This document shows positions 1-64,000 of a stretch of 64,000 bases of DNA, piece after piece. This DNA is from Deltaproteobacteria bacterium (GTDB lineage Bacteria; Desulfobacterota; GWC2-55-46). The stretch is taken from the NCBI GenBank assembly GCA_016177845.1, contig JACOUO010000007.1, forward strand, positions 62,001 to 126,000. The letters are read 5' to 3'. The position numbers and the translations under genes are program-made. The notes beneath the pieces were generated by a model that was not told the origin of the DNA, did not search any database, and saw only the letters and a list, made by a program, of their open reading frames with translations. The first letter of the stretch is position 1; every line of letters starts with the position of its first letter.

Positions 1-296
1 TTGTTTCCCTTTGTAAGTATGTGCTCGATAAACCCGCCTGTGTCCACCTTTACATTGTATCTGTGGCAGGTCTCTATGATTTCTTTTACTGCTTTTGAAG
101 GCATGAGGCTGAAAGAGCCGCCCGCGAACTTAAGTATGTCTATATGCTCGCCCATAGTCTCAAGCACATCCTCAAGATATCGTCTGCCCATAGGCGTATA
201 ATACGGGCCCCTTATTTCTGTAAGTCCGATACCGCGCGGTTTTTTATCTCTTTTATTCAGCTCAAGAAAAGAAAAGGCCCTGTCATTGTCAGGCAT
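1..296 (-). CDS. Phosphosulfolactate synthase (ComA) family protein, N-terminal part
   Basis: An ATG at 296 on the minus strand opens 98 codons that run off the window edge without a stop. It is preceded by a good AAGGAG ribosome site. The protein starts MPDNDRAFSFLEL and carries the family signatures RGIGLTEIRGPYYTP (residues 21-35), DILKFAGGSFSLMP (53-66) and DTGGFIE (85-91). In archaea ComA joins phosphoenolpyruvate and sulfite to phosphosulfolactate, the first step to coenzyme M. Bacterial homologues make sulfolactate or have unknown roles, so the substrate here is not certain. It lies 56 bases downstream of archease on the same strand and is probably the third gene of that operon. The C-terminal half is missing from the window. 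Confidence 0.85.
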   Translation of the reverse strand, partial: MPDNDRAFSFLELNKRDKKPRGIGLTEIRGPYYTPMGRRYLEDVLETMGEHIDILKFAGGSFSLMPSKAVKEIIETCHRYNVKVDTGGFIEHILTKGN

Positions 297-352
297 GGTC
301 AGGCTCCTTTTACCGTATCTCCACAATCGCCTCTTCGGGCTTAACCCTCTTT

Positions 353-784
353 TCAAATATCGAGTATCATGGTCGCCTTCCAGCCGCTATCTGTGTGGTG
401 CAGGCTGAACATATGCAGTGTTACCGCCTTTACATCCGCGCTTAAGGGGTGTTTTTCAGGGTTGAGCACTTCTCCGTAAGCATTTGCACTGAGCATATAT
501 TCAGAATCTGTCTGATTTATCTTTACGGAACTGACACGCAACAGGAGTTTTTTAGCGTCTTTATAATAGATAAGTTCATTTATGAAATTATAAAGGAGCA
601 TATCAAGGGCAGGGTTTGAAACCTCAAAAGATAACTCTTGTTCCTTTTCGATGGTCTCTATATCATCCACCATGACATTCATGGCAGCGTCAGCCGCTGA
701 GATAAAAAGCTCTTCAAGGCTTGAGCCCCATGCCTCAAATGCAACATCTGCGGTAGCGACTTCCTCAAGATATTTATATGGCAT
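353..784 (-). CDS. Archease, activator of the RNA ligase RtcB
   Basis: The protein has 143 residues, the usual archease length. It begins MPYKYLEEVATADVAFEAWG and ends GWKATMILDI, both typical of the family; the acidic metal-binding residues at the N-terminus (TADVAFEAWG) and the C-terminal Asp are present. Archease speeds multiple turnover of RtcB by helping the guanylylation step and can widen its nucleotide use. The gene starts 6 bases after the rtcB stop, so the two are almost certainly one transcript, which supports the functional pairing. The reading frame is intact and I see no alternative start. Confidence 0.93.
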   Translation of the reverse strand: MPYKYLEEVATADVAFEAWGSSLEELFISAADAAMNVMVDDIETIEKEQELSFEVSNPALDMLLYNFINELIYYKDAKKLLLRVSSVKINQTDSEYMLSANAYGEVLNPEKHPLSADVKAVTLHMFSLHHTDSGWKATMILDI

Positions 785-790
785 CCCTGT

Positions 791-2248
791 TTATCCTTTT
801 ATGTTTCCGATAGGCAGGAGCCTTACGACCCTTTTGCTCAGCCCCGCCTCTTCGGTCGCCTCTACGACAGAGTCTATATCTTTATAGGCGGCACCCGCCT
901 CTTCGGCAAGCCCTCCCCATGTGACAGTACGAACATAGATGCCCCTGTGCTCCATATCGGCAAGGAGCTTCTGCCCCCTGTACATCCTCTTTGCGTGATG
1001 GCGGCTCATTGTCCTGCCGCTTCCGTGGGCTGTTGTGAAGAATGCCTCAGCCCCTGTTTTAAGGCCTGCCATGAGGTATGAGCCGGTCTCCATGCTTCCG
1101 CCGATGATAACAGGCTGTCCGGCATCTTTATATCTTTGGGGTATATCGGGGCTTCCCGGGGCAAAGGCGCGGGTCGCGCCCTTTCTGTGCACAAGGACAT
1201 CCCTTTCAACCCCGTCTATAAGGTGCTTCTCTATCTTTGCGGTATTGTGCGTCACATCATAGACCATATCCATGCCAAGGTCTTCGGGGGACCTTTTGAA
1301 TACAGTTGAGAATACTTCTCTGATGCGGTGCAGTATGACCTGTCTGTTGGCAAAGGCCATGTTTGCGGCGCACTTCATCGCCTTGAAGTAGTCCTGCCCT
1401 TCGCTTGATTGAAAAGGAGCGCAGGCAAGCTCCCTGTCCAGTACCTTTATGCCGTACTTTCTTTCCATGACATTAAGAAATACCTGTAGGTAATCCGTTG
1501 CTATCTGGTGCCCGAAGCCGCGGCTTCCGCAGTGGAACATTATGGCAACCTGATTGGGTATCGTGATGCCGTAGGCGCGGGCGATTCTCTCATCAAATAT
1601 ATTTTCAGGCTTTGCCACCTGTATCTCGCAGTAATGGTTTCCGCTGCCGAGGGTGCCTACCTGGTCAAACCCTCTTTCAATTGCCTTCTGGCTTACTTTT
1701 GAAGCGTCGGCCCCTTCAAAGCAGCCGCCCTCCTCTGTAACTTCCAGATCATCTTTCCACGCAAGCCCTTTTTTAAGGCACCATTTTGCGCCCTGCTCAG
1801 CCAAATCCCTGAACTCGCTCTGTGATAATTTAATAAATCCGGTGCTTCCTACACCGGAAGGCACTTTGTAGAACAGGGCGTCTACCAGTTCTCTTAGCCT
1901 TGGCTTGACTTCATCATAAGTAAGATTGGTGGTAAGGAGCCTCATGCCGCAGTTTATGTCAAAGCCGATTCCTCCCGGTGATATGACGCCTTTTTTGACA
2001 TCCATCCCCGCTACCCCGCCGATGGGGAACCCGTAGCCCCAGTGCCCGTCAGGCATGCAATAGGCATATTTTAATATTCCGGGCAGGCAAGCAACATTTG
2101 TGACCTGTTCGAATACCCCGGGGTCCATCTCGTTTATTAGTTTTTCTGAGGCATATATGCGGGCAGGTACAAGCATGCCCGGCTTATAGGTAATGGGGAG
2201 TTCCCATATGTTATTCGAGATCTTTTTTAACTGCGGAGGTACAGGCAT
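791..2248 (-). CDS. rtcB: RNA-splicing / repair ligase RtcB
   Basis: This 485-residue protein is a GTP- and Mn-dependent ligase that joins a 2',3'-cyclic phosphate or 3'-phosphate RNA end to a 5'-OH end. Family motifs are all visible in order: DGHWGYGFPIGGVAG, GGIGFDINCGMRLL (metal-binding Asp and Cys), GTLGSGNHYCEIQ, FHCGSRGFGHQ, DVTHNTAKIE, and near the C-terminus TAHGSGRTMSR, where the His at about residue 408 is the expected guanylylation site. It is followed closely by archease and a ComA-family gene. No RtcR-type regulator is next to it, so the gene may be constitutive or controlled from elsewhere. The start at 2248 is the first Met of a conserved N-terminus. Confidence 0.96.
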   Translation of the reverse strand: MPVPPQLKKISNNIWELPITYKPGMLVPARIYASEKLINEMDPGVFEQVTNVACLPGILKYAYCMPDGHWGYGFPIGGVAGMDVKKGVISPGGIGFDINCGMRLLTTNLTYDEVKPRLRELVDALFYKVPSGVGSTGFIKLSQSEFRDLAEQGAKWCLKKGLAWKDDLEVTEEGGCFEGADASKVSQKAIERGFDQVGTLGSGNHYCEIQVAKPENIFDERIARAYGITIPNQVAIMFHCGSRGFGHQIATDYLQVFLNVMERKYGIKVLDRELACAPFQSSEGQDYFKAMKCAANMAFANRQVILHRIREVFSTVFKRSPEDLGMDMVYDVTHNTAKIEKHLIDGVERDVLVHRKGATRAFAPGSPDIPQRYKDAGQPVIIGGSMETGSYLMAGLKTGAEAFFTTAHGSGRTMSRHHAKRMYRGQKLLADMEHRGIYVRTVTWGGLAEEAGAAYKDIDSVVEATEEAGLSKRVVRLLPIGNIKG

Positions 2249-2520
2249 AAAGTTCCTTTTTTGAGTGTATAGGGCTGTCCGGTTCTAAAGTTTACTTTAA
2301 CACAAAAAAAAGAATGAGGCTTGATAGGCCGTTAAAGTTCCCGCAGCCTCGGCCCGCTCGCCCTTTCTCTCTTAGCGGTCATTTCGCCACCGGCGGCCTT
2401 CGGGTTTAAAAACAAAAAGTTCTAAATGTTATAATTTGGAAAAAGTTTGGAATTGTTATTTAAATCAGTATCTTTTGGGTTGGGTTTAGTTCTCTTGGTC
2501 TATTGCAATTAATCCGATGG
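2249..2520. other. Divergent intergenic region between rtcB and the histidine kinase
   Basis: No gene is visible here. Going from rtcB outward there is a 6-bp inverted repeat with a 2-base centre (TAAAGT/ACTTTA, 2286-2299), which could be an rtcB operator, then GC-rich sequence at 2330-2400 and AT-rich sequence to 2470. I found no convincing sigma-70 pair for rtcB. Confidence 0.4.
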
Positions 2521-2549
2521 TTGACTTAACGCAAGCTAAAAAGTATAAT
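2521..2549 (+). promoter_or_regulatory. Sigma-70 promoter for the histidine kinase operon
   Basis: TTGACT (2521-2526), a 17-base spacer and a consensus TATAAT (2544-2549) lie 88 bases before the kinase start. Five of six bases match at -35 and six of six at -10, so constitutive or growth-linked transcription of the three signalling genes is likely. Confidence 0.75.
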
Positions 2550-2636
2550 GGCTGACGAAAAATTCAGCTACTCGCATTCTTTCAAAAAGCTTTAAAAAGC
2601 ATCCTTTTCCTAATTTCTTCTTTCCAAGGTTCTTTA

Positions 2637-4325
2637 ATGAAAAAGATCAACTCTGTCCAATTGCCTTTGTTTATCTTTGTTGCGGTTGCCCTGGGCACTG
2701 TTTTTCTCTGGAATTTTGCCGTGGAGCAGGAAAAGTCCCACATAGAGAGGGTAATCCAGCTTAAATCGGATGGAGTAAATGAGGTCATAAGCGACCAGTT
2801 GGAGGCCAGGGCCCAATCTCTCATACGTATGGCAAAGAGGTGGGAGATACAGGGCAGGCCTGCTCAAAAGGCATGGGAAAGCGATGCTTCGCTCTATGTT
2901 TCTCATTATTCAGGCTATCAGGCAATCGAATGGGTTGATCCGACCCTCCATGCAAGATGGGTAGTGCCATTCAAAGGTAATGAATCGGAAGTCAATAAGG
3001 ACCTGGGAGCTGACGAAGGAAGGGCCTCAGCTTTGAAGGCCTCCATGGATAGGAATGAAATACTTTTCTCCCGTCCGTCAAAGCTTGAGAACGGGGAGAA
3101 TGTTATCTTCCTTTCAGTCCCTATTTTCAGGAATAATTTTTTTGAAGGCTACATAGTAGGTAATTTCAGGATAAAAGAGGTTTTGGATTCGTTCCTGAAG
3201 AGGGAGTCAACCGAAGGGTATTCAATAAAGCTATTCAGCGCCAATGACGAGGTCTATGTCAATAAGGCAGATTCATTTGGGGACGCATGGGCGCAGGATT
3301 CTGAAATCGAGCTTTACGGCGCAAGCCTGCGTTTAAGGGTAGAGCCTTCCTATAACACACTTCACGAGATGCAGTCAGGGCTTTCAAACCTGATACTTGC
3401 GGCAGGGCTTACTGTTTCTGTGCTTGTCGCCCTCATGGTCTATTTTGCCCAGAACGCAAGGATAAGGGCAAAGGCGGCGGAAGCCGCAAATACCGAGCTT
3501 GAAAGGGAAGTCAAGGATAGAAAAAGGGCTGAGGCAGAGGCTGAGAGGAATTCAGCAGAGGTCACGGTAAAGAACAGGGAGCTTGAGCAGGAGATATCAG
3601 AGCGAAAAAGGGCTGAAGAGGCTGTTGAGAAGCACGCCTCAGAACTTGAGAGGTCAAACAGGGAGCTGGAACAGTTCGCCTATGTTGCCTCCCACGATTT
3701 GCAGGAGCCGTTAAGGGTCATATCAGGCTATGTGCAGCTGCTCGCCAAGCGTTATAAAGGAAAGCTCGACCCGTCCGCTGACGAGTTCATATCATTTGCC
3801 GTTGACGGCGCAAACAGGATGCAGGTCTTGATAAGCGACCTGCTTGCGTACTCAAGGGTCGGCTCGCAGATAAAGGAATTCAGGGAGACGGATTGCCAGG
3901 AGGTGCTCAGTTCTACCATCTCCAATCTTAAGCCCCTTATTGATGAGACTAATGCTAAGATAACGGCTACGGCGTTACCAAAAGTGATGGCTGATTCTTC
4001 CCAGATGTGCCAGCTGTTCCAGAACCTTATAGGCAATGCCATTAAATATAAGCATGAGGCCAAATATCCCCAGGTGCATATATCTTCCGTAAAGAAGGGC
4101 AGTGAATGGCTGTTTTCTGTCAAGGATAACGGGATAGGGATTGACCCGAAATACTTTGACAGGATATTTGTTATTTTCCAGCGTCTTCACGGCAAGCACG
4201 AATATTCAGGCACAGGCATAGGGCTGTCAATATGCAAAAAGATAGTTGAGAAGCACGGCGGACGCATATGGGTGGAATCTCAGCCCGGCGAGGGCTCGAC
4301 ATTCTGTTTCACAATTCCAATTTGA
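2637..4325 (+). CDS. Membrane sensor histidine kinase with CHASE-type sensor domain
   Basis: This 562-residue protein has a first membrane segment at about 8-27, an extracytoplasmic region 28-250 and a second segment at 251-271. The outer domain resembles CHASE sensors (IEWVDPTLHARWVVP around 97-111, then a region rich in Arg/Ala/Phe with a final GYIVGNF). A coiled coil spans about 275-345. The HisKA H-box ASHDLQEPLR puts the phosphorylated His at 353. The ATPase part has the N-box QNLIGNAIKYKH (462-473), DNGIGI (497-502), GTGIGLS (525-531) and ends at GEGSTFCFTIPI. The kinase core is of the phytochrome-kinase type. It is followed after 11 bases by a single-receiver regulator, the likely partner. 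The ligand of the sensor domain cannot be told from sequence. Confidence 0.9.
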   Translation: MKKINSVQLPLFIFVAVALGTVFLWNFAVEQEKSHIERVIQLKSDGVNEVISDQLEARAQSLIRMAKRWEIQGRPAQKAWESDASLYVSHYSGYQAIEWVDPTLHARWVVPFKGNESEVNKDLGADEGRASALKASMDRNEILFSRPSKLENGENVIFLSVPIFRNNFFEGYIVGNFRIKEVLDSFLKRESTEGYSIKLFSANDEVYVNKADSFGDAWAQDSEIELYGASLRLRVEPSYNTLHEMQSGLSNLILAAGLTVSVLVALMVYFAQNARIRAKAAEAANTELEREVKDRKRAEAEAERNSAEVTVKNRELEQEISERKRAEEAVEKHASELERSNRELEQFAYVASHDLQEPLRVISGYVQLLAKRYKGKLDPSADEFISFAVDGANRMQVLISDLLAYSRVGSQIKEFRETDCQEVLSSTISNLKPLIDETNAKITATALPKVMADSSQMCQLFQNLIGNAIKYKHEAKYPQVHISSVKKGSEWLFSVKDNGIGIDPKYFDRIFVIFQRLHGKHEYSGTGIGLSICKKIVEKHGGRIWVESQPGEGSTFCFTIPI

Positions 4326-4336
4326 AGAGGTGAATG

Positions 4337-4774
4337 ATGTTAAGGAATAACCAGGTAGAGATTTTGATGGTGGAAGATAATCCCGCTGACGTGCGCCTTA
4401 CGGAAGAGGCGTTTAAGGACGCAAAGGTCCTCAATAACATGAGCGTTGTGGGAGATGGAGTTGAGGCAATGGCGTTTTTAAGGCGTGAAGGCAAGTATGC
4501 CAATGCGGCAAAGCCTGACCTGATACTGCTTGACCTTAATCTTCCGAAAAAAGACGGCAGGGAAGTCCTTGCGGAGATCAAGAATGACCCTGAACTGAAA
4601 CGCATTCCCGTTGTTATCCTTACAACCTCTGAAGATGAAAAGGACATACTCAAGGCCTATGACCTGCATGTAAACGCCTATGTCAGAAAGCCGGTTGACC
4701 TTGACCAGTTCATGAAGGTAGTAGAGGCTGTTGAGGATTTCTGGCTTACTGTGGTTAAACTTCCAACAAAGTAG
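4337..4774 (+). CDS. Single-domain response regulator, Rcp1-like
   Basis: The product is about 145 residues, a lone receiver domain of the type that pairs with phytochrome-like kinases. It has the acidic pair in [10 protein letters not shown], the phospho-acceptor Asp in [11 protein letters not shown] (Asp66), the Thr in VILTTSED and the Lys in YVRKPVD. Two ATG codons lie in tandem at 4334 and 4337; the second has better spacing from the ribosome site GAGG (4327-4330), so it is preferred. There is no output domain, so it probably acts by phosphotransfer or protein binding, perhaps to the NtrC-type activator encoded next. Confidence 0.9.
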
Positions 4775-4789
4775 GATTTTTAGCTAAGC

Positions 4790-6199
4790 ATGAATACTGA
4801 GCCTATAAGAATCCTTCTTTTGGAGGATAATCCCGGAGATGCCCGCCTTGTCAGGGAGATGCTCGTTGACGCTGTTGACGAGAAGATATTTCCTTTCGAG
4901 TATGAGCTGGTGCATGCCGAGCGGTTCAGCGCTGCCTCAAGATATCTTCTGAATGAGCGTTTTGACCTCATGCTCACTGACCTTGAGCTGCCTGACAGCT
5001 GGGGGCTGGAGACATTTACGAGGATACATTCTCAGTCTCCCGACCTGCCCGTTGTAGTGCTTACCGGCCTTGCGGATGAAGGCATGGGCATAAAGGCAGT
5101 ACAGGAGGGGGCGCAGGACTATCTTGTCAAAGGGCAGGTTGACAGCTATCTTCTGGTGCGCTCCATTCGCTATGCAGTGGAGAGGCAGAGGACAGGCAAG
5201 CGGGAGGCTGAAAAAGACACTCAAAAGGCGCAGAAGAAGGAACAGTGCCCTTCATTTGAAATGGTTGGGTCGAGCCCGAAGTTTAAAGAGGTAATGGGGC
5301 TTATCTCAACCGTAGCAAAGACCTCAAGGACATCTGTCCTGATACACGGAGAGACAGGCACAGGCAAGGAGCTCATTGCCAATTCAATCCATTATCTGAG
5401 CAACAGGAGAGAGGGCCCGTTCATAAAGCTCAATTGCAGCGCAATTCCCGACAATCTCCTTGAGACAGAGATGTTCGGGTATGAAAAGGGCGCGTTCACT
5501 GATGCCAAGCAGAGTAAAAAAGGGCTTTTTGAGCTTGCTGACGGCGGCACTATCTTCCTTGATGAGATAGGGGATATGGATATAAGGCTTCAGCCAAAGC
5601 TATTGCAGATACTTGAGAACAGGTCATTTCGCAAAGTGGGCGGCATAAAGGATATACAGATAGATGTAAGGGTAGTTGCCGCCACAAATAAAAACCTTGA
5701 GGAAGCAGTGCACGAGAAAAGGTTCCGCGAGGACCTTTACTACAGGCTTAAGGTGATGGTAATAAATCTGCCGACACTTCGTGAGCGACCGGAAGATATC
5801 ATTCCAATCTCAGAGCACTTCATAAAAGAGAACAGCGCGTCTTTTGGCGGACATTCCAAGCGCCTGTCTGTTGATTCAAGGGACATACTCCTTAAATACG
5901 GTTGGCCCGGAAATATCAGGGAGCTTAAAAATACCATTGAGCGGGCATTGATACTGGCTGAAGCAAGCGAAGAGGTAAGGCCCGAGCACTTGCCGTTTGA
6001 GATATTAAACGGCAGCAGGCCAAAACCGCATTCAACGGATTTCTTTACCTCAGGCGACCTTACGCTTGAGGAGATCGAGCAAAAATACATCCTCCATGTG
6101 CTCAATAAAGCCGGCGGCAACAAGACAAGGGCCGCCGAACTTTTGGGCATCTCACGCCTGACACTCAGGGAAAAGCTAAAAAGATCCTCTGTCGGATAG
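4790..6199 (+). CDS. NtrC-type sigma-54-dependent response regulator
   Basis: This 469-residue activator has three domains. The receiver (about 5-130) has LLEDNPGDAR and LTDLELPDS (phospho-acceptor Asp64). The AAA+ domain (about 155-385) has Walker A GETGTGKE (187-194), GAFTDA (234-239), Walker B GGTIFLDEIGD and the arginine-finger region. The C-terminal Fis-type HTH contains NKTRAAELLGISRLTLREKL. The sigma-54-contacting loop is GAFTDA, a known variant of GAFTGA. The gene follows the kinase and Rcp1-like gene with a 15-base gap and probably answers to that kinase. A perfect sigma-54 promoter with upstream direct repeats lies 0.5 kb downstream and is a natural target. Confidence 0.92.
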   Translation: MNTEPIRILLLEDNPGDARLVREMLVDAVDEKIFPFEYELVHAERFSAASRYLLNERFDLMLTDLELPDSWGLETFTRIHSQSPDLPVVVLTGLADEGMGIKAVQEGAQDYLVKGQVDSYLLVRSIRYAVERQRTGKREAEKDTQKAQKKEQCPSFEMVGSSPKFKEVMGLISTVAKTSRTSVLIHGETGTGKELIANSIHYLSNRREGPFIKLNCSAIPDNLLETEMFGYEKGAFTDAKQSKKGLFELADGGTIFLDEIGDMDIRLQPKLLQILENRSFRKVGGIKDIQIDVRVVAATNKNLEEAVHEKRFREDLYYRLKVMVINLPTLRERPEDIIPISEHFIKENSASFGGHSKRLSVDSRDILLKYGWPGNIRELKNTIERALILAEASEEVRPEHLPFEILNGSRPKPHSTDFFTSGDLTLEEIEQKYILHVLNKAGGNKTRAAELLGISRLTLREKLKRSSVG

Positions 6200-6398
6200 T
6201 CTTCTTCTGACCTTTTATTATTCTTAGTAAATATCCGCTTACTTACAGGGTGGCTGTCCCTGCTAAATATAATAGTAAAAAATCGTTGTTTCTAATTTAG
6301 TTTTGCGAGCTGGGCTCGCTCCTCGGGGCATTGGCTCTGTTCGCTCGATTCGTTGCAAGAGATACAGAAGCTTGCTCTTTCGCCCTCCCCTAATCAAG
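6200..6398. other. Gene-free region after the NtrC-type gene
   Basis: No coding region is seen. The stretch holds short stem-loops, CAGGG/CCCTG at 6246-6262 and GCGAGC/GCTCGC at 6305-6319, neither followed by a T-run, so no clear terminator is present for the kinase operon. Confidence 0.4.
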
Positions 6399-6428
6399 CG
6401 TCATTCCCGAATGTCTCTATCGGGAATC
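6399..6428 (+). repeat. Dispersed palindromic repeat, type A
   Basis: A CGTCATTCCCGA half and a TATCGGGAATC half form an imperfect inverted repeat. The same unit occurs inverted at 46812-46843 and in both direct repeats around the GIY-YIG gene near 57 kb. The flanking bases reading TATTAAAGATTTTGG are also shared (inverted) with the 46.8-kb copy. Confidence 0.8.
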
Positions 6429-6478
6429 AAGTATTAAAGATTTTGGATTGCACCCTTCGTTGAGAAATACCAAATGTT

Positions 6479-6508
6479 GTCATTGCGAAACAGAGTGAAG
6501 CAATCTGT
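6479..6508 (+). repeat. Dispersed repeat, type B
   Basis: The sequence GTCATTGCGAAACAGAGTG followed by AAGCAATCTG is shared, with few changes, with copies at 46734-46762 (inverted) and inside both long repeats at 56.9 and 57.4 kb. It is a short intergenic element without coding capacity. Confidence 0.75.
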
Positions 6509-6612
6509 TTTGTATATCCCTTCTCCCAGAAGGAGAGAAGGAGAATGGTTTGTTGTAGGCTTTGTCCACACACTGACTTTTTTGCGACCTCTTGGATATT
6601 CCAATGTCATAA

Positions 6613-6655
6613 AGTGGTAAGAAACTGACCGTTTTCAGTGGTAAGAAATCAACCG
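6613..6655 (+). promoter_or_regulatory. Direct repeats, candidate enhancer site for a sigma-54 activator
   Basis: AGTGGTAAGAAA occurs at 6613-6624 and again at 6637-6648, each followed by a related CTGACCG / TCAACCG, giving two ~18-base units 24 bp apart. They sit roughly 60-100 bases upstream of the sigma-54 promoter at 6716, the usual place for enhancer-binding protein sites. The NtrC-type protein encoded just upstream is the obvious candidate binder (inference). Confidence 0.55.
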
Positions 6656-6715
6656 CCCGTCAAATTAATAACAAGTCCTTTGTCGTAACTGCCTGAATTA
6701 TCAATGTATTGGTCT

Positions 6716-6731
6716 TGGCATACCCTTTGCT
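6716..6731 (+). promoter_or_regulatory. Sigma-54 (RpoN) promoter
   Basis: TGGCATACCCTTTGCT matches the 16-base -24/-12 consensus (TGGCAYR-N4-TTGCW) at every position, with GG and GC at the right spacing. It lies 45 bases before the receiver gene at 6777, in a gene-free region, directly downstream of an NtrC-type gene. Confidence 0.85.
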
Positions 6732-6776
6732 TATTAAGAAGGTATCGTCAAATTATTCGTAACAGGAGGAATTGTT

Positions 6777-7235
6777 ATGGCTGAGCGGATTTCAGGCAAG
6801 ATATTGGTTGTGGATGATGACAAGAACATAAGATTTCTGTGCCTTGAGGTTTTATCCCTTGCCGGCTACCATGTCAAGACTGCCACCAATGGGATAGAGG
6901 CGCTTGAGATGCTCAAGGACTCTGAGTACGACCTTGTTATTACTGACCTGCAAATGCCTTGCCTTGACGGGTTTGGCTTATACAATACAGCGATAAAGAG
7001 AAATCCGCTGATAAAAGACAGCTTCCTTTTCATGACATCAGACCTTTCCCATCACGGTGTGTCTTCCATCCTTGAGGCAGGCAAGAAGTGCTTTCCGAAG
7101 CCTTTCAGGATCAAAGACCTCCTGATAGAGGTTGATATGATGATGATTAATACGCTTGAGATGCTCGATAGAAAAAGAAAATCGGAGATAAGGACCTCGA
7201 TAGAGGCGAACACTTTAGCGGCGGCAAATTTATAA
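6777..7235 (+). CDS. Response regulator receiver protein with short C-terminal tail
   Basis: The product is 152 residues with a strong ribosome site (AGGAGG). The receiver has VVDDDKNIR, the phospho-acceptor Asp57 in VITDLQMP, Thr87 in FMTSD and Lys108 in FPKPF. The tail of about 40 residues ([20 protein letters not shown] onwards) is charged and has no recognisable output domain. It is driven by the sigma-54 promoter 45 bases upstream and is followed after 31 bases by a sigma factor gene, so it may control or sense for that sigma factor, as anti-anti-sigma receivers do elsewhere; that role is inference. Confidence 0.85.
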
Positions 7236-7266
7236 GATATCTTCGCTGAGCATGGGGGAGGACCAG

Positions 7267-8325
7267 ATGGCCAGAAGCAGAAAAGAGAGCGCAAATATAA
7301 TTGAAGGAAAAGCGGAGAATATTATTAATTTTGGATTCGATGGGAACAGGGAACCGAAGTGGCCTTTTCCGTTTCAGGAGGCTGCGGATTATTCAGAAAA
7401 GCCGAGCATAAGGCGTAAAATCTATTCAGATACGGACGGTATGCCGTCAAGGATAAGAGACAGGGCAGCTGCTCAAAAGACAACTGAAAATGCCTCTCCC
7501 GCCGATTCCATTGCATTTTACTTCAACAGCATCAAAAGGTATCCGCTCCTGACCTCAAAGGAGGAAAAGGATGTAGCGGCAAGGGTATCAAAGGGAGACG
7601 GCGAAGCAAGAAAAAAGATGATTGAATCGAACCTGCGCCTTGTCGTAAATATAGCCCGTAAATACCTTGGCAGGGGCCTGTCCATGCAGGACCTCATAGA
7701 AGAGGGCAATATCGGACTTATCAAGGCGGTTGAGCGTTTTAAATCATCAAAGGACTGTAAATTCTCCACATACGCTACATATTGGATAAGGCAGACAATA
7801 GACAGGGCAATAGCAAACCAGGCAAATACCGTAAGGCTTCCCATACACATATCCACTGACCTTGCAAAGGTCTCAAAGGCATCAAAAGAACTGATGATGA
7901 AATTACAGAGGGACCCCGACGCAGCCGAGATATCGGAGAAGACAGGGCTTTCGGGAAGATATGTCAAGAAACTTGATATCATTAGGAAAAAGAGCTATTC
8001 GCTTGATTCGTCACTGCCTGACGAATCAGACCTTTCGCTCATGGATAAGCTTGAGGACACAAGATATCCTGAGCCGATTGAATTCGTGGACTATGCCCGT
8101 AAATCAAATAAGGTCGGCAAATGGCTCAGCTTGCTCGATAAGAATGAAAGGACAGTCATCAGGCTCAGGTATGGATTTAACGGGGACGGCCCTCAGACCC
8201 TCGAAGAGGTAGGAAACTACTTCGGGATTACAAGGGAGAGGGTGCGGCAGATCGAAGCAAGGGTCCTCGGAAAGCTCAGGAATATCATGATGCAGGCAAA
8301 TGTCACAACCTACGATGCTGTTTAA
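7267..8325 (+). CDS. Group 2 sigma-70 family RNA polymerase sigma factor
   Basis: The protein is 352 residues from the ATG at 7267, which has a strong GGGGGAGG ribosome site 5 bases before it; an ATG at 7252 is in frame but overlaps that site. After a ~75-residue variable N-terminus come region 1.2 ([17 protein letters not shown]), region 2 with [15 protein letters not shown] and [14 protein letters not shown], region 3, and region 4 with [21 protein letters not shown] full primary-type region 1.1 and the non-conserved insert are missing, so it is an RpoS/RpoD-like alternative factor rather than the main sigma. Being under sigma-54 control with a receiver protein suggests a regulatory cascade. 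Confidence 0.9.
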
Positions 8326-8343
8326 AGATACACCCTACACTGA

Positions 8344-8398
8344 CCCGCCCGCACCCTCCTGCGGGCGGGGCTTGCTTTCCCGCCCCATCTCTTTTTTT
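8344..8398 (+). terminator. Probable terminator after the sigma factor gene
   Basis: A perfect 10-bp inverted repeat, CCCGCCCGCA (8344-8353) and TGCGGGCGGG (8360-8369) with a 6-base loop, starts 18 bases after the stop codon. The T-run (8392-8398) is about 22 bases further on, so termination may be imperfect. Confidence 0.5.
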
Positions 8399-8680
8399 CT
8401 TAAATAAAAGATTTATATTTTCAGCCAGAAAAGGTCTGCGCTCAACTTCCCGAATGTTCAATCCTGTTTAAAGCACGATTCCGATTTTCATTTCCGATTC
8501 AAGGTTAGTTCCAATCCTGACTTGGGTTGACCCGGAACTACACCCTTTTTCCGAAAATTTTTAGTCCAAAAATACCATTTCAAAACCCTAACTTTTTACT
8601 CAACTTTTTCACACCCCCCGAAAATGAAAATCCTCTTAATTTATTTGCGTTTTTCGGCATAAAAAAACCGGAGATTTTCC
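8399..8680. other. Gene-free AT-rich leader region before the dcw promoter
   Basis: No credible gene is found here. A 70-codon open frame in this stretch lacks a ribosome site and has low-complexity composition, and the dcw promoter starts inside it. Confidence 0.45.
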
Positions 8681-8709
8681 TTGACAAAGAGTGCCATGAG
8701 GAATATAGT
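8681..8709 (+). promoter_or_regulatory. Sigma-70 promoter of the dcw (mraZ) operon
   Basis: TTGACA (8681-8686), a 17-base spacer and TATAGT (8704-8709) form a near-consensus promoter 81 bases before the mraZ start. The expected transcription start (about 8716) falls just before the MraZ box array. Confidence 0.85.
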
Positions 8710-8719
8710 TTACCCAATG

Positions 8720-8771
8720 TGTGGTATAAAGTGGTATAAAGTGGTATAAGAAGCTTTCAAGTGGGATGAAA
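8720..8771 (+). promoter_or_regulatory. MraZ operator: tandem 10-bp GTGGT boxes
   Basis: GTGGTATAAA starts at 8721, 8731 and 8741 (the third ends in AAG), and a fourth, GTGGGATGAA, starts at 8761, all in 10-bp phase. MraZ is known to bind arrays of short direct repeats spaced by one helical turn upstream of its own gene, so this is the expected autoregulatory site. It overlaps the start of transcription. Confidence 0.8.
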
Positions 8772-8790
8772 AGGTATTTTAAAAGGAAAA

Positions 8791-9222
8791 ATGTTTAGAG
8801 GCAGATACGAGCATACGATAGACGCCAAGGGCAGGTTGAGCGTGCCTTCACGGATAAGGGAGACCTTAAACGAAAGGTATGACTCGCGCCTTGTGGTCAC
8901 CACATATGACAACTGCCTTATCGCGTACCCTTTCCCTGAGTGGCAGAAGCTTGAGGAAAAGGTCGCCGCGCTGCCTGAATTCCAGAAGGATACAAAGGCG
9001 TTCTTAAGGTTTTTCTATTCAAGCGCAACAGACTGCTCAATCGACAAGCTCGGAAGGATACTCATTCCGCAGACCTTAAGGGACTACGCGAAGCTTGAGA
9101 ACGATGTAATCCTCGTGGGCGCGTTCAGGCACATAGAGATATGGAGCAAGCCGCTTTGGGAAAAGGCTGAACAGGCCTCACAGGACGACATAGTAAATAC
9201 CTTAGAGCGACTGGGGCTCTAA
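8791..9222 (+). CDS. mraZ: Transcriptional regulator MraZ
   Basis: This 143-residue protein has two SpoVT/AbrB-like repeats. It begins MFRGRYEHTIDAKGRLSVPS, with the conserved DAKGRLSVP strand, and the second half repeats the pattern at SIDKLGRILIPQTLRDYA. MraZ is a DNA-binding ring protein that represses the dcw operon, and the boxes at 8720-8771 are its likely target. The stop codon is directly followed by the rsmH start, so translation is coupled. Length is standard. Confidence 0.95.
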   Translation: MFRGRYEHTIDAKGRLSVPSRIRETLNERYDSRLVVTTYDNCLIAYPFPEWQKLEEKVAALPEFQKDTKAFLRFFYSSATDCSIDKLGRILIPQTLRDYAKLENDVILVGAFRHIEIWSKPLWEKAEQASQDDIVNTLERLGL

Positions 9223-10158
9223 ATGGAATTTTCACATCTTCCTGTAATGCCGCGGGAAGTGATTGAGCTGCTCAACTGCAAGCCGGGCGGCATTTATGTT
9301 GACGGCACTCTCGGCGGCGCAGGGCATACCATAGAGATACTCAAGGCAACAAGCCCTTACGGCAGGGTCATAGGGATTGACAGGGATGAAGACGCCCTTA
9401 ATGCCGCAAGAAAAGTTTTAGAGCCGTACAAAGACAGAGTTATTCTCGTAAAAGAGAACTACAGCGAAATCAAAGAGGTCCTGAGAGACCTGGAAATAGA
9501 TTCAGTTGACGGTATTTTGCTTGATGTAGGAGTTTCGTCATATCAGCTTGAAGAGCCTGAAAGGGGATTCAGTTTTCGCTTCGAGGCCCGGCTTGACATG
9601 AGGATGGACAGGTCTCAGGGGCAGACGGCTTTTGACCTTGTAAACGGGCTTGATGAAAATGAGCTTGCCGGGATATTCAGGGATTACGGCGAGGAGCCTG
9701 AGGCAAAGAGGATAGCAAGGGCGATTGTAAAGGCAAGGGAGGTCAAGCCTGTAGAGACTACGGGCGACCTTGTAAGAATTGTGCTTGCTACCGTTCCAAA
9801 GAGATTTCAGGCAAGGGCGATACACCCTGCCACAAAAATCTTTCAGGCATTGAGGATAGCCGTAAACGACGAGCTTGGCTCTCTTGAAAAAGGGCTTGCA
9901 GACGGCTTTGACAGTTTAAGAACGGGAGGAAGGATGGCAGTGATATCCTTCCACTCACTTGAAGACAGGATAGTAAAGAACGCTTTCAGGGATTTCGCTA
10001 CAGGCTGTATATGCCCACCTCGCATGCCGATATGCGTGTGCGGCAGGAAGCCCGCGGGAAGGCTCGTAACAAAAAGGGCATTGATTGCAACGGAAGAAGA
10101 AGTTGCGGCAAACCCGAGGTCGCGGAGCGCAAAACTCCGTGCGGTAGAGAAACTCTAA
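9223..10158 (+). CDS. rsmH: 16S rRNA (cytosine-1402-N4)-methyltransferase RsmH
   Basis: This 311-residue S-adenosylmethionine-dependent enzyme methylates C1402 of 16S rRNA. Visible motifs are HLPVMPREVIELL at the start, the cofactor loop DGTLGGAGHT, VIGIDRDEDAL, ILLDVGVSSYQLEEPERGFSF and, near the end, AVISFHSLEDRIVKNAF followed by a Cys-rich stretch (CICPPRMPICVC). The ATG abuts the mraZ stop. The gene is the usual second member of dcw clusters. Confidence 0.96.
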   Translation: MEFSHLPVMPREVIELLNCKPGGIYVDGTLGGAGHTIEILKATSPYGRVIGIDRDEDALNAARKVLEPYKDRVILVKENYSEIKEVLRDLEIDSVDGILLDVGVSSYQLEEPERGFSFRFEARLDMRMDRSQGQTAFDLVNGLDENELAGIFRDYGEEPEAKRIARAIVKAREVKPVETTGDLVRIVLATVPKRFQARAIHPATKIFQALRIAVNDELGSLEKGLADGFDSLRTGGRMAVISFHSLEDRIVKNAFRDFATGCICPPRMPICVCGRKPAGRLVTKRALIATEEEVAANPRSRSAKLRAVEKL

Positions 10159-10178
10159 AGCCTGCGGAGGATTTTCAA

Positions 10179-10526
10179 ATGGCTGAGACAATCACAAGAA
10201 AAATGAATTTTACCGGCGTTCTTACGGGCCAGGATGTAAGGACAAAGAGAAACCTCAAGGACATGAGCTTTCTTTATGTATCCGTTCTGGCGGCGTTCGC
10301 AATCGTGCTTATATTCTTTGCGTTCCTCTGGACAAGGCTTATGGTCGTTAATATCGGCTATGAGATATCAAGGGCCAATACCGCGAGGGCAAACCTTATT
10401 GAACAGAACAAGCGTTTAAGGGTCGAGTTCATGCAATTAAAATCTCCTGAGAGGATTGAAAAGATTGCCACAGGCGAGCTCGGGCTTGTCAATCCGACCG
10501 GAGAACAGATCATAACGATTAAATGA
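10179..10526 (+). CDS. ftsL: Cell division protein FtsL
   Basis: The product is 115 residues from the ATG at 10179, which has a GCGGAGG ribosome site; an upstream extension of the frame lies inside rsmH and was not used. The protein has a short cytoplasmic N-terminus, one membrane helix (SFLYVSVLAAFAIVLIFFAF, about 31-50) and a periplasmic coiled-coil (SRANTARANLIEQNKRLRVE) ending in a region with LKSPERIEKIA, typical of FtsL. It would join FtsQ and FtsB in the divisome to activate FtsW/FtsI. It overlaps the ftsI start by four bases (ATGA). Confidence 0.85.
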   Translation: MAETITRKMNFTGVLTGQDVRTKRNLKDMSFLYVSVLAAFAIVLIFFAFLWTRLMVVNIGYEISRANTARANLIEQNKRLRVEFMQLKSPERIEKIATGELGLVNPTGEQIITIK

Positions 10527-12496
10527 AACCTAAAAAGAAAAAGCCGGAATCCAGTTTAAAGGTCCGCGTTACAGTTGTCCTTGGTTTTTTTCTTGTCTTC
10601 TTTTCGGCCATCTTCTTCAGGGCCTTTCAGCTTCAGGTGCTTGACAGGGATTCATTGCAGCACCTTGCAATGAAGCAGCACAGAAAAACAATCAATATCC
10701 AATCAAAAAGGGGTGACATATACGACAGAAACCTTAAAGAGCTTGCGGTAAGTATTGAGGTTGACTCCGTATTTGCCCAATCAGGTAAAGTCGAAAACCC
10801 CAGGGAAGTGTCAAAGGCGCTTGCCCCTGTCCTCGGCATGAATATGTTCGAGTTGGAAAAGAAGCTCAAGACAGGGACTTTCGTATGGCTTAAAAGGCAG
10901 GTTGACCTTAATGAGGAGCAGAGAAAGCTCGTTACCTCATTTGAGGGAGTTGGCATAGTCAAGGAGAGCAGGCGTTTCTACCCGAACCGCCAGCTCGCTT
11001 CAAACATAATAGGTTTTACCGGGCTTGATTCAAACGGCCTTGAAGGGGTTGAAAGGCACTACGACAACATACTCAAGGGCTCTTCGGTAAAGATAGTAGG
11101 CGATAAGGACGCCATGGGCAGGATGCTCCTTTTTGAGGACCTTGACAAGAAGGTCCCTGTTCAGAGCATGGTCGTTGAGCTTACAATCGACAAGAACATC
11201 CAGTACATAACCGAGAAGGCCCTTAAGAAAGCTGTTGAAGACGCCAATGCCAAGGGCGGCACGGCAATAGTAATGGACCCGGTCACAGGCGAGATACTTG
11301 CAATGGCTTCGCAGCCGACCTTTGACCCTAACGATGTTAAAAAGTTCGATGCCTCGCAGTGGAAGAATAAGTCAATAACAGATGCGTTTGAGCCCGGCTC
11401 AATCTTTAAGCTCTTTTTGATATCAGCTGCCCTTGAAGAGGGCATAGTAAAAATAAAGGACTCCATATTCTGCGAGAACGGCAACTACAGGGTATCGGAC
11501 AGGGTATTCCACGACCACATAGGGTACGGCTGGCTGACAGTCCCGCTGATAATGAAGTATTCAAGCAATATCGGTTCTGCCAAGATTGGGGAGAAGCTCG
11601 GCAAGGCGCAGCTTTATAGATATGTTAAGGCATTCGGCTTCGGTACAAAGACCGGGGTGGATCTTCCGGGCGAGGCGACAGGCTCTTTCATGCATTATTC
11701 GAAATGGTCGAATGTAACCCTTCATACGGTCTCATTCGGGCAGGGAGTATCGGCAACAGGCGTTCAGCTTGTAACTGCCATGTCGGCAATAGCAAACGGC
11801 GGTTTTATTGTTAAGCCCTATGTCGTAAAATCGATAAAGGACTCCAGCGGCAAAGTTATATCGGAATCAAACCCGACAATCGTAAGGAGAATAATATCCG
11901 AGGACACCGCAAGGAAGGTCACGGATATGCTCATCGAGGTAACAAAGCAGGGCGGTACAGGCACAAAGGCCGCTATAGAGGGGTTTGATGTGGCAGGCAA
12001 AACAGGTACTGCCCAGAAGCCTGACTTCAAGCACGGCGGATATGCATCAGGCGCGTACATGGCTTCATTCATGGGCTATGTGCCTGCGAAAAACCCGAGG
12101 CTCGCAATCCTCGTATCCATCGATGAGCCAAGGGGAGAGTACTACGGAGGCCTTGTCTCCGCGCCGGCATTTAAGGAAATAGCGCAGGAGAGCCTCTCCT
12201 ACCTTGGAGTATTCCCTGAGAAGCAGGACGGGATGCCCAAGGTTCAGTACATTAAAAACACGATTCAGCCTGAGCCTGTAAATGAGCTGGAAGAAGCTGA
12301 GGTGGCATCTCCTGACCCGTTAAGGCCCATGGCTATTCCCGATTTTACGGGCAAGACTGTTAGAGCGGTATTGAGGATGGCAAGGGAAAGGTCTTTTGAG
12401 GTAGCAGTAGTCGGAAGCGGCAGGGCAGTCTCCCAGAAGCCCGCCCCGGGCAGCAGCATCCCCGAGAAGGGACCCGTAGTGGTGACCTTCCAGTAA
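10523..12496 (+). CDS. ftsI: Peptidoglycan transpeptidase FtsI (PBP3) with C-terminal PASTA domain
   Basis: The protein is 657 residues: a membrane anchor (about 15-35), a PBP dimerisation domain (with RRFYPNRQLASNIIGF), a transpeptidase domain and one PASTA domain (about 593-657, starting AIPDFTGKTVRAVLRM). The catalytic SxxK is Ser293 (GSIFK), followed by SSN and the KTG triad at 493-495 (GKTGTAQK). It cross-links septal peptidoglycan in the periplasm together with FtsW. A PASTA tail on FtsI is common in Firmicutes and several anaerobic Gram-negatives but not in E. coli. It is translationally coupled to ftsL. Confidence 0.95.
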   Translation: MKPKKKKPESSLKVRVTVVLGFFLVFFSAIFFRAFQLQVLDRDSLQHLAMKQHRKTINIQSKRGDIYDRNLKELAVSIEVDSVFAQSGKVENPREVSKALAPVLGMNMFELEKKLKTGTFVWLKRQVDLNEEQRKLVTSFEGVGIVKESRRFYPNRQLASNIIGFTGLDSNGLEGVERHYDNILKGSSVKIVGDKDAMGRMLLFEDLDKKVPVQSMVVELTIDKNIQYITEKALKKAVEDANAKGGTAIVMDPVTGEILAMASQPTFDPNDVKKFDASQWKNKSITDAFEPGSIFKLFLISAALEEGIVKIKDSIFCENGNYRVSDRVFHDHIGYGWLTVPLIMKYSSNIGSAKIGEKLGKAQLYRYVKAFGFGTKTGVDLPGEATGSFMHYSKWSNVTLHTVSFGQGVSATGVQLVTAMSAIANGGFIVKPYVVKSIKDSSGKVISESNPTIVRRIISEDTARKVTDMLIEVTKQGGTGTKAAIEGFDVAGKTGTAQKPDFKHGGYASGAYMASFMGYVPAKNPRLAILVSIDEPRGEYYGGLVSAPAFKEIAQESLSYLGVFPEKQDGMPKVQYIKNTIQPEPVNELEEAEVASPDPLRPMAIPDFTGKTVRAVLRMARERSFEVAVVGSGRAVSQKPAPGSSIPEKGPVVVTFQ

Positions 12497-12620
12497 AAAA
12501 TGAGTTTGAAACATGGTGTTGGATGTGAGAGAATATCGAGTTGTAAAGGTTTATTCGTTTGAAAGGTAAGTAGCTGTTTAATAAAAGGTTTTCTGTTTTT
12601 AATCAGTGATGCAGGTCACA

Positions 12621-14135
12621 ATGAAGTTAAAGGAAATAACAGATAAGATCGACTGCGAAATCATAGGCGATAACGCCGCTGAAATAGCGGATATCTCCTA
12701 TGATTCGAGGAATATAAAGAAGGGCGGCGGCGTGCTTTTTGCCGCCATTCCCGGAGAACATGTTGACGGACACGCATTTATAAAGGCCGCGGCGGATAAC
12801 GGTGCGGCAGCCGTTCTTGCCCAGAGGCCGACCGAAGGCATCGAGATACCGCAGGTCATAGTAAAGGATATCAGGGCAGCCCTTTCAAGGATTTCGGATA
12901 TCTTTTACGGCGAACCTTCAGCCTCTCTTGTCATGGTCGGCGTAACAGGCACGAACGGAAAGACCACCACGACATATCTCCTTGAATCCATATTCAGGGA
13001 GGCAGGCTTTAATCCAGGGGTAATAGGCACCATCAATTACCGCTACAACGGAAGCACCTTCGCGGCGCCGCACACAACGCCCCAGTCCCCTGAGCTTCAT
13101 AAGATTTTAAAGGAGATGCTGGAGGCGGGTGTGACGCATTGCATCATGGAAGTATCATCCCACTCCCTTGAGCAGAAAAGGGTTGAGGATGTCAGGTTCA
13201 GGGCAGGCGTATTTACAAACCTTACTCACGACCATCTCGATTACCACCGCACAATGGAGGAGTACTTCAGGTGTAAGTCCATCCTGTTCAGGCATCTGAA
13301 GGAAAGCGGCGGCAAATCGGTAATAAATATAGATGATGAATGGGGAAGGATTCTTAAAAAGGACTTCCCTCTTTCAATTACCTTTAGCCTCAGGCAGGGC
13401 GGAGATATTTATCCTGAGGAGTATGCGCTCCTGCAGGGCTCGACCGAGGCGATAATATCCGTGCCAACAGGCGCGGTCAAGGTCTCATCTAACCTTGTAG
13501 GCGAATACAACCTGCATAATATCTTATCAGCCGTAGGCATCAGCTATGCACTCGGCATTGGCAACGAGGCAATCGGCAGGGGCATAAGCGCCTTGAAAAG
13601 GGTTCCCGGAAGGCTTGAGAAGATAGAGTCAAACGGGCCAAAGGTCATCAGGGCTTATGTGGATTACGCGCATACCGACGACGCTTTGCAAAGGGCTCTT
13701 GAGGCTCTCAACCGAATTGCAAAAGGCAGGATAATAACGGTATTCGGCTGCGGCGGAAATAGAGACAGGCTTAAGAGGCCAAAGATGGGCGCAATCTCGG
13801 CAAGGCTTTCGGATATTACCATTGTTACTTCAGACAACCCCCGTGATGAGGAGCCGCTTGAGATCATAAAAGAGATAGAGGCGGGCATTAAGGTAGAAAA
13901 GCTTTCTGACGGGCTTGAGGGGGCAAGAGGCTACCTTGTGATCCCCGACAGGACAGAGGCGATAAGGACGGCGGTCAATATCGCAAGGAACGGGGACACC
14001 ATCCTTGTTGCCGGAAAAGGGCATGAGGATTACCAGATAATAAAAGGCAGGAAGTACCACTTCGACGATTTCGAAGTATTAAATGAAGCAATAAAGGAGC
14101 TCTGCCCACCGAAGGATGCGGCAGGAGCGGTTTGA
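12621..14135 (+). CDS. murE: UDP-MurNAc-L-Ala-D-Glu:meso-diaminopimelate ligase MurE
   Basis: This 504-residue Mur ligase adds the third residue of the stem peptide. The ATG at 12621 is chosen over GTG 12606 and ATG 12609 because the protein then starts MKLKEI, as in homologues, and AGG precedes it. Motifs: the ATP loop [13 protein letters not shown], the UDP-substrate region APHTTPQSPELH, HDHLDYHRTMEEYF, and DNPRDEEP. The DNPR motif is the known signature of enzymes that use meso-diaminopimelate. There are 124 bases between the ftsI stop and this start, the largest gap in the front half of the cluster, with no clear promoter. Confidence 0.95.
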   Translation: MKLKEITDKIDCEIIGDNAAEIADISYDSRNIKKGGGVLFAAIPGEHVDGHAFIKAAADNGAAAVLAQRPTEGIEIPQVIVKDIRAALSRISDIFYGEPSASLVMVGVTGTNGKTTTTYLLESIFREAGFNPGVIGTINYRYNGSTFAAPHTTPQSPELHKILKEMLEAGVTHCIMEVSSHSLEQKRVEDVRFRAGVFTNLTHDHLDYHRTMEEYFRCKSILFRHLKESGGKSVINIDDEWGRILKKDFPLSITFSLRQGGDIYPEEYALLQGSTEAIISVPTGAVKVSSNLVGEYNLHNILSAVGISYALGIGNEAIGRGISALKRVPGRLEKIESNGPKVIRAYVDYAHTDDALQRALEALNRIAKGRIITVFGCGGNRDRLKRPKMGAISARLSDITIVTSDNPRDEEPLEIIKEIEAGIKVEKLSDGLEGARGYLVIPDRTEAIRTAVNIARNGDTILVAGKGHEDYQIIKGRKYHFDDFEVLNEAIKELCPPKDAAGAV

Positions 14136-14136
14136 A

Positions 14137-15528
14137 ATGGAATTAACGGTACACGAGATAGTAAAGGCAACAGGCGGAGTTCTAAAGCTGGGGATTGGGG
14201 ATGGTTTCGTAAAAGGGATTTCTACCGATTCGAGGAAGGCTTGCTGCGGAGAGGTCTTCTTCGCTCTTAAGGGGCAGAACTTTGACGGGCACCGCTTTAT
14301 CAAGGAAGTAGCCGGAAAGGGCGCAATCGCAGCTGTGGTTGAAACGGCAGAAGAGGGCGGCTTGCCGTCATCTTTCAACCTCATAGTCGTTGATGACACG
14401 CTTAAGGCGCTCGGCAGGCTTGCCGCCTATGTAAGGGGAAAATACAGGATACCCGTAATAGCTGTTACCGGCAGCGCAGGCAAGACCACTACAAAAGAGA
14501 TGATAGCTTCGATACTTTCAAGGTCGAAGAATATCTTAAAGACGGAAGGCAATAAGAACAATCTCATAGGGCTTCCGCTTACATTGTTCGGGCTTCATGA
14601 TGAGCACGAGGCCGCTGTGCTTGAACTTGGCATAAGCGAATTTTGGGAGATGGAAAGGCTTGTTGATATATGCAAGCCGGATATCGTCGTAATCACGAAT
14701 ATCGGGAGAGGCCACCTTCAGACCCTCGGCTCCCTTGAGGGAGTGGCAAAGGCAAAGGGCCCGCTCTTTACCTTATTGAAGGAAGGCGGAGTAAAGGTAG
14801 TAAACCTTGATGACCCCTGGGTAGTAAAGATTGCCGAAGGCAAGGGCAATATCATTACATACAGCTTAAAGGAAGAGGCTGATGTAAGGGTGACGGAATA
14901 CAGGGCAGAGGATGGGTTTGGCGGAGTAACCGCTACTTATAATGTAATGGGAAGTTCCGTCAGGGTCAGGTTCAGAGTGCCGGGTATTACCAATGTAGTA
15001 AACGGTGCGGCGGCAATTGCCACACTGCTTCCGTTAGGGGTCTCGTTAGAGGATATAGAGGAAGGCCTTAATGCGTATGCTCCTGTTCGCGGGCGCATGG
15101 AGGTTGTAAAGGCAGGCGGCTTTACAATCCTTGATGACACATATAACGCAAACCCGGAGTCCATGTCCTCGGCATTAAAGACCTTGAGCAAGGCAGCGGG
15201 AAGAAAGGTTGCGGTAGTTGGGGACATGCTTGAGCTTGGGGAAGCCTCAAAACAGGAGCACAGGAACGTAGGCGCTCTTGCGGCTGAACTTGGCATCGAT
15301 GTAATCGTAGCCATCGGCAATCTATCTGATGAAATTGTCGAGGGTGTCAGGGCAGCAGGCAAAGACGCCCTTGGTTTTAAAGATAAGCAGGAAGCAATAA
15401 AGGCAGTAAAAGAGATTATAAAGACAGGCGATACAGTGCTTGTCAAAGCCTCAAGGGGAGTAGCCCTTGAACAGGTTGTTGAGGCCCTCAAAGGCATGGA
15501 GCCTAAGAAGCCCTGCAATCAGGTTTGA
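14137..15528 (+). CDS. murF: UDP-MurNAc-tripeptide:D-Ala-D-Ala ligase MurF
   Basis: This 463-residue Mur ligase adds the D-Ala-D-Ala dipeptide. The start at 14137 (MELTVHEIVKATGG) has AGGAG upstream and begins one base after the murE stop; an in-frame ATG at 14116 lies inside murE. Motifs: ISTDSRKACCGEVFFALKG, the ATP loop VTGSAGKTTTKEM, EGNKNNLIGLPLT, ELGISEFWEMERL and DDTYNANPESM. It works in the cytoplasm just before MraY. Alignment to the family is complete with no break. Confidence 0.95.
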   Translation: MELTVHEIVKATGGVLKLGIGDGFVKGISTDSRKACCGEVFFALKGQNFDGHRFIKEVAGKGAIAAVVETAEEGGLPSSFNLIVVDDTLKALGRLAAYVRGKYRIPVIAVTGSAGKTTTKEMIASILSRSKNILKTEGNKNNLIGLPLTLFGLHDEHEAAVLELGISEFWEMERLVDICKPDIVVITNIGRGHLQTLGSLEGVAKAKGPLFTLLKEGGVKVVNLDDPWVVKIAEGKGNIITYSLKEEADVRVTEYRAEDGFGGVTATYNVMGSSVRVRFRVPGITNVVNGAAAIATLLPLGVSLEDIEEGLNAYAPVRGRMEVVKAGGFTILDDTYNANPESMSSALKTLSKAAGRKVAVVGDMLELGEASKQEHRNVGALAAELGIDVIVAIGNLSDEIVEGVRAAGKDALGFKDKQEAIKAVKEIIKTGDTVLVKASRGVALEQVVEALKGMEPKKPCNQV

Positions 15529-15538
15529 AAGGTAAGAG

Positions 15539-16612
15539 ATGCTTTACTATTTTTTGTACCCGCTCGCCAAGCACCATACGATTTTCAATGTATTTCAATA
15601 TATAAGCTTCAGAACCATCTATGCGGCAGTGACCGCTCTTGTTTTAAGCTTTGTTGTAGGGCCTTACCTGATAGAAAGGCTCAGGGCGCTGAAACTCGGA
15701 GAGGTAGTAAGGACAGACGGGCCAGCATCACATTTTACAAAGGCAGGCACGCCCACGATGGGAGGGGCGATTATCCTTCTCGTTGTGATAGTCTCGGTGC
15801 TCCTTTGGGGTAATCTTACCAATAGCTACATATGGCTTATGACCTTTGTAACAGTGGGCATGGGCCTTGTCGGCTTTATAGACGACTATATAAAGGTAGT
15901 AAAGAAGGACAAGAAAGGCATCAGGGCATCAACGAAATTATTATGGCAGGTTTTGATTGCCTCTGTTGCGGTCCTCTTTCTCTATCAGCAGGATTTTAAT
16001 ACGATTGTCACCATCCCGTTCTTCAAGGATGTGCATATTGACCTGAAGGCGTTCTATATACCGTTCGCGGTATTTGTGATAGTAGGCACTTCAAACGCTG
16101 TTAACTTAACTGACGGGCTTGACGGGCTTGCGATAGGCCCGATGACAATAGCGGCGGCAACATATATGCTCTTTGCCTATCTCGTAGGCCATGTAAAGAT
16201 TGCGAATTACCTGCATATCATGTATGTGCCCAAGGTCGGTGAGCTTGCCGTATTTGCAGGCGCCATGGTAGGGGCAAGCCTTGGTTTTCTCTGGTATAAC
16301 AGCTACCCGGCGCAGGTCTTTATGGGCGATGTAGGCTCGCTCTCGCTCGGCGGCGCGCTCGGAACCCTTGCCATTATTACAAAAAATGAGGCTCTCCTGC
16401 TTCTCGTAGGCGGGATATTTGTTGTTGAGGCATTGTCGGTCATCTTTCAGGTAGGGTCATTCAAGCTTACCGGGAAAAGGGTTTTCGCAATGGCTCCCAT
16501 ACACCATCATTACGAGCTAAAGGGATGGCCTGAGCCAAAGATTATTGTACGGTTTTGGATAATTTCAATTATACTCGCGCTGCTCGCGATAAGCACATTA
16601 AAGATAAGATGA
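15539..16612 (+). CDS. mraY: Phospho-MurNAc-pentapeptide transferase MraY
   Basis: This 357-residue integral membrane enzyme moves phospho-MurNAc-pentapeptide to undecaprenyl phosphate, making lipid I. About ten hydrophobic segments are present. Active-site motifs are FIDDYIKV (catalytic Asp pair), [37 protein letters not shown] and the His loop [13 protein letters not shown]. It starts 10 bases after murF with GGTAAG as ribosome site and ends in a four-base overlap with murD. Confidence 0.96.
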
Positions 16613-18003
16613 GCATCAAGGAAACAAAATTCGGGGGCGGTCTCAGGCGGGCAAGGCAGATACTCGGGGGGAAAAACGCCCTTGTGGTCGGGCTTGCTAA
16701 TACAGGAGTATCAGCCTCAAGGTTTTTGAAAAAATGCGGCGCAAAAGTCACCGCAACCGATATGAGGCCTCTTGAGGAGTTGCCTGCCGCAAAGGAGTTA
16801 ATCGACTCCGGCGTAAAGATAGCGGCAGGCGGGCACAAAGGCATCACCTTTAATTCAGGTGAGCTTGTAGTCGTAAGCCCGGGCGTGCCGTACGACATAC
16901 CTCTTCTGAACGAGGCGCGCGAGAAGGGCGCTGAGGTAATAAGCGATATCGAGCTTGCGTACCGTTTCATTGATGCGCCGATTATCGCCATAGCAGGCAC
17001 TAACGGAAAGACGACCACAACCACGCTGATTGGCCGGATTTTAGAGGATGCCGGCAAAAAGGTCTTTGTAGGCGGCAACATCGGCACACCCGCTGTTGAA
17101 TATGTGGAAAACGAAGGTGATGCTGATTTCGTGGTGCTTGAGATAAGCAGCTTCCACCTTGAGACGACAAAGGATTTCAACCCTCATATAGGGATACTTT
17201 TAAATATCACGGAAGACCATCTCGACAGATACAGGGACTTCGATCATTACGCTGAGACGAAGTTCAGGCTCTTTGAAAATCAGGATGAATGTGACTGGGC
17301 GGTAGTCAATGTCGGCGACCCGGTTATCAGGAAACGCTTTGAAGGCGGGTTCGGCAAGGGTAAGGCGGTGCCCTTCACCGTTTCAGGCGCGCCGGGTAGA
17401 GGGCTATTTTTAAAAGACAATGCAGTTGTCTTTATAAAAGACGGCAAACAGGAGTTATATCCGGTTGCAGGCTTTAGGCTCAGGGGACTGCATAACATAG
17501 AAAATATAATGTCGGTCATTGCCGCTGCACGGCTTGCCGGCATCCCTGAAGAAGTGATTAAAAAGACCTTGTCAGAGTTCGAAGGGCTCCATCACAGGAT
17601 GGAGTTCGTAAGGGAGCTTGAGGGGGTCACATACATAGATGATTCAAAAGGCACAAACATAGGCGCGCTCGTTATGGCGTTGCGGGGACTTGGCGGCAAT
17701 GTAGTGTTGATTGCCGGGGGAAGGGATAAGGGAGGGGACTACAGGGTTCTGTCCGGCCTTGTCAAAGAAAAGGTAAAGCTGCTTGTATTGATAGGAGAAG
17801 CCCGCTTCAAGATCAAAGAGGCCTTGGGCAGCCTCGCCGAGACCGTAATAGTAGATACATTTGAAGATGCAGTGAAGCTCTCGCATGAGAGGGCGGCTGC
17901 AGGCGATACGGTGCTCCTGTGCCCTGCATGTTCAAGTTTTGATATGTTCAAGAGCTATAAGGAACGCGGCGAGAGGTTCAGAAAATTGGTGGAGGCGCTT
18001 TGA
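16609..18003 (+). CDS. murD: UDP-MurNAc-L-alanine:D-glutamate ligase MurD
   Basis: The ligase is 464 residues when started at the ATG overlapping the mraY stop (ATGA); a longer frame runs back into mraY and was not used. It adds D-Glu to UDP-MurNAc-L-Ala. Motifs: [17 protein letters not shown] near the N-terminus, [12 protein letters not shown], the ATP loop [40 protein letters not shown] and [10 protein letters not shown]. There is no strong ribosome site, consistent with coupling to mraY. Confidence 0.94.
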
Positions 18004-19100
18004 TAAGGCTTAAGGACTTGGACAGGCTCCTTATAATATCGACGCTGATGCTTGTTGTCGTGGGCGTTGTCATGGTCTATTCCACAAGCTATATCGTAGC
18101 CATGAAACGCTTCGGGGATGAGTACTTCTTTGTCAAAAAGCATCTTACCTATGCGTTTGTGGGCCTTGGGCTTTTCATAGCAGCGGTAAAAGTGCCGTAT
18201 GATTTCTACCGCAAGATGGCGTACCCGATACTGATACTTTCCGCCATACTGCTTATTTTTATATTCATCCCCGGGCTTGGGTTTACCGCAGGAGGCGCAA
18301 GGAGATGGGTGAGATTAGGGCCTATCGCTTTTCAGCCCTCAGAGCCTGCAAAGCTTGCGGTGATATTTTTTCTTGCGTATTCCCTTGCAGCAAAGCAGGA
18401 GAGGATTAAGAGCTTCGCAGTAGGGTTTTTGCCCAACATTATTATTCCGGGCATCATGATACTCCTTATCATGTCTGAGCCTGACCTTGGCACTGCGATT
18501 TGCGTTGCATCGATTGTTTTTATAATGAACTTCAGCGCAGGCGTAAGGCTCAGGTATTTATTCGGGATGCTTTTGGCAGCTGTCCCGTTCATCTGGCTTG
18601 TAATAATGAACTTCAGCTACATGATGAACAGGATTTTGATATTTTTAGACCCGTGGAAAGACCCCTCTGGCAGGGGTTTTCAGATGGTCCAGTCATTTTT
18701 GGCATTCGGCTCAGGCGGCATATCAGGAGTAGGGCTTGGCGAAGGCAAGCAGAAATTATTCTTTTTGCCTGAGGCGCACACTGACTTCATACTCTCCGTC
18801 ATAGGAGAGGAACTGGGGCTCATAGGCGTCGGCGTAGTAATATTTTTCTATGTCTTATTTTTATACTGCGGGACAAAGATAGCGTTCAGGGCAAAGACGC
18901 TCCACGGCACTTACCTTGCGCTTGGGCTTACATTCATGGTCGTCCTGCAGGCGGCTATAAACATGGCGGTTGTGATGGGGCTTCTTCCGCCAAAGGGGCT
19001 GCCGCTTCCGTTCGTCAGCTACGGAGGCACTTCCCTTGTTATAAACATGATAGCCGTAGGCATTATTTTAAATATTTATATCAGGGGAAATGAGGCTTGA
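18000..19100 (+). CDS. ftsW: Septal peptidoglycan glycosyltransferase FtsW
   Basis: This 366-residue SEDS-family membrane protein has about ten helices and polymerises lipid II at the septum with FtsI. The start is TTG at 18000, four bases after a GGAGG site and overlapping the murD stop. Diagnostic segments are PSEPAKLAVI, SEPDLGTAI, PEAHTDFILSVIGEELG and, near the end, PLPFVSYGGTSLV. The TTG start gives an N-terminus [15 protein letters not shown], as in homologues. Confidence 0.94.
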   Translation: MIRLKDLDRLLIISTLMLVVVGVVMVYSTSYIVAMKRFGDEYFFVKKHLTYAFVGLGLFIAAVKVPYDFYRKMAYPILILSAILLIFIFIPGLGFTAGGARRWVRLGPIAFQPSEPAKLAVIFFLAYSLAAKQERIKSFAVGFLPNIIIPGIMILLIMSEPDLGTAICVASIVFIMNFSAGVRLRYLFGMLLAAVPFIWLVIMNFSYMMNRILIFLDPWKDPSGRGFQMVQSFLAFGSGGISGVGLGEGKQKLFFLPEAHTDFILSVIGEELGLIGVGVVIFFYVLFLYCGTKIAFRAKTLHGTYLALGLTFMVVLQAAINMAVVMGLLPPKGLPLPFVSYGGTSLVINMIAVGIILNIYIRGNEA

Positions 19101-19129
19101 TATTTTTGAGCCGTTTGAAGAGGTAGCAA

Positions 19130-20212
19130 GTGAAGCTTGTAATGGCAGGGGGAGGAACAGGCGGACATCTTTTTCCGGCGCTCGCCCTTGCGGAAGAATT
19201 TAAAAAACGCGACCCGGACATACAGATAATCTTTGTGGGCGGCAAGGGCGGTCTTGAAGAAAAGATCGTGCCGAAGTATGGGTACAGGCTTGAGCTTTTA
19301 AGCGTTGAAGGCATAAAGAGAAGAAGCGGCCTTAAGAGACTAAAGGCGCTCGGCAAGGCTGCCAGGTCAACGATGATAGCGATACAGATGCTCCGCTCGA
19401 TAAAGCCTGAAGGTGTAATAGGCACAGGGAGCTACTCATCCGCCCCTGTTGTAATGGCGGCAAAGCTCCTTGGCATAAAGACGGCGATACTTGAGCAGAA
19501 CGCGCTGCCCGGCCTTACCAATAAGGTATTGGGAAAGGTAGTCAACAGGATATACATTGCGTTTGAAGAGGCGCGCAGTTTTTTCCCCGGTGGCAGGACA
19601 ATACTTACAGGCAATCCTGTAAGGGTGGATATATTAAAAAAGATAAAAGAAAAGCAAAGCCATAAAGACGACAAGTTCTCCATACTGGTCTTTGGCGGAA
19701 GCCAGGGGGCAGTAGCCATAAACGCGGCTTTTCTCGATGCTACCGAGTACTTGACCGATATCTGGGGCGGCCTAAAGGTCGTGCACCAGACAGGCGAGGA
19801 AGGGTTTGAAGCGGCAAAGGCGGCATACAAGAGAAAAGGGCTGAAGGTAGAGGTCATAAAGTTCATTGACGATATGGCTTCAGCATACAGTTCTGCCGAC
19901 CTTGTGGTGTGCAGGGCAGGTGCTACATCGATTGCCGAGATAACGGCAATGGGGATTGCCTCGATACTTATACCTTATCCCTTTGCCTCTGACGACCACC
20001 AGACAGTCAACGCCAGGTGTCTCGTGAAGAGCGGGGCGGCTGTGATGATAAAGCAGGATAAGCTGACGGGCAATGTTTTAGCCGAGGCAATAAGAAAATT
20101 TTACGGTAATTCGCAGGAGCTCAAGGCAGTGAAGGAGAAGTCAAGGCACTTCGGCAGGCCTGAGGCGTCCGAGATGATAGCAGGCAATTTTTTAAAACTT
20201 ATATACAAATAG
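19130..20212 (+). CDS. murG: UDP-GlcNAc:lipid I N-acetylglucosaminyltransferase MurG
   Basis: This 360-residue GT28 enzyme makes lipid II on the inner face of the membrane. It starts at GTG 19130 after an AGAGG site. The glycine loop GGGTGGHLFPALALAEEF lies at the N-terminus; GTGSYSSAPVV, EQNALPGLTNK, GNPVR, LVFGGSQGAVAIN and CRAGATSIAEI follow, with the UDP-GlcNAc loop IPYPFASDDHQTVNA. All are standard for MurG. Confidence 0.95.
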   Translation: MKLVMAGGGTGGHLFPALALAEEFKKRDPDIQIIFVGGKGGLEEKIVPKYGYRLELLSVEGIKRRSGLKRLKALGKAARSTMIAIQMLRSIKPEGVIGTGSYSSAPVVMAAKLLGIKTAILEQNALPGLTNKVLGKVVNRIYIAFEEARSFFPGGRTILTGNPVRVDILKKIKEKQSHKDDKFSILVFGGSQGAVAINAAFLDATEYLTDIWGGLKVVHQTGEEGFEAAKAAYKRKGLKVEVIKFIDDMASAYSSADLVVCRAGATSIAEITAMGIASILIPYPFASDDHQTVNARCLVKSGAAVMIKQDKLTGNVLAEAIRKFYGNSQELKAVKEKSRHFGRPEASEMIAGNFLKLIYK

Positions 20213-20240
20213 AAGGCAACAGCAAACCAAGGGGTAAGAG

Positions 20241-21620
20241 ATGTACAGAGGCAGGATAAAAAAGATTCATTTCATAGGCATTGGCGGCAGCGGCATGAAC
20301 GGCATTGCCGAAGTGCTTGTAAATATGGGCTATAAGGTAACAGGGTCTGACCTTGCTGAAACAGACACCACAAGAAGGCTTACGCAGCTTGGCGCAACGA
20401 TATTCATCGGCCACAGGGAAGAAAATGTGGTCGGCTCGCATTGCGTCGTCTATTCATCAGCGGTCAAGAAGGAAAACCCAGAGATAAAAGAGGCGACCTT
20501 CAGGCAGATACCCATTATCCCAAGGGCTGAGATGCTTGCCGAGCTTATGAGGATGAAATACGGGATAGCCATAGCAGGCACCCACGGAAAAACTACTACG
20601 ACCTCAATGGTATCGATGATACTTGCCAACGCGAACATGGACCCCACTATCGTCACAGGCGGAAAACTTAACAGCCTTGGGGCGAACGCGAAGCTTGGCG
20701 GAGGGGACTTTCTTGTAGCAGAGGCAGATGAGAGCGACAGGAGCTTTTTAAAGCTCTCTCCCACTATAGCGGTAGTGACCAATATAGACAGGGAGCATAT
20801 GGATAATTACAAAGATATGGATGATGTAAAGGGCGCGTTCCTTAACTTTATGAATAAGGTCCCTTTTTACGGGTGCGCGATAATTTGCCTCGACCATCCT
20901 GTTATCCAGAGCCTTGTGCCGAATATCACGCGCAGGTTTATCTCTTACGGACTGACGGCCCAGGCGGACATACACGCAAGGAATGTAGTCCACAGCGGCA
21001 TGCAGACATCTTTTGATGTGTATTTCAATAAAGAGAAGATGGGCAATATCACCCTTAATCTTCCGGGTGAGCACAATGTGTATAATTCGCTTGCGGCGGT
21101 TGCCGTTGCAAGGGAGCTTGAGATAGATTTTTCTCACATCAAGGCTGGCCTTGAAGGGTTTACCGGTGTTGAGAGAAGGTTTCATGTCAGGGGAGTTGCC
21201 GGAGACATTACCGTAGTGGATGACTACGGACACCACCCGGAGGAGATAAAGGCAGTCCTCAGGGCAGCTAAAAAAGGCTGGACAAACAGGGTCGTTGTCG
21301 TATTCCAGCCGCACAGGTACTCAAGGACAAAGGACTTGTTCAAGGAGTTCCTCTCCTCGTTCAATGACGCTGAAAAACTTATTTTGACAGAGGTCTATGC
21401 GGCAGGCGAGGAGAAGATAGCAGGGGTTTCGGGCGAAGAGCTTTACAAGGGCATAAGGGGCTACGGGCACAAGGATGTCTCTTATGTGCCTGATATAAAT
21501 AATATTCCCTCATACCTTGAAAGCATTATAGCTCCGGGGGATATGGTCATAACGCTTGGGGCAGGCGATATCTGGAAGATGGGCATTAAATTCCTTGAGT
21601 CGCTAAAAAGCAAAAGATAG
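20241..21620 (+). CDS. murC: UDP-N-acetylmuramate:L-alanine ligase MurC
   Basis: This 459-residue Mur ligase adds the first amino acid of the stem peptide. Motifs: HFIGIGGSGMNGIAEVL for the nucleotide-sugar site, YSSAVKKENPEI, ATP loop AGTHGKTTTTSMVS, EADESDRSFLKLSP, VTNIDREHMDNYKDM and VDDYGHHPEEIKAVL. It is 28 bases after murG with GGGGTAAG as ribosome site. A complete and standard member of the family. Confidence 0.95.
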   Translation: MYRGRIKKIHFIGIGGSGMNGIAEVLVNMGYKVTGSDLAETDTTRRLTQLGATIFIGHREENVVGSHCVVYSSAVKKENPEIKEATFRQIPIIPRAEMLAELMRMKYGIAIAGTHGKTTTTSMVSMILANANMDPTIVTGGKLNSLGANAKLGGGDFLVAEADESDRSFLKLSPTIAVVTNIDREHMDNYKDMDDVKGAFLNFMNKVPFYGCAIICLDHPVIQSLVPNITRRFISYGLTAQADIHARNVVHSGMQTSFDVYFNKEKMGNITLNLPGEHNVYNSLAAVAVARELEIDFSHIKAGLEGFTGVERRFHVRGVAGDITVVDDYGHHPEEIKAVLRAAKKGWTNRVVVVFQPHRYSRTKDLFKEFLSSFNDAEKLILTEVYAAGEEKIAGVSGEELYKGIRGYGHKDVSYVPDINNIPSYLESIIAPGDMVITLGAGDIWKMGIKFLESLKSKR

Positions 21621-21638
21621 CAGTTATGAGGTCCGGGC

Positions 21639-22571
21639 ATGGTAAAAGGCAAGGGAGAAGAAAAGGTGTCGGTACAGTATTCACTGTTTTTCATACAGCG
21701 CTTCAAGGGAAAAGTATTATTTAATGTCCCGATGAGCGAATACACATCGCTTAAGATCGGCGGGCCCGCGGATGTGATGGCATTTCCGCAGGATGAGGGC
21801 GACCTCAAAGACCTTATAGCGTTTGCAGAGGCAAAGAATTTTCCGTTCTACATACTCGGTGCAGGCACTAACCTGCTTGTCAGGGACGGCGGCTTCAGGG
21901 GCATTATCGTCAACATGACAGAGGGCTTCAAGGACATCATCTGGCAGGAAGACAAAGCCATAGTCGGAGCAGGCATAAAGCTTTCAGAAACAGTTGCCCA
22001 GTGCAGGGAACGAGGGCTTTCAGGCCTTGAGTTCGCTGTGGGCATACCCGGCACAATAGGCGGAGCGGTTGCCATGAACGCAGGCGCCTACGGCTCCGAG
22101 ATGAAGGATGTCGTAGACGGCATTGAGATAATAAACAAAAAAGGCCAGAAGAAGTTCATACCTGCAAGTGAGCTTGGGTTCTCATACAGAAAGGCTGAGA
22201 TACCCAAGGGAGCGGTTGTGGCAAGGGTGCACATGAAGTTTGAGAAGACGACCCCTGACGCTGTAAGGGATAAGATAAAGGAATTTACCGAGAAGCGAAG
22301 GACCTCAAGCAAGGTCACATATCCCAACGCAGGCTCGATGTTTAAAAACCCCGAAGGCCTGTTCGCAGGAAAATTGATAGAGGACGCGGGGCTTAAGGGC
22401 GAGAGGTCGGGAGAAGCGCAGGTTTCAGAGATACATGCCAACTATATCGTAAACCTTGGCAAGGCCAAGGCAAAGGATGTGCTGGCTCTCATGGCCCTTA
22501 TAAGGGACAGGATATTCAGCCAAAAGGGCATTGTGCTTGAGCCTGAAATAAAGGTGGTAGGCGAGGATTAA
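21639..22571 (+). CDS. murB: UDP-N-acetylenolpyruvoylglucosamine reductase MurB
   Basis: This 310-residue FAD enzyme reduces the enolpyruvyl group to give UDP-MurNAc. Motifs: YTSLKIGGPADVMAFP, GAGTNLLVRDGGF, GLEFAVGIPGTIGGAVAMNAGAYG (FAD-binding, positions ~120-145) and YPNAGSMFKNPEG with the proton-donor Ser, followed by the C-terminal Glu in VLEPEIKVVG. The sequence pattern is that of type II MurB (the short form). The first ten residues are weakly supported, so the start could be slightly later. Confidence 0.94.
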   Translation: MVKGKGEEKVSVQYSLFFIQRFKGKVLFNVPMSEYTSLKIGGPADVMAFPQDEGDLKDLIAFAEAKNFPFYILGAGTNLLVRDGGFRGIIVNMTEGFKDIIWQEDKAIVGAGIKLSETVAQCRERGLSGLEFAVGIPGTIGGAVAMNAGAYGSEMKDVVDGIEIINKKGQKKFIPASELGFSYRKAEIPKGAVVARVHMKFEKTTPDAVRDKIKEFTEKRRTSSKVTYPNAGSMFKNPEGLFAGKLIEDAGLKGERSGEAQVSEIHANYIVNLGKAKAKDVLALMALIRDRIFSQKGIVLEPEIKVVGED

Positions 22572-22597
22572 AGTTTAAGTTTCGGAGCAGGAATATA

Positions 22598-23521
22598 TTG
22601 AAGATAACAAAGGCACTTTTAAAAAGAAAAAAGATAGGCGTCCTTATGGGCGGGACCTCAGAGGAGAGGGAGATATCCTTAAAGACCGGTACCGCTGTAC
22701 TTAAGGCGCTTCATGATAAGGGATATAACGCAGTATCCGTTGACGCTGGTAAGGATTTGGCCTACAGGCTTGTAAGGGAAGAGATAGATATAGCTTTTAT
22801 CGCGCTTCATGGCCGCTACGGCGAGGATGGCTGCGTTCAGGGCACATTGGAAGTGATGGGTATTCCCTACACAGGCTCAGGCGTACAGGCCTCTGCCCTT
22901 GCCATGGATAAGATAGCGGCAAAAAAGATGTTCAGGTTCAACGGTGTTTCTACTCCTGAGTTCGGCATATTTGAGGAAGGCAGGAAAATAAAAGGCATCA
23001 ATGTGCCTTTTATCGTGAAGCCTGCCACGCAGGGCTCTGCGATAGGGGTGAGCATCGTCAGAAAAAAGACAGAGATATCCAAGGCCATTGCCGAAGCGAC
23101 AAGGCACGGCGGCCCTGTATTGATAGAAGAGTTTATCGAAGGCAGGGAGCTTACGGTCTCTATACTTGACGGCAGGGTGCTGCCCATTATCGAGATAAGG
23201 CCAAAGGAAGGCTTCTACGACTACAAGGCAAAATACACAAAGGGCATGACGGAATTTACCTGCCCGGCTAAGCTTAAAAAAACAGTTGAGAAGCGTGTGG
23301 CAACTGAGGCGCTTGGCGCTTATACGGCTCTTAATTGCATGGGCGCGGCAAGAGTCGATGTGATGCTTGACAGTAAAGAGAACCCCTATGTGCTTGAGGT
23401 AAACACAATCCCCGGCATGACCGAGCTTAGCCTTTATCCGAGGTCAGCGGCTGCCGCCGGCATGAATTACCCGAAGCTTGTTGAAGAGATGCTTTTGGGG
23501 GTAGGACTTAATAAGATCTGA
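22598..23521 (+). CDS. ddl: D-alanine-D-alanine ligase
   Basis: This 307-residue ATP-grasp enzyme makes the D-Ala-D-Ala dipeptide for MurF. It starts at TTG 22598 after GGAGCAGG. Motifs: VLMGGTSEEREISLKTG at the N-terminus, ALHGRYGEDGCVQG, GIPYTGSGVQASALAMDK, VKPATQGSAIGVSIV (grasp loop), EEFIEGRELTVSI and EVNTIPGMTELSLYP with metal-binding Glu and Asn. It is the cell-wall ligase by position in the dcw cluster; two more distant ATP-grasp relatives lie at 51.3-53.3 kb. Confidence 0.95.
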   Translation: MKITKALLKRKKIGVLMGGTSEEREISLKTGTAVLKALHDKGYNAVSVDAGKDLAYRLVREEIDIAFIALHGRYGEDGCVQGTLEVMGIPYTGSGVQASALAMDKIAAKKMFRFNGVSTPEFGIFEEGRKIKGINVPFIVKPATQGSAIGVSIVRKKTEISKAIAEATRHGGPVLIEEFIEGRELTVSILDGRVLPIIEIRPKEGFYDYKAKYTKGMTEFTCPAKLKKTVEKRVATEALGAYTALNCMGAARVDVMLDSKENPYVLEVNTIPGMTELSLYPRSAAAAGMNYPKLVEEMLLGVGLNKI

Positions 23522-23524
23522 GAT

Positions 23525-24367
23525 ATGAGAATAAACCAGGGCAGCCCAAAGCGTAAAAATAAAAGACTTAAAGAGCCTTTTGGGAAAAGGGCGAAAAGGT
23601 TTGCCGCCAGGTCGGCAAAGATCATTGTAGTTGTTGCCGCTCTCCCGACAGTTGCCTTTGGCGGCTGGTGGATGTACAGGCAGCTTGTTACAACGGCGTA
23701 TCTCTCAGTCAGCACAATCAATGTGGCAGGCGTCGAGAAGGTCACAAAGGAAGAGGTAGTAGAGCTTTCAGGCATCAAAGAAGGGCAGAACATACTCTCG
23801 TTCAAGGCAAAGGATATTGTAAGCGCGCTTAAGAAAAACCCGTGGATAGAAGAGGCGGTAATCAAAAGGAGCGTGCCTGATACCATAAATATCGAGATAA
23901 AGGAGCGCCAGCCCATTGCCCTTGTGAAGCTTGATGAGATGTATGTGATGGACAGGAACGGGATAATCTTCAAGCGGTTAGCGCAGGAAGATGAGCTTGA
24001 CCTGCCCGTTGTCACAGGGCTTACAAAAGAGAGCCTGAACGACGCAAGCCAGACAGAGGGCGGATTGCTTGAGCTAATAAAGGTGCTCTCCGCAAGGAAT
24101 GGATTTAACATAACAAATATTTCAGAGATACATGTTGATGCGACTTACGGCCTTAGCGTATTTACGGTTGAGGACGGGGTCAGGCTTGACCTTGGCAAGG
24201 AAGGCTTTGAAGAGAAGTTCGCCTCCTTTGAGAAGATACTTAAGACAAGGGACGGGATTTTAAACGGCATAGAGGCAATGGATTTAAGCAATCATCGGGA
24301 AGTGGTCGTAAGATTTACTACAGACGTAGTAAAGGAAGGCGGTAAAGGAAATGGCCAAAAAGGATAA
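23525..24367 (+). CDS. ftsQ: Cell division protein FtsQ
   Basis: The protein has 280 residues. A basic cytoplasmic head (RKNKRLKEPFGKRAKRFAAR) is followed by one membrane helix (about 35-55, IIVVVAALPTVAFGGWWMY), a POTRA domain (STINVAGVEKVTKEEVVELS onwards) and the FtsQ beta domain with YVMDRNGIIF and a C-terminal DLSNHREVVVRF. It scaffolds FtsB/FtsL in the periplasm. It starts three bases after ddl and overlaps ftsA by 17 bases. Confidence 0.92.
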   Translation: MRINQGSPKRKNKRLKEPFGKRAKRFAARSAKIIVVVAALPTVAFGGWWMYRQLVTTAYLSVSTINVAGVEKVTKEEVVELSGIKEGQNILSFKAKDIVSALKKNPWIEEAVIKRSVPDTINIEIKERQPIALVKLDEMYVMDRNGIIFKRLAQEDELDLPVVTGLTKESLNDASQTEGGLLELIKVLSARNGFNITNISEIHVDATYGLSVFTVEDGVRLDLGKEGFEEKFASFEKILKTRDGILNGIEAMDLSNHREVVVRFTTDVVKEGGKGNGQKG

Positions 24368-25580
24368 CATCATAGTCGGGCTTGATATCGGGACTACAAA
24401 GATCTGTGCCATAGTCGGGGAAAAGACAAAAGAGGGCGTAGAGATAATCGGCATAGGGACCCACCCGTCCAGGGGTTTGAGAAAGGGTGTGGTAGTAAAT
24501 ATCGAAAGTACGGTTGAATCCATAAAGCACGCGGTCGAAGAGGCTGAGCTTATGGCAGGCTGCGAGATAAACAGGGTTTACTGCGGCATAGCAGGCGGCC
24601 ACATAAGGGCGTTCAACAGCCACGGAGTAATCGCCATAAAGAGCAGGGAGATTACCCAGGCCGATGTTGACAGGGTCATAGAGGCGGCGCAGGCTGTTGT
24701 GATACCTCCTGACAGGGAAGTCATCCATGTAATACCGCAGGAGTACATAGTGGATGACCAGGAAGGCATACAGGAACCCCTCGGTATGCTTGGCATCAGG
24801 CTTGAGGTAAAAGTGCATATCGTAACAGCAGCCGTCACCTCCGCGCAGAACATAATAAAGTGCGCCAACAAGGCCGGTTTGGATGTGGCTGACATAGCTT
24901 TGCAGCAGATTGCAAGCAGTGAAGCGGTCTTAAACCCGGATGAAAGGGAGATAGGCGTAGTTTTAGTTGATATTGGGGGCGGAACCACTGATATTGCTCT
25001 TTACCACAGCGGCACAATAAAGTATACTACGGTAATTTCATTAGGCGGAAATCAGGTAACAGGCGATATTTCAGTGGGGCTTCGCACTCCTACGGGAGAG
25101 GCGGAGAAGCTGAAGAAGCAGTACGGTTGCGCCATGACCGCCATGGTCTCCAAGGACGACAACATCGAAGTCCCGAGTGTCGGCGGAAATAAATCTAAAA
25201 CAGTTTCAAGGTACATGCTCTGCGAGATAATAGAGCCGAGGATAGAGGAGATCTTCCAGCTTGTAAAGAGGGAGATAATGAAGTCCGGCTACGAAAATCT
25301 CGTCTCTTCGGGAGTGGTTCTTACAGGCGGCACAGCCGCAATGGAAGGGATAACAGAGCTTGCCGAGCAGGTATTTAACCTCCCGGTCAGGAGAGGCTTG
25401 CCCACAGGCATAACAGGGCTTGTCGATGTGGTAAAAAGCCCGATGTACTCAACAGGGGTAGGGCTCGTGCAGTACGGGGGCAGGCATCTTACGGGAACCC
25501 AGTTTCAGAGGGGAAGCGAGAACACAATGTTTAACAAGCTCACCTCGCGCATGAAGGGTTGGATGAAGGAGTTTTTCTAA
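24351..25580 (+). CDS. ftsA: Cell division protein FtsA
   Basis: This 409-residue actin-like ATPase tethers FtsZ to the membrane. Nucleotide-binding motifs are VGLDIGTTKICAIVGE (phosphate 1), VLVDIGGGTTDIALY (phosphate 2) and VVLTGGTAAMEGI (adenosine). The 1C domain lies between residues ~85 and 165. The C-terminus (LTSRMKGWMKEFF) is an amphipathic membrane-targeting helix. AAAGGAA precedes the ATG, which lies within ftsQ. Confidence 0.95.
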   Translation: MAKKDNIIVGLDIGTTKICAIVGEKTKEGVEIIGIGTHPSRGLRKGVVVNIESTVESIKHAVEEAELMAGCEINRVYCGIAGGHIRAFNSHGVIAIKSREITQADVDRVIEAAQAVVIPPDREVIHVIPQEYIVDDQEGIQEPLGMLGIRLEVKVHIVTAAVTSAQNIIKCANKAGLDVADIALQQIASSEAVLNPDEREIGVVLVDIGGGTTDIALYHSGTIKYTTVISLGGNQVTGDISVGLRTPTGEAEKLKKQYGCAMTAMVSKDDNIEVPSVGGNKSKTVSRYMLCEIIEPRIEEIFQLVKREIMKSGYENLVSSGVVLTGGTAAMEGITELAEQVFNLPVRRGLPTGITGLVDVVKSPMYSTGVGLVQYGGRHLTGTQFQRGSENTMFNKLTSRMKGWMKEFF

Positions 25581-25588
25581 GAACGGAC

Positions 25589-25616
25589 TTGAGCGGATAA
25601 AGGCGGATTTTATATT
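25589..25616 (+). promoter_or_regulatory. Possible internal promoter for ftsZ
   Basis: TTGAGC (25589-25594), a 16-base spacer and TATATT (25611-25616) lie in the 84-base gap between ftsA and ftsZ, the right place for extra ftsZ transcription. The match is moderate. Confidence 0.4.
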
Positions 25617-25664
25617 ATTAACGAAGCTTGGGATGATGGCGGGAAAACCAAAGGAGGTGGATGA

Positions 25665-26831
25665 ATGTTCGAGATGGATGAGAATTTTAACAGCGGCGCG
25701 AAACTAAAGGTCATCGGTGTCGGCGGATGCGGCGGCAATGCCGTCAATACCATGATTGAGAGCGGACTGGACGGAGTTGAGTTCCTTACGGCCAACACAG
25801 ACAGCCAGGCTCTCCAGAAGTCATTGGCAGGCATAAAAGTCCAGCTCGGAGCCACACTTACAAAGGGATTGGGCGCAGGCGCCAACCCTGATGTAGGCAA
25901 GAACGCGGCGCTTGAGAGCAAAGAGATGCTCAAGGAAGCCTTTAAGGGCGCTGACATGGTATTCATAACAGCGGGCATGGGCGGCGGAACAGGCACAGGC
26001 GCAGGCCCCATAGTAGCCGAGGCCGCAAAGGAAGCAGGCGCGCTCGTAGTAGCTGTCGTCACAAAGCCCTTTGCCTTCGAAGGCGCAAAAAAGATGAAGC
26101 AGGCCGAAGAAGGCCTTAAGAGAATCAAGGAAGTAGTTGATACAGTAATTACAATACCGAACCAGAGGCTTTTATCAGTTTCAAATAAGAATACATCGCT
26201 CAAAGAGGCCTTTAAAAGGGCTGATGAGGTATTATTGCAGGCAGTAAAAGGAATCTCGGATGTAATCACGATATCCGGCCTTGTAAATGTGGACTTCGCC
26301 GATGTTAAGACAATCATGTCTGAGATGGGCCAGGCCCTTATGGGCAGCGGCGTGGCGAGAGGCGAGAACCGCGCAGCCGAGGCAGCAAGAAAGGCGATAT
26401 CCTCACCTCTTCTCGAAGATATCTCCATCAACGGCGCAAGGGGCGTGCTTATCAACATCACCGGCTCATCTGACATGACCATCCATGATGTGCATGAGGC
26501 CTCATCCCTTATCCAGGAAGAGGCGCACGAGGACGCACACATTATATTCGGCGCGGTAATCGACGAAGAAATGGGCGAGGAAGTCAGGGTAACAGTCATT
26601 GCCACAGGTTTTGGCAAGTCAAATGAAGGCAGGATGCCCAAGGAGATAATCCCCCAGGCAGTCATTGTTGACGAGTTTGACCTTGATGTCCCGACCGTAA
26701 TGAGACAGAGGGATAAGAATTTTGACCTGAAGAGCAATGAGATACGCAGGCTCGGTAAGCTCGGCGGCTTCAATGTCGATGACGAGGATATGTACGACAC
26801 ACCGACCTTCCTGAGGAAGCAGGCTGATTAA
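25665..26831 (+). CDS. ftsZ: Cell division GTPase FtsZ
   Basis: This 388-residue tubulin homologue forms the Z ring. It starts after a near-perfect GGAGGTGG ribosome site. It has [11 protein letters not shown], the tubulin loop [12 protein letters not shown] (GGGTGTG at 106-112) and the T7 loop [11 protein letters not shown] (catalytic Asp). After a short linker it ends in the conserved tail DTPTFLRKQ, which binds FtsA and other partners. Its strong ribosome site, unlike its neighbours, fits a need for high expression. Confidence 0.97.
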
Positions 26832-26933
26832 ATTATTGCAGTTGTTTTATTGATTCATAGCAGTGTAGCGTTCAAGAGGTATGCAGCCACCTCCTTTTCC
26901 GCGCCATTGTCTTGCCATCATCGTTAAAGAAAA

Positions 26934-26955
26934 GGAGCAGGTCTATGCCTGCTCC
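26934..26955 (+). terminator. Stem-loop after ftsZ, possible weak terminator
   Basis: GGAGCAGG (26934-26941), a 6-base loop and CCTGCTCC (26948-26955) form a perfect 8-bp hairpin about 100 bases after ftsZ. Only a short T-rich stretch follows, so it may be a Rho-type or mRNA-stabilising structure rather than a strong terminator. Confidence 0.4.
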
Positions 26956-27041
26956 AACACGGTTTTGTATTCTCTTCGGGCTTGAATATTTTACACAGGT
27001 CTTAAGGCTTTTGCTTGCCTTTCCCCTCAATTTATCCTGCC

Positions 27042-27070
27042 TTGTAAACCATTCTATTCTATGGGATAAT
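27042..27070 (+). promoter_or_regulatory. Probable sigma-70 promoter before the radical SAM genes
   Basis: TTGTAA (27042-27047), a 17-base spacer and GATAAT (27065-27070) lie just before the first radical SAM gene; a TATAAT also occurs at 27073-27078. It would start transcription near 27077. Confidence 0.45.
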
Positions 27071-27110
27071 TTTATAATATTGCGTATTGTTTTTTGTTCC
27101 CGTTCAGGGA

Positions 27111-28847
27111 ATGCTTCGGAGGCCTGTCATATCCTGGAAGATTAAGAAAAAGATAAAAGAAGTCCTCGCCAAAGAGAAAGGCACAATCCATAAGGACCAC
27201 GGCGGCAGGGTAAGCGTGTGCCTTGTATATCCCAATACATATTCTCTTGGGATGACAAACCTTGGTTTTCAGTCTGTTTATAAGCTCCTTAATGATATAG
27301 ATGATTGCGTCTGCGAAAGGGCATTTCTGCCTTCCGCAGAGGAGTTGGAAGAGCACGAAAGGACTTCGACACCTCTTCTCTCGTATGAATCCCAAAGCCC
27401 TCTGCAGCAGTTCGATATAATCGCTTTTTCACTGCCTTTTGAGGACGATTATTTAAATATTCCAACCATTTTCGAGCTTGCCGGCCTTCCTGCCCTAAGT
27501 TGTCAGAGGCATGGAATAAGCCCTCTGATAGTCGGCGGAGGGGTGGCAACATCATTAAACCCTGAGCCGCTGGCTGATTTCATGGATTTATTCCTTCTGG
27601 GCGAGGGTGAGGGGTCTTTAGAGCAGTTCATCGAACTGTTCGCAAAGTTAAAAGACAATGGGCTTACAAAAGAAAGCCTTAAGGAATTTGATGCGCTTGC
27701 GTGGGCCTATGTGCCTTCTTTATATGAGTTCAGCTTTGACGGGGCGAGGATAACCGGAGTTGAGGCAAGGGCAGGGGCAAAAAAGAAGATAAAGGCATAC
27801 AAAAATATTAAACTCGATAATTTCGAGATACCGCAGAACTTTGTATTTACACCTGATACTGAGTTCAAGGATACCTGCCTGATGGAGATTGAGCGGGGAT
27901 GCGGCAGGGGTTGCAGGTTTTGCGCCGCAGGGTTTTTATATCTCCCTCCAAGGTGGCGGAACTTTGATAAGGTAGCTGACGCAGTAAAGAAAGGGATTGA
28001 ATCCACGGGCAAGGTCGGGCTGATAGGTACGGCTGTTTCCGAATATCCTGAGATAAAAGAAGTGGTCAAAACCGGTGTTGAGGAGAGCGGTATTGTAACC
28101 CTGTCATCGCTTAGGCTTGATAAGCTTGACGGCGATTTTATAAACCTCTTAAAAGAGGGCGGGTATAAGACTATAACCCTTGCGCCTGAGGCAGGTACCG
28201 AGCGCATGCGCGGGATCATCAATAAAGGCATTACGGATGCTGAGATAATGGAGTCCGTAAGACTTATTGCCGAAGCGGGGTTTGTCAAAGTAAAACTGTA
28301 TTTTATAATCGGGCTTCCCTTTGAGACCGATGAGGACGCCGAAGGAATAGTAGAACTTTCGAAACGCATCAAGAAGGCTATGAAAAAGGGCGAGCTGACC
28401 CTTAGCGTAAACCCCTTTGTGCCAAAGCCTTTCACGCCTTTTCAGTGGAGCGCGTTTGAGAGGATAGAGGTCGTTGAGAAGAGGCTATCCATCATAAAAA
28501 AGGGAGTGGCAAAAGAGCACGCCATAATACTCAAGGCAATGTCGGCAAGGGAGGCTTACGCGCAGGCATTTATCTCAAGGGCTGACAGGCGGGCAGGCAA
28601 AATAATACTCGAGGCCTCAAAAAAGGGTTGGAAAAAGGCGCTTAAAGACTGCGGATTCGCCGAAGAGGCGGTATTTTCAAACAGGCAAAAAGATGAGATA
28701 CTCCCGTGGGATATGATAGACCACGGGGTTGCAAAGGCTTATTTCTGGAAGGAATTCCAGAAGGGCGTAGAAGGGCAGTTGACGCCTCCGTGCGATGTGC
28801 CGAACTGTTTCAGGTGCGGCGTGTGCAAGCCGCAATATTTTACTTAA
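27111..28847 (+). CDS. Radical SAM protein with N-terminal B12-binding-like domain (first of a pair)
   Basis: The protein is 578 residues from ATG 27111; a TTG at 27087 is also possible but would leave almost no leader. An N-terminal cobalamin-binding-like fold (to about residue 180: VSVCLVYPNTYSLGMTNLGF, VGGGVATSLNPEP) is followed by the radical SAM core with the 4Fe-4S motif CGRGCRFC (Cys264, 268, 271) and LAPEAGTERMRG. A second Cys group, CDVPNCFRCGVC, sits at the C-terminus. It is a shorter paralogue of the next gene and lacks its DUF2344 domain. The substrate is unknown. Family members are generally thought to act on RNA or protein, but I do not assign a reaction. Confidence 0.82.
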   Translation: MLRRPVISWKIKKKIKEVLAKEKGTIHKDHGGRVSVCLVYPNTYSLGMTNLGFQSVYKLLNDIDDCVCERAFLPSAEELEEHERTSTPLLSYESQSPLQQFDIIAFSLPFEDDYLNIPTIFELAGLPALSCQRHGISPLIVGGGVATSLNPEPLADFMDLFLLGEGEGSLEQFIELFAKLKDNGLTKESLKEFDALAWAYVPSLYEFSFDGARITGVEARAGAKKKIKAYKNIKLDNFEIPQNFVFTPDTEFKDTCLMEIERGCGRGCRFCAAGFLYLPPRWRNFDKVADAVKKGIESTGKVGLIGTAVSEYPEIKEVVKTGVEESGIVTLSSLRLDKLDGDFINLLKEGGYKTITLAPEAGTERMRGIINKGITDAEIMESVRLIAEAGFVKVKLYFIIGLPFETDEDAEGIVELSKRIKKAMKKGELTLSVNPFVPKPFTPFQWSAFERIEVVEKRLSIIKKGVAKEHAIILKAMSAREAYAQAFISRADRRAGKIILEASKKGWKKALKDCGFAEEAVFSNRQKDEILPWDMIDHGVAKAYFWKEFQKGVEGQLTPPCDVPNCFRCGVCKPQYFT

Positions 28848-28874
28848 TACGATTCGGGAGCTTTAGTTCAGTTC

Positions 28875-31409
28875 ATGCAGAAAATCGATATCAAAGAATA
28901 TCTTCCCCTTGTAAGAAAGCCGAGCAGGTACATAGGAGGGGAGGTCAACTCCATAAAGAAAGACCTCTCAAAGGTAAGGCTTAAGTTCGGCATGGGCTTT
29001 CCTGATGCCTATGAGATTGGGATGAGCCATTTAGGCATTCAGATACTCTACCAGATACTCAACGCAAGAGAGGATATCGCCTGCGAAAGGGTATTCGCGC
29101 CCTGGGGTGACATGGAGGCTCTTTTAAGGGACAAGGGGCTAAAGCTTACTACCCTTGAGTCAGGCGTTCCATTAAATGAGCTCGATATAATGGGCTTTTC
29201 CCTCCAGTATGAGCTTTCCTATACAAATGTCCTTAATATGCTCGACTTGGGCGGCATTCCGTTTTATTCAAAGGACAGGAAAAAGGAAGACCCGTTCGTT
29301 ATAGGCGGAGGGCCTTCAACATTCAACCCTGAGCCGATAGCGGACTTCTTTGACGCATTCCTTTTGGGCGATGGGGAAGAGGCGGTCCTTGAGATTTCCG
29401 ATGCTGTAATCGAGGGCAGAGCTAAGGGAGAGGACAGGCAGGAGATATTAAGGAGGCTGTCTGAGATAGAGGGCGTGTATGTGCCGTCCTTTTTCGAGGT
29501 CTCTTATAATGATGACGGCACAGTCAGGGAGATTAAGCCTTTAAGGGAAGGGTACACGAGAGTCCTTAAAAGGATGGTGCCTGATATAAATAAGCTCCCC
29601 CTTCCGATTAAACCTGTAGTCCCTTTCATGGAGACGGTTCATGACAGGGTAAGCGTAGAGATATCAAGGGGCTGCACAAGGGGCTGCAGGTTCTGTCAGG
29701 CAGGCAATATCTACAGGCCCGTAAGGGAGAGGTCGCCTGAAAAGATAATAGAAATCATTAATACTGCCCTTAAGAATACAGGCTATGACGAGGTATCGTT
29801 ATTATCCCTGAGCACAGGCGACTATACATTGATAGAGGACCTGCTTACAGGCCTCATGTCTGGTTTTGCGGATGATAAGGTCGCGGTCTCCCTTCCATCA
29901 CTCAGGGTAGGGACTTTAAGCAATAAAGTGGCTGAACAGATAAAAAGGGTAAGAAAAACAGGCTTTACCCTTGCGCCTGAGGCAGGCAGCGAAAGGCTCC
30001 GTAAGCTTATAAATAAAGGTATAAAGGAAGAGGATTTATTGGCTGCCTCTCAGGATATCTTTACCCACGGCTGGAATGCAATGAAGCTGTACTTCATGAT
30101 AGGGCTTCCAACCGAGACTGATGAGGATTTAATCGAGATTACAAGGCTTGCCGACTGCGTAAGGCTCATAGGCAGGCGCATCATGGGCAAAGCCCCTCTT
30201 ATAAATGTAAGTGTTGCGTCATTTATCCCCAAGCCTTATACCCCATTTCAGTGGGAGCCGCAGATAACAATGGAAGAGGGAATAAGGAAACAGAACTTCC
30301 TGAGGCGAGAGCTTAATAAGATGAAGCTCAACTTCAAGTGGCATGACGCTGACATGAGCGTCATGGAGGGAGTGTTCTCAAGGGGTGACAGGAGGCTTTC
30401 AGCCCTCCTTGTAAATGCGTTTAAAAAAGGCAGCAGGTTTGACGGCTGGAGCGACCAGTTTGACTTTGAAAAGTGGAAAGAGGTCTTTAAAGAGGCCAAT
30501 GTTGAGATGGCCTTCTATACGCAGAGGAGGAGGCCTTTTGAGGAGGTCTTTCCGTGGGAGCATCTAAATCCCGGAGTTACGAAGGAATTTTTATACAGGG
30601 AGTACAAAAACGCGCTTGAGCTTGCCCGCACGCCTGACTGCAAGGTGGACAGGTGCTCGAACTGCGGAGTGTGCGACCACAGGATAATAAAGAACAGGAC
30701 AGTGGAAGGCGAAGAGGTCGTATTAGACCATAATAAGGATAAGGAGCCGGATAACCTTTACAGGATACGGTTTCGGTACTCAAAGACAGGGGACTTGAGG
30801 TACTTGAGCCATCTTGAGCTTATCACTACTATCACAAGGGCTATAAGAAGGTCAGGGCTGCCGCTTAGGTATTCACAGGGCTTTCATCCCATGCCGAAGA
30901 TTTCGTTTGCGTCATCCCTGCCTGTGGGCATGGAGTCGGTCTGCGAGTATATGGATATAGAGCTTAACGCGGACGGAGCCAGATTCAGCGCCCAGGAGAT
31001 TACGGAGAGGCTGAATGCAAACCTCCCGGAGGGTATTAAGTTGACAGAGGCCACCCCCTTGCCCTTGAAAGTTTCTTTACCCTCTGCTATTATGACAGAG
31101 TATCTTATTTTTTTAAAGAACGGCCCTAAGGGCATTAAAATAGAGCCAGAAAATATTGACGGGTTTATAGAGGATTTTTTAAACAAGGATTCCATCCCAA
31201 TACGCATCCAGAAGGAGGATAAGGTCACAGTTATTGATATCAAGCCGCAAGTGGCGGAGCTTTCGCATACAGGGGATTTAACATTAAGGCTGACTCTTAA
31301 AAAGAGTCCCGGTGCGTCCGTCAGGCCCCATGATGTCGTGGCCTGTCTTTTCAATATCCCGAAGGAAGATGCGTCCCTCATACCCGTCCTTAAGATAAAG
31401 GCCGTTTGA
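28875..31409 (+). CDS. Radical SAM protein fused to DUF2344 (TIGR03960/TIGR03936 type)
   Basis: This 844-residue protein has an N-terminal region starting LPLVRKPSRYIGGEVNS, a B12-binding-like domain (GMGFPDAYEIGMSHLGIQIL, IGGGPSTFNPEP), the radical SAM core with CTRGCRFC (Cys267, 271, 274) and LAPEAGSERLRK, then a Cys cluster CSNCGVC around 595-605. A DUF2344 domain follows from about residue 635 (RIRFRYSKTGDLRYLSHLEL, RYSQGFHPMPKISF). In many genomes this gene stands directly before rne/rng, as here, suggesting a link to RNA processing or ribosome assembly. The reaction is unknown. Confidence 0.9.
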   Translation: MQKIDIKEYLPLVRKPSRYIGGEVNSIKKDLSKVRLKFGMGFPDAYEIGMSHLGIQILYQILNAREDIACERVFAPWGDMEALLRDKGLKLTTLESGVPLNELDIMGFSLQYELSYTNVLNMLDLGGIPFYSKDRKKEDPFVIGGGPSTFNPEPIADFFDAFLLGDGEEAVLEISDAVIEGRAKGEDRQEILRRLSEIEGVYVPSFFEVSYNDDGTVREIKPLREGYTRVLKRMVPDINKLPLPIKPVVPFMETVHDRVSVEISRGCTRGCRFCQAGNIYRPVRERSPEKIIEIINTALKNTGYDEVSLLSLSTGDYTLIEDLLTGLMSGFADDKVAVSLPSLRVGTLSNKVAEQIKRVRKTGFTLAPEAGSERLRKLINKGIKEEDLLAASQDIFTHGWNAMKLYFMIGLPTETDEDLIEITRLADCVRLIGRRIMGKAPLINVSVASFIPKPYTPFQWEPQITMEEGIRKQNFLRRELNKMKLNFKWHDADMSVMEGVFSRGDRRLSALLVNAFKKGSRFDGWSDQFDFEKWKEVFKEANVEMAFYTQRRRPFEEVFPWEHLNPGVTKEFLYREYKNALELARTPDCKVDRCSNCGVCDHRIIKNRTVEGEEVVLDHNKDKEPDNLYRIRFRYSKTGDLRYLSHLELITTITRAIRRSGLPLRYSQGFHPMPKISFASSLPVGMESVCEYMDIELNADGARFSAQEITERLNANLPEGIKLTEATPLPLKVSLPSAIMTEYLIFLKNGPKGIKIEPENIDGFIEDFLNKDSIPIRIQKEDKVTVIDIKPQVAELSHTGDLTLRLTLKKSPGASVRPHDVVACLFNIPKEDASLIPVLKIKAV

Positions 31410-31461
31410 GCAAATATCTTATCTAAAAGGACAGTTAGGGCACTTTTACGCCCGATTCTAA

Positions 31462-32940
31462 ATGAAAAGCACAAAAACAGAAATTTTGATAAACGCTAAC
31501 CCGTTTGAGAGGCGCGTAGCGCTGCTTGAGCAGGGCAGGCTCGTAGAGTTTTACGTTGAAAGGACAAAGGACAGAGGGATTACAGGCAATATATACAAGG
31601 GCAAGATAGTAAGGGTGTTGCCGGGCATGCAGTCCGCTTTTGTCGAGGTAGGGATACAGAGGACATCTTTCCTCCATGTCTCTGACATACAGGAGCCTTT
31701 TGAGGATGTCGAGGAAGAAGGGGAAGAGGAGCATAAGACCCCTCACCCCAATGTCAGGATACAGGATATTATAAAGGAAGGGCAGGAGATACTCGTACAG
31801 GCCGCAAAGGAGCCTATCGGCACCAAGGGCGCGCGCGTTACTTCCTATATATCTCTTCCGGGCCGTTATCTCGTCTTCATGCCCACCTATGACAAGATTG
31901 CCATCTCAAGGCGCATTGCCAGCGAAAAAGAGAGAAGACGCTTAAGGGAGATCGTCTCAAGCGTCCGCAAGGAAGGCTACGGCTTCATTATACGGACGGT
32001 GTGCGAAGGCATGGAAAAAGAAGAGATACAGGCTGACATGGTATTTCTTGAGAGGCTTTGGGACTCAATACAAAAGAAAAAAGAGCAGGTGAAAACGCCC
32101 GGCCTTGTCTATGAAGAGCTTGACCTCACATTAAGGATTATCAGGGACAGCTTCACTTCTGATATCGACAGGCTTGTAATAAATGACAGGGAAGAATACG
32201 AAAGGGCTGTAAAGTTCATAGCAGAGTTCATGCCCCACTTAAGCGGCAGGGTCGAGCTCTATGACGGCAAGGAAGACATATTCGATGCGTTTGGCGTTGA
32301 GATAGAGCTTACGGATGCCCTTGAGAAAAAGGTATGGCTCCGCTCAGGCGGGCATATTGTCATAGACCAGATGGAAGCCCTCACCGCAATAGATGTCAAT
32401 ACAGGCAAATATGTAGGCAAAAAAAGCTCTGATGAGACTATACTCAAGACAAACCTTGAGGCGGTAAAAGAGGTAGTCTACCAGTTAAGGCTCAGGAACA
32501 TCGGCGGCATCATAGTAATAGATTTCATTGATATGGCAAAGGCCGCTGACAGGGAAAAGGTCTACAATGCCTTGAAAGAAACGCTTAAGGCAGATAAGGC
32601 CCGCACCAATATATTAAAGATATCAGAGCTTGGCATAGTAGAGATGACACGCAAGAGGGTGAGGGAGAGCCTTGCCCAGTCGTTGTGCGAACCTTGCCCC
32701 TACTGCGAGGGCAACGGTCTTGTAAAGGCGCGCGACACTATAATAATGGACATTTACAGGGAGCTTTCAAGGGAACTTCCCACAAGGAAAAAGAAAGCTG
32801 TCCTGTATGTAAGCCCTGCAATCGCAGAGCAGCTCCTGGCAGAGCCTGAGATTGTTGCCGACCTTGAGAAGAGGTTTGGTAAAAAGGTGATAGTCAGGCC
32901 GGTGGACCGTTTCCATCAGGAGAGATACGAAATACTGTAA
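31462..32940 (+). CDS. Ribonuclease E/G family endoribonuclease
   Basis: At 492 residues this is the RNase G size, lacking the long RNase E scaffold tail. It has the N-terminal S1 domain (RGITGNIYKGKIVRVLPGMQ), the 5'-sensor/RNase H-like region, the catalytic Asp residues in TAIDVNTGKYVG and GGIIVIDFIDM, and the Zn-link CEPCPYCEGNG. It cleaves single-stranded AU-rich RNA and matures rRNA. It follows the DUF2344 radical SAM gene by 52 bases, a widespread pairing. In many genomes rplU follows; here secreted cytochromes do. Confidence 0.93.
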   Translation: MKSTKTEILINANPFERRVALLEQGRLVEFYVERTKDRGITGNIYKGKIVRVLPGMQSAFVEVGIQRTSFLHVSDIQEPFEDVEEEGEEEHKTPHPNVRIQDIIKEGQEILVQAAKEPIGTKGARVTSYISLPGRYLVFMPTYDKIAISRRIASEKERRRLREIVSSVRKEGYGFIIRTVCEGMEKEEIQADMVFLERLWDSIQKKKEQVKTPGLVYEELDLTLRIIRDSFTSDIDRLVINDREEYERAVKFIAEFMPHLSGRVELYDGKEDIFDAFGVEIELTDALEKKVWLRSGGHIVIDQMEALTAIDVNTGKYVGKKSSDETILKTNLEAVKEVVYQLRLRNIGGIIVIDFIDMAKAADREKVYNALKETLKADKARTNILKISELGIVEMTRKRVRESLAQSLCEPCPYCEGNGLVKARDTIIMDIYRELSRELPTRKKKAVLYVSPAIAEQLLAEPEIVADLEKRFGKKVIVRPVDRFHQERYEIL

Positions 32941-32982
32941 GACAGGCAGGAAGCCTCCCAAGTCCCGCTGTAACATCCATGC

Positions 32983-33005
32983 GTGCGAAAACCCATGTTT
33001 TCACA
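32983..33005 (+). promoter_or_regulatory. Inverted repeat just upstream of the cytochrome promoter
   Basis: TGCGAAAAC and GTTTTCACA are separated by CCAT; six inner base pairs are perfect and one mismatch precedes two more. It ends 11 bases before the -35 box, so it may be an activator site or a weak terminator for the RNase gene. Confidence 0.35.
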
Positions 33006-33015
33006 AGTAAAATCC

Positions 33016-33044
33016 TTGACAAAAATCCCTGTGATGGTTACGAT
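33016..33044 (+). promoter_or_regulatory. Sigma-70 promoter for the cytochrome c genes
   Basis: Consensus TTGACA (33016-33021), a 17-base spacer and TACGAT (33039-33044) lie 33 bases before the di-heme cytochrome start. Confidence 0.75.
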
Positions 33045-33077
33045 ATCAAGTGATTTATTCTGAAAAAAGGAGTAAAC

Positions 33078-33749
33078 ATGAAGGGTATGAAATTCCTTAA
33101 AGTTTCGGTTCTTTCAGTTTTTCTGGCCTCTGCGCTTGGGCTGGCCGCTTCCGCACAGGCGGGGGTAGCCGAGGGCAAAAAGGCCTTTGAAACAAAAAAA
33201 TGCGCTGGATGCCATCAGGCGCAGGGTCCTGCAAAGGAAAAGACAATTCAGGACCAGCTTGCCAAAAAAGGCCCTGAGCTGTGGTACGCCGGCAGCAAGT
33301 TCCAGCCCGGGTTCCTCGAAGGCTGGCTTAAAGACCCCAAGCCCATCAGGCCCATGGAATATTACTCTCTTACAAAGAAAAATACCGGCAGCCATCAGAA
33401 GCTCAGCGCACAGGAAGCAGCGGATGTCGCTGCCTACCTGATGAGCCTTAAATCAGCAGATGTAAAAGTCGCCATACAGCCCAGGGACAATCCCAAGGGC
33501 AGGGCGATATTCATAAAGAAGCAGTCATGCTACGGCTGTCATGAAGTAAAGGTGCGGGGAAATGCAGCAGGAGGCGTAACGGGCCCTTCCCTTGCATCGG
33601 CTGCAACAAGGCTTCAGGCAGACTGGATATACGCATACCTTTCCAATCCAAAGGTCTTCAAACCTGTAAAGGATATGCCGAACTATGACGGCATTCTTAC
33701 GGATGCGGAGCTTAAGGACCTGGCCGCTTATGTCGGCAGTTTAAATTAA
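33078..33749 (+). CDS. Secreted di-heme cytochrome c
   Basis: The protein is 223 residues with a clear Sec signal peptide (cleavage near AQAG, about residue 28). Two class I cytochrome c domains follow, with heme sites CAGCH (42-46) and CYGCH (151-155). The spacing and the FLEGWLKDPKPIRPMEYY and PKVFKPVKDMPNYDG stretches are like periplasmic c-type domains in which a Met (RPM, DMP) may be the second axial ligand. It has its own promoter and AAGGAG ribosome site, and is followed 20 bases later by a mono-heme cytochrome, so both are likely electron carriers of one periplasmic chain. The partner enzyme is not in the immediate neighbourhood. Confidence 0.9.
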   Translation: MKGMKFLKVSVLSVFLASALGLAASAQAGVAEGKKAFETKKCAGCHQAQGPAKEKTIQDQLAKKGPELWYAGSKFQPGFLEGWLKDPKPIRPMEYYSLTKKNTGSHQKLSAQEAADVAAYLMSLKSADVKVAIQPRDNPKGRAIFIKKQSCYGCHEVKVRGNAAGGVTGPSLASAATRLQADWIYAYLSNPKVFKPVKDMPNYDGILTDAELKDLAAYVGSLN

Positions 33750-33769
33750 GGCAGGGGAGCTTACTAACA

Positions 33770-34150
33770 ATGATAAAGACCTCTAAAAAGGGTATTGTAA
33801 CTGCAATAACACTGGCGGGAGTTCTTCTTTTAAATGTGTCGGGAGCCATGGCCGCAACGGCGGAAGAGAATTATAAATTCTACTGCGCCCAGTGCCACGG
33901 GCTTCAGGGCAGGGGTGACGGGCCGAACGCTCTTCCGAGTATGCCGGTAAGCCCAAGGGACCATACAAGCGCGCCGGAGATGAATAAATTGACGGATGAT
34001 GATATCATGAACGCAATAGCTGACGGAGGCCCGGCAACAAGCAAATCAAGCCTCATGCCTCCTTTTGGCAAGACCCTTTCAAAGAGCGAGATAGTGGCTC
34101 TGAAAGACCACCTTAGAAAACTTTGCAACTGCAAAGGAAAAGGCAAGTAA
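33770..34150 (+). CDS. Secreted mono-heme cytochrome c
   Basis: The protein is 126 residues with a signal peptide (to about AMAA, residue 29) and one heme site CAQCH (39-43) followed by GLQGRGDGPNALPSMPVSPRD, a pattern typical of small periplasmic class I cytochromes. The likely axial Met is in SSLMPPFG. The C-terminus carries two more Cys (CNCKGKGK), whose use is unknown. It shares the transcript of the di-heme cytochrome and is closed by a strong hairpin terminator. Confidence 0.9.
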   Translation: MIKTSKKGIVTAITLAGVLLLNVSGAMAATAEENYKFYCAQCHGLQGRGDGPNALPSMPVSPRDHTSAPEMNKLTDDDIMNAIADGGPATSKSSLMPPFGKTLSKSEIVALKDHLRKLCNCKGKGK

Positions 34151-34170
34151 GCGTAACTCGTACGCTTTTT
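34150..34170 (+). terminator. Rho-independent terminator after the cytochrome genes
   Basis: AGCGTA (34150-34155), loop ACTCG, TACGCT (34161-34166) and a T-run to 34170, starting at the stop codon of the mono-heme cytochrome. Confidence 0.75.
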
Positions 34171-34174
34171 AACA

Positions 34175-34191
34175 GTAAGCGGTTTGCTTAC
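34175..34191 (+). other. Second stem-loop before the DUF2065 gene
   Basis: GTAAGC and GCTTAC with a 5-base loop form a 6-bp hairpin 10 bases before the next start codon. No T-run follows; it could limit ribosome access or be a remnant of a terminator. Confidence 0.35.
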
Positions 34192-34201
34192 ACAGGAATA
34201 A

Positions 34202-34411
34202 ATGACCAGCGCAATAGAAAATTACGGATTCATATTAAGCCTTCTGGCTGCCCTTTTGGTACTTGAGGGCATACCTTATTTCGGTTTTCCGAAGGCTGTA
34301 AAAGGTTGGGCCTTGATGCTTCAGGAGATGCCTGAAAGAAAGCTTAGGATACTCGGCTTTATGATCATGGCAGCGGGAATACTTCTTTTGCTCGCACTCA
34401 AATCACTTTGA
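34202..34411 (+). CDS. Small DUF2065 membrane protein
   Basis: The product is 69 residues with two hydrophobic segments (about 8-26 and 49-66) separated by a short loop containing PKAVKGWALMLQEMPERKLR. This is the pattern of the DUF2065 (YjeT-like) family of inner-membrane proteins, whose role is not known. AGGAAT precedes the ATG. In other genomes the family often sits near hflK/hflC or purA; that is not the case here. Confidence 0.8.
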   Translation: MTSAIENYGFILSLLAALLVLEGIPYFGFPKAVKGWALMLQEMPERKLRILGFMIMAAGILLLLALKSL

Positions 34412-34436
34412 TTTTGCTTTCGACCCCTTGAGGATA

Positions 34437-35531
34437 ATGAAAAAAAGCTTCAGGCTCCTGATCTTGTTTGTTGTTGTTATTGTTCTGGCAGGCTGCATAA
34501 AAACAGTCTCCGGGCAGGCAGGATATGGCGATAAGATAAGGATATTGGTCATCAAGGGAGTAAAGGAAGTAAATATCAAAGGGTCTGACAGGGGCTCGCT
34601 TGAAATAAGAAGGTCGGGTTACGGCTCTGTTGCCATAAACGGCAGGGGAAGAGACCTGCCTCTGAGGCTTACCCCGCAGAGCGATTTTATCTATCTAAAC
34701 GGCAAGCCGTTCAGGGGAACGATAGAAGTGCGCGACAGCAAGGAAGGGCTCATGGTGATAAACGAGCTTTTCCTTGAATCCTACCTTGTAGGCATTATCA
34801 ATAACGAGATCTCCTCAAAGTGGCCTGAGGATGTTATAAAGACACAGGCTGTCATTGCAAGGACCTACGCCCTTTACAGCAAGAATAAGAAGAACAAAGG
34901 CCTGTATCATCTTGAAGGCTCGATAATGGGGCAGGTCTACAGCGGTGTAGGCAAGGAAGACTCCATTGCCCACAAGGCAGTAAAAGAAACCGCAGGAGAG
35001 ATACTTACCTATAGCGGAGAGCCTGCCTTAACGGTATATCATTCAAACGCGGGCGGCATGACGGACTCTTCAAAAGATGTATGGGCGCATCCGTACCCGT
35101 ACCTTCAGTCTGTCAAGAGCCCTTACGATATAGATGCCCCCAGGGTTTACTGGGAGTACGGCATTACCGCTGAATCACTTAAGCAGGCCCTTAACAAAGC
35201 CGGCTACAGGATAGGCGAGCCTGAAAGCATCGATATCGATAATTTGACATCAGCAGGCAGGATAAAGACAACCCTTATTACAGACGGGGATAATAAGAGG
35301 GTTACGCTCAGCGGTGAGGATTTAAGAAAGATACTCGGTTACAGCAATCTTAAATCCACCATCTTTGAAGTTACAAAGTCAGGTGATTCATTCTTATTCA
35401 AGGGCAGGGGTTGGGGGCATGGAGTGGGGCTATCCCAATGGGGCGCGAAGGGCATGGCTGAGAACGGTTCTTCTTATAAGGAGATACTCAATCACTTCTA
35501 TCCGGGAACAGACCTGGTAAAAGTCTATTGA
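34437..35531 (+). CDS. SpoIID/LytB-domain lipoprotein
   Basis: The protein is 364 residues from ATG 34437 (a TTG at 34428 lacks a ribosome site). It has a lipoprotein signal with the lipobox LAGC near residue 22. The SpoIID domain shows YLVGIINNEISSKWPEDVIKTQ, ARTYAL, HSNAGGMTDSSKDVW and GRGWGHGVGLSQWGAKGMA. In Bacillus, SpoIID is a lytic transglycosylase cutting denuded glycan strands during engulfment. Gram-negative homologues probably act on peptidoglycan at division, so the substrate assignment is by family only. Membrane anchoring on the periplasmic side is predicted. Confidence 0.88.
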   Translation: MKKSFRLLILFVVVIVLAGCIKTVSGQAGYGDKIRILVIKGVKEVNIKGSDRGSLEIRRSGYGSVAINGRGRDLPLRLTPQSDFIYLNGKPFRGTIEVRDSKEGLMVINELFLESYLVGIINNEISSKWPEDVIKTQAVIARTYALYSKNKKNKGLYHLEGSIMGQVYSGVGKEDSIAHKAVKETAGEILTYSGEPALTVYHSNAGGMTDSSKDVWAHPYPYLQSVKSPYDIDAPRVYWEYGITAESLKQALNKAGYRIGEPESIDIDNLTSAGRIKTTLITDGDNKRVTLSGEDLRKILGYSNLKSTIFEVTKSGDSFLFKGRGWGHGVGLSQWGAKGMAENGSSYKEILNHFYPGTDLVKVY

Positions 35532-35594
35532 TGTATCAGCTCCCCTTTTGAATCAAAAAATCCAAAAAAATTACTTGCAAGCCTATGGATTTAA

Positions 35595-35622
35595 TTGCGG
35601 ATTGAATCCTTTGGACTATAAT
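35595..35622 (+). promoter_or_regulatory. Probable promoter of the queA-tgt-yajC-secDF operon
   Basis: A consensus TATAAT (35617-35622) lies 29 bases before the queA start. The -35 is poor (TTGCGG, 35595-35600, 16-base spacer), so an activator or extended contacts may be needed. Confidence 0.45.
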
Positions 35623-35641
35623 TTCAGGGTTGAGCCCTGAA
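35623..35641 (+). promoter_or_regulatory. Inverted repeat at the queA transcription start
   Basis: TTCAGGG and CCCTGAA with a 5-base loop form a perfect 7-bp inverted repeat right after the -10 box and ending 10 bases before the queA ATG. It could be an operator or a 5' hairpin that hides the weak ribosome site. Confidence 0.4.
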
Positions 35642-35650
35642 TCTTATCTT

Positions 35651-36670
35651 ATGGAACTTAAAGATTTTGATTTTAATCTGCCGGAAGATCTTATTGCCCA
35701 GCACCCTTTGGAGCAGAGGGACTCTTCAAGGCTTATGGTCTTAAACCGCTCCGAAAGGTCGGTTGCCCACAGGCAGTTCCGTAATATTAAGGAATACTTC
35801 AGGGAGGGAGACCTCCTTATCCTTAATAATACGAAGGTTATCCCCACCCGCGTCTATGGTAAAAAACACACAGGCGGCAGGCTTGAGTTCCTCCTTATCG
35901 AAAGGCTTAAGGGAGAAAAAGAGGTCTGGAGATGCCTGATTAAGAATTCAAAGGGGCTTAAAAAAGGCTCCCGGTTTACCCTTGATAACGGCATTGAGGC
36001 AATCGTTGCCGGGATTGACGAAGAAGGGCTTTGGAACTGCGAGTTCGGCCAAATCCTTGACCTTGAGGCTATCGGTAAAATTCCCTTGCCTCCTTATATA
36101 AGGAGAGAGGCGGATGAGAAAGATAGAATCAGGTATCAGACGGTCTTTGCCGGGGTCAAGGGGGCGGTAGCCGCTCCTACGGCGGGGCTTCATTTTACGG
36201 ATGCGCTTCTAAAGGAGCTTAAAGATAAGGGAGTAGGCATGGATTACATAACGCTCCATACAGGGCCGGGGACTTTTATGCCTGTGAGGGTGGATAATAT
36301 CCAAGAGCATAAGATGCTTAAGGAGCGCTATGAGATATCCCCTCAGGTCTTTGAGAGAATAACAAACGCCAAAAAAGAGAAAAGAAGGGTTATTGCCGTA
36401 GGCACTACCTCTACAAGGGCCCTTGAGGCATCTGTCAGGGACGGTTTTGAAAGCCCGAGGCTTGAAGGCTCTACAGACCTTTTCATATATCCTGGGTTTG
36501 AGTTCAAGGTGATAGACGCGCTCCTTACGAATTTTCATCTGCCCGGCTCTACGCTCATTATGCTCGTAAGCGCGTTTGCGGGGCATGATTTTCTGCTTAA
36601 GGCTTATTCTGAGGCGGTTGAGGAGAAGTACAGGTTTTTCAGTTACGGCGATGCGATGTTGATCGTCTGA
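35651..36670 (+). CDS. queA: S-adenosylmethionine:tRNA ribosyltransferase-isomerase QueA
   Basis: This 339-residue enzyme turns preQ1-modified tRNA into epoxyqueuosine tRNA. The ATG at 35651 gives the typical N-terminus MELKDFDFNLPEDLIAQHP; a TTG at 35630 lies in the leader hairpin. Motifs: QRDSSRLMVL, LLILNNTKVIPTR, GKIPLPPYI, DRIRYQTVFA, AAPTAGLHFT, LHTGPGTFMPV and TNFHLPGSTLIMLVSAFAG. Next to tgt, it belongs to the classical queA-tgt-yajC-secDF order. There is no clear ribosome site. Confidence 0.95.
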   Translation: MELKDFDFNLPEDLIAQHPLEQRDSSRLMVLNRSERSVAHRQFRNIKEYFREGDLLILNNTKVIPTRVYGKKHTGGRLEFLLIERLKGEKEVWRCLIKNSKGLKKGSRFTLDNGIEAIVAGIDEEGLWNCEFGQILDLEAIGKIPLPPYIRREADEKDRIRYQTVFAGVKGAVAAPTAGLHFTDALLKELKDKGVGMDYITLHTGPGTFMPVRVDNIQEHKMLKERYEISPQVFERITNAKKEKRRVIAVGTTSTRALEASVRDGFESPRLEGSTDLFIYPGFEFKVIDALLTNFHLPGSTLIMLVSAFAGHDFLLKAYSEAVEEKYRFFSYGDAMLIV

Positions 36671-36714
36671 ATTAGTGCCAAGCCCTAAAAGGCTGGTATA
36701 ATGTGTAAAAATAA

Positions 36715-37860
<1,146 letters not shown>

Positions 37861-37898
37861 TCTCTAAAATAATAAATTCTGTAAATCAGGAGGAAGAA

Positions 37899-38222
37899 GT
37901 GTTATTCATACCCGTAGCATTGGCATTCGCGGAAGACGCCGCGCCCGTTGGTCCCGGGACATCAGGGCTGATGAGCATTGCCCCGCTTGTAATACTATTC
38001 GTCATTTTTTATTTTCTGTTGATACGCCCTCAGCAGAAAAAGGCAAAAGAACATAAACAGATGCTCTCCGGCATTCAAAAGGGCGATAGCGTAATAACCA
38101 ACGGCGGCATCCACGGAAGGGTAGTGTCAGTTAATGAGGAGACGATTACCGTAGAGATTGCCGATAATGTAAAAGTAAAGTTCGCAAAAGATGCTATCGC
38201 AATGAGGAAGCCGCAGGGTTAG
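37899..38222 (+). CDS. yajC: Preprotein translocase subunit YajC
   Basis: The protein is 107 residues from GTG 37899, after an AGGAGGAAG site. It has one membrane helix (about 25-45, containing FVIFYFLLIRPQQKKAKEH) followed by a small cytoplasmic domain with GDSVITNGGIHGRVV. YajC joins SecD-SecF in the holotranslocon; its place before secD supports this. The hydrophobic N-terminus (ALAFAEDAAP) may be a signal-like segment. Confidence 0.93.
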   Translation: MLFIPVALAFAEDAAPVGPGTSGLMSIAPLVILFVIFYFLLIRPQQKKAKEHKQMLSGIQKGDSVITNGGIHGRVVSVNEETITVEIADNVKVKFAKDAIAMRKPQG

Positions 38223-38249
38223 TCAATTTCGGGTTAAACGGAGTGTAGC

Positions 38250-39836
38250 ATGAGAAGTATTTTTTGGCGTCTTGTTCTGCTGGCCGGGTTCACTGTTTTG
38301 GCGGTGATGTTATTCCTGCCTTCAACACCCCTTTCAAAAAGGCTGCCGTCATTCTGGGTAAATAATATCCCAAAGATAGTCCTGGGGCTTGACCTTCAGG
38401 GCGGCATGCACCTTGTCTTGAGTGTTGACCAGAACAAGGCAATTGAAAACCATACAGGAAGGCTCGCGGGTTCTGTTGAGGACTCGCTTAAAAAGAAAGA
38501 GATCCCTTACGGCACTGTCACAAGGGAAGGCATCTCTTCCATTGCCGTAACTTTCCCTGATGAGAAGGCAAAGGGTCAGATAACACAGCTCATGACAGAT
38601 GAGTTCGGGGTCTTCACCGCTCCTTCAGCCCAGGACGGAAGGCTTGTATTCAATCTCGATGAAAAAGAGGTGCAGAGGCTTAAGGACTGGTCGCTTTCAC
38701 AGGGCCTTGAGACCATACGCAACAGGATAGACAAGTTTGGAGTATCCGAGCCTGTCATCCAGAAGCAGGGCGAAAATGAGATAGTTGTCCAGCTTCCCGG
38801 ACTTAAAGACCCGGAAAGGGCAATACAGCTCATAGGAAAGACCGCTGTCCTCGAGTTCAGGCTCCTTGATGATTCAATGGACCCCAATACCGCCCTTAAT
38901 ACAGGCGCTCCCATTGGCTCTGAGGTGGTCTATCAACAGGCCGTAAATAAAGAGACAGGCACTGTAGAGAAGATTCCTTATCTCGTAAAGAAAGACGCTC
39001 TCCTTACCGGAGATTCTCTGGCTGACGCAAGGGTAGCCGTTGACAGCCAGTACAATGAGCCTTATGTCGCGCTCACCTTTGATTCAAACGGGGCGCGCAT
39101 ATTCGAGAGGGTGACAAGCCAGAATGTAGGCAAGAGGCTTGCCATAGTCCTTGACGGCAATGTCCACTCCGCCCCCCAGATAAGAGAAGCGATTGCAGGA
39201 GGCAGGGCGCAGATAACAGGCGGCTTCTCCTATGAAGAGGCAACAGACCTTGCCATCATCTTAAGGGCAGGCGCGTTGCCGGCGCCTGTCAATATCGTAC
39301 AGAATGTGACAGTAGGCCCCACACTCGGTCAGGACTCCATCAACGCAGGCATTAAGGCAGGACTTCTCGGCGCGGTTTTTGTCCTGATCTTCATGCTCAT
39401 CTATTACAGGCTTTCAGGCCTTATAGCTGATTTCGCGATATTTTTAAACATCGTGATGCTCCTTGGCGCAATGGCTTGGCTCAACTCAACCCTGACCCTG
39501 CCGGGTATAGCAGGTATCGTCCTTACGATAGGCATGGGCGTTGACGCAAATGTCCTTATGTTTGAAAGGATAAAGGAGGAGCTGAGGGCAGGCAGAACGC
39601 CCCGTTCAGCGGTCAACGCAGGCTATGACCACGCATGGTGGACGGTTATCGATTCCCATGTAACGACCCTTATTACAGCGGCAGTCCTCTTCCAGTTCGG
39701 AAGCGGCCCTATCAAAGGTTTCGCGGTAACACTTAGCATTGGTATTCTGATTAATCTCTTTACCTCTCTTGTCGGCACAAAGGTCGCATTCGACATACAG
39801 AACGACAAGTTCAGGGTAAAGAAGCTGAGCATATAA
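38250..39836 (+). CDS. secD: Protein-export membrane protein SecD
   Basis: This 528-residue RND-type protein has one N-terminal helix, a large periplasmic P1 domain (starting VLGLDLQGGMHLVL) and five C-terminal helices. Known motifs: GQDSINAG before helix 2, GIVLTIGMGVDANVLMFERIKEE with the proton-path Asp, and ending in SLVGTKVAFDIQ. With SecF it uses proton motive force to help release exported proteins. GGAG precedes the ATG. Confidence 0.95.
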   Translation: MRSIFWRLVLLAGFTVLAVMLFLPSTPLSKRLPSFWVNNIPKIVLGLDLQGGMHLVLSVDQNKAIENHTGRLAGSVEDSLKKKEIPYGTVTREGISSIAVTFPDEKAKGQITQLMTDEFGVFTAPSAQDGRLVFNLDEKEVQRLKDWSLSQGLETIRNRIDKFGVSEPVIQKQGENEIVVQLPGLKDPERAIQLIGKTAVLEFRLLDDSMDPNTALNTGAPIGSEVVYQQAVNKETGTVEKIPYLVKKDALLTGDSLADARVAVDSQYNEPYVALTFDSNGARIFERVTSQNVGKRLAIVLDGNVHSAPQIREAIAGGRAQITGGFSYEEATDLAIILRAGALPAPVNIVQNVTVGPTLGQDSINAGIKAGLLGAVFVLIFMLIYYRLSGLIADFAIFLNIVMLLGAMAWLNSTLTLPGIAGIVLTIGMGVDANVLMFERIKEELRAGRTPRSAVNAGYDHAWWTVIDSHVTTLITAAVLFQFGSGPIKGFAVTLSIGILINLFTSLVGTKVAFDIQNDKFRVKKLSI

Positions 39837-39902
39837 AAAAGTTGAACCGTTGCCCGTTCTTATCGGTTTTTACGAGATTAGGGCATTTTATGGAGGCTTT
39901 AA

Positions 39903-40811
39903 ATGGACATCTGGGGCGAGACTAAAATAGATTTCCTGGGCAAACGATATATAATGTTTGCCATATCAGGGATCCTCGCGATAATAGGCCTTATTGCCAT
40001 GATATCAATCCCAATGGGCAAGGCAAATCTTGGGACTGACTTTGCAGGCGGTATCGCAATTCAGTTCAGGTTTGAAAAGCCTGTGGAGATAGACAAGGTC
40101 AGGTCAATCCTTGAGCAGAACGGCTTTAAGGACGCCAACCTCCAGCAGTTTGCCGAACCGAATAAGCTCCTTGTAAAGCTTAAAAGGACGGAGGGGAACT
40201 TAAGCGAGTTGTCAAAAAGGCTCGGCGATGTGTTTGTGGCAGGGCTGGCGGATAACCCCTATCATGTTGATTCGACAACAGAAGTAGGCCCCACAGTCGG
40301 CAAAAAACTTCAGAGCGACGCGCTCTGGGCAATCGGTATTTCGCTTCTGGGTATCCTGATATATGTAGCCTGGAGATTCGAGTTCAGGTTCGGAGTGGCA
40401 GCTGTTATTGCCACATTCCACGATGTGCTTGCGGTAATGGGGCTGCTCTTTGTGCTCGATAAGGAGATAACACTCCTTATCGTAACCGCCCTTCTGACAT
40501 TGGCAGGCTATTCGCTTACCGATACCGTCGTTGTATTTGACAGGATAAGGGAGAACTTAAGGAGAAGGACAAAAGAGGAGTTTATCCCCCTTATCAACAG
40601 GTCGGTTAATGAGGTCTTAAGAAGGACGATAGTTACATCCCTTACCACACTGCTTGCCACCCTTGCGCTTCTTTTGTTCGGGGGCGAGGTCATACATGAC
40701 TTCTCGCTTGCGCTCTTTGCCGGCATACTCGTAGGCACATATTCTTCGATATTCATAGCAAGCCCGATCCTTCTTTTCTGGAAGAAGAAGCCGGCCCTTG
40801 CAAAAAGCTGA
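39903..40811 (+). CDS. secF: Protein-export membrane protein SecF
   Basis: This 302-residue partner of SecD has six membrane helices. Motifs: KANLGTDFAGGIAIQF in the first periplasmic loop, YVAWRFEFRFGVAAVIATFHD, TLAGYSLTDTVVVFDRIREN and GTYSSIFIASPILL. The 66-base gap after secD has GGAGG before the ATG. A strong terminator follows, ending the queA-to-secF transcript. Confidence 0.95.
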   Translation: MDIWGETKIDFLGKRYIMFAISGILAIIGLIAMISIPMGKANLGTDFAGGIAIQFRFEKPVEIDKVRSILEQNGFKDANLQQFAEPNKLLVKLKRTEGNLSELSKRLGDVFVAGLADNPYHVDSTTEVGPTVGKKLQSDALWAIGISLLGILIYVAWRFEFRFGVAAVIATFHDVLAVMGLLFVLDKEITLLIVTALLTLAGYSLTDTVVVFDRIRENLRRRTKEEFIPLINRSVNEVLRRTIVTSLTTLLATLALLLFGGEVIHDFSLALFAGILVGTYSSIFIASPILLFWKKKPALAKS

Positions 40812-40827
40812 TTATAAAAAACACAAG

Positions 40828-40855
40828 GCCCGCGGGAGATTCCCGCGGGCTTTTT
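40828..40855 (+). terminator. Rho-independent terminator after secF
   Basis: A perfect 10-bp stem, GCCCGCGGGA (40828-40837) with TCCCGCGGGC (40841-40850) around a 3-base loop, is followed by five Ts. Confidence 0.92.
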
Positions 40856-40944
40856 ATATTTCAGGCGAGACCCCATCAAATCCCCTATTGTCTTTTCTTA
40901 TGATTTATGCTATTCCATGATATATCGTGCGGGCGTGTTCGCAT

Positions 40945-40971
40945 TTGATATTCTTCTTTTCCAGTTAGAAT
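40945..40971 (+). promoter_or_regulatory. Possible promoter of the PocR-GGDEF signalling operon
   Basis: TTGATA (40945-40950) and TAGAAT (40966-40971) each match five of six consensus bases but are only 15 apart, which is short. The position, after the secF terminator and 140 bases before the first gene, is suitable. Confidence 0.4.
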
Positions 40972-41002
40972 TTAATATCGCAACAGGCTTTTTAAAGGCT
41001 CA

Positions 41003-41035
41003 TGGCGGGTCCTTAGGAAGAGGCTAAGAGTGCCA
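41003..41035 (+). other. Nested stem-loop in the leader of the signalling operon
   Basis: CTTAG and CTAAG around a 7-base loop lie inside outer arms TGGC (41003-41006) and GCCA (41032-41035). The element lies in the untranslated leader, about 75 bases before the diguanylate cyclase start. It does not match the known c-di-GMP aptamer consensus. Confidence 0.35.
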
Positions 41036-41111
41036 GGGTACCATTCATTCATTGTTATGGTATTTCAAGGCACTTTTTTTTATTAAGCACCGGAACATCC
41101 CTCAGTACCCT

Positions 41112-42689
41112 ATGATGATGGAGAAAAAAATTATACCCGGTTCTGATATATCCAAGCCTTTGGACTTCTCTCTATGGCGTGAATTTCAGGAAGGCCTTTC
41201 AAAGCTTCTTGATATTCCCATTTCGCTCTATGACGGAAACGGCGTTCTTGTAATGCCTTCAGACAGGGAGACCTGCCTGTGCCAGGCTGTTAAGCTAAAT
41301 GAGAGCGGAAATGAGCGCTGCACGGATATGTGCGCGAAGGCAGCCCGCCAGGTTGCAGAGAACGGCAATATCTACACATTCAAATGCCATACTAACCAGT
41401 ATCTTTTCGCGATACCGGTATTTCTTGATGAGAATAATAAGTATGTGATCATAGGCGGACAGGCCTACCTCGCGGGAAGCGAACTCAAGGATTTCTATGA
41501 AGGGGCGGCTTCCGTCGGTTTTGACAGCGCTACCCTTGCCATCCTTAAGAATGGGCTTAAGACTATACCCCCGAAGTCGATTTTCACTATTCCGGGGATA
41601 ATACAGAACCTTGCCGTGCCGTTCCTCAAATGCCTGAATACGGGTGAAGCGAACGCAACGGTCAGGCGCAGGGACAAGGCAAATCTTAAAAGTTTTTACG
41701 CACTTGAGCAGGTCTATCGCTCGATAGCCCCTGTGTTGGACAGGGAAGAGCTCTATGAGACCATTCTCGCTAAGTCCTCTGAACTTGTGGAGGCTGAGAG
41801 GGGCTCATTGATGATACTCGATAATAAAAACAATTTTCTCTCGGTTAAAGCCGCAAAGGGGATTGATAAATCTATCGTGGATAGCCTTAGAGTAAGGGTA
41901 GGCGAGGGAATTTCAGGCTCTATAGCCGCAAAGGGCCTGCCAGTAATAGTTAAAAACATAGAAGATGAGGTGCCGTCCCGCAGGAGCAACCCAAGGTACA
42001 GGACAAAATCATTTATATCCATACCGCTTAAGATAGACACCCGTGTCATCGGTGTCATTAATGTATCTGACAAGTTAACCGGGGAGGTCTTCTCAGAAGA
42101 GGATCTGCATCTGCTTCTTTCTTTTGCCAATTACGCCTCAATAGCTCTTGAGAGGGGCGCTTACTACAGCATGAGCGAAGAGCTTAAGATGCTATCCATG
42201 ACAGACCCTCTGACAGGGCTTTTCAACAGGCGTTATTTCAGGGAAAGGCTTTTTGAGGAAGTCGAGCGCGTAAAGAGGCATAACGAGTGCTTCTCGACCT
42301 TTATGATAGATATCGATAACTTCAAGGGTTTCAATGACAGGTACGGCCATATCGGAGGGGACGAGATACTTAAGGGTGTCGCCCGCGCGATAAGGGATGC
42401 CGTAAGGTCGATGGATGTGGTTGCAAGATACGGCGGCGAGGAGTTTGCCGTGATACTGCCGCATACAGGCAAGACCGATGCCTATATAATCGCCGAGAGG
42501 ATAAGAAGAGGTGTAGAGGAGTACAGGCCGAAATCATCCGTATTTACTGAATGGCCTACCATCAGTCTCGGAGTTGCCGAGTTCCCGCACGACGCTAATA
42601 ATATAGACGACCTTATAAATAAGGCTGACAAGGCGATGTATCTCGCCAAGAGAAGGGGTAAGAACAGGGTTGTTGTATATGAGGGATAA
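41112..42689 (+). CDS. Diguanylate cyclase with PocR and GAF sensor domains
   Basis: The protein is about 525 residues; the first of three tandem ATGs (41112) was chosen, though none has a clear ribosome site. Domain order: a PocR sensory domain (LWREFQEGLSKLLDIPISLY through FKCHTNQYLFAIPVF and IGGQAY, with several Cys, to about 175), a GAF domain (about 190-360, GEGISGSIAAKGLP) and a GGDEF domain (DPLTGLFNRRYF to the end). The active site is GGEEF, and RSMD five residues before it is an intact inhibitory site. It should make c-di-GMP and be inhibited by it. It overlaps the next gene by 11 bases, so it is tied to the ATPase, STAS and HD-GYP genes that follow. The ligand is unknown; PocR domains often bind small hydrocarbons or diols. 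Confidence 0.88.
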   Translation: MMMEKKIIPGSDISKPLDFSLWREFQEGLSKLLDIPISLYDGNGVLVMPSDRETCLCQAVKLNESGNERCTDMCAKAARQVAENGNIYTFKCHTNQYLFAIPVFLDENNKYVIIGGQAYLAGSELKDFYEGAASVGFDSATLAILKNGLKTIPPKSIFTIPGIIQNLAVPFLKCLNTGEANATVRRRDKANLKSFYALEQVYRSIAPVLDREELYETILAKSSELVEAERGSLMILDNKNNFLSVKAAKGIDKSIVDSLRVRVGEGISGSIAAKGLPVIVKNIEDEVPSRRSNPRYRTKSFISIPLKIDTRVIGVINVSDKLTGEVFSEEDLHLLLSFANYASIALERGAYYSMSEELKMLSMTDPLTGLFNRRYFRERLFEEVERVKRHNECFSTFMIDIDNFKGFNDRYGHIGGDEILKGVARAIRDAVRSMDVVARYGGEEFAVILPHTGKTDAYIIAERIRRGVEEYRPKSSVFTEWPTISLGVAEFPHDANNIDDLINKADKAMYLAKRRGKNRVVVYEG

Positions 42690-44901
42690 GCTGTTATTCA
42701 ATATCTGCCCTGAAGGGGAGTTTTTCGGCAGGAACAGGGAGATAGACTATATATTTCGCAGGGCGACAGAAAGCCATAAATCACCCAACATCTTCCTTAC
42801 GGGAAGAAAGTGGATGGGCAAGACTGAGGTCCTGCGCAGAGTCCACCGCAAGCTCTTCTGGGACCAGGCCCATGTAGTGCCTGTCTATTACCAGTTCAGG
42901 AGATACGGCAGCGTTGAGAGCTTCTCTGAAGATTATCTTAAAGAGGTATTGAAGCAATACTTTGCCTATAAAAAAAGAGAGCCCAGAATACTTAAGTCTG
43001 AGGTCTCAATCGATAAGCTGGAAAGATTGCTTATAGACAGCGATTCATTTGAGCTTGCGGAGTTTATCTCAAGGCACAGGGAAGCGAAAAAAAGCGGAGA
43101 TAAGACCGCTGTCTTAAGGAATGCCATAAGCGCCCCTGACCTTATTACGCTCCGTTCCGGCATCCCTATATATTTGATACTCGATGACCTTGACCTTGCC
43201 CCGTACATAAACTTATTCAATGAAGGGCCGGGCATCATGAAGGAATTCATGGAGGCCCTGAATTCAGGCTCATTCTCATTTCTGGCCGCAAGCTCCACAA
43301 AAAAGGTGCTTGAGGGAGGCGTGTCAAACGGCTCCATAGAGGCTATTACCCTTGAAGGGCTTGATGAGGAACTTGCTGTTTCCATGATGATGGAGCTTTG
43401 CAGGCAGTATAATATCGAGTTTGACTCAGAGATACTTACCCTCGCGGCCTTTAAGCTCGAAGGCAATCCCAACTATATCAAGAACCTCATCTGGGCAGCC
43501 CACAGGGCTGACAAAGAGCTTGTAATACTTAAGGATTTTGTCGATCTCTATGCCAATGAGCTTGTGGACGGCAATATTGGTTTTGCTTTTAGGTCTTCAA
43601 TCCATCTTAAGGGCTTAAGCGACCTCAGGCTTTTGAGCGCGTGCGCCAATGCGGGAAAAGCCGTCTCTGAAGAGGATTTGGCTGAAAAGTTCAGGATAAG
43701 CCCTGAAGAGTTCAGAAAGACCATAGACGAGCTTGGAACCGCGGGACTTCTTGAGGCAAGCCTCGGCTCGATAAAATGGGTCGGCGATAATGTAGTAAAG
43801 GATTACATCTTCTATATATATGAGACAAGGGTCAAAGGCAGGAGCGCCGAAGAGGTGAAGACCTGTTTCATAAGGGACGGCCTGAAGGAAGGGTTCAACT
43901 TCAAGGGAGCAAAGATAAGAGGGCGCTTCAAGGAAGAAGCGGCTGAGCTTGTAAAAAAATTCAATGGGCAGAGCATGCTTAAGGTGCTTTTCAGGAACCA
44001 GGCATTTTCAGCCCGCTTCAAGAACGGCCCTCCAAAATCAGTTGAGAAAAAAATTGACGAAGACCTGATACTTCCTCAGATAATAGGCTGTTTCGATACA
44101 TTGAGGTGGGAGGCGAATGAGACAGGCGCGCCGATACTGATAGCCCACGGTTTTCAGAACAGCAGGTATGATTCAGGCAACGAGGTTGTTTGGATAATCG
44201 GAGTAAAAGAGGCGACAGCGCCTTTTAATCTCGGTGATATCGAGAACTTTGTAAGGCGTTCGATAATACTGAAAGAAAACTTCAGGGCAACCCGAATAGT
44301 AAGGTGGGTCATCAGCAAGGAAGGCTTTACTGCCGAGGCGCAGAAGCGCGCCGAGGGAGAGGGTATCTTTTCCACTGATAATGTCCAGTTCCGAATCATA
44401 AGCGACAGTATAGATGATAAGGCAAAGTCTGAGAGGCTCAAGAGCGCTGATAAGATAGTGCCTGTGAAGGAATTCGAGGTAGTGCTGCCGTCCGCAACAA
44501 AGGCAGAGCTTGTGGGCGCAAGGGCAGTTGAAGAGATTGGCACTGAGATGGGGTTTGACGAAGACTCCATAGGACAGATAAAGGCGGCATTGGTAGAGGC
44601 CTGCATCAATGCCTTTGAGCACTCAAAGATGAAATCCACAAAGGTATTTCTAAGGTTTGTGGCATCAGGGGACAGGCTTACCATTCATGTGCAGAACGGC
44701 GGGGCTGATTTTGATAAATCGGCTCAGTCCGAAAGCATTGCCGAGACCACTTCGGGGCTGCCTCATAAGAGGGGCTGGGGCCTTGAGCTGATGAAGGGCC
44801 TTATGGATGAGGTCAGGTTCGAGAAGCTCAGGGGCGGCACAAAAATAGTAATGGTTAAATTTTTAATCAAAAAAGGAGAGGGAAGGGATGGGCAAGAATA
44901 G
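42679..44901 (+). CDS. P-loop ATPase fused to an RsbW-like serine kinase domain
   Basis: The protein is about 740 residues from ATG 42679 (TTG at 42670 is an alternative). The N-terminal ATPase has FFGRNREIDYIF and Walker A GRKWMGKT (42-49) and Walker B-like YLILDDLD. A winged-helix-like middle (SEEDLAEKFRISPEEF) leads into a region at about 470-585 with VVWIIGVKEA and RWVISKEGFTAEAQKRAE, which looks like a Mrr-type nuclease fold. The last 140 residues resemble anti-sigma factor kinases (HATPase_c_2): N-box EACINAFEH (Asn644) and GWGLELMKGLMDEV. The G1 box is degenerate (NGGAD instead of DxGxG). The STAS gene overlaps its end by 14 bases, so the C-terminal domain probably binds or phosphorylates that protein. 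I know of no characterised protein with this exact order. Confidence 0.72.
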   Translation: MRDKLLFNICPEGEFFGRNREIDYIFRRATESHKSPNIFLTGRKWMGKTEVLRRVHRKLFWDQAHVVPVYYQFRRYGSVESFSEDYLKEVLKQYFAYKKREPRILKSEVSIDKLERLLIDSDSFELAEFISRHREAKKSGDKTAVLRNAISAPDLITLRSGIPIYLILDDLDLAPYINLFNEGPGIMKEFMEALNSGSFSFLAASSTKKVLEGGVSNGSIEAITLEGLDEELAVSMMMELCRQYNIEFDSEILTLAAFKLEGNPNYIKNLIWAAHRADKELVILKDFVDLYANELVDGNIGFAFRSSIHLKGLSDLRLLSACANAGKAVSEEDLAEKFRISPEEFRKTIDELGTAGLLEASLGSIKWVGDNVVKDYIFYIYETRVKGRSAEEVKTCFIRDGLKEGFNFKGAKIRGRFKEEAAELVKKFNGQSMLKVLFRNQAFSARFKNGPPKSVEKKIDEDLILPQIIGCFDTLRWEANETGAPILIAHGFQNSRYDSGNEVVWIIGVKEATAPFNLGDIENFVRRSIILKENFRATRIVRWVISKEGFTAEAQKRAEGEGIFSTDNVQFRIISDSIDDKAKSERLKSADKIVPVKEFEVVLPSATKAELVGARAVEEIGTEMGFDEDSIGQIKAALVEACINAFEHSKMKSTKVFLRFVASGDRLTIHVQNGGADFDKSAQSESIAETTSGLPHKRGWGLELMKGLMDEVRFEKLRGGTKIVMVKFLIKKGEGRDGQE

Positions 44902-45250
44902 GAATTACAGGGAGGCTGGCGACAGCGTCATCCTATATCCCGAAAATTATATAAACGATATCGAAGGCGAAAAGCTTGAAGATATGTGCGATATATTCCT
45001 TGCCAGGGGTTTTAAGAAGATAATAATCGATTTCTCCGAGACAGACCTTATAAACTCCATAGGGGTCTCGATAATGATAGGCATAATTGAAAAGATCAAG
45101 GATAAAAAGGGGCTGATACTCTTCTCCGGCCTTAAGAAGGTGAACCACGATATCTTCAGCATTGTAGGGCTTACAAAGCATATACCCGTTTTCAGCACTG
45201 AAAAAGAGGCACTGGATGTGGTCTCATGCGAAGACCGCCTACCCATGTAA
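44888..45250 (+). CDS. STAS-domain anti-sigma factor antagonist
   Basis: The product is 120 residues, a lone STAS domain. The conserved phosphorylation region is DLINSIGVS, with Ser57 the likely target; IIIDFSE precedes it as usual. The N-terminal strand and final helix are complete. A strong GGAGAGGG ribosome site lies within the preceding gene. In partner-switch systems such a protein is phosphorylated by an RsbW-like kinase and binds it when dephosphorylated. The kinase-like domain encoded just upstream is the natural partner. No sigma factor lies in this operon, so the output is more likely c-di-GMP or the fused ATPase. Confidence 0.85.
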   Translation: MGKNRNYREAGDSVILYPENYINDIEGEKLEDMCDIFLARGFKKIIIDFSETDLINSIGVSIMIGIIEKIKDKKGLILFSGLKKVNHDIFSIVGLTKHIPVFSTEKEALDVVSCEDRLPM

Positions 45251-45284
45251 CTATTCTTTCTATTTCGCAGTATAGGAGGCTTTA

Positions 45285-46517
45285 ATGAATATGGACCTTA
45301 GCCTGGAGCGGCTGTTGTTCAATCTGAACACTCTGGCCGAACTTGGCGAGGAGATAACCTCTCCAAAGGACTTCAACAAGGTCGTAAAATCTTCCCTTTA
45401 CATGGTAATGGGGTCTTTTTCGGCTTCAAAAGGCCTTATCTTCCAGTTTGACCAGGATGGAAGGTGCTTCCACCCGATAGCCTCCAAGGGGCTTGGAGAC
45501 ATAAATGGTGTGGGTATAAAGATAAGCCCTGAAGCTGTCAAAGAGCTTATAAAAAACAATAAACCGATTGACCTTAAAAGCAACGAACATCCGGTCCCTC
45601 TTCTTGGGGCGGCAAGGGGCGAGTTTGAAAAGCTCGGCTCAAGGATAGTTGCCGGCCTCATCGTTAAAGATGAGCTTCTGGGGCTTATAGCCGTTGGCGA
45701 TAAGTTCACGGGAGAGGATTATTCGGTCTATGACCTTCAGCTTCTTTCGGTAATGGCGCAGCATATATCGTTCAGCCTGCACAGCCATTCGCTCCTTATG
45801 AAGCTGATGCATAAGTTTACGGAAAATAAAGGGCTTTATGATAACTTAAGGCGCATATACTACGATACTATTCACGCCTTTGCCGCGGCAATTGACGCAA
45901 AGGACGCATACACAAGGGGCCACTCTCACAGGGTCTCTGCCTACAGCGCGGTACTGGCAAGGGAGATGGGCTGGGACAAGGACGCGATGGAGGGCATAAG
46001 GATAGCAGGCCTCCTCCATGATATCGGTAAGATTGCGGTAGATAAGACTATTATAAACAAGGCAAGCCCGCTTACGACAATGGAATGCAGGGAATTGAAT
46101 TCCCATCCGGTAGTCGGCTATGAGATTCTTTCAAAGATAAAGTTCCCGTGGAAGGGGATACCGATGATGACTCGCAACCACCATGAGAAGGTTGACGGCA
46201 GCGGGTACCCTGACAGGCTCAAAAGGCAGGAGATTCCCATGGGCGCAAGGATAATGGCGCTTACCGATGCCTTTGACGCCATGACAACGGACAGGCCTTA
46301 CAGGCCAAGGCTTTCGTTCAGGGAAGCCATAGGAGAGATTAAAGATAACTTCGGCAAGCAGTTTGACCCGGAAGCTGTCGGCCCGTTTATAAATGTCATC
46401 CGCAAGGAAGTGCTTGGAGAGGTTGATAGTCCTACAATCGTGCCGCTTCTTCAGGAACAGCTTGACTCTATTACCATTCACAGGATGCTTGACGGATTCC
46501 CCGAAGCAATAATATAA
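45285..46517 (+). CDS. GAF and HD-GYP protein, probable c-di-GMP phosphodiesterase
   Basis: The protein is 410 residues: a GAF-like sensor region (about 10-170, with GLIAVGDKFTGEDYSVYDLQ) and a C-terminal HD-GYP domain (about 200-380). The metal site shows HSHR, LLHDIGK (His245, Asp246), SHPVVG, NHHEKVDGSGYP (GYP at 307-309) and LTDAFDAMTTDRPYR. All catalytic residues seem present, so it should cleave c-di-GMP. A good AGGAGG site lies before the ATG. It closes an operon that starts with a diguanylate cyclase, so the cassette carries both synthesis and breakdown. Confidence 0.88.
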   Translation: MNMDLSLERLLFNLNTLAELGEEITSPKDFNKVVKSSLYMVMGSFSASKGLIFQFDQDGRCFHPIASKGLGDINGVGIKISPEAVKELIKNNKPIDLKSNEHPVPLLGAARGEFEKLGSRIVAGLIVKDELLGLIAVGDKFTGEDYSVYDLQLLSVMAQHISFSLHSHSLLMKLMHKFTENKGLYDNLRRIYYDTIHAFAAAIDAKDAYTRGHSHRVSAYSAVLAREMGWDKDAMEGIRIAGLLHDIGKIAVDKTIINKASPLTTMECRELNSHPVVGYEILSKIKFPWKGIPMMTRNHHEKVDGSGYPDRLKRQEIPMGARIMALTDAFDAMTTDRPYRPRLSFREAIGEIKDNFGKQFDPEAVGPFINVIRKEVLGEVDSPTIVPLLQEQLDSITIHRMLDGFPEAII

Positions 46518-46540
46518 AACTATTAAGAAATACCTAATAA

Positions 46541-46571
46541 AAACCCCTCAGCAGAAGCTGAGGGGTTTTTT
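46541..46571 (+). terminator. Rho-independent terminator after the HD-GYP gene
   Basis: AAACCCCTCAGC (46541-46552) pairs perfectly over 12 bp with GCTGAGGGGTTT around an AGAA loop, followed by a run of Ts. Confidence 0.93.
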
Positions 46572-46649
46572 AATTGTTGCAGCAAGGAATTTTAAGATGC
46601 CCTGTGCTGTTTTAAGTTTAACGCCCTTGGGGTTTTTCAAAACAAAAAA

Positions 46650-46681
46650 GATTGCTTATCGCTTCGCTCCTACGCAATGAC
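46650..46681 (-). repeat. Dispersed repeat, variant of type B
   Basis: AGATTGCTTATCGCTTCGC followed by TCCTACGCAATGAC reads, on the minus strand, as a GTCATTGCG element ending in AGCAATCT. It shares its ends but not its centre with the type B copies at 6479 and 46734. Confidence 0.6.
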
Positions 46682-46690
46682 AATATTTTT

Positions 46691-46727
46691 CCCTCTCCCC
46701 TTGTGGGAGAGGGTAGGGGTGAGGGGG
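46691..46727. repeat. Short intergenic repeat with CCCTCTCCCC / GGGAGAGGG arms
   Basis: CCCTCTCCC and GGGAGAGGG flank a short centre, then TAGGGGTGAGGGGG follows. A related form is hinted at by CTTCTCCCAGAAGGAGAG near 6520. Such elements are common between genes in many bacteria. Confidence 0.55.
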
Positions 46728-46733
46728 AAAAAA

Positions 46734-46762
46734 AGATTGCTTTCACTCTGTTCACAATGACG
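46734..46762 (-). repeat. Dispersed repeat, type B (inverted)
   Basis: On the minus strand it reads GTCATTGTGAACAGAGTGAA then AGCAATCT, close to the copies at 6479 and near 56.9 and 57.4 kb. Confidence 0.7.
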
Positions 46763-46811
46763 ACCTTTGGAATTTTCCAACAAAAGGGGGCAGTCCAAAA
46801 TCTTTAATACT

Positions 46812-46843
46812 GGATTCCCGATAGAGACATTCGGGAATGACGG
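46812..46843 (-). repeat. Dispersed palindromic repeat, type A (inverted)
   Basis: GGATTCCCGATAGAGACATT followed by CGGGAATGACGG is the reverse complement of the 6399 copy, nearly base for base, and shares the neighbouring AAAATCTTTAATA (reverse complement) as well. Confidence 0.8.
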
Positions 46844-46897
46844 CTTGAGTCGAAAGAGGAAGTGGAAGAGCTGAACTTAGCCAAGCCCTTAAATTCC

Positions 46898-46926
46898 TTG
46901 ACCAAATCTTAATTAGACTGTAAAAT
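46898..46926 (+). promoter_or_regulatory. Sigma-70 promoter for recJ
   Basis: TTGACC (46898-46903), a 17-base spacer and TAAAAT (46921-46926) lie just beyond the repeat cluster and 115 bases before the recJ start. Confidence 0.65.
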
Positions 46927-47041
46927 GGATGGGCTTAAAATTATGAAGTGTTTATAGCCTTGCATTAATCGGATTTTAGAGCAAAAGGTGAACAAGCCCT
47001 TGCGCCGGTGCAGGCTGTTTTAAGGTACAGGTAGACGATTA

Positions 47042-48748
47042 ATGCTTAAAATGAAGAAGCGTTGGAAGGTCAAAGCGGCCAATAAGGAGCTTCAGGAGGT
47101 CCTTGGCAGAAAGCTTGAAATACTGCCGCTTACGGCTCAGCTGCTGATTAACAGGGGCCTTGTCGATTGCGACAAGGCCTTTTCTTTTTTACGCCCTGAG
47201 CTTAAAAACCTCCATGACCCATTCCTCTTGAAAGGGATGGATAGGGCAGCCGAGAGAATAATTCTCGCAATTGAAAAGCGTGAGAGGGTAGCTGTTTACG
47301 GGGACTATGATGTTGACGGCACTACTTCGACCGCGCTCCTTTACCTCTTTTTCAAAGAGATAGGGGTGGATGTTACCTGTTACATACCGCAGAGGCAGAC
47401 AGAAGGCTACGGGATGAACTGCGAGGCAGTTAAAAAACTCTCTGTCTTAAGCATAAACCTCATAATCACGGTTGACTGCGGCTCGTCGAACCATGATGAG
47501 ATAAACTATGCCAATTCACTTGGGATAGATGTAATAGTAACCGACCATCATGAGTTCTCAAAGGAGCCGCCTGCCGCGTACGCAGTGGTAAATCCCAAGC
47601 AAAAGGACTGCGCCTTTCCATTCAAGAACCTTGCGGGCGTAGGGGTAGCATTCAATCTTTTGATGGGTATCCGCTCAAGGTTAAGGTCTATGGGCTGGTT
47701 TAAGAATAACGAGCCTAACCTGAAGAAGTATCTTGATATTGTAAGCATAGGCACTGTTGCCGATATCGTGCCTCTTGTAGATGAGAACCGGATTTTCGTA
47801 AGCTACGGCTTAAGAGAGCTTGAGAACACCAGGAGGCCGGGGCTGAAGGCGCTTATGGATAGCGTGGGCATCAAGCCCGGAAAGCTTGATGCCGATAGCA
47901 TCGCCTTCCAGATAGCCCCAAGGATAAATGCCGCAGGCAGGCTTACTCAGGCCATTACTGCCTTAAGGCTCCTTATAACGGATGATATCCGGGAGGCGGA
48001 GTCGCTTGCTGATACGCTCAATAAAGAGAATGCCTCACGCCAGAAGATCGAGGGCTCTACCCTTGAAGAGGCTATGGCGATGCTCGGGGATAGTACGGAT
48101 AAAGGGATAGTGCTGTTCTCGGAGGGCTGGCACCCGGGCGTTATCGGCATTGTTGCCTCAAGGCTTGTGGACAGGTTCGGAAAACCCGCTGTAATGATAT
48201 CCATTGACGGGGATATCGGCAAGGGGTCTGCAAGAGGGATTAAGTCCTTTAATATCCTTGAGGGTCTTTCGTCCTGCTCAGGCCTGCTTGAGAGGTTTGG
48301 AGGGCATAAGGCCGCAGCCGGGCTTACCATAGCAAGGGAGAATCTGGAGCAGTTCAGGCTTGAATTCCTTGAATATCTTAATGATAAGATAGCAGATGAG
48401 GACCTTACGCCGGAGATAGAGCTTGACGCTGAGGTCTCGCTCGGGGATATAACCGGCAGGCAGATAGCAGAGATTGAGAGCCTTTCGCCTTTCGGGTGCT
48501 CAAACAGCGAGCCTCTCCTGTGCGCTGCGGGGGCTGATATCCTGCAGACGGAAATCGTAGGAACAAGGCATCTCAGGTTTAAAGTGAAGCAGAACGGAAG
48601 TTCGTGGAATGGGATTGGATTTAATCTTGCGCGAATGCATCCGATAAGTGGAGAGGGATTCCATATCGCTTTTTCACCGTATGTCGATGAATGGCAGGGC
48701 ACAAAGAGCTTAAGGCTCAGAATCAGGGATATTCAGGCTACTGCGTAA
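47042..48748 (+). CDS. recJ: Single-stranded-DNA-specific exonuclease RecJ
   Basis: This 568-residue 5'-3' exonuclease is of the DHH family. Motifs in order: AVYGDYDVDGTTSTALL (motif I), TVDCGSSNHDEI, IVTDHHEF (the DHH motif), GVGVAFNLL, SIGTVADIVPL, APRINAAGRL, GWHPGVIGIVASRL, GKGSARGI and LERFGGHKAAAGLTI (DHHA1). The C-terminal OB-fold part includes LSPFGCSNSEPLL. It acts in recombination and mismatch repair. A second in-frame ATG at 47051 is possible. The reading frame is intact. Confidence 0.95.
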   Translation: MLKMKKRWKVKAANKELQEVLGRKLEILPLTAQLLINRGLVDCDKAFSFLRPELKNLHDPFLLKGMDRAAERIILAIEKRERVAVYGDYDVDGTTSTALLYLFFKEIGVDVTCYIPQRQTEGYGMNCEAVKKLSVLSINLIITVDCGSSNHDEINYANSLGIDVIVTDHHEFSKEPPAAYAVVNPKQKDCAFPFKNLAGVGVAFNLLMGIRSRLRSMGWFKNNEPNLKKYLDIVSIGTVADIVPLVDENRIFVSYGLRELENTRRPGLKALMDSVGIKPGKLDADSIAFQIAPRINAAGRLTQAITALRLLITDDIREAESLADTLNKENASRQKIEGSTLEEAMAMLGDSTDKGIVLFSEGWHPGVIGIVASRLVDRFGKPAVMISIDGDIGKGSARGIKSFNILEGLSSCSGLLERFGGHKAAAGLTIARENLEQFRLEFLEYLNDKIADEDLTPEIELDAEVSLGDITGRQIAEIESLSPFGCSNSEPLLCAAGADILQTEIVGTRHLRFKVKQNGSSWNGIGFNLARMHPISGEGFHIAFSPYVDEWQGTKSLRLRIRDIQATA

Positions 48749-48753
48749 AATTC

Positions 48754-48782
48754 TTGACATGAGGCTTAAAACAAAATATAGT
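48754..48782 (+). promoter_or_regulatory. Sigma-70 promoter for the lytic transglycosylase
   Basis: Consensus TTGACA (48754-48759), a 17-base spacer and TATAGT (48777-48782) directly follow recJ. The expected transcript start (about 48789) excludes a start codon at 48782. Confidence 0.85.
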
Positions 48783-48814
48783 TGCAAGTTGCAAAAATGG
48801 GGAGTATGTTCTTG

Positions 48815-49441
48815 ATGTTTCTTCAAAAATTGAATAAAATATTTTTTAAAAAGGCGTTGATGGTTGCGGCGTTTACCATCATCTTTGAGGCCGCGCTGAT
48901 TCCGTCGCTTGGCGGCAATCTCTGGCACATGTCAAATGATGAGGCAGAGCGCAGCACATTCAGCTATGTGCTTGATGTAGTCAAGGACCACAGGACAGGT
49001 CTTGGCTCCATTGAGGAGTTCAAGCTCGCGCAGGTCATTCTCGGAGAGTCGATAGCCCACAAAATAGACCCTTTGTTCGTTCTGGCTTTGATTAAGACTG
49101 AGTCCACTTTTTATAACTGGTCAAAGTCTTTTAACGGGGCTGTTGGGCTTATGCAGATACTGCCTTCCACAGGCAAGCAGCTCGCAGGAGAGCTTAAGCT
49201 TAAGTGGAAGGGGGAAGAGACCCTTCTCAATCCGTTTGTGAATGTGAAGATGGGCGTGCATTACTTCTCAAGCCTTAAAGAGCACTATAACCATGATACT
49301 AAAGTATCCCTTGCGGCATACAACATAGGGCCGAACCATATAGATTCAAAGCTGAAGCAGGGTGAAGCGGTCGGCCACAGCTTTTCCGAAAGGGTGCTTT
49401 ACAATTACAGATCTTTAAAAGAAAGGGCGGAATTCTACTAA
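48815..49441 (+). CDS. Membrane-anchored lytic transglycosylase (SLT domain)
   Basis: The product is 208 residues from ATG 48815, which fits both the promoter and a GGGGAG ribosome site; ATGs at 48797 and 48806 are in frame. An N-terminal anchor (about 13-31) precedes the SLT domain with the catalytic Glu96 in ALIKTEST, GAVGLMQILPSTG and LAAYNIGPN. It would cleave peptidoglycan glycan strands in the periplasm. Its stop is one base before the deoxyhypusine synthase-like gene, implying a shared transcript, though a functional link is not obvious. Confidence 0.9.
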   Translation: MFLQKLNKIFFKKALMVAAFTIIFEAALIPSLGGNLWHMSNDEAERSTFSYVLDVVKDHRTGLGSIEEFKLAQVILGESIAHKIDPLFVLALIKTESTFYNWSKSFNGAVGLMQILPSTGKQLAGELKLKWKGEETLLNPFVNVKMGVHYFSSLKEHYNHDTKVSLAAYNIGPNHIDSKLKQGEAVGHSFSERVLYNYRSLKERAEFY

Positions 49442-49442
49442 G

Positions 49443-50480
49443 ATGGCGAACGGAAGAAAGAAATTTTTAAAAAAGGTGGTAAAACCTGTCGAGGTAAATA
49501 CTTCGGCTAATGTCGAAGACCTTGTAAGAAGGATGGGCGAGACCGCATTTCAGGGAAGGAACCTCTCAACAGCTGTTGATATATGGGAGGACATGCTTAA
49601 ATCAAAGACAACGATCTTTTTCGGACTCGCAGGCGCGATGATACCTGCCGGCATGAGAGAGTTGGTCGTGTTCCTTATAAAGAACAGGTATGTTGACTGT
49701 GTCGTCTCAACAGGCGCAAACCTTTTTCACGATATTCATGAGTCCCTTGGCCGTTATCACTGGCAGGGCAGCCACCAGATGAACGACAATGACCTTAAGG
49801 ATGTAGGCATTGACCGTATATATGACGTATTCGCAGTTGAAGAAGAGTTCAACGAAGCTGACGAATATATCTATCAGTTCGCTGATAAGCTTGAGAGGCG
49901 CCCCTACACGACAAGGGAGTTCTTATACCTTATAGGAAAAGACCTTGCCGCAAGGAAAGGGACAGAAGGCATTGTATCAGCCGCTTATAAATCAGGCGTG
50001 CATCTTTACTGCCCGGCAGTAGCCGACTCTTCAATAGGCATCTCTCTTGCCCTGAAGGACGGCCCGGACCATCTTATATTCGACATGATAGGAGATGTAA
50101 AGGAGACAGCCGAGATAGCGGCAAAGGCAAAGTCCACAGGAGTAATCTATGTGGGCGGCGGCACCCCCAAGAACTTCATCCAGCAGACAGAAGTGACCGC
50201 GACACTGCAGTGCAAAAATGTCCAGGGCCATAAGTACGCCATTCAGATAACAGCTGACGCACCCCATTGGGGCGGGCTTAGCGGCTGCACATTCGAAGAG
50301 GCGCAGTCCTGGGGCAAGATTGCCAAAAAGGCAAGCCATGTAACCGTAAATTCAGATGCAACAATAGCTCTGCCCATGGTAGTGACAGCCCTTGCGCAAA
50401 GGATGAAGGGCTTCAAGAGGCAGACGCCTAACCTGGACCTGAAATCCTCAAATAAGGTCAATAAAAGGATTTGGGAATAA
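49443..50480 (+). CDS. Deoxyhypusine synthase-like protein, probable polyamine synthase
   Basis: The protein is 345 residues and clearly of the deoxyhypusine synthase family: FFGLAGAMIPAGMRELV, VSTGANLFHDIHES, IGISLALKDGPDH, VIYVGGGTPKNF and GLSGCTFEEAQSWGKIAKK. Lys292 in SWGKI matches the lysine that carries the aminobutyl group in eukaryotic enzymes. Bacteria have no eIF5A, and several bacterial members are known or thought to act as homospermidine synthases or related aminobutyl transferases. The arginine decarboxylase gene 146 bases downstream supports a polyamine role. The exact product cannot be told. Confidence 0.85.
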   Translation: MANGRKKFLKKVVKPVEVNTSANVEDLVRRMGETAFQGRNLSTAVDIWEDMLKSKTTIFFGLAGAMIPAGMRELVVFLIKNRYVDCVVSTGANLFHDIHESLGRYHWQGSHQMNDNDLKDVGIDRIYDVFAVEEEFNEADEYIYQFADKLERRPYTTREFLYLIGKDLAARKGTEGIVSAAYKSGVHLYCPAVADSSIGISLALKDGPDHLIFDMIGDVKETAEIAAKAKSTGVIYVGGGTPKNFIQQTEVTATLQCKNVQGHKYAIQITADAPHWGGLSGCTFEEAQSWGKIAKKASHVTVNSDATIALPMVVTALAQRMKGFKRQTPNLDLKSSNKVNKRIWE

Positions 50481-50508
50481 GACATACTCCCGGATGGCCG
50501 GCTGTAAG

Positions 50509-50553
50509 GTCAGAGGGGAAGCAAGATGATAAGGCGCTGCCTTAGACTCTGAC
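50509..50553 (+). other. Nested stem-loop upstream of the arginine decarboxylase gene
   Basis: GTCAGAG (50509-50515) and CTCTGAC (50547-50553) are perfect inverted repeats enclosing a second hairpin, AAGGC/GCCTT (50531-50543). A TATAAT follows at 50571-50576 without a good -35. If transcribed from upstream this would be a structured leader of the decarboxylase. Confidence 0.4.
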
Positions 50554-50626
50554 GCCAAAAGCGTATTACATATAATATAGACAGCCGCAAATTTAATTCA
50601 ATATAGTAAATCCGGGGGTATTTAAA

Positions 50627-51172
50627 ATGTTTGTTCCAAAAAGAGTCTTTTTTACAAAAGGTGTCGGCACACATAAAGAAGAGCTTACCTCTTTTGAATT
50701 GGCGTTGAGGGATGCTGGGATCGAAAAGTTTAACCTGGTACAGGTTTCAAGCATTTTCCCCCCGGCTGCCAAAATTGTTCCTAAAACTGTCGGTATTAAG
50801 AAGCTTTCACCCGGCCAGGTCGTTTTCTGCGTTATGAGCAGGCTTTCAAGCAATGAGCCCAGAAGACTTCTCGCGGCCTCTGTCGGTTGCGCCATTCCCA
50901 CTGACAGGAAGCTTTACGGATACTTAAGCGAACACCATGCCTATGGCGAGAACGACACTACCGCAGGCGATTACGCAGAGGACCTTGCCGCTGCCATGCT
51001 TGCCTCAACACTCGGTATCGAGCTTGATGAGAGCCTTGGATGGGATGAGAAGAAAGAAATATACAGGATCAGCGATAAAATAGTTAAGACCACCAATATT
51101 ACCCAGTCCGCCATCTGCAAAGGCGATGGCAAATTTACAACCGTTGTTGCTGCCGCTGTCCTGATACTGTAA
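50627..51172 (+). CDS. Pyruvoyl-dependent arginine decarboxylase
   Basis: This 181-residue proenzyme converts arginine to agmatine. The chain self-cleaves between Ser41 and Ser42 in [12 protein letters not shown], the second Ser becoming the pyruvoyl group. Other family segments are [21 protein letters not shown] at the start, and [10 protein letters not shown] and [11 protein letters not shown] in the beta chain. It would supply agmatine and then putrescine as substrate for the deoxyhypusine synthase-like enzyme encoded upstream. Length is standard for the archaeal/bacterial type. Confidence 0.93.
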
Positions 51173-51182
51173 TCTGACATAA

Positions 51183-51208
51183 GCGGGCGCGCCATAAGGC
51201 GCGCCCGC
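51183..51208 (+). terminator. GC-rich hairpin after the arginine decarboxylase gene
   Basis: GCGGGCGCGCC (51183-51193) and GGCGCGCCCGC (51198-51208) form a perfect 11-bp stem with an ATAA loop. No T-run follows, so it may act only with Rho or as a 3' stabiliser. Confidence 0.55.
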
Positions 51209-51257
51209 CTTAATGCCCTTAAATCCGATATATTCTTTTTCTAATCCTATTTAAATA

Positions 51258-52271
51258 ATGAGAGTCGCTCTTACCTATAATCTTAAAAAAGAAATTAAAG
51301 AGGCTGAAGACCTGCCATCTGATTTTTACGCTGAATGCGATGAGGTGGACACTGTCGAGGCGGTAAGGTCTGCCCTTCTTGAGCGTCATGAAGATGTCAT
51401 CATGATCGAGGCTGATGAGTTCGCCTACGAAAAGCTCAGGAAGACGAAGCCGCATATTGTATTTAACATGGCAGAAGGGCTTTGGGGCGAGAGCAGGGAA
51501 TCCCAGATGCCTGCCATGATGGAGATGCTGAGGATTCCTTACACAGGCTCCTCTCCGCTTACGCTTGGGCTTTGCCTGAACAAGGCAAGGGCAAAGGAAA
51601 TCCTTTCCCATTACGAAATCCCCACAGCCAAATTCATTGTTGCCCATGACGCAAAGCTTGAGATAGAACGGTATCTCTCCTTCCCGATGATTGTAAAGCC
51701 GCTTTTCGAAGGCTCGAGCAAAGGGATAAAGAACGATTCCATCGTCAATAACGCGGCTGAACTTAAAAGCAAGGTCAGCTCAGTGCTCAGCGAATACAGG
51801 CAGCCTGCCCTTGTGGAAGAATACCTGAGCGGAAGGGAATTTACTGTAGCTCTTCTCGGCAACGGGGATAAGTTAAGAACGCTTCCCATAGTAGAGATAA
51901 ATTATTCAACTCTTCCTGAGGGGATAAACCATATCTATTCATACGAGGCTAAATGGGTGCTTGACACCCCGGATGCCCCTCTTGATATCTTCAATTGCCC
52001 CGCAGATGTTCCTGAAAGGCTTAAAAAAGCCATTGATAATGTGGCGATGGACGCATTCAGGGCGCTTGATGTAAAAGACTGGTGCAGGATAGATATAAGG
52101 CTCAACCATGCGGGCGTGCCTCATATCATTGAACTGAACCCACTGCCCGGCATCCTTATGGACCCGAACTGCAATTCATGCTTTCCCAAGGCAGCGCGCT
52201 CGGCAGGCATGACATTTACCGATCTTGTCAACGCCGTGGTCGATACGGCACGCGAGAGATACGGAATATGA
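51258..52271 (+). CDS. ATP-grasp ligase of the D-Ala-D-Ala ligase superfamily (first of a pair)
   Basis: The protein is 337 residues with a pre-ATP-grasp domain (VIMIEADEFAYEKL, PHIVFNMAEGLWGESRES), GIPYTGS-like IPYTGSSPLTLGLCLNK, grasp loop VKPLFEGSSKGI, EEYLSGREFTVALLG and the metal site WCRIDIRLN ... ELNPLPGI. It is distinct from the dcw ddl gene (307 residues, standard motifs) and lacks the typical Ddl N-terminal GGxSxE motif. Two amino acids or peptides are probably joined, but the substrates are unknown. It overlaps its paralogue by four bases. Confidence 0.85.
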   Translation: MRVALTYNLKKEIKEAEDLPSDFYAECDEVDTVEAVRSALLERHEDVIMIEADEFAYEKLRKTKPHIVFNMAEGLWGESRESQMPAMMEMLRIPYTGSSPLTLGLCLNKARAKEILSHYEIPTAKFIVAHDAKLEIERYLSFPMIVKPLFEGSSKGIKNDSIVNNAAELKSKVSSVLSEYRQPALVEEYLSGREFTVALLGNGDKLRTLPIVEINYSTLPEGINHIYSYEAKWVLDTPDAPLDIFNCPADVPERLKKAIDNVAMDAFRALDVKDWCRIDIRLNHAGVPHIIELNPLPGILMDPNCNSCFPKAARSAGMTFTDLVNAVVDTARERYGI

Positions 52272-53305
52272 CCGAGAAAAAAGTCTCGATTATTTTTAAC
52301 GATGACGAAGGCGATAAATATGTTTTTGAGGGTCAGGAGATAAACCTTGAAAATGTCTTCGGCACTGTTAAGGATATAGAGAACGCCCTGAAGGAAAAAG
52401 GGTACTCCACAAGCATTATCGGCCTTAAATCAGTTCAGAAAAACTCCCTTGACGAATTCATAAAAAAAATAAAATCAGCTTCCGACGGCATAATTTTCAA
52501 TCTGTGCGAAGGCGCGCTTGGAAAAAGCTCTTTTGAGGCTCATATAACAGGCCTTCTTGAGCTTTACGGCCTTAAGTTTACCGGAAGCGGCCCGCTTACC
52601 CTCGGAATGTCCCTTGATAAAGGCCTTACCAAAGATATCCTTTCAAGCCGTGAGATAATGACCCCTGAGTATTGCGTGCTGAACGCGCCTCCGTCAAAGC
52701 TCAAGCGCACCCTTAAATTCCCTTTGATAGTAAAGCCCCTGAAAGAGGACGCAAGCCTTGGCATAGATTCAGGCGCGGTTGTCAATACTATGAAGGAGCT
52801 TAAAAAAAGGGTAGAGTATATTATAGAGAAGTTCGTTCAGCCTGCCATAGTTGAAGAGTATATAGACGGCAGGGAATTCAACATAGCTGTAATGGGGAAC
52901 GGCAAAACGAAAAAGGCTCTGCCCCCTTCCGAAATAGTCTTTGTGGATTTCCCCGAGGACAAGCCGAAAATATGCTGTTATGAGGCGAAATGGGTGGAAG
53001 AGAGCCCGCTTTACCACAAAACAAAGCCTGAATGCCCTGCAAATATTCCTGAGGGCTTCAGGGATGAACTGCAGGCTGTTGCCTTAAGGGCTTATGAGAT
53101 AATGGGCTGCAGGGACTATGCAAGGGTAGATGTCAGGGTGGGAGAGGACGGAAATATTAAAGTCCTTGAGGTGAACCCGAACCCCGATATATCCCCTGAT
53201 GCCGGCTTTGCAAGGGCAGGCAAAGCAATAGGGCTTGATTATTCAGATCTTATATCGGAGATAGTTTCCATAGCCGAGCAGAGATATTGCCTGGAGACCC
53301 GGTAA
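52268..53305 (+). CDS. ATP-grasp ligase of the D-Ala-D-Ala ligase superfamily (second of a pair)
   Basis: The protein is 345 residues from ATG 52268, coupled to the previous stop (ATGA). It has the same plan as its neighbour: ASDGIIFNLCEGALGKSSFE, KFTGSGPLTLGMSLDKG, VKPLKEDASLGIDSG, EEYIDGREFNIAVMG and RDYARVDVRVGEDG ... EVNPNPDISPD. Conserved differences between the two (NAEG against NLCEG, and the final NP motif) suggest that they act on different substrates or as a heterodimer. Together with the acetyltransferase that follows they look like a small biosynthetic set for a modified dipeptide or amide. Confidence 0.85.
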   Translation: MTEKKVSIIFNDDEGDKYVFEGQEINLENVFGTVKDIENALKEKGYSTSIIGLKSVQKNSLDEFIKKIKSASDGIIFNLCEGALGKSSFEAHITGLLELYGLKFTGSGPLTLGMSLDKGLTKDILSSREIMTPEYCVLNAPPSKLKRTLKFPLIVKPLKEDASLGIDSGAVVNTMKELKKRVEYIIEKFVQPAIVEEYIDGREFNIAVMGNGKTKKALPPSEIVFVDFPEDKPKICCYEAKWVEESPLYHKTKPECPANIPEGFRDELQAVALRAYEIMGCRDYARVDVRVGEDGNIKVLEVNPNPDISPDAGFARAGKAIGLDYSDLISEIVSIAEQRYCLETR

Positions 53306-53367
53306 AAAGCTTCATCCGTGTAACATTAATCCTTAATGCCTTTTGAAACTTACGGTAGAATAATAGA

Positions 53368-53841
53368 GTGCGTACAAGAAAAACCACAGGTTATGACAGG
53401 GCGGAAATAGTAAAAATCATCAATAAAACCGCTAATTTAACCCAAGAGGAAAAAGATTGCGCCACTGAACTGCTTGATATATACTTAAACAATCCCCTCC
53501 AGAACGATTACTTTTTTCTCACGGCAATTGATGAAGCTGATTGCCCAAGGGGATATGTATGCTATGGTCCTACGCCATTGACATACGGCGTCTATGACTT
53601 ATACTGGATACTCGTTGACGCTGATTACAGGGGCAGGGGCATAGGCGCCCGGCTTCTCGGGGATACTGAGGAGATATTGAAAGACCGGGGGGCAAGGTTA
53701 TTTGTAGCCGAGACCTCAGGGCTGGCCTCTTACGAGCCTGCCAGAAGTTTTTATGAGAAGAGCGGATTTAAAGAGGAGTCGAGGATAAAGGAATTCTATA
53801 AGCCCGGTGATGATCTCATTACCTATGTGAAAAGATTCTAA
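53368..53841 (+). CDS. GNAT-family N-acetyltransferase
   Basis: The product is 157 residues from GTG 53368. The acetyl-CoA motif A is DYRGRGIGARLLGDTEEIL (about 88-106), preceded by the strand YDLYWILVDADY and followed by LFVAETSG and ARSFYEKSGFKEESRI. It follows the ATP-grasp pair by 62 bases on the same strand, and GNAT proteins next to such ligase pairs suggest acetylation of the same product. No ribosome site is evident at the GTG, so the start is uncertain. Confidence 0.82.
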   Translation: MRTRKTTGYDRAEIVKIINKTANLTQEEKDCATELLDIYLNNPLQNDYFFLTAIDEADCPRGYVCYGPTPLTYGVYDLYWILVDADYRGRGIGARLLGDTEEILKDRGARLFVAETSGLASYEPARSFYEKSGFKEESRIKEFYKPGDDLITYVKRF

Positions 53842-53870
53842 AAATCTTTAAAAGCGAGGGTTGATTTAAC

Positions 53871-54488
53871 TTGGAAATTGAGAGCATTAAGAGGATATAC
53901 GCCGGTTATTCGCATGTATATGACGCGCTTTTCAAGAGGTTCTTTTATCCAAGGATAAAACACGCAATCACTTACATGGACATACGGCCCGGGGACAGGA
54001 TCCTGGATGTAGGAGTCGGCACTGGCCTGTCGCTTACCGAATACCCGAAGTATTGCAAGGTGGTCGGTATAGACCTGTCCACAAAGATGCTTTGCAAGGC
54101 TAATGAGAAGATAAAGGACAGGCGTCTTGATAATATCCAGGTCATGGCAATGGATGCCATGAAGATTGGTTTCAAGGACGACAGCTTTGACAAGGTCTTC
54201 ATCTCCCATGTGGTAAGCGTTGTGCCTGACCCGTACAAGGTCATGTCCGAGGTAAAAAGGGTCTGCAGAAAAGGCGGGCAGGTCGTAATAGTAAACCACT
54301 TCAAGAGCTCCAATAAGGTGGTTGAAATAGCTGAGCTGCTGATGAACCCGGTATGCAAAAAGATAGGCTGGCGTTCAGATCTGTGCCTCCAGGAATTCAT
54401 CAGGAAGTCCGGCCTGAATGTAAAACAGAAATATATGCTTAAAAAACTGGATTTCTGGCATATAGTCTTTGCTACGAATGAAAAGTAA
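53871..54488 (+). CDS. SAM-dependent methyltransferase, PmtA-like (phospholipid N-methyltransferase)
   Basis: The product is 205 residues from TTG 53871 with GAGGG upstream. Rossmann motifs are GDRILDVGVGTGLSL and VVGIDLSTKMLCKA, then FKDDSFDKVFISHVVSVVPDPYKVM and GGQVVIVNHFKS. The pattern YSHVYDALFKRFFYPRIKHA plus SVVPDP and NHF resembles PmtA enzymes that methylate phosphatidylethanolamine to phosphatidylcholine. Other class I methyltransferases (UbiE-like) share the fold, so the substrate is a family-level guess. Confidence 0.75.
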   Translation: MEIESIKRIYAGYSHVYDALFKRFFYPRIKHAITYMDIRPGDRILDVGVGTGLSLTEYPKYCKVVGIDLSTKMLCKANEKIKDRRLDNIQVMAMDAMKIGFKDDSFDKVFISHVVSVVPDPYKVMSEVKRVCRKGGQVVIVNHFKSSNKVVEIAELLMNPVCKKIGWRSDLCLQEFIRKSGLNVKQKYMLKKLDFWHIVFATNEK

Positions 54489-54504
54489 AACGAACCTTAA
54501 AGGG

Positions 54505-54525
54505 CCGCGGCTGCTGTAGCCGCGG
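54505..54525 (+). other. Stem-loop between the methyltransferase and rimI
   Basis: CCGCGGCT and AGCCGCGG around GCTGT form a perfect 8-bp hairpin 16 bases after the methyltransferase stop. There is no T-run. Confidence 0.4.
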
Positions 54526-54541
54526 TCAACGGTATTGAATA

Positions 54542-55009
54542 TTGCATGCCGAACGGAACACTGCGGGTTATAAAATACAACCTATGTCCGCTCAGGATAT
54601 CGACAAGGTCCTTGAGATTGAGAGGGTTTCCTTCCCGAAGCCATGGACAAGGGGCATGTTCGAGAGCGAGATCAGAAATCCTATTTCATTCGCCCTTACC
54701 CTGAAAGTAGATGAAGGCGGAGAAGAAAAGCTTGCCGCTTATATAATCTTCTGGGTTGTTCACGGTGAAGCCCACCTCTTGAATGTCGCGGTAAATCCCG
54801 AATACAGACGGCACGGCTACGCCACAATACTGCTCAAAACTGTCCTTGAGCAGATGAAGCAAAGCCTTGTTTACGAAGTTTTCCTTGAGGTCAGAAGGTC
54901 GAATAAGGCGGCCCGCGAGCTTTATTATAAGCTCGGGTTCAAAGAGAGCTTTGAAAGAAAGAATTACTACGGGGACGAGGACGCTATAGTAATGACATTG
55001 GTTTTCTAA
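54542..55009 (+). CDS. rimI: Ribosomal protein S18-alanine N-acetyltransferase RimI
   Basis: The product is 155 residues. RimI signature stretches are IDKVLEIERVSFPKPWTRGMF, LLNVAVNPEYRRHGYATILL (acetyl-CoA site) and VFLEVRRSNKAARELYYKLGF followed by RKNYYGDEDAIVM. It acetylates the N-terminus of ribosomal protein S18. The TTG start at 54542 keeps the N-terminal YKIQPMSAQD strand; an ATG at 54584 would remove it. Neither has a clear ribosome site. Confidence 0.87.
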   Translation: MHAERNTAGYKIQPMSAQDIDKVLEIERVSFPKPWTRGMFESEIRNPISFALTLKVDEGGEEKLAAYIIFWVVHGEAHLLNVAVNPEYRRHGYATILLKTVLEQMKQSLVYEVFLEVRRSNKAARELYYKLGFKESFERKNYYGDEDAIVMTLVF

Positions 55010-55044
55010 ATGTTTTAATATTCTGGATGAAAAGGTTTTTTTTG

Positions 55045-55842
55045 ATGGAATCTGCTGCAGTAAAAATCCTATATAACAAAGAAGTCGCTCCAAAATACTT
55101 TAAGCTCGGCCTTTCATGGAAAACCCCTCCCATAGCGCCAGGCCACTTTGTAATGCTCAGGGTCTCTGACGGGCTTGACCCGCTTCTCAGGCGTCCTTTT
55201 GGCATTTATAATGTGCTCGGCTCAAAAGGAAAGGGGACTTTTAAGGGGAACGGCATCGAGCTTGTCTATCAGGTGGTCGGCAAAGGCACCCAGATACTCG
55301 CCAATAAAGCTGCAGGTGAGACAATCAACCTCCTTGGCCCTCTTGGCAACGGTTTCCCCCATCCCGATGGTTCAAAGAAAATCATAATGATAGCAGGCGG
55401 CATGGGTATTGTGCCTTTGCATATGCTGGCAAAGAGTACGGAAGGGGCGGTATTGCTCTACGGGGCAAGGGATAAGAAGGTCGCCTCAATGGCAAAGGAT
55501 TTTAAGGACACCAAATGCAAGGTAAAGATAGCCACAGAGGACGGAAGCGTCGGCAAAAAAGGGCTTGTGACCGAGCTTCTTAAAACAGAGCTCAAATCTG
55601 ATTCGGTTGTCTATGCCTGCGGGCCTGTAGGGATGTTGAAGCAGGCCTCCATTATCTCTCAGGCAGCAGGGGTCAAATGTTATGTATCACTTGAGCGTTC
55701 AATGGCGTGCGGAATAGGCGTATGCCTCGGCTGCGCCGTAAAGGCAAAGACGCACAATGAAAAAGAGAATAAAAATTACAGGATGGTCTGCTCTGAAGGC
55801 CCTGTATTCGATAGCGAGGAAATAGATTGGGACGCACTGTAA
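55045..55842 (+). CDS. pyrK: Dihydroorotate dehydrogenase electron transfer subunit PyrK
   Basis: The protein is 265 residues from ATG 55045 (AAAGG nine bases before it; ATG 55027 is an alternative). The FAD domain has HFVMLRV and LLRRPFGIYN, the NAD domain GGMGIVPLHML and YACGPVGML, and the 2Fe-2S site is CGIGVCLGC with a fourth Cys in MVCSEGPVF. It passes electrons from PyrD to NAD in the class 1B enzyme. It overlaps pyrD by 16 bases, a fixed pairing. Confidence 0.94.
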   Translation: MESAAVKILYNKEVAPKYFKLGLSWKTPPIAPGHFVMLRVSDGLDPLLRRPFGIYNVLGSKGKGTFKGNGIELVYQVVGKGTQILANKAAGETINLLGPLGNGFPHPDGSKKIIMIAGGMGIVPLHMLAKSTEGAVLLYGARDKKVASMAKDFKDTKCKVKIATEDGSVGKKGLVTELLKTELKSDSVVYACGPVGMLKQASIISQAAGVKCYVSLERSMACGIGVCLGCAVKAKTHNEKENKNYRMVCSEGPVFDSEEIDWDAL

Positions 55843-56765
55843 ATAAAAAGGCAAACCCGAAGCTTGGAGTAGAGATAGCAGGCATTAAATTCAGAAACCC
55901 GGTGATGACCGCCTCAGGCACATTCGGCTACGGGCTTGAGTTCACGCCTTACACGGATTTGAATAAGCTTGGCGGCATTGTGGTTAAGGGGCTTTCGCTC
56001 AATCCGAGGCAGGGAAACCCTTCTCCAAGGATAGTAGAGACCCCGTGCGGCATGCTTAACGCAATAGGGCTGCAGAATGTCGGAGTGGATTACTTTATCA
56101 AGGAAAAACTTCCTGCCCTCAGAAAATACAAGACGCAGATAATAGCCAATATCTTCGGTGAGACGATTGAAGATTATATGGAAGTCGCTAAAAGGCTTAG
56201 TGACTCCGAGGGTGTTTCTGCCATCGAGATAAACATATCCTGCCCGAATGTAAAGAAGGGCGGCATTGTATTCGGCACAGACCCGTCAGAGGCTGCAAAG
56301 GTAGTCTCTGCCGTAAAAGGTTCTTCAAGGCTTCCAATAATCACCAAGCTCTCACCCAATGTCACTGACATAAAGGTGATGGTAAAAGCGGTTGAAGAAG
56401 CAGGCGCCGATGCCATCTCACTTATCAATACGCTTACAGGCATGGTCATTGATGTTGAGAAGAGGAAGCCTGTGCTTGCCACTATCACAGGCGGGCTTTC
56501 AGGGCCTGCGATAAGGCCTGTAGCCGTAAGGATGGTATGGCAGGCAAAGCAGGTCGCCAAAGTGCCCTTGATAGGCATGGGCGGCATCATGAATGCCCGT
56601 GACGCGCTTGAGTTTATTATCGCAGGCGCATCAGCTGTTCAGGTAGGCACGGCAAATTTTGTTGACCCTGACAGCGCGGCAAAGGTCGCCGATGGAATAG
56701 AAGAGTATATTACAAGGCATAAGACAAGCTTAAAGGATTTGATAGGGTCGATGAAGGTTGGGTAA
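55827..56765 (+). CDS. pyrD: Dihydroorotate dehydrogenase PyrD (class 1B)
   Basis: This 312-residue FMN enzyme oxidises dihydroorotate in pyrimidine synthesis. It starts at TTG 55827, seven bases after GAGGA. Motifs: NPVMTASGTFGYG, NPRQGNPSPRIVETP, AIGLQNVGVDYF, EINISCPNVKKGG with the catalytic Cys typical of class 1B, TKLSPNVTDI, GGLSGPAIRP and GMGGIMNARDALEFIIAGAS. With PyrK it forms the heterotetramer that uses NAD. Confidence 0.95.
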   Translation: MGRTVNKKANPKLGVEIAGIKFRNPVMTASGTFGYGLEFTPYTDLNKLGGIVVKGLSLNPRQGNPSPRIVETPCGMLNAIGLQNVGVDYFIKEKLPALRKYKTQIIANIFGETIEDYMEVAKRLSDSEGVSAIEINISCPNVKKGGIVFGTDPSEAAKVVSAVKGSSRLPIITKLSPNVTDIKVMVKAVEEAGADAISLINTLTGMVIDVEKRKPVLATITGGLSGPAIRPVAVRMVWQAKQVAKVPLIGMGGIMNARDALEFIIAGASAVQVGTANFVDPDSAAKVADGIEEYITRHKTSLKDLIGSMKVG

Positions 56766-56781
56766 TTCGCTCGCCCCTTTT

Positions 56782-56812
56782 AATCCCCTCCCTTCAAGGG
56801 AGGGGATTTTTT
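56782..56812 (+). terminator. Rho-independent terminator after pyrD
   Basis: AATCCCCTCCC (56782-56792) and GGGAGGGGATT (56798-56808) form an 11-bp stem around TTCAA, followed by Ts to 56812. Confidence 0.92.
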
Positions 56813-56826
56813 ATTGCCTACTATTT

Positions 56827-57021
56827 GTCATTCCCGCGAAAGCGGGAATTCAGGGGTGTCTGAATACTGGATTCCCGAGAAAGGCATTCGGGAATGACGG
56901 AATATGAGAAACTTTGACATTGCGAACAGAGTGAAGCGATCTGAGACTTTTTCTTTTCCTTAGCTGAACTTCTAACCATGCCTTACTAAACCGTCATTCC
57001 CGAGTGTTTCTATCGGGAATC
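56827..57021 (+). repeat. Long direct repeat, left copy, flanking the GIY-YIG gene
   Basis: This 195-base unit is about 95% identical by eye to 57332-57524. It is built of palindromes: a TTCCCGC/GCGGGAA hairpin at its start, a GGATTCCCGA/TCGGGAATGAC pair, a type B element, a unique core and a final CGTCATTCCCGA/TCGGGAATCC pair. The GIY-YIG start codon lies 10 bases beyond its right end. Confidence 0.92.
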
Positions 57022-57030
57022 CAGTCTTTA

Positions 57031-57318
57031 ATGAAAACTTTTTACGTCTATATCCTCGCAAGCAAACAAAATGGAACCCTTTACATCGGAGTTACAAACG
57101 ATATCTTAAGGCGCGTTTATGAACATAAAAACGATTTAGTTGATGGCTTTTGCAAAAAATACGGAGTACATAATCTTGTCTATTTCGAGCAGTTCGATGA
57201 AATTGAATCGGCTATCCAGAGGGAAAAACAGCTGAAAAAGTGGAACAGAAAATGGAAGACAGACTTGATAGAGAAGACAAATCCGAATTGGCGGGACCTG
57301 TATGAGGATTTAGTCTGA
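57031..57318 (+). CDS. Small GIY-YIG family nuclease inside direct repeats
   Basis: The product is 95 residues, a lone GIY-YIG domain of the UPF0213-like kind: YVYILASKQNGTLYIGVTND (4-23), ILRRVYEHK with the conserved Arg, and AIQREKQLKKWNRKWK with the expected catalytic Glu, ending in NPNWRDLYEDL. All core motifs are intact, so it is probably an active metal-dependent nuclease. ATG 57031 is preferred; a GTG at 57004 within the left repeat is in frame and would add nine residues. No good ribosome site is seen. The gene is flanked by near-identical direct repeats made of palindromes, and single pieces of those repeats lie elsewhere in the window, which points to a mobile or formerly mobile unit. 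Confidence 0.88.
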   Translation: MKTFYVYILASKQNGTLYIGVTNDILRRVYEHKNDLVDGFCKKYGVHNLVYFEQFDEIESAIQREKQLKKWNRKWKTDLIEKTNPNWRDLYEDLV

Positions 57319-57331
57319 TACTCTTAGTGTT

Positions 57332-57524
57332 GTTATTCCCGCGAAAGCGGGAATCCAGGGCGTCTGAATACTGGATTCCCGATAAAGACATTCGGGAATG
57401 ACGGAATATGAGAACTTTGTCATTGCAAACAGAGTGAAGCGATCTGAGACTTTTTCTTTTCCTTAGCTGAACTTCTAACCATGCCTTACTAAACCGTCAT
57501 TCCCGAGTGTATCTATCGGGAATC
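57332..57524 (+). repeat. Long direct repeat, right copy, flanking the GIY-YIG gene
   Basis: This 193-base copy has the same internal order as 56827-57021, with about ten single-base differences and two one-base gaps counted by eye. It starts 13 bases after the nuclease stop codon. The longest exactly shared core covers the AGAGTGAAGCGATCTGAG to CCCGAGTGT part. Confidence 0.92.
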
Positions 57525-57555
57525 TTTTTTAAGGTAAACATCTGAATCAGAAATA

Positions 57556-57592
57556 AAAAGACCGGGTCGGCTTTTCGCCTTCCCGGTTTTTA
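57556..57592. terminator. Bidirectional terminator between the repeat unit and mrp
   Basis: ACCGGG (57561-57566) and CCCGGT (57582-57587) enclose a GGC/GCC inner pair. AAAAAG on the left and TTTTTAG on the right give U-runs in both directions, so it can end mrp (minus) and stop reading from the GIY-YIG side. Confidence 0.75.
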
Positions 57593-57611
57593 GTTTTTAC
57601 TATATCAGGTT

Positions 57612-58664
57612 TTATGCTAAATCCAGTACGCTTATCCTGCTTGCAACAGTGCAGGCGATATCCAAAAACGCCTTTGAGTGGACTGAGTCAGGGGCTGATT
57701 CTACGATAGGCTTTCCTGTATCTCCGCCTTCCCTTATCTCAATATCAATAGGTATCTTGCCAAGAAGCGGCACGCTGTACCTTTCGCTTGTCTTCTGGCC
57801 TCCTCCGTGGCTGAATATCTCGGAAGTGCCATTGCAGTGAGGGCAAACAAAAAAGCTCATATTCTCAACAATGCCAAGGATAGGCACTTTCACTTCATTG
57901 AACATCTTTATGGCGCGCCTTGCGTCGATAAGCGCAACATCCTGCGGTGTGGTTACAATCACCGCGCCTGTAAGCGGTATTGTCTGCACAAGGGTCAACT
58001 GAACATCGCCTGTGCCCGGGGGCAGGTCGATTACAAGATAATCAAGGTCTCCCCAATCCACTCCTGTAAGGAACTGCTTGATAAGCTGCATTACAAGAGG
58101 GCCCCTCCAGATAAGGGGGGTCTCTTCATCGAGCATGAAGCCGACCGATACAAGCTTTACCCCGTACTTCTCAAGGGGAACAAGTTTTTCCTGAGGGGTA
58201 GCCATCAGAGGCTCATGGAGGCCCATCATCAGGGGAAGGCTCGGTCCGTAGATGTCGGTATCCAGAATGCCGACCTTTGCGCCTGTTTTAGCAAGCGCGA
58301 GCGCAAGGTTAACGGATACGGTTGATTTACCGACTCCGCCTTTGCCGCTGGCTACGGCTATCGTATTCTTGATTCCCGGAATCGGGGCCTTGTCAGGCAG
58401 ATGCTTGCCCTGCGGAACATTGGCTCCTGTTACTATAGCCACTTCCGTTACCCCGGGGATTGCCTTAACCGCATTTATCGAGTTAGTCTCAAGCTCTTTC
58501 TTTAAGGGGCAGGCCATTGTTGTAAGGATAAGGTTGAAATGGACCTTGCTCCCGTTTATCTTTATATCCTTGATCATGTTCAAGGTTACGAGGTCCTTGC
58601 CAAGTTCAGGGTCCATTACTGTCCTGAGCGCGTCAAGTACCTGTGCTTCAGTTATATTTTCCAA
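57612..58664 (-). CDS. mrp: Mrp/ApbC-family Fe-S cluster carrier ATPase
   Basis: The protein is 350 residues with an N-terminal MIP18/DUF59 domain (TVMDPELGKDLVTLNMIKDI, 16-35) and a P-loop ATPase domain with ASGKGGVGKST (deviant Walker A at 107-114), DTDIYGPSLPLMMG and LPPGTGDVQLTL. The CPHC pair (FFVCPHCNG, near 270) is the place where a bridging 4Fe-4S cluster sits in dimers. It delivers clusters to apo-proteins. It is the last gene of a minus-strand set with Nfu, ferredoxin and small redox proteins, which fits the role. Confidence 0.93.
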   Translation of the reverse strand: MENITEAQVLDALRTVMDPELGKDLVTLNMIKDIKINGSKVHFNLILTTMACPLKKELETNSINAVKAIPGVTEVAIVTGANVPQGKHLPDKAPIPGIKNTIAVASGKGGVGKSTVSVNLALALAKTGAKVGILDTDIYGPSLPLMMGLHEPLMATPQEKLVPLEKYGVKLVSVGFMLDEETPLIWRGPLVMQLIKQFLTGVDWGDLDYLVIDLPPGTGDVQLTLVQTIPLTGAVIVTTPQDVALIDARRAIKMFNEVKVPILGIVENMSFFVCPHCNGTSEIFSHGGGQKTSERYSVPLLGKIPIDIEIREGGDTGKPIVESAPDSVHSKAFLDIACTVASRISVLDLA

Positions 58665-58722
58665 GTGAACACCTCCGTTATGCCGTCTTTTCAGAGGGCA
58701 GTTACGCTTTATTTTTGTGAGC

Positions 58723-58911
58723 TTACCTTGAAGCCGCTTCGTTCAGGGCATTCATCAGTTCTTCAAGAGGCGCCCCGTCACGCTTTGCCGCTGCTTCGAT
58801 GCTTACCGCACCTCCGCAGCAGGAGTCGATCTTGAACTGGGTAAAGATGCCTATGGTTTTGGGATACATCTTTATGCAGTCGTTTACTACTATGTCTTTG
58901 GTTACTTTCAT
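58723..58911 (-). CDS. Short ScdA/RIC N-terminal domain (DUF542) protein
   Basis: This is a 62-residue protein made only of the N-terminal domain of the Fe-S repair proteins ScdA/YtfE (RIC): IVVNDCIKMYPKTIGIFTQF and the DSCCGGA signature (29-35). The C-terminal di-iron hemerythrin-like domain of full RIC proteins is missing, so it is not a complete repair enzyme. It lies between mrp and a DUF1858 gene of similar size; both are Cys-based and may bind iron, zinc or redox partners. It starts 5 bases after the upstream gene, so the two are co-transcribed. Confidence 0.85.
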   Translation of the reverse strand: MKVTKDIVVNDCIKMYPKTIGIFTQFKIDSCCGGAVSIEAAAKRDGAPLEELMNALNEAASR

Positions 58912-58916
58912 GTTAT

Positions 58917-59129
58917 CTACCTTTTATTGGCGATTTCGTTTAATTCTCTGATGACGGCATCTAAATCAGCGTTATGCATGTTTGAGCCGAAATCTATGTC
59001 TTCGTTATTCGCTCCCGGACAATCAAAACAGCCTTTGCCAAAGTATTTCTTGAATACCTTGACGGTGTCAGGGTATTGCCTCATTACTTCCCCGATAAGC
59101 ATCTCTTTTGTTATCTTTTCGCTCGGCAT
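58917..59129 (-). CDS. DUF1858 domain protein
   Basis: The product is 70 residues. It fits the DUF1858 family (disulfide domain often linked to hybrid-cluster or Fe-S proteins): ITKEMLIGEVMRQYPDTVKVF and GCFDCPGANNE, with the two Cys of the CFDC pair. The fold is close to that of the DUF542 protein encoded next to it, so the two may be related sensors or carriers. It follows the 4-helix membrane protein gene by 13 bases. Confidence 0.88.
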   Translation of the reverse strand: MPSEKITKEMLIGEVMRQYPDTVKVFKKYFGKGCFDCPGANNEDIDFGSNMHNADLDAVIRELNEIANKR

Positions 59130-59142
59130 AGGGGAAGCCTTA

Positions 59143-59565
59143 TTATTTTGCCGGTGCTGCAGGTTTTGCCGGTGCCGGCGCTGCCTTGATGGTCTTTAAC
59201 ATATTCAGCACAAAAAATACGATTGAAACTGATTCAACAAGCGCGAAAAGGAGGAGGACTGTTGTGCTCCCGCTCATCTCCCTTACCCACCAGCCGATTG
59301 CCATTCCGATAAGGCCGATATTGGCAAGCCAGAGCTGCCATGATGAGAGCTTGTCGCTCCAAAGGGGCCTTCCGCTGAACCTCGGGAGTATGTGATAGCC
59401 TACACCGTAGACCATCATTGACATCCAGCCAAGGAGGTTAAAATGCACATGTATCGGCATCCAGGGGTAAACAGGGCCGGTTACGCTCATTTGCAGGCCC
59501 AAAAGGATTGCCAGAAGAAAATATATCATTGCGCATCTTATAAACCATACTGTAATGCTGCTCAT
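59143..59565 (-). CDS. Four-helix membrane protein resembling part of NorB / heme-copper oxidase subunit I
   Basis: The product is 140 residues with four hydrophobic helices (roughly 5-26, 37-60, 78-96 and 100-122) and an Ala/Pro/Lys-rich tail. The stretch MPIHVHFNLLGWMSMMVYGV (37-56) followed by GYHILPRF looks like a heme-ligand helix of NO reductase/cbb3 subunit I, and the His residues there could bind heme. It is much too short for a catalytic subunit. Short relatives are often annotated as cytochrome oxidase subunit I-like. It sits in an Fe-S gene set, so a role in NO sensing or electron transfer is possible, but unproven. Confidence 0.65.
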   Translation of the reverse strand: MSSITVWFIRCAMIYFLLAILLGLQMSVTGPVYPWMPIHVHFNLLGWMSMMVYGVGYHILPRFSGRPLWSDKLSSWQLWLANIGLIGMAIGWWVREMSGSTTVLLLFALVESVSIVFFVLNMLKTIKAAPAPAKPAAPAK

Positions 59566-59639
59566 TAAAAATCCTCCGATTTAAATAATTGTAAGAAGAT
59601 AAAACCAAAACCCCGCTTGAATATCACCACCCTTTTTGG

Positions 59640-59825
59640 TTATCTGACAACCTCTTTGGGAGCAGGCTGGCATACATCCATCGGACATACTTCAGCACAG
59701 GCGCCGCACTCGGTACAGAGCTTCGAGTCTATTATATAGGGTGTGCCCTCGCTGATAGCCCCTTCCGGGCACTGGGGCAGGCAGACACCGCAGGCTATGC
59801 ATTCCGGTAATATCTGATAAGCCAT
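59640..59825 (-). CDS. Ferredoxin with two 4Fe-4S clusters
   Basis: The product is 61 residues with the two motifs CIACGVCLPQC and CTECGACAEVC, each followed by Pro, the hallmark of clostridial-type 2[4Fe-4S] ferredoxins. It lies between nfu and the 4-helix protein gene on the minus strand. A terminator separates it from nfu, so it probably has its own promoter, although I did not find a clear one. It would serve as a low-potential electron carrier. Confidence 0.95.
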   Translation of the reverse strand: MAYQILPECIACGVCLPQCPEGAISEGTPYIIDSKLCTECGACAEVCPMDVCQPAPKEVVR

Positions 59826-59843
59826 AAATACCTTTGCCTTATT

Positions 59844-59872
59844 GAAAAAAACGGCAGGGTGTTGGCCCTGCC
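59844..59872 (-). terminator. Rho-independent terminator after nfu
   Basis: On the minus strand GGCAGGG pairs with CCCTGCC around a 6-base loop, and a G then a run of seven U follows (the A-run at 59845-59851 on the plus strand). Confidence 0.8.
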
Positions 59873-59957
59873 TTGTTTATTTTTAATGCTCTTTACGCAC
59901 CACTGCCTTTTGAGAGCGGAATCTTCGCCCCATTTGCTTCAGTCCTTTATGAAAAAC

Positions 59958-60185
59958 TTAGATTGAAAGGACCTGTTTTACTTCGGGTACCTTTTCCTTG
60001 ATAGCCCTTTCTACACCCATCGCAAGTGTTATCTGGGCGCTCGGACATCCTGAACAGGCTCCCTGGAGCTGGACCCTTACTATGCCTTCAGCTTCGTCGA
60101 TATCGACAAGTTCAACGTCTCCGCCGTCTGCCTGCAAAGCCGGTCTTATACCGCTAAGAGCTTCTTCAACTCTTTCCCTTAACAT
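59958..60185 (-). CDS. NifU C-terminal domain (Nfu) Fe-S cluster scaffold/carrier
   Basis: The product is 75 residues, a single NifU C-terminal domain: IRPALQADGGDVELVDID and GACSGCPSAQITLAMGVERA with the CxxC (CSGC) that binds a 4Fe-4S cluster in a dimer. Stand-alone Nfu proteins carry clusters to target enzymes. The gene has its own promoter (60250-60221) and operator-like palindrome, a GGAGG ribosome site and a terminator, so it is a single-gene unit. Confidence 0.93.
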   Translation of the reverse strand: MLRERVEEALSGIRPALQADGGDVELVDIDEAEGIVRVQLQGACSGCPSAQITLAMGVERAIKEKVPEVKQVLSI

Positions 60186-60197
60186 ATGTAGCCTCCA

Positions 60198-60225
60198 ATA
60201 ATATATTTGAATATCAATATATTAT
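60198..60225. promoter_or_regulatory. Perfect palindrome at the nfu promoter, candidate operator
   Basis: ATAATATATT (60198-60207), eight bases, then AATATATTAT (60216-60225) form a perfect 10-bp inverted repeat. It overlaps the -10 box and the expected start of the minus-strand nfu transcript, the classical place for a repressor, for example an Rrf2/IscR-type or a Fur-type protein (identity not known). Confidence 0.6.
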
Positions 60226-60250
60226 ATTATGAAATATAAAACCCTTTCAA
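60221..60250 (-). promoter_or_regulatory. Sigma-70 promoter of nfu
   Basis: On the minus strand TTGAAA (60250-60245), an 18-base spacer and TATAAT (60226-60221) lie 36 bases before the nfu start. Confidence 0.7.
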
Positions 60251-60377
60251 GGAATAATAAATGATTTCTGTCATGTTCTTAAGCCTTATTTTGGATTATT
60301 AATATTATACGGGGAACAAAGGATATCTGGCGGAGATAGGTTTGAAAAAAGCCGTGCTGCGCGCATAAAGCCTGCCC
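60251..60377. other. Divergent region between nfu and the oxidase-like gene
   Basis: No gene is visible. The stretch is AT-rich at first, with mixed composition later, and holds no strong hairpin. Confidence 0.4.
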
Positions 60378-60406
60378 TTGATGTTTTGGGATACCTCTGG
60401 TAGAGT
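60378..60406 (+). promoter_or_regulatory. Possible promoter of the oxidase-like operon
   Basis: TTGATG (60378-60383), a 17-base spacer and TAGAGT (60401-60406) lie 51 bases before the gene; both boxes match only four of six bases. Confidence 0.45.
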
Positions 60407-60456
60407 AGCTTTAAACTTACAATTTATAAAAATTAGTCTTCTGATGGATGTGTTTT

Positions 60457-61851
60457 ATGGCAGCGCCTGACAAAGGAACTGAAAAACTTATATACGGCTG
60501 GCTCATGCTTTCCGTTTTTTCGCTTGTATTCGCCGGTATTTTCGCTTTTATGGTGGCGCTCGCAAGAACGCCCGTGATTGAAAATTTCCTGCCCCTGGGC
60601 CGCGACTATATATATGTAGCCCTTGTCGGTCATGTTGTCCTTGCTGTTGTAATATGGTTTTTGGCTTTTGAGGGCTTCCTCTGGACGCTGACCTCTACGG
60701 TAAATCTCGGCAGAAGGGAGTTCTGCCCTACCCTTGGGAAGATTTCCCTTGGGCTTTCTGCCTCAGGCATGGCGCTTGTGGTGATATCAGCAGTATTCGG
60801 GCTTGGCAACGCCGAGCTTGCCAACTATGTGCCTGTGCTCCTGACACCTGTTTTTTATACGGGGCTTATCCTTTTCGCCTCAGGCATACTTTTTAACCTT
60901 ATAAATACATTCATCACGGTCATTCAGGCAAAGAAAGAGGGTATAAAACTGCCCATCACTACCTTCGGGATGACGGTTGCGGGCATTGCGGTCTCGGTTG
61001 CCTTTATCTGTTTCGGGCTTTCAGGGTATTTCCAGTACTCTACAGGTAAGATGTACCTTGATTTCGAGAGGCTCTTCTGGGGAGGCGGCCATATACTCCA
61101 GTTTGCCAATACGATATCCATGATAACTGTCTGGATATACCTTGCAAAAATGATATTCAAAAAAGAGCCGCTTGGCAGCGGATATTCAAAGGTACTCTAT
61201 ATTGTTTTCCTTGTTTTTGTGCTCCCTGCTCCTATCATCTACTTTCTGCATGATACCTCCACGCAGGCGTATAAAGAGAGTTTTACATTCCTCATGCAGT
61301 GGGGGCTTGGGCCTTCGACAACTGTTTTCATGCTCGCCCTTTTTATACTGATGTTCTCAGAGAAACGGCTCTGGAAAGACCCGGGTTTTTCATCCCTGTT
61401 CCTTTCAATGTCGATATTCCTGCTCGGGGGGCTTATCGGCGTAGACATCGGAGGGGTAAATACAAAGATACCGGCGCATTACCACTGCGTTATCGGCGCC
61501 GTCACAATAGCCTTTATGGGGCTTTTTTACGAAATACTGCCTGTATTTAAAAGGCAGCTCTACAGCCCTAAGATGGCCGCTGTCCAGCCTTACCTCTATT
61601 CGCTCGGCATAGTGCTCTTTGCGGTCGGGCTCTATCTTGCGGGCTCTCACGGGGTGGCAAGAAAGACCTACGGGAGCGAGCAGAACCTTAACACAATGGG
61701 CAAGCTCATAGGCATGAGCATCATGGGCATAGGCGGGCTTGTAGCCATAAGCGGAGGCATAACTTTCGTCCTTAACGCGCTACTTTCCCTTATCAAAAGG
61801 GAAAAGGCAGATATAATTGCTGATGATATAGCTGTGGCTAAAGTGAAATAA
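60457..61851 (+). CDS. Heme-copper oxidase / NO reductase-type subunit I, atypical
   Basis: The protein is 464 residues from ATG 60457 (ATG 60448 is also possible; neither has a clear ribosome site) with about 12 membrane helices. Expected ligands: low-spin heme His59 in VGHVVLAVVIW, metal-B His212 in FWGGGHILQF, and His341/His343 in PAHYHCVIG (helix 10). In helix 7, where oxidases have His-His, there is YFLHDTST (His265-Asp266). Substitution of one metal-B His is reported for some NO reductase-like families, so it may be an alternative NO reductase rather than an oxygen reductase. The downstream heme O synthase and cytochrome c genes support a terminal reductase. A subunit II gene is not seen. 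Confidence 0.8.
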   Translation: MAAPDKGTEKLIYGWLMLSVFSLVFAGIFAFMVALARTPVIENFLPLGRDYIYVALVGHVVLAVVIWFLAFEGFLWTLTSTVNLGRREFCPTLGKISLGLSASGMALVVISAVFGLGNAELANYVPVLLTPVFYTGLILFASGILFNLINTFITVIQAKKEGIKLPITTFGMTVAGIAVSVAFICFGLSGYFQYSTGKMYLDFERLFWGGGHILQFANTISMITVWIYLAKMIFKKEPLGSGYSKVLYIVFLVFVLPAPIIYFLHDTSTQAYKESFTFLMQWGLGPSTTVFMLALFILMFSEKRLWKDPGFSSLFLSMSIFLLGGLIGVDIGGVNTKIPAHYHCVIGAVTIAFMGLFYEILPVFKRQLYSPKMAAVQPYLYSLGIVLFAVGLYLAGSHGVARKTYGSEQNLNTMGKLIGMSIMGIGGLVAISGGITFVLNALLSLIKREKADIIADDIAVAKVK

Positions 61852-61921
61852 GGCCTGTTAGGCCTTTCTGTTTTTGTATTCTGTTTACGGAATTTAAAAA
61901 TCCCTTAGGAGGTTCCCCTGA

Positions 61922-62782
61922 ATGGGAATCACGAAGTATCTGCCGCTCTTTAAGCTGAGGATTTGCAGCCTCATTACCTTCAGCGCCATAGTCGGTCTTA
62001 TAGCCACACAGGGTTTCTCGTTCAGGACGCTCTTCTTTCTGATAGTTGCGACCATGCTTGCCTCCATGTCGGCAAGCGCCTTCAACCATTACTTTGACAG
62101 CGACATCGACGCCATAATGAAAAGGACGAAAAAGCGTCCGCTTCCGTCCGGTAGCGTCATAAGCTCAAAAACGGTCCTTACCTTAGCGGTGAGCCTCTTT
62201 GTCCTTTCAATAATAGTGTCGTTCAGTACGCTAAATTATATGGTGGCCCTTCATCTTACCCTTGGCGCATTTGTGTATGCCATACTGTATACTGTATGGC
62301 TTAAGAGGAGGAGTTGGATAAACATCATAATCGGAGGGCTTGCCGGAAGCTTTGCCGTGCTTGCGGGAGGGGCTTCGGCCAATCCTGAGTTCTGCATGCC
62401 GCCGGTCCTGCTTGCCATTGTAATGTTTTTCTGGACCCCTTCGCACTTCTGGAGCTTTGCCATATACCACAAGGAAGAATATGAAAAAGCAGGAGTTCCC
62501 ATGCTGCCTGTTGTTGTGGGGGACAATAAGACTGCGCTTTATACATTGTTGAATACAATCCTTCTTGTAGGCTCATCCCTTCTGCCTTATGTTTTGGGCT
62601 ATAACGGCTTGGTATATCTTTTTGCGGCGGTATCTGTAGGCGCTTATTTTATCTGGTGGAATGTAAAGCTCCTGAAGAACCCTGAGAAGAATATCGCGTG
62701 GAAAAATTTCAAGATTTCGATGATGTACCTTGGAGTGCTGTTTACATCTGTTATAATAGATATGGCCCTCAAGAGTATATAA
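61922..62782 (+). CDS. Protoheme IX farnesyltransferase (heme O synthase)
   Basis: The protein is 286 residues with about nine helices in the UbiA superfamily. The Asp-rich prenyl-diphosphate site is NHYFDSDIDAIMKRTKKRPLPSG (about 57-79), and SPSHFWSFA-like TPSHFWSFAIYHKEEYEKAGVPMLP and NTILLVGS are in the second half, all typical of CyoE/CtaB. It turns heme b into heme o, the precursor of heme a. AGGAGG lies nine bases before the ATG. Placement after the oxidase-like gene suggests that the enzyme uses heme o or a. Confidence 0.92.
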   Translation: MGITKYLPLFKLRICSLITFSAIVGLIATQGFSFRTLFFLIVATMLASMSASAFNHYFDSDIDAIMKRTKKRPLPSGSVISSKTVLTLAVSLFVLSIIVSFSTLNYMVALHLTLGAFVYAILYTVWLKRRSWINIIIGGLAGSFAVLAGGASANPEFCMPPVLLAIVMFFWTPSHFWSFAIYHKEEYEKAGVPMLPVVVGDNKTALYTLLNTILLVGSSLLPYVLGYNGLVYLFAAVSVGAYFIWWNVKLLKNPEKNIAWKNFKISMMYLGVLFTSVIIDMALKSI

Positions 62783-62828
62783 TGTAAATAAATAAGGTAA
62801 AAAATCTTTAAATCATCTTATAAAATAC

Positions 62829-62857
62829 TTGACAAGGTAGGTTTTTGATTGTAAATT
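62829..62857 (+). promoter_or_regulatory. Sigma-70 promoter of the small cytochrome c
   Basis: Consensus TTGACA (62829-62834), 17-base spacer and TAAATT (62852-62857), ending 37 bases before the start codon. Confidence 0.7.
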
Positions 62858-62894
62858 TGGAATTCAAATTCTTTACAAAAAAGGAGGATTTATC

Positions 62895-63221
62895 ATGCGG
62901 AAGTTATTAGGTATCGGTATTATTGCTCTTGGTGTTGCATTCTCAGGTTCAGCCATCGCAGCCGACGGCGGTGCAATCTACAAGCAGAAATGTTCACCCT
63001 GCCACGGCGCAGACGGCCAGGGCACAGCCATGGCACCTGCTTTCAAAGGCAACGCATGGGTAAAGGGCGCTGCAGAAGCCGAAATCAGCGACACAATCAC
63101 AAAGGGTCGTGAAGGCGCAGCCAAGAAGTACAAGCAGTTCGCTATCGGCATGCCGAAGCAGAACATCGCAGGTGACGATCTTAAGGCTGTTGTTGCCCAC
63201 CTTAAAGGTCTCGCAAAATAA
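62895..63221 (+). CDS. Small secreted class I cytochrome c
   Basis: The protein is 108 residues with a signal peptide (cleavage near AIAA, about residue 23), heme site CSPCH (33-37) and probable axial Met in AIGMPKQN (about 86). This is the size of cytochrome c553/c551-type soluble carriers. It has its own promoter, an AAGGAGG ribosome site and a terminator, so it forms a monocistronic, well expressed unit, and may feed the oxidase-like enzyme encoded upstream. Confidence 0.92.
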   Translation: MRKLLGIGIIALGVAFSGSAIAADGGAIYKQKCSPCHGADGQGTAMAPAFKGNAWVKGAAEAEISDTITKGREGAAKKYKQFAIGMPKQNIAGDDLKAVVAHLKGLAK

Positions 63222-63240
63222 GTTTTTTTCAGTATTTAAA

Positions 63241-63269
63241 AAAGCCCGGAGCTATTCCGGGCTTTTTTT
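63241..63269 (+). terminator. Rho-independent terminator after the cytochrome c gene
   Basis: AAAGCCCGGA (63241-63250) and TCCGGGCTTT (63256-63265) pair over 10 bp around GCTAT, followed by Ts. Confidence 0.93.
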
Positions 63270-63376
63270 ATTTCAACTCCCAGCCTGCTTTCCCGATACT
63301 GCTCCCAATATTTAAAATACTGTCAAATGTCAGTGAAATTATATTTCGTACATGATACAAGCCATACTGGGGTAAT
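63270..63376. other. Non-coding stretch after the cytochrome terminator
   Basis: No gene or clear motif is visible. Confidence 0.35.
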
Positions 63377-63493
63377 TTGAAGATTACCTGCAAAGACTGT
63401 ATTGACAAGGGTTTGAAAATCGTGAATAATGTTGAGATGGTCACGATGTTTATAATCGGGGCTTCGTTTCTCTTCGCCGTACTCCTTTCTTAA
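63377..63493 (+). CDS. Possible 38-residue membrane peptide with CxxC
   Basis: TTG 63377 after a GGGG stretch opens 38 codons ending in TAA at 63491. The peptide starts MKITCKDCIDKGLKIVNN (CxxC at 5-8) and ends in a hydrophobic run, MFIIGASFLFAVLLS. A Cys pair followed by a membrane helix suggests a real small protein rather than chance, but no homologue is known to me. A shorter alternative start is ATG 63446. A sigma-70-like promoter (63402-63430) lies inside this frame, so the region may instead be a leader. Confidence 0.3.
   Translation: MKITCKDCIDKGLKIVNNVEMVTMFIIGASFLFAVLLS
63402..63430 (+). promoter_or_regulatory. Sigma-70 promoter before the BadF-type gene
   Basis: Consensus TTGACA (63402-63407), 17-base spacer and AATAAT (63425-63430). 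It lies about 200 bases before the TTG start of the activase and within the possible 38-codon frame. Confidence 0.6.
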
Positions 63494-63630
63494 AAAGTAT
63501 CTGAAAAATTTAATATCGGGCAAGCGTGACTGGATCAGGCACGGAGCGGTCAATTCAAGGCTGTTATTGTTTTCTGTTGTTCGTCTTATTCTGTTTCTGC
63601 ATAGATTAGCTAATATTCCGGAGGTGTGAG

Positions 63631-64000
63631 TTGACAGGATTCAGAACCGTTTACATCGGCATAGATATCGGCTCCGTAAGCGCAAATATCGTAGTACTTG
63701 ACGAAAATAAAAACCTGCTCGAAGAACATTACACCCGAACCAAGGGCGAACCCCTTGAAACATCTCTCGCCGCTTTAACCGAACTCATTAAAAAATACGG
63801 AAAAGATGCCATAAAACTTGTAGCTGTCACAGGCTCAGGCGGCAAGCTAATAGCCCCACTTATCGGCGCAGGCTTTACCAATGAGGTAATCTCGCAGGCA
63901 AAGGCAGTCGAGGTATTCCATCCTGAGGCAAAGACAGTCATCGAGATGGGCGGGCAGGACGCCAAGCTGATATTCCTTGCCCCTGAAGGCAACAGTGGCA
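63631..64000 (+). CDS. BadF/BadG-type activase (2-hydroxyacyl-CoA dehydratase activator family), N-terminal part
   Basis: TTG 63631 with a GGAGGTG ribosome site opens a frame that runs to the window end (123 codons). The N-terminus reads (M)TGFRTVYIGIDIGSVSANI, an ATPase phosphate-binding motif, with VAVTGSGGKLIAPLIG and KTVIEMGGQDAKLIFL following; these are typical of BadF/BadG/BcrA/BcrD ATPases that use ATP to inject electrons into dehydratases. Members can be about 260 residues or very large multi-domain proteins; the window cannot tell which. It follows a promoter but no other gene. Confidence 0.85.
   Translation, partial: MTGFRTVYIGIDIGSVSANIVVLDENKNLLEEHYTRTKGEPLETSLAALTELIKKYGKDAIKLVAVTGSGGKLIAPLIGAGFTNEVISQAKAVEVFHPEAKTVIEMGGQDAKLIFLAPEGNSG

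Follow-up and report, generated by a model that had tools for sequence, protein, structure and literature searches.

A conserved four-gene operon in which a putative partner switch may control c-di-GMP turnover through a GAF domain of an HD-GYP protein

We analyzed a 64,000-nucleotide stretch of a Deltaproteobacteria bacterium genome (the window), in which four genes lie on the plus strand between positions 41112 and 46517. Gene 1 (41112..42689), identified from its open reading frame and Pfam matches, encodes a PocR-GAF-GGDEF diguanylate cyclase of 524-525 amino acids. Gene 2 (42679..44901) encodes a 740-residue protein composed of a STAND/Orc1-Cdc6-like ATPase, a winged helix, a PD-(D/E)XK-like domain and an RsbW-like GHKL domain, gene 3 (44888..45250) encodes a single-domain STAS protein, and gene 4 (45285..46517) encodes a 410-residue protein in which a GAF domain, here called GAF-A, precedes an HD-GYP phosphodiesterase domain. 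Genes 1 and 2 overlap by 11 nt, genes 2 and 3 by 14 nt, and the gap between genes 3 and 4 is 34 nt. A terminator-like hairpin of 14 pairs lies at the end of the operon (46539..46570, plus strand). The description given in the initial annotation, of overlapping or closely spaced genes ended by a terminator, was thus accurate, and Pfam profiles bore out its domain calls for all four genes. A second terminator-like hairpin (40825..40853, plus strand; 13 pairs, 9 of them G-C) is found 3' of secF and sets the operon apart from secDF. No RNA element reached the Rfam gathering scores between positions 40700 and 47100, and promoter-like sites occurred at the frequency found in shuffled sequences (9 observed, 9.0 in shuffles), so that no promoter is claimed. 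Downstream of the operon, positions 46650-46713 contain a palindromic CCCTCTCCCC..GGGAGAGGG element and a GATTGC..GCAATGACA element, which look repeat-like, yet are present in single copy within the window.

The two outermost genes are predicted to encode active enzymes of c-di-GMP metabolism. Gene 1 matched the GGDEF (3.1e-49) and PocR (8.2e-17) families and was also assigned a GAF domain; its inhibitory RxxD site (RSMD) and GGEEF active-site motif (42405..42446, plus strand) are kept in 32/32 aligned cyclases. Gene 4 gave a strong match to HD_5 (3.8e-39) and a weak one to GAF, and its catalytic motifs HDIGK and HHEKVDGSGYP (46017..46211, plus strand) recur in its orthologs as HDIGK and HHExxDGxGYP. 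By these motifs the proteins qualify as a GG(D/E)EF cyclase and an HD-GYP phosphodiesterase, and the residues that the initial annotation had listed as evidence of activity and of inhibition are intact both here and in orthologs. In families f10-f12, the cyclase is approximately 150-200 residues longer (L054, L056, L057, L058, L067), with an extra weak GAF domain in L054, indicating that the input region is variable while the GAF-GGDEF part is kept.

The N-terminal P-loop ATPase domain of gene 2 (42718..43578, plus strand) contains the P-loop GRKWMGKT (42802-42825) and an acidic pair, DD, at residues 169-170. Its matches to ATPase_2 (1.9e-7) and AAA_16 (6.7e-5) were both under the Pfam cut-off; the GKT and DD residues are invariant in the ortholog alignment. 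In a structure model of the whole protein (mean pLDDT 81, pTM 0.57), an Orc1/Cdc6- and CED-4-like ATPase (2qen, TMt 0.64; CED-4, TMt 0.53) is followed by a winged-helix-like segment, a middle domain and an RsbW fold. With a P-loop, an acidic pair and a winged helix after the NTPase, the protein has the features of the STAND or archaeal ATPase_2 proteins. The middle domain (43831..44466, plus strand; pLDDT 82 when modeled alone), which links the STAND-like ATPase to the RsbW domain, resembles PD-(D/E)XK nucleases such as MspJI, EndoMS and AspBHI. Its catalytic residues are apparently absent; since the best fold match was weak (E 1e-3) and the orthologs share no (D/E)xK motif, a catalytic nuclease role is unsupported.

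The RsbW-like GHKL domain (44467..44868, plus strand) matched HATPase_c_2 at 1.7e-17 and an RsbW model at 1.3e-15, under the full-length cut-off of the latter, and its modeled fold is of the RsbW/SpoIIAB type (6m36, 1th8). The N-box residues E640 and N644 are kept in the window and invariant in the alignment. The G2 box is also kept, but DxGxG lacks its last Gly. The G1-box Asp, which contacts adenine in GHKL ATPases, is Asn673 (44695-44697) in every ortholog of the window's clade and Asp in family f39 and in stand-alone relatives. This substitution could mean that ATP binding has been lost or that nucleotide choice has been altered, and we therefore treat the domain as a putative kinase whose ATP binding is uncertain. 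The adjacent gene 3 matched STAS at 1.3e-10. Its candidate phospho-acceptor, Ser57 (45056-45058, plus strand) in an NSIG motif, aligns with the phosphorylated Ser of SpoIIAA (DSSG), and the position is Ser throughout the orthologs except for a single Thr. An RsbW-type GHKL domain and a single-domain STAS protein are encoded by adjacent genes in nearly all loci. Thus, of the RsbW-like C-terminus and STAS target Ser initially proposed, the N-box, the HATPase_c_2 match and Ser57 stand, and with the G1-box Asp replaced the domain is a putative rather than a proven kinase.

A search of 97 relatives for gene 2 gave strong matches, most of them over the full length, in 33 genomes, all of the window's class and the window's own among them. 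All four genes occur in the same order and on the same strand of one contig at 23 further loci in the class, a count that includes three loci with gene 4 cut by a contig end and one, L055, with gene 2 split across two reading frames; nearly all of the remaining gene 2 loci are broken by contig ends. In the wider phylum, gene 2 was found in 25/395 genomes, the majority of which belong to the class or to family f39. Neighbor statistics were drawn from the fetched loci. The operon adjoins secF and/or recJ in families f1, f5 and f7, and these neighbors were not found beside it in the fetched loci of f4, f10, f11 and f12, indicating that the gene set was not merely inherited with its surroundings. 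The gene order is conserved far beyond chance, and the survey of genomes suggested at the outset therefore shows that the four genes are one real, well-conserved unit present in several different surroundings.

We then considered what else the genome offers to such a pair. In the window's genome, estimated to be 100% complete, SpoIIE (PF07228) and PP2C_2 (PF13672) had no match, and no SigB/F/G-type sigma factor exceeded the family cut-off (best score 139.7 bits vs 234). The initial annotation, which noted that no sigma factor or PP2C enzyme is encoded here, addressed neither this genome-wide lack of SpoIIE/PP2C_2 nor the altered adenine site. SpoIIE was matched in 8/61 relatives. Among 31 genomes reached through other loci, it was present in 17/17 of those with stand-alone kinases and matched weakly in 2/14 of those reached through L088 and L104-L116, so that the ATPase fusion goes with phosphatase absence. 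Without a PP2C, a phosphorylated STAS protein would need another way back. The genome has just one further STAS gene; it belongs to a chemotaxis operon, with CheA, a CheY-like receiver and a chemoreceptor as neighbors, and forms no part of the four-gene system.

The domain that appears to receive the STAS protein is GAF-A of gene 4 (45285..45794, plus strand), a proposal that draws on co-occurrence and divergence comparisons. In a profile search of 61 relatives, GAF-A scores above 120 bits were confined to genomes that carry gene 2 and were reached in 32/33 of them; in the sole exception, G042, the contig stops before gene 4. In the window's genome GAF-A scored 213.6 bits vs 45.8 for the next GAF domain. 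The next scores after the strong GAF-A group were 112 bits, in G008 and G016, both of which lack the kinase/STAS pair (the switch), and GAF-A of G031, also switch-less, scored 57 bits, inside the range of other GAF domains (up to approximately 70 bits). In a GAF tree, gene 4 GAF-A clustered with the first GAFs of cyclases from Sericytochromatia and of a Marinimicrobia cyclase (L139); second GAFs and the gene 1 GAF fell outside this cluster with 98/96 support, some branches being long. Gene order and GAF-A co-occurrence link the STAS protein to a c-di-GMP enzyme, as in partner switches of the SiaABCD or HsbRAD type.

At the secF-recJ site, kinase and STAS genes were lost twice independently, leaving the diguanylate cyclase and HD-GYP genes adjacent (L237/L238, L239). 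The switch-less genomes G008 and G016 belong to one genus and G031 to another family; the locus lies beside recJ in these genomes, and in G031 also beside secF. HMM scores alone were set aside for judging GAF-A divergence, since switch-bearing sequences had served to train the models, and we relied instead on pairwise identity at matched HD-GYP divergence. Relative to switch-bearing orthologs, mean identity of the HD-GYP domain was 73% (G008/G016) and 66% (G031), and that of GAF-A was 37% and 32%. Intact pairs at equal HD-GYP identity had GAF-A identities of 46.7-59.9% and 39.5-56.1%, respectively, and the switch-less values fell below every one of them. GAF-A also diverges in f39, in which the switch is kept (L106, ratio 0.39), so that the comparison is valid only at matched divergence. 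GAF-A diverged without the kinase/STAS pair while the HD-GYP domain was kept, and the domain thus appears to be constrained by the switch; most simply, the switch keeps GAF-A from drifting, and this constraint was lifted in two independent losses. More generally, genes have been shed stepwise at the secF-recJ site (L237, L238, L239, L240, L241, L245), either kinase and STAS together or all but the cyclase.

Outside the class, the loci that we examined are the best-scoring of 231 relatives found with an alignment query, and the proportions given for them here and below are not an unbiased census. Family f39 has kept the ATPase-kinase and STAS genes, and approximately half of its loci also carry a GAF-HD-GYP gene; relatives in f22, f97 and Rokubacteria likewise pair the ATPase-kinase and STAS genes with an HD-GYP gene. 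No cyclase was found next to the pair in the fetched loci of f39, f22, f97 and Rokubacteria. At 12 loci of Sericytochromatia, a stand-alone kinase and an NSIG STAS protein adjoin a GAF-GAF-GGDEF protein, and an HD-GYP gene lies close downstream in 11/12, in some cases with a DNA ligase-like gene between. These kinase-STAS-[GAF-GAF-GGDEF]-HD-GYP clusters (L211-L219, L221, L125) mostly have a GGEEM or GGEEL motif in the GGDEF domains examined, and variants of the HDxGE/Q type occur in their HD-GYP protein. GAF-A thus accompanies the kinase/STAS pair on three outputs, namely HD-GYP (the window's class, f39, f22, f97 and Rokubacteria), GGDEF (Sericytochromatia) and a class III cyclase (Marinimicrobia L139).

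On balance, we lean toward the interpretation that the operon is a partner-switching module for c-di-GMP control, in which the STAS protein acts on the HD-GYP protein through GAF-A. Gene 2 would be the sensor-switch: its STAND/Orc-like ATPase half would sense a cue and alter the state of the RsbW-like domain, which would hold the STAS protein and might phosphorylate it at Ser57. Free STAS protein would then dock on GAF-A of gene 4 and set the phosphodiesterase activity. Gene 1 would be an accessory cyclase with its own PocR and GAF sensors, probably not a direct STAS target, and its place in the operon would ensure that the enzyme of synthesis is produced along with that of switch-controlled breakdown. 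We infer the contact between STAS and GAF-A from the constraint on GAF-A; the sign of its effect (activation or inhibition), the cue, and the choice between phosphorylation and ATPase-gated binding only are likewise inferred. Against this interpretation, GAF-A could not be recognized in the cyclase that adjoins the kinase/STAS pair at the majority of Bacteroidota loci. The proposal that STAS/RsbW switching sets c-di-GMP turnover is retained for a conserved unit but refined, in that the evidence favors the HD-GYP protein over the cyclase.

Every STAS/c-di-GMP switch with experimental backing that we found has a diguanylate cyclase as its target (PMC5085249, PMC8457831). By analogy with HsbA-HsbD and SiaC-SiaD, the STAS protein might act on gene 1, with the HD-GYP protein a co-expressed counterweight only. 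The position of GAF-A on the cyclase itself in Sericytochromatia fits this idea. However, in f39, f22, f97 and Rokubacteria the ATPase-kinase/STAS pair occurs with HD-GYP and no cyclase was found beside it, lone cyclases persist without the switch at the secF-recJ site (L240, L241, L245), and losing the switch did not relax the cyclase GAF, its GAF/GGDEF ratios (0.98 and 0.85) staying within the range of 0.80-1.01. We regard action on the cyclase as improbable, and the sequence comparisons point to GAF-A of the HD-GYP protein as the best-supported STAS target. RsbW and SpoIIAB are anti-sigma factors, so that the pair could instead control a sigma factor or another product encoded elsewhere, with the c-di-GMP enzymes merely co-transcribed; for Chlamydia, control of the main sigma factor by the Rsb network has been proposed (PMC4552016). 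A SigB/F/G target is unsupported in the window's genome, where none exceeded the cut-off. Moreover, the same neighborhood recurs over several families and surroundings, GAF-A co-occurs with the pair, and in other phyla the kinase/STAS family stands beside nucleotide enzymes; an unlinked target thus seems more improbable still.

A further alternative is compatible with action through GAF-A and concerns only how the switch is thrown. The RsbW-like domain might be a pseudokinase that only sequesters the STAS protein, with the ATPase cycle replacing a kinase/phosphatase cycle. The absence of SpoIIE and PP2C_2 matches from the genome, the distribution of SpoIIE among relatives and the clade-wide Asn in the G1 box all suggest this. 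Against it, the STAS Ser is conserved and the N-box Glu and Asn are invariant, f39 also lacks a strong SpoIIE match yet keeps the canonical Asp, and the phosphatase search covered SpoIIE and PP2C_2 rather than PF00481 or other families. We consider a phosphorylation-independent switch possible but doubtful.

The initial annotation gave sigma factors or PP2C enzymes as what known partner switches release, and expected a STAS/RsbW circuit setting c-di-GMP turnover to be new. Neither statement holds in general, as such control is known for cyclases and has been predicted in Campylobacterota. In P. aeruginosa, the STAS-type protein HsbA (Ser56) of the HptB-HsbR-HsbA-HsbD system binds the diguanylate cyclase HsbD (PMC5085249), and SiaC activates the diguanylate cyclase SiaD (PMC8457831). 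Partner-switch proteins also reach a diguanylate cyclase in the BgrSTUWV-BgrR system of Sinorhizobium meliloti, where BgrV controls BgrR (as cited in PMC8457831), and in the Moorella stressosome (as cited in PMC4976288). SiaABCD resembles the present locus in being an operon with a kinase and a STAS-like protein that controls c-di-GMP turnover through direct enzyme binding. However, SiaD is a cyclase, the phosphatase SiaA is present and SiaC is a DUF1987 protein with Thr68 as its site, whereas the window's operon has no PP2C, a kinase-like domain fused to an ATPase, a likely HD-GYP target and an added cyclase. The Hsb system likewise has a STAS-type protein that binds a c-di-GMP enzyme, but it targets HsbD and the anti-sigma factor FlgM, and HsbR is both kinase and phosphatase, under a phosphorelay. 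The Bgr and Moorella systems use other kinases and scaffolds, with no HD-GYP partner reported in the citing passages. The PP2C/stas_STYK/STAS/c-di-GMP pathways of Campylobacterota, predicted from genomes, also place a turnover enzyme under kinase/STAS control, but they include a PP2C, and the available part of the report mentions neither a GAF receiver nor an ATPase fusion (PMC9239204). RsbW/RsbV and SpoIIAB/SpoIIAA share the fold of the gene 2 C-terminal domain and the STAS family, but have a sigma-factor target and a stand-alone kinase that keeps the G1-box Asp.

A literature search that covered few subscription journals returned no report of a partner switch that acts on HD-GYP proteins, of one GAF receiver common to several outputs or of an RsbW domain fused to an ATPase. 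What appears to be new here is narrower than first proposed: GAF-A of an HD-GYP protein as the likely STAS target, an RsbW-like domain fused to a STAND/Orc-like ATPase without SpoIIE/PP2C_2, and a clade-wide Asn in the G1 box. Wherever we found a partner switch whose c-di-GMP target had been tested, it acts on synthesis. If true, phosphodiesterase control through a separable receiver would explain how one upstream pair can be rewired to different messengers. GAF-A is a short, defined domain for testing, and the absence of SpoIIE/PP2C_2 together with the altered nucleotide site makes partner switching without a phosphorylation cycle directly testable.

A broader version of this idea is that the kinase/STAS pair and a dedicated GAF receiver form a general plug for second-messenger enzymes (HD-GYP, GGDEF and class III cyclase), and that in the window's clade the fused STAND ATPase replaces the phosphatase, gating the switch without a STAS phosphorylation cycle. 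This combined proposal is speculative and, on present evidence, rather unlikely to hold in full. Among the Bacteroidota/Marinimicrobia-type loci, a stand-alone kinase and an NSIG STAS protein adjoin a class III cyclase in 27/33, and a SpoIIE gene lies within the fetched stretch in 30/33. It is possible that these clusters represent a partner switch directed at cAMP or cGMP. They are made up of SpoIIE, RsbW-like kinase, STAS and class III (adenylate/guanylate) cyclase (L117-L151; for example, L139:3449-6967 and L122:2619-11848).
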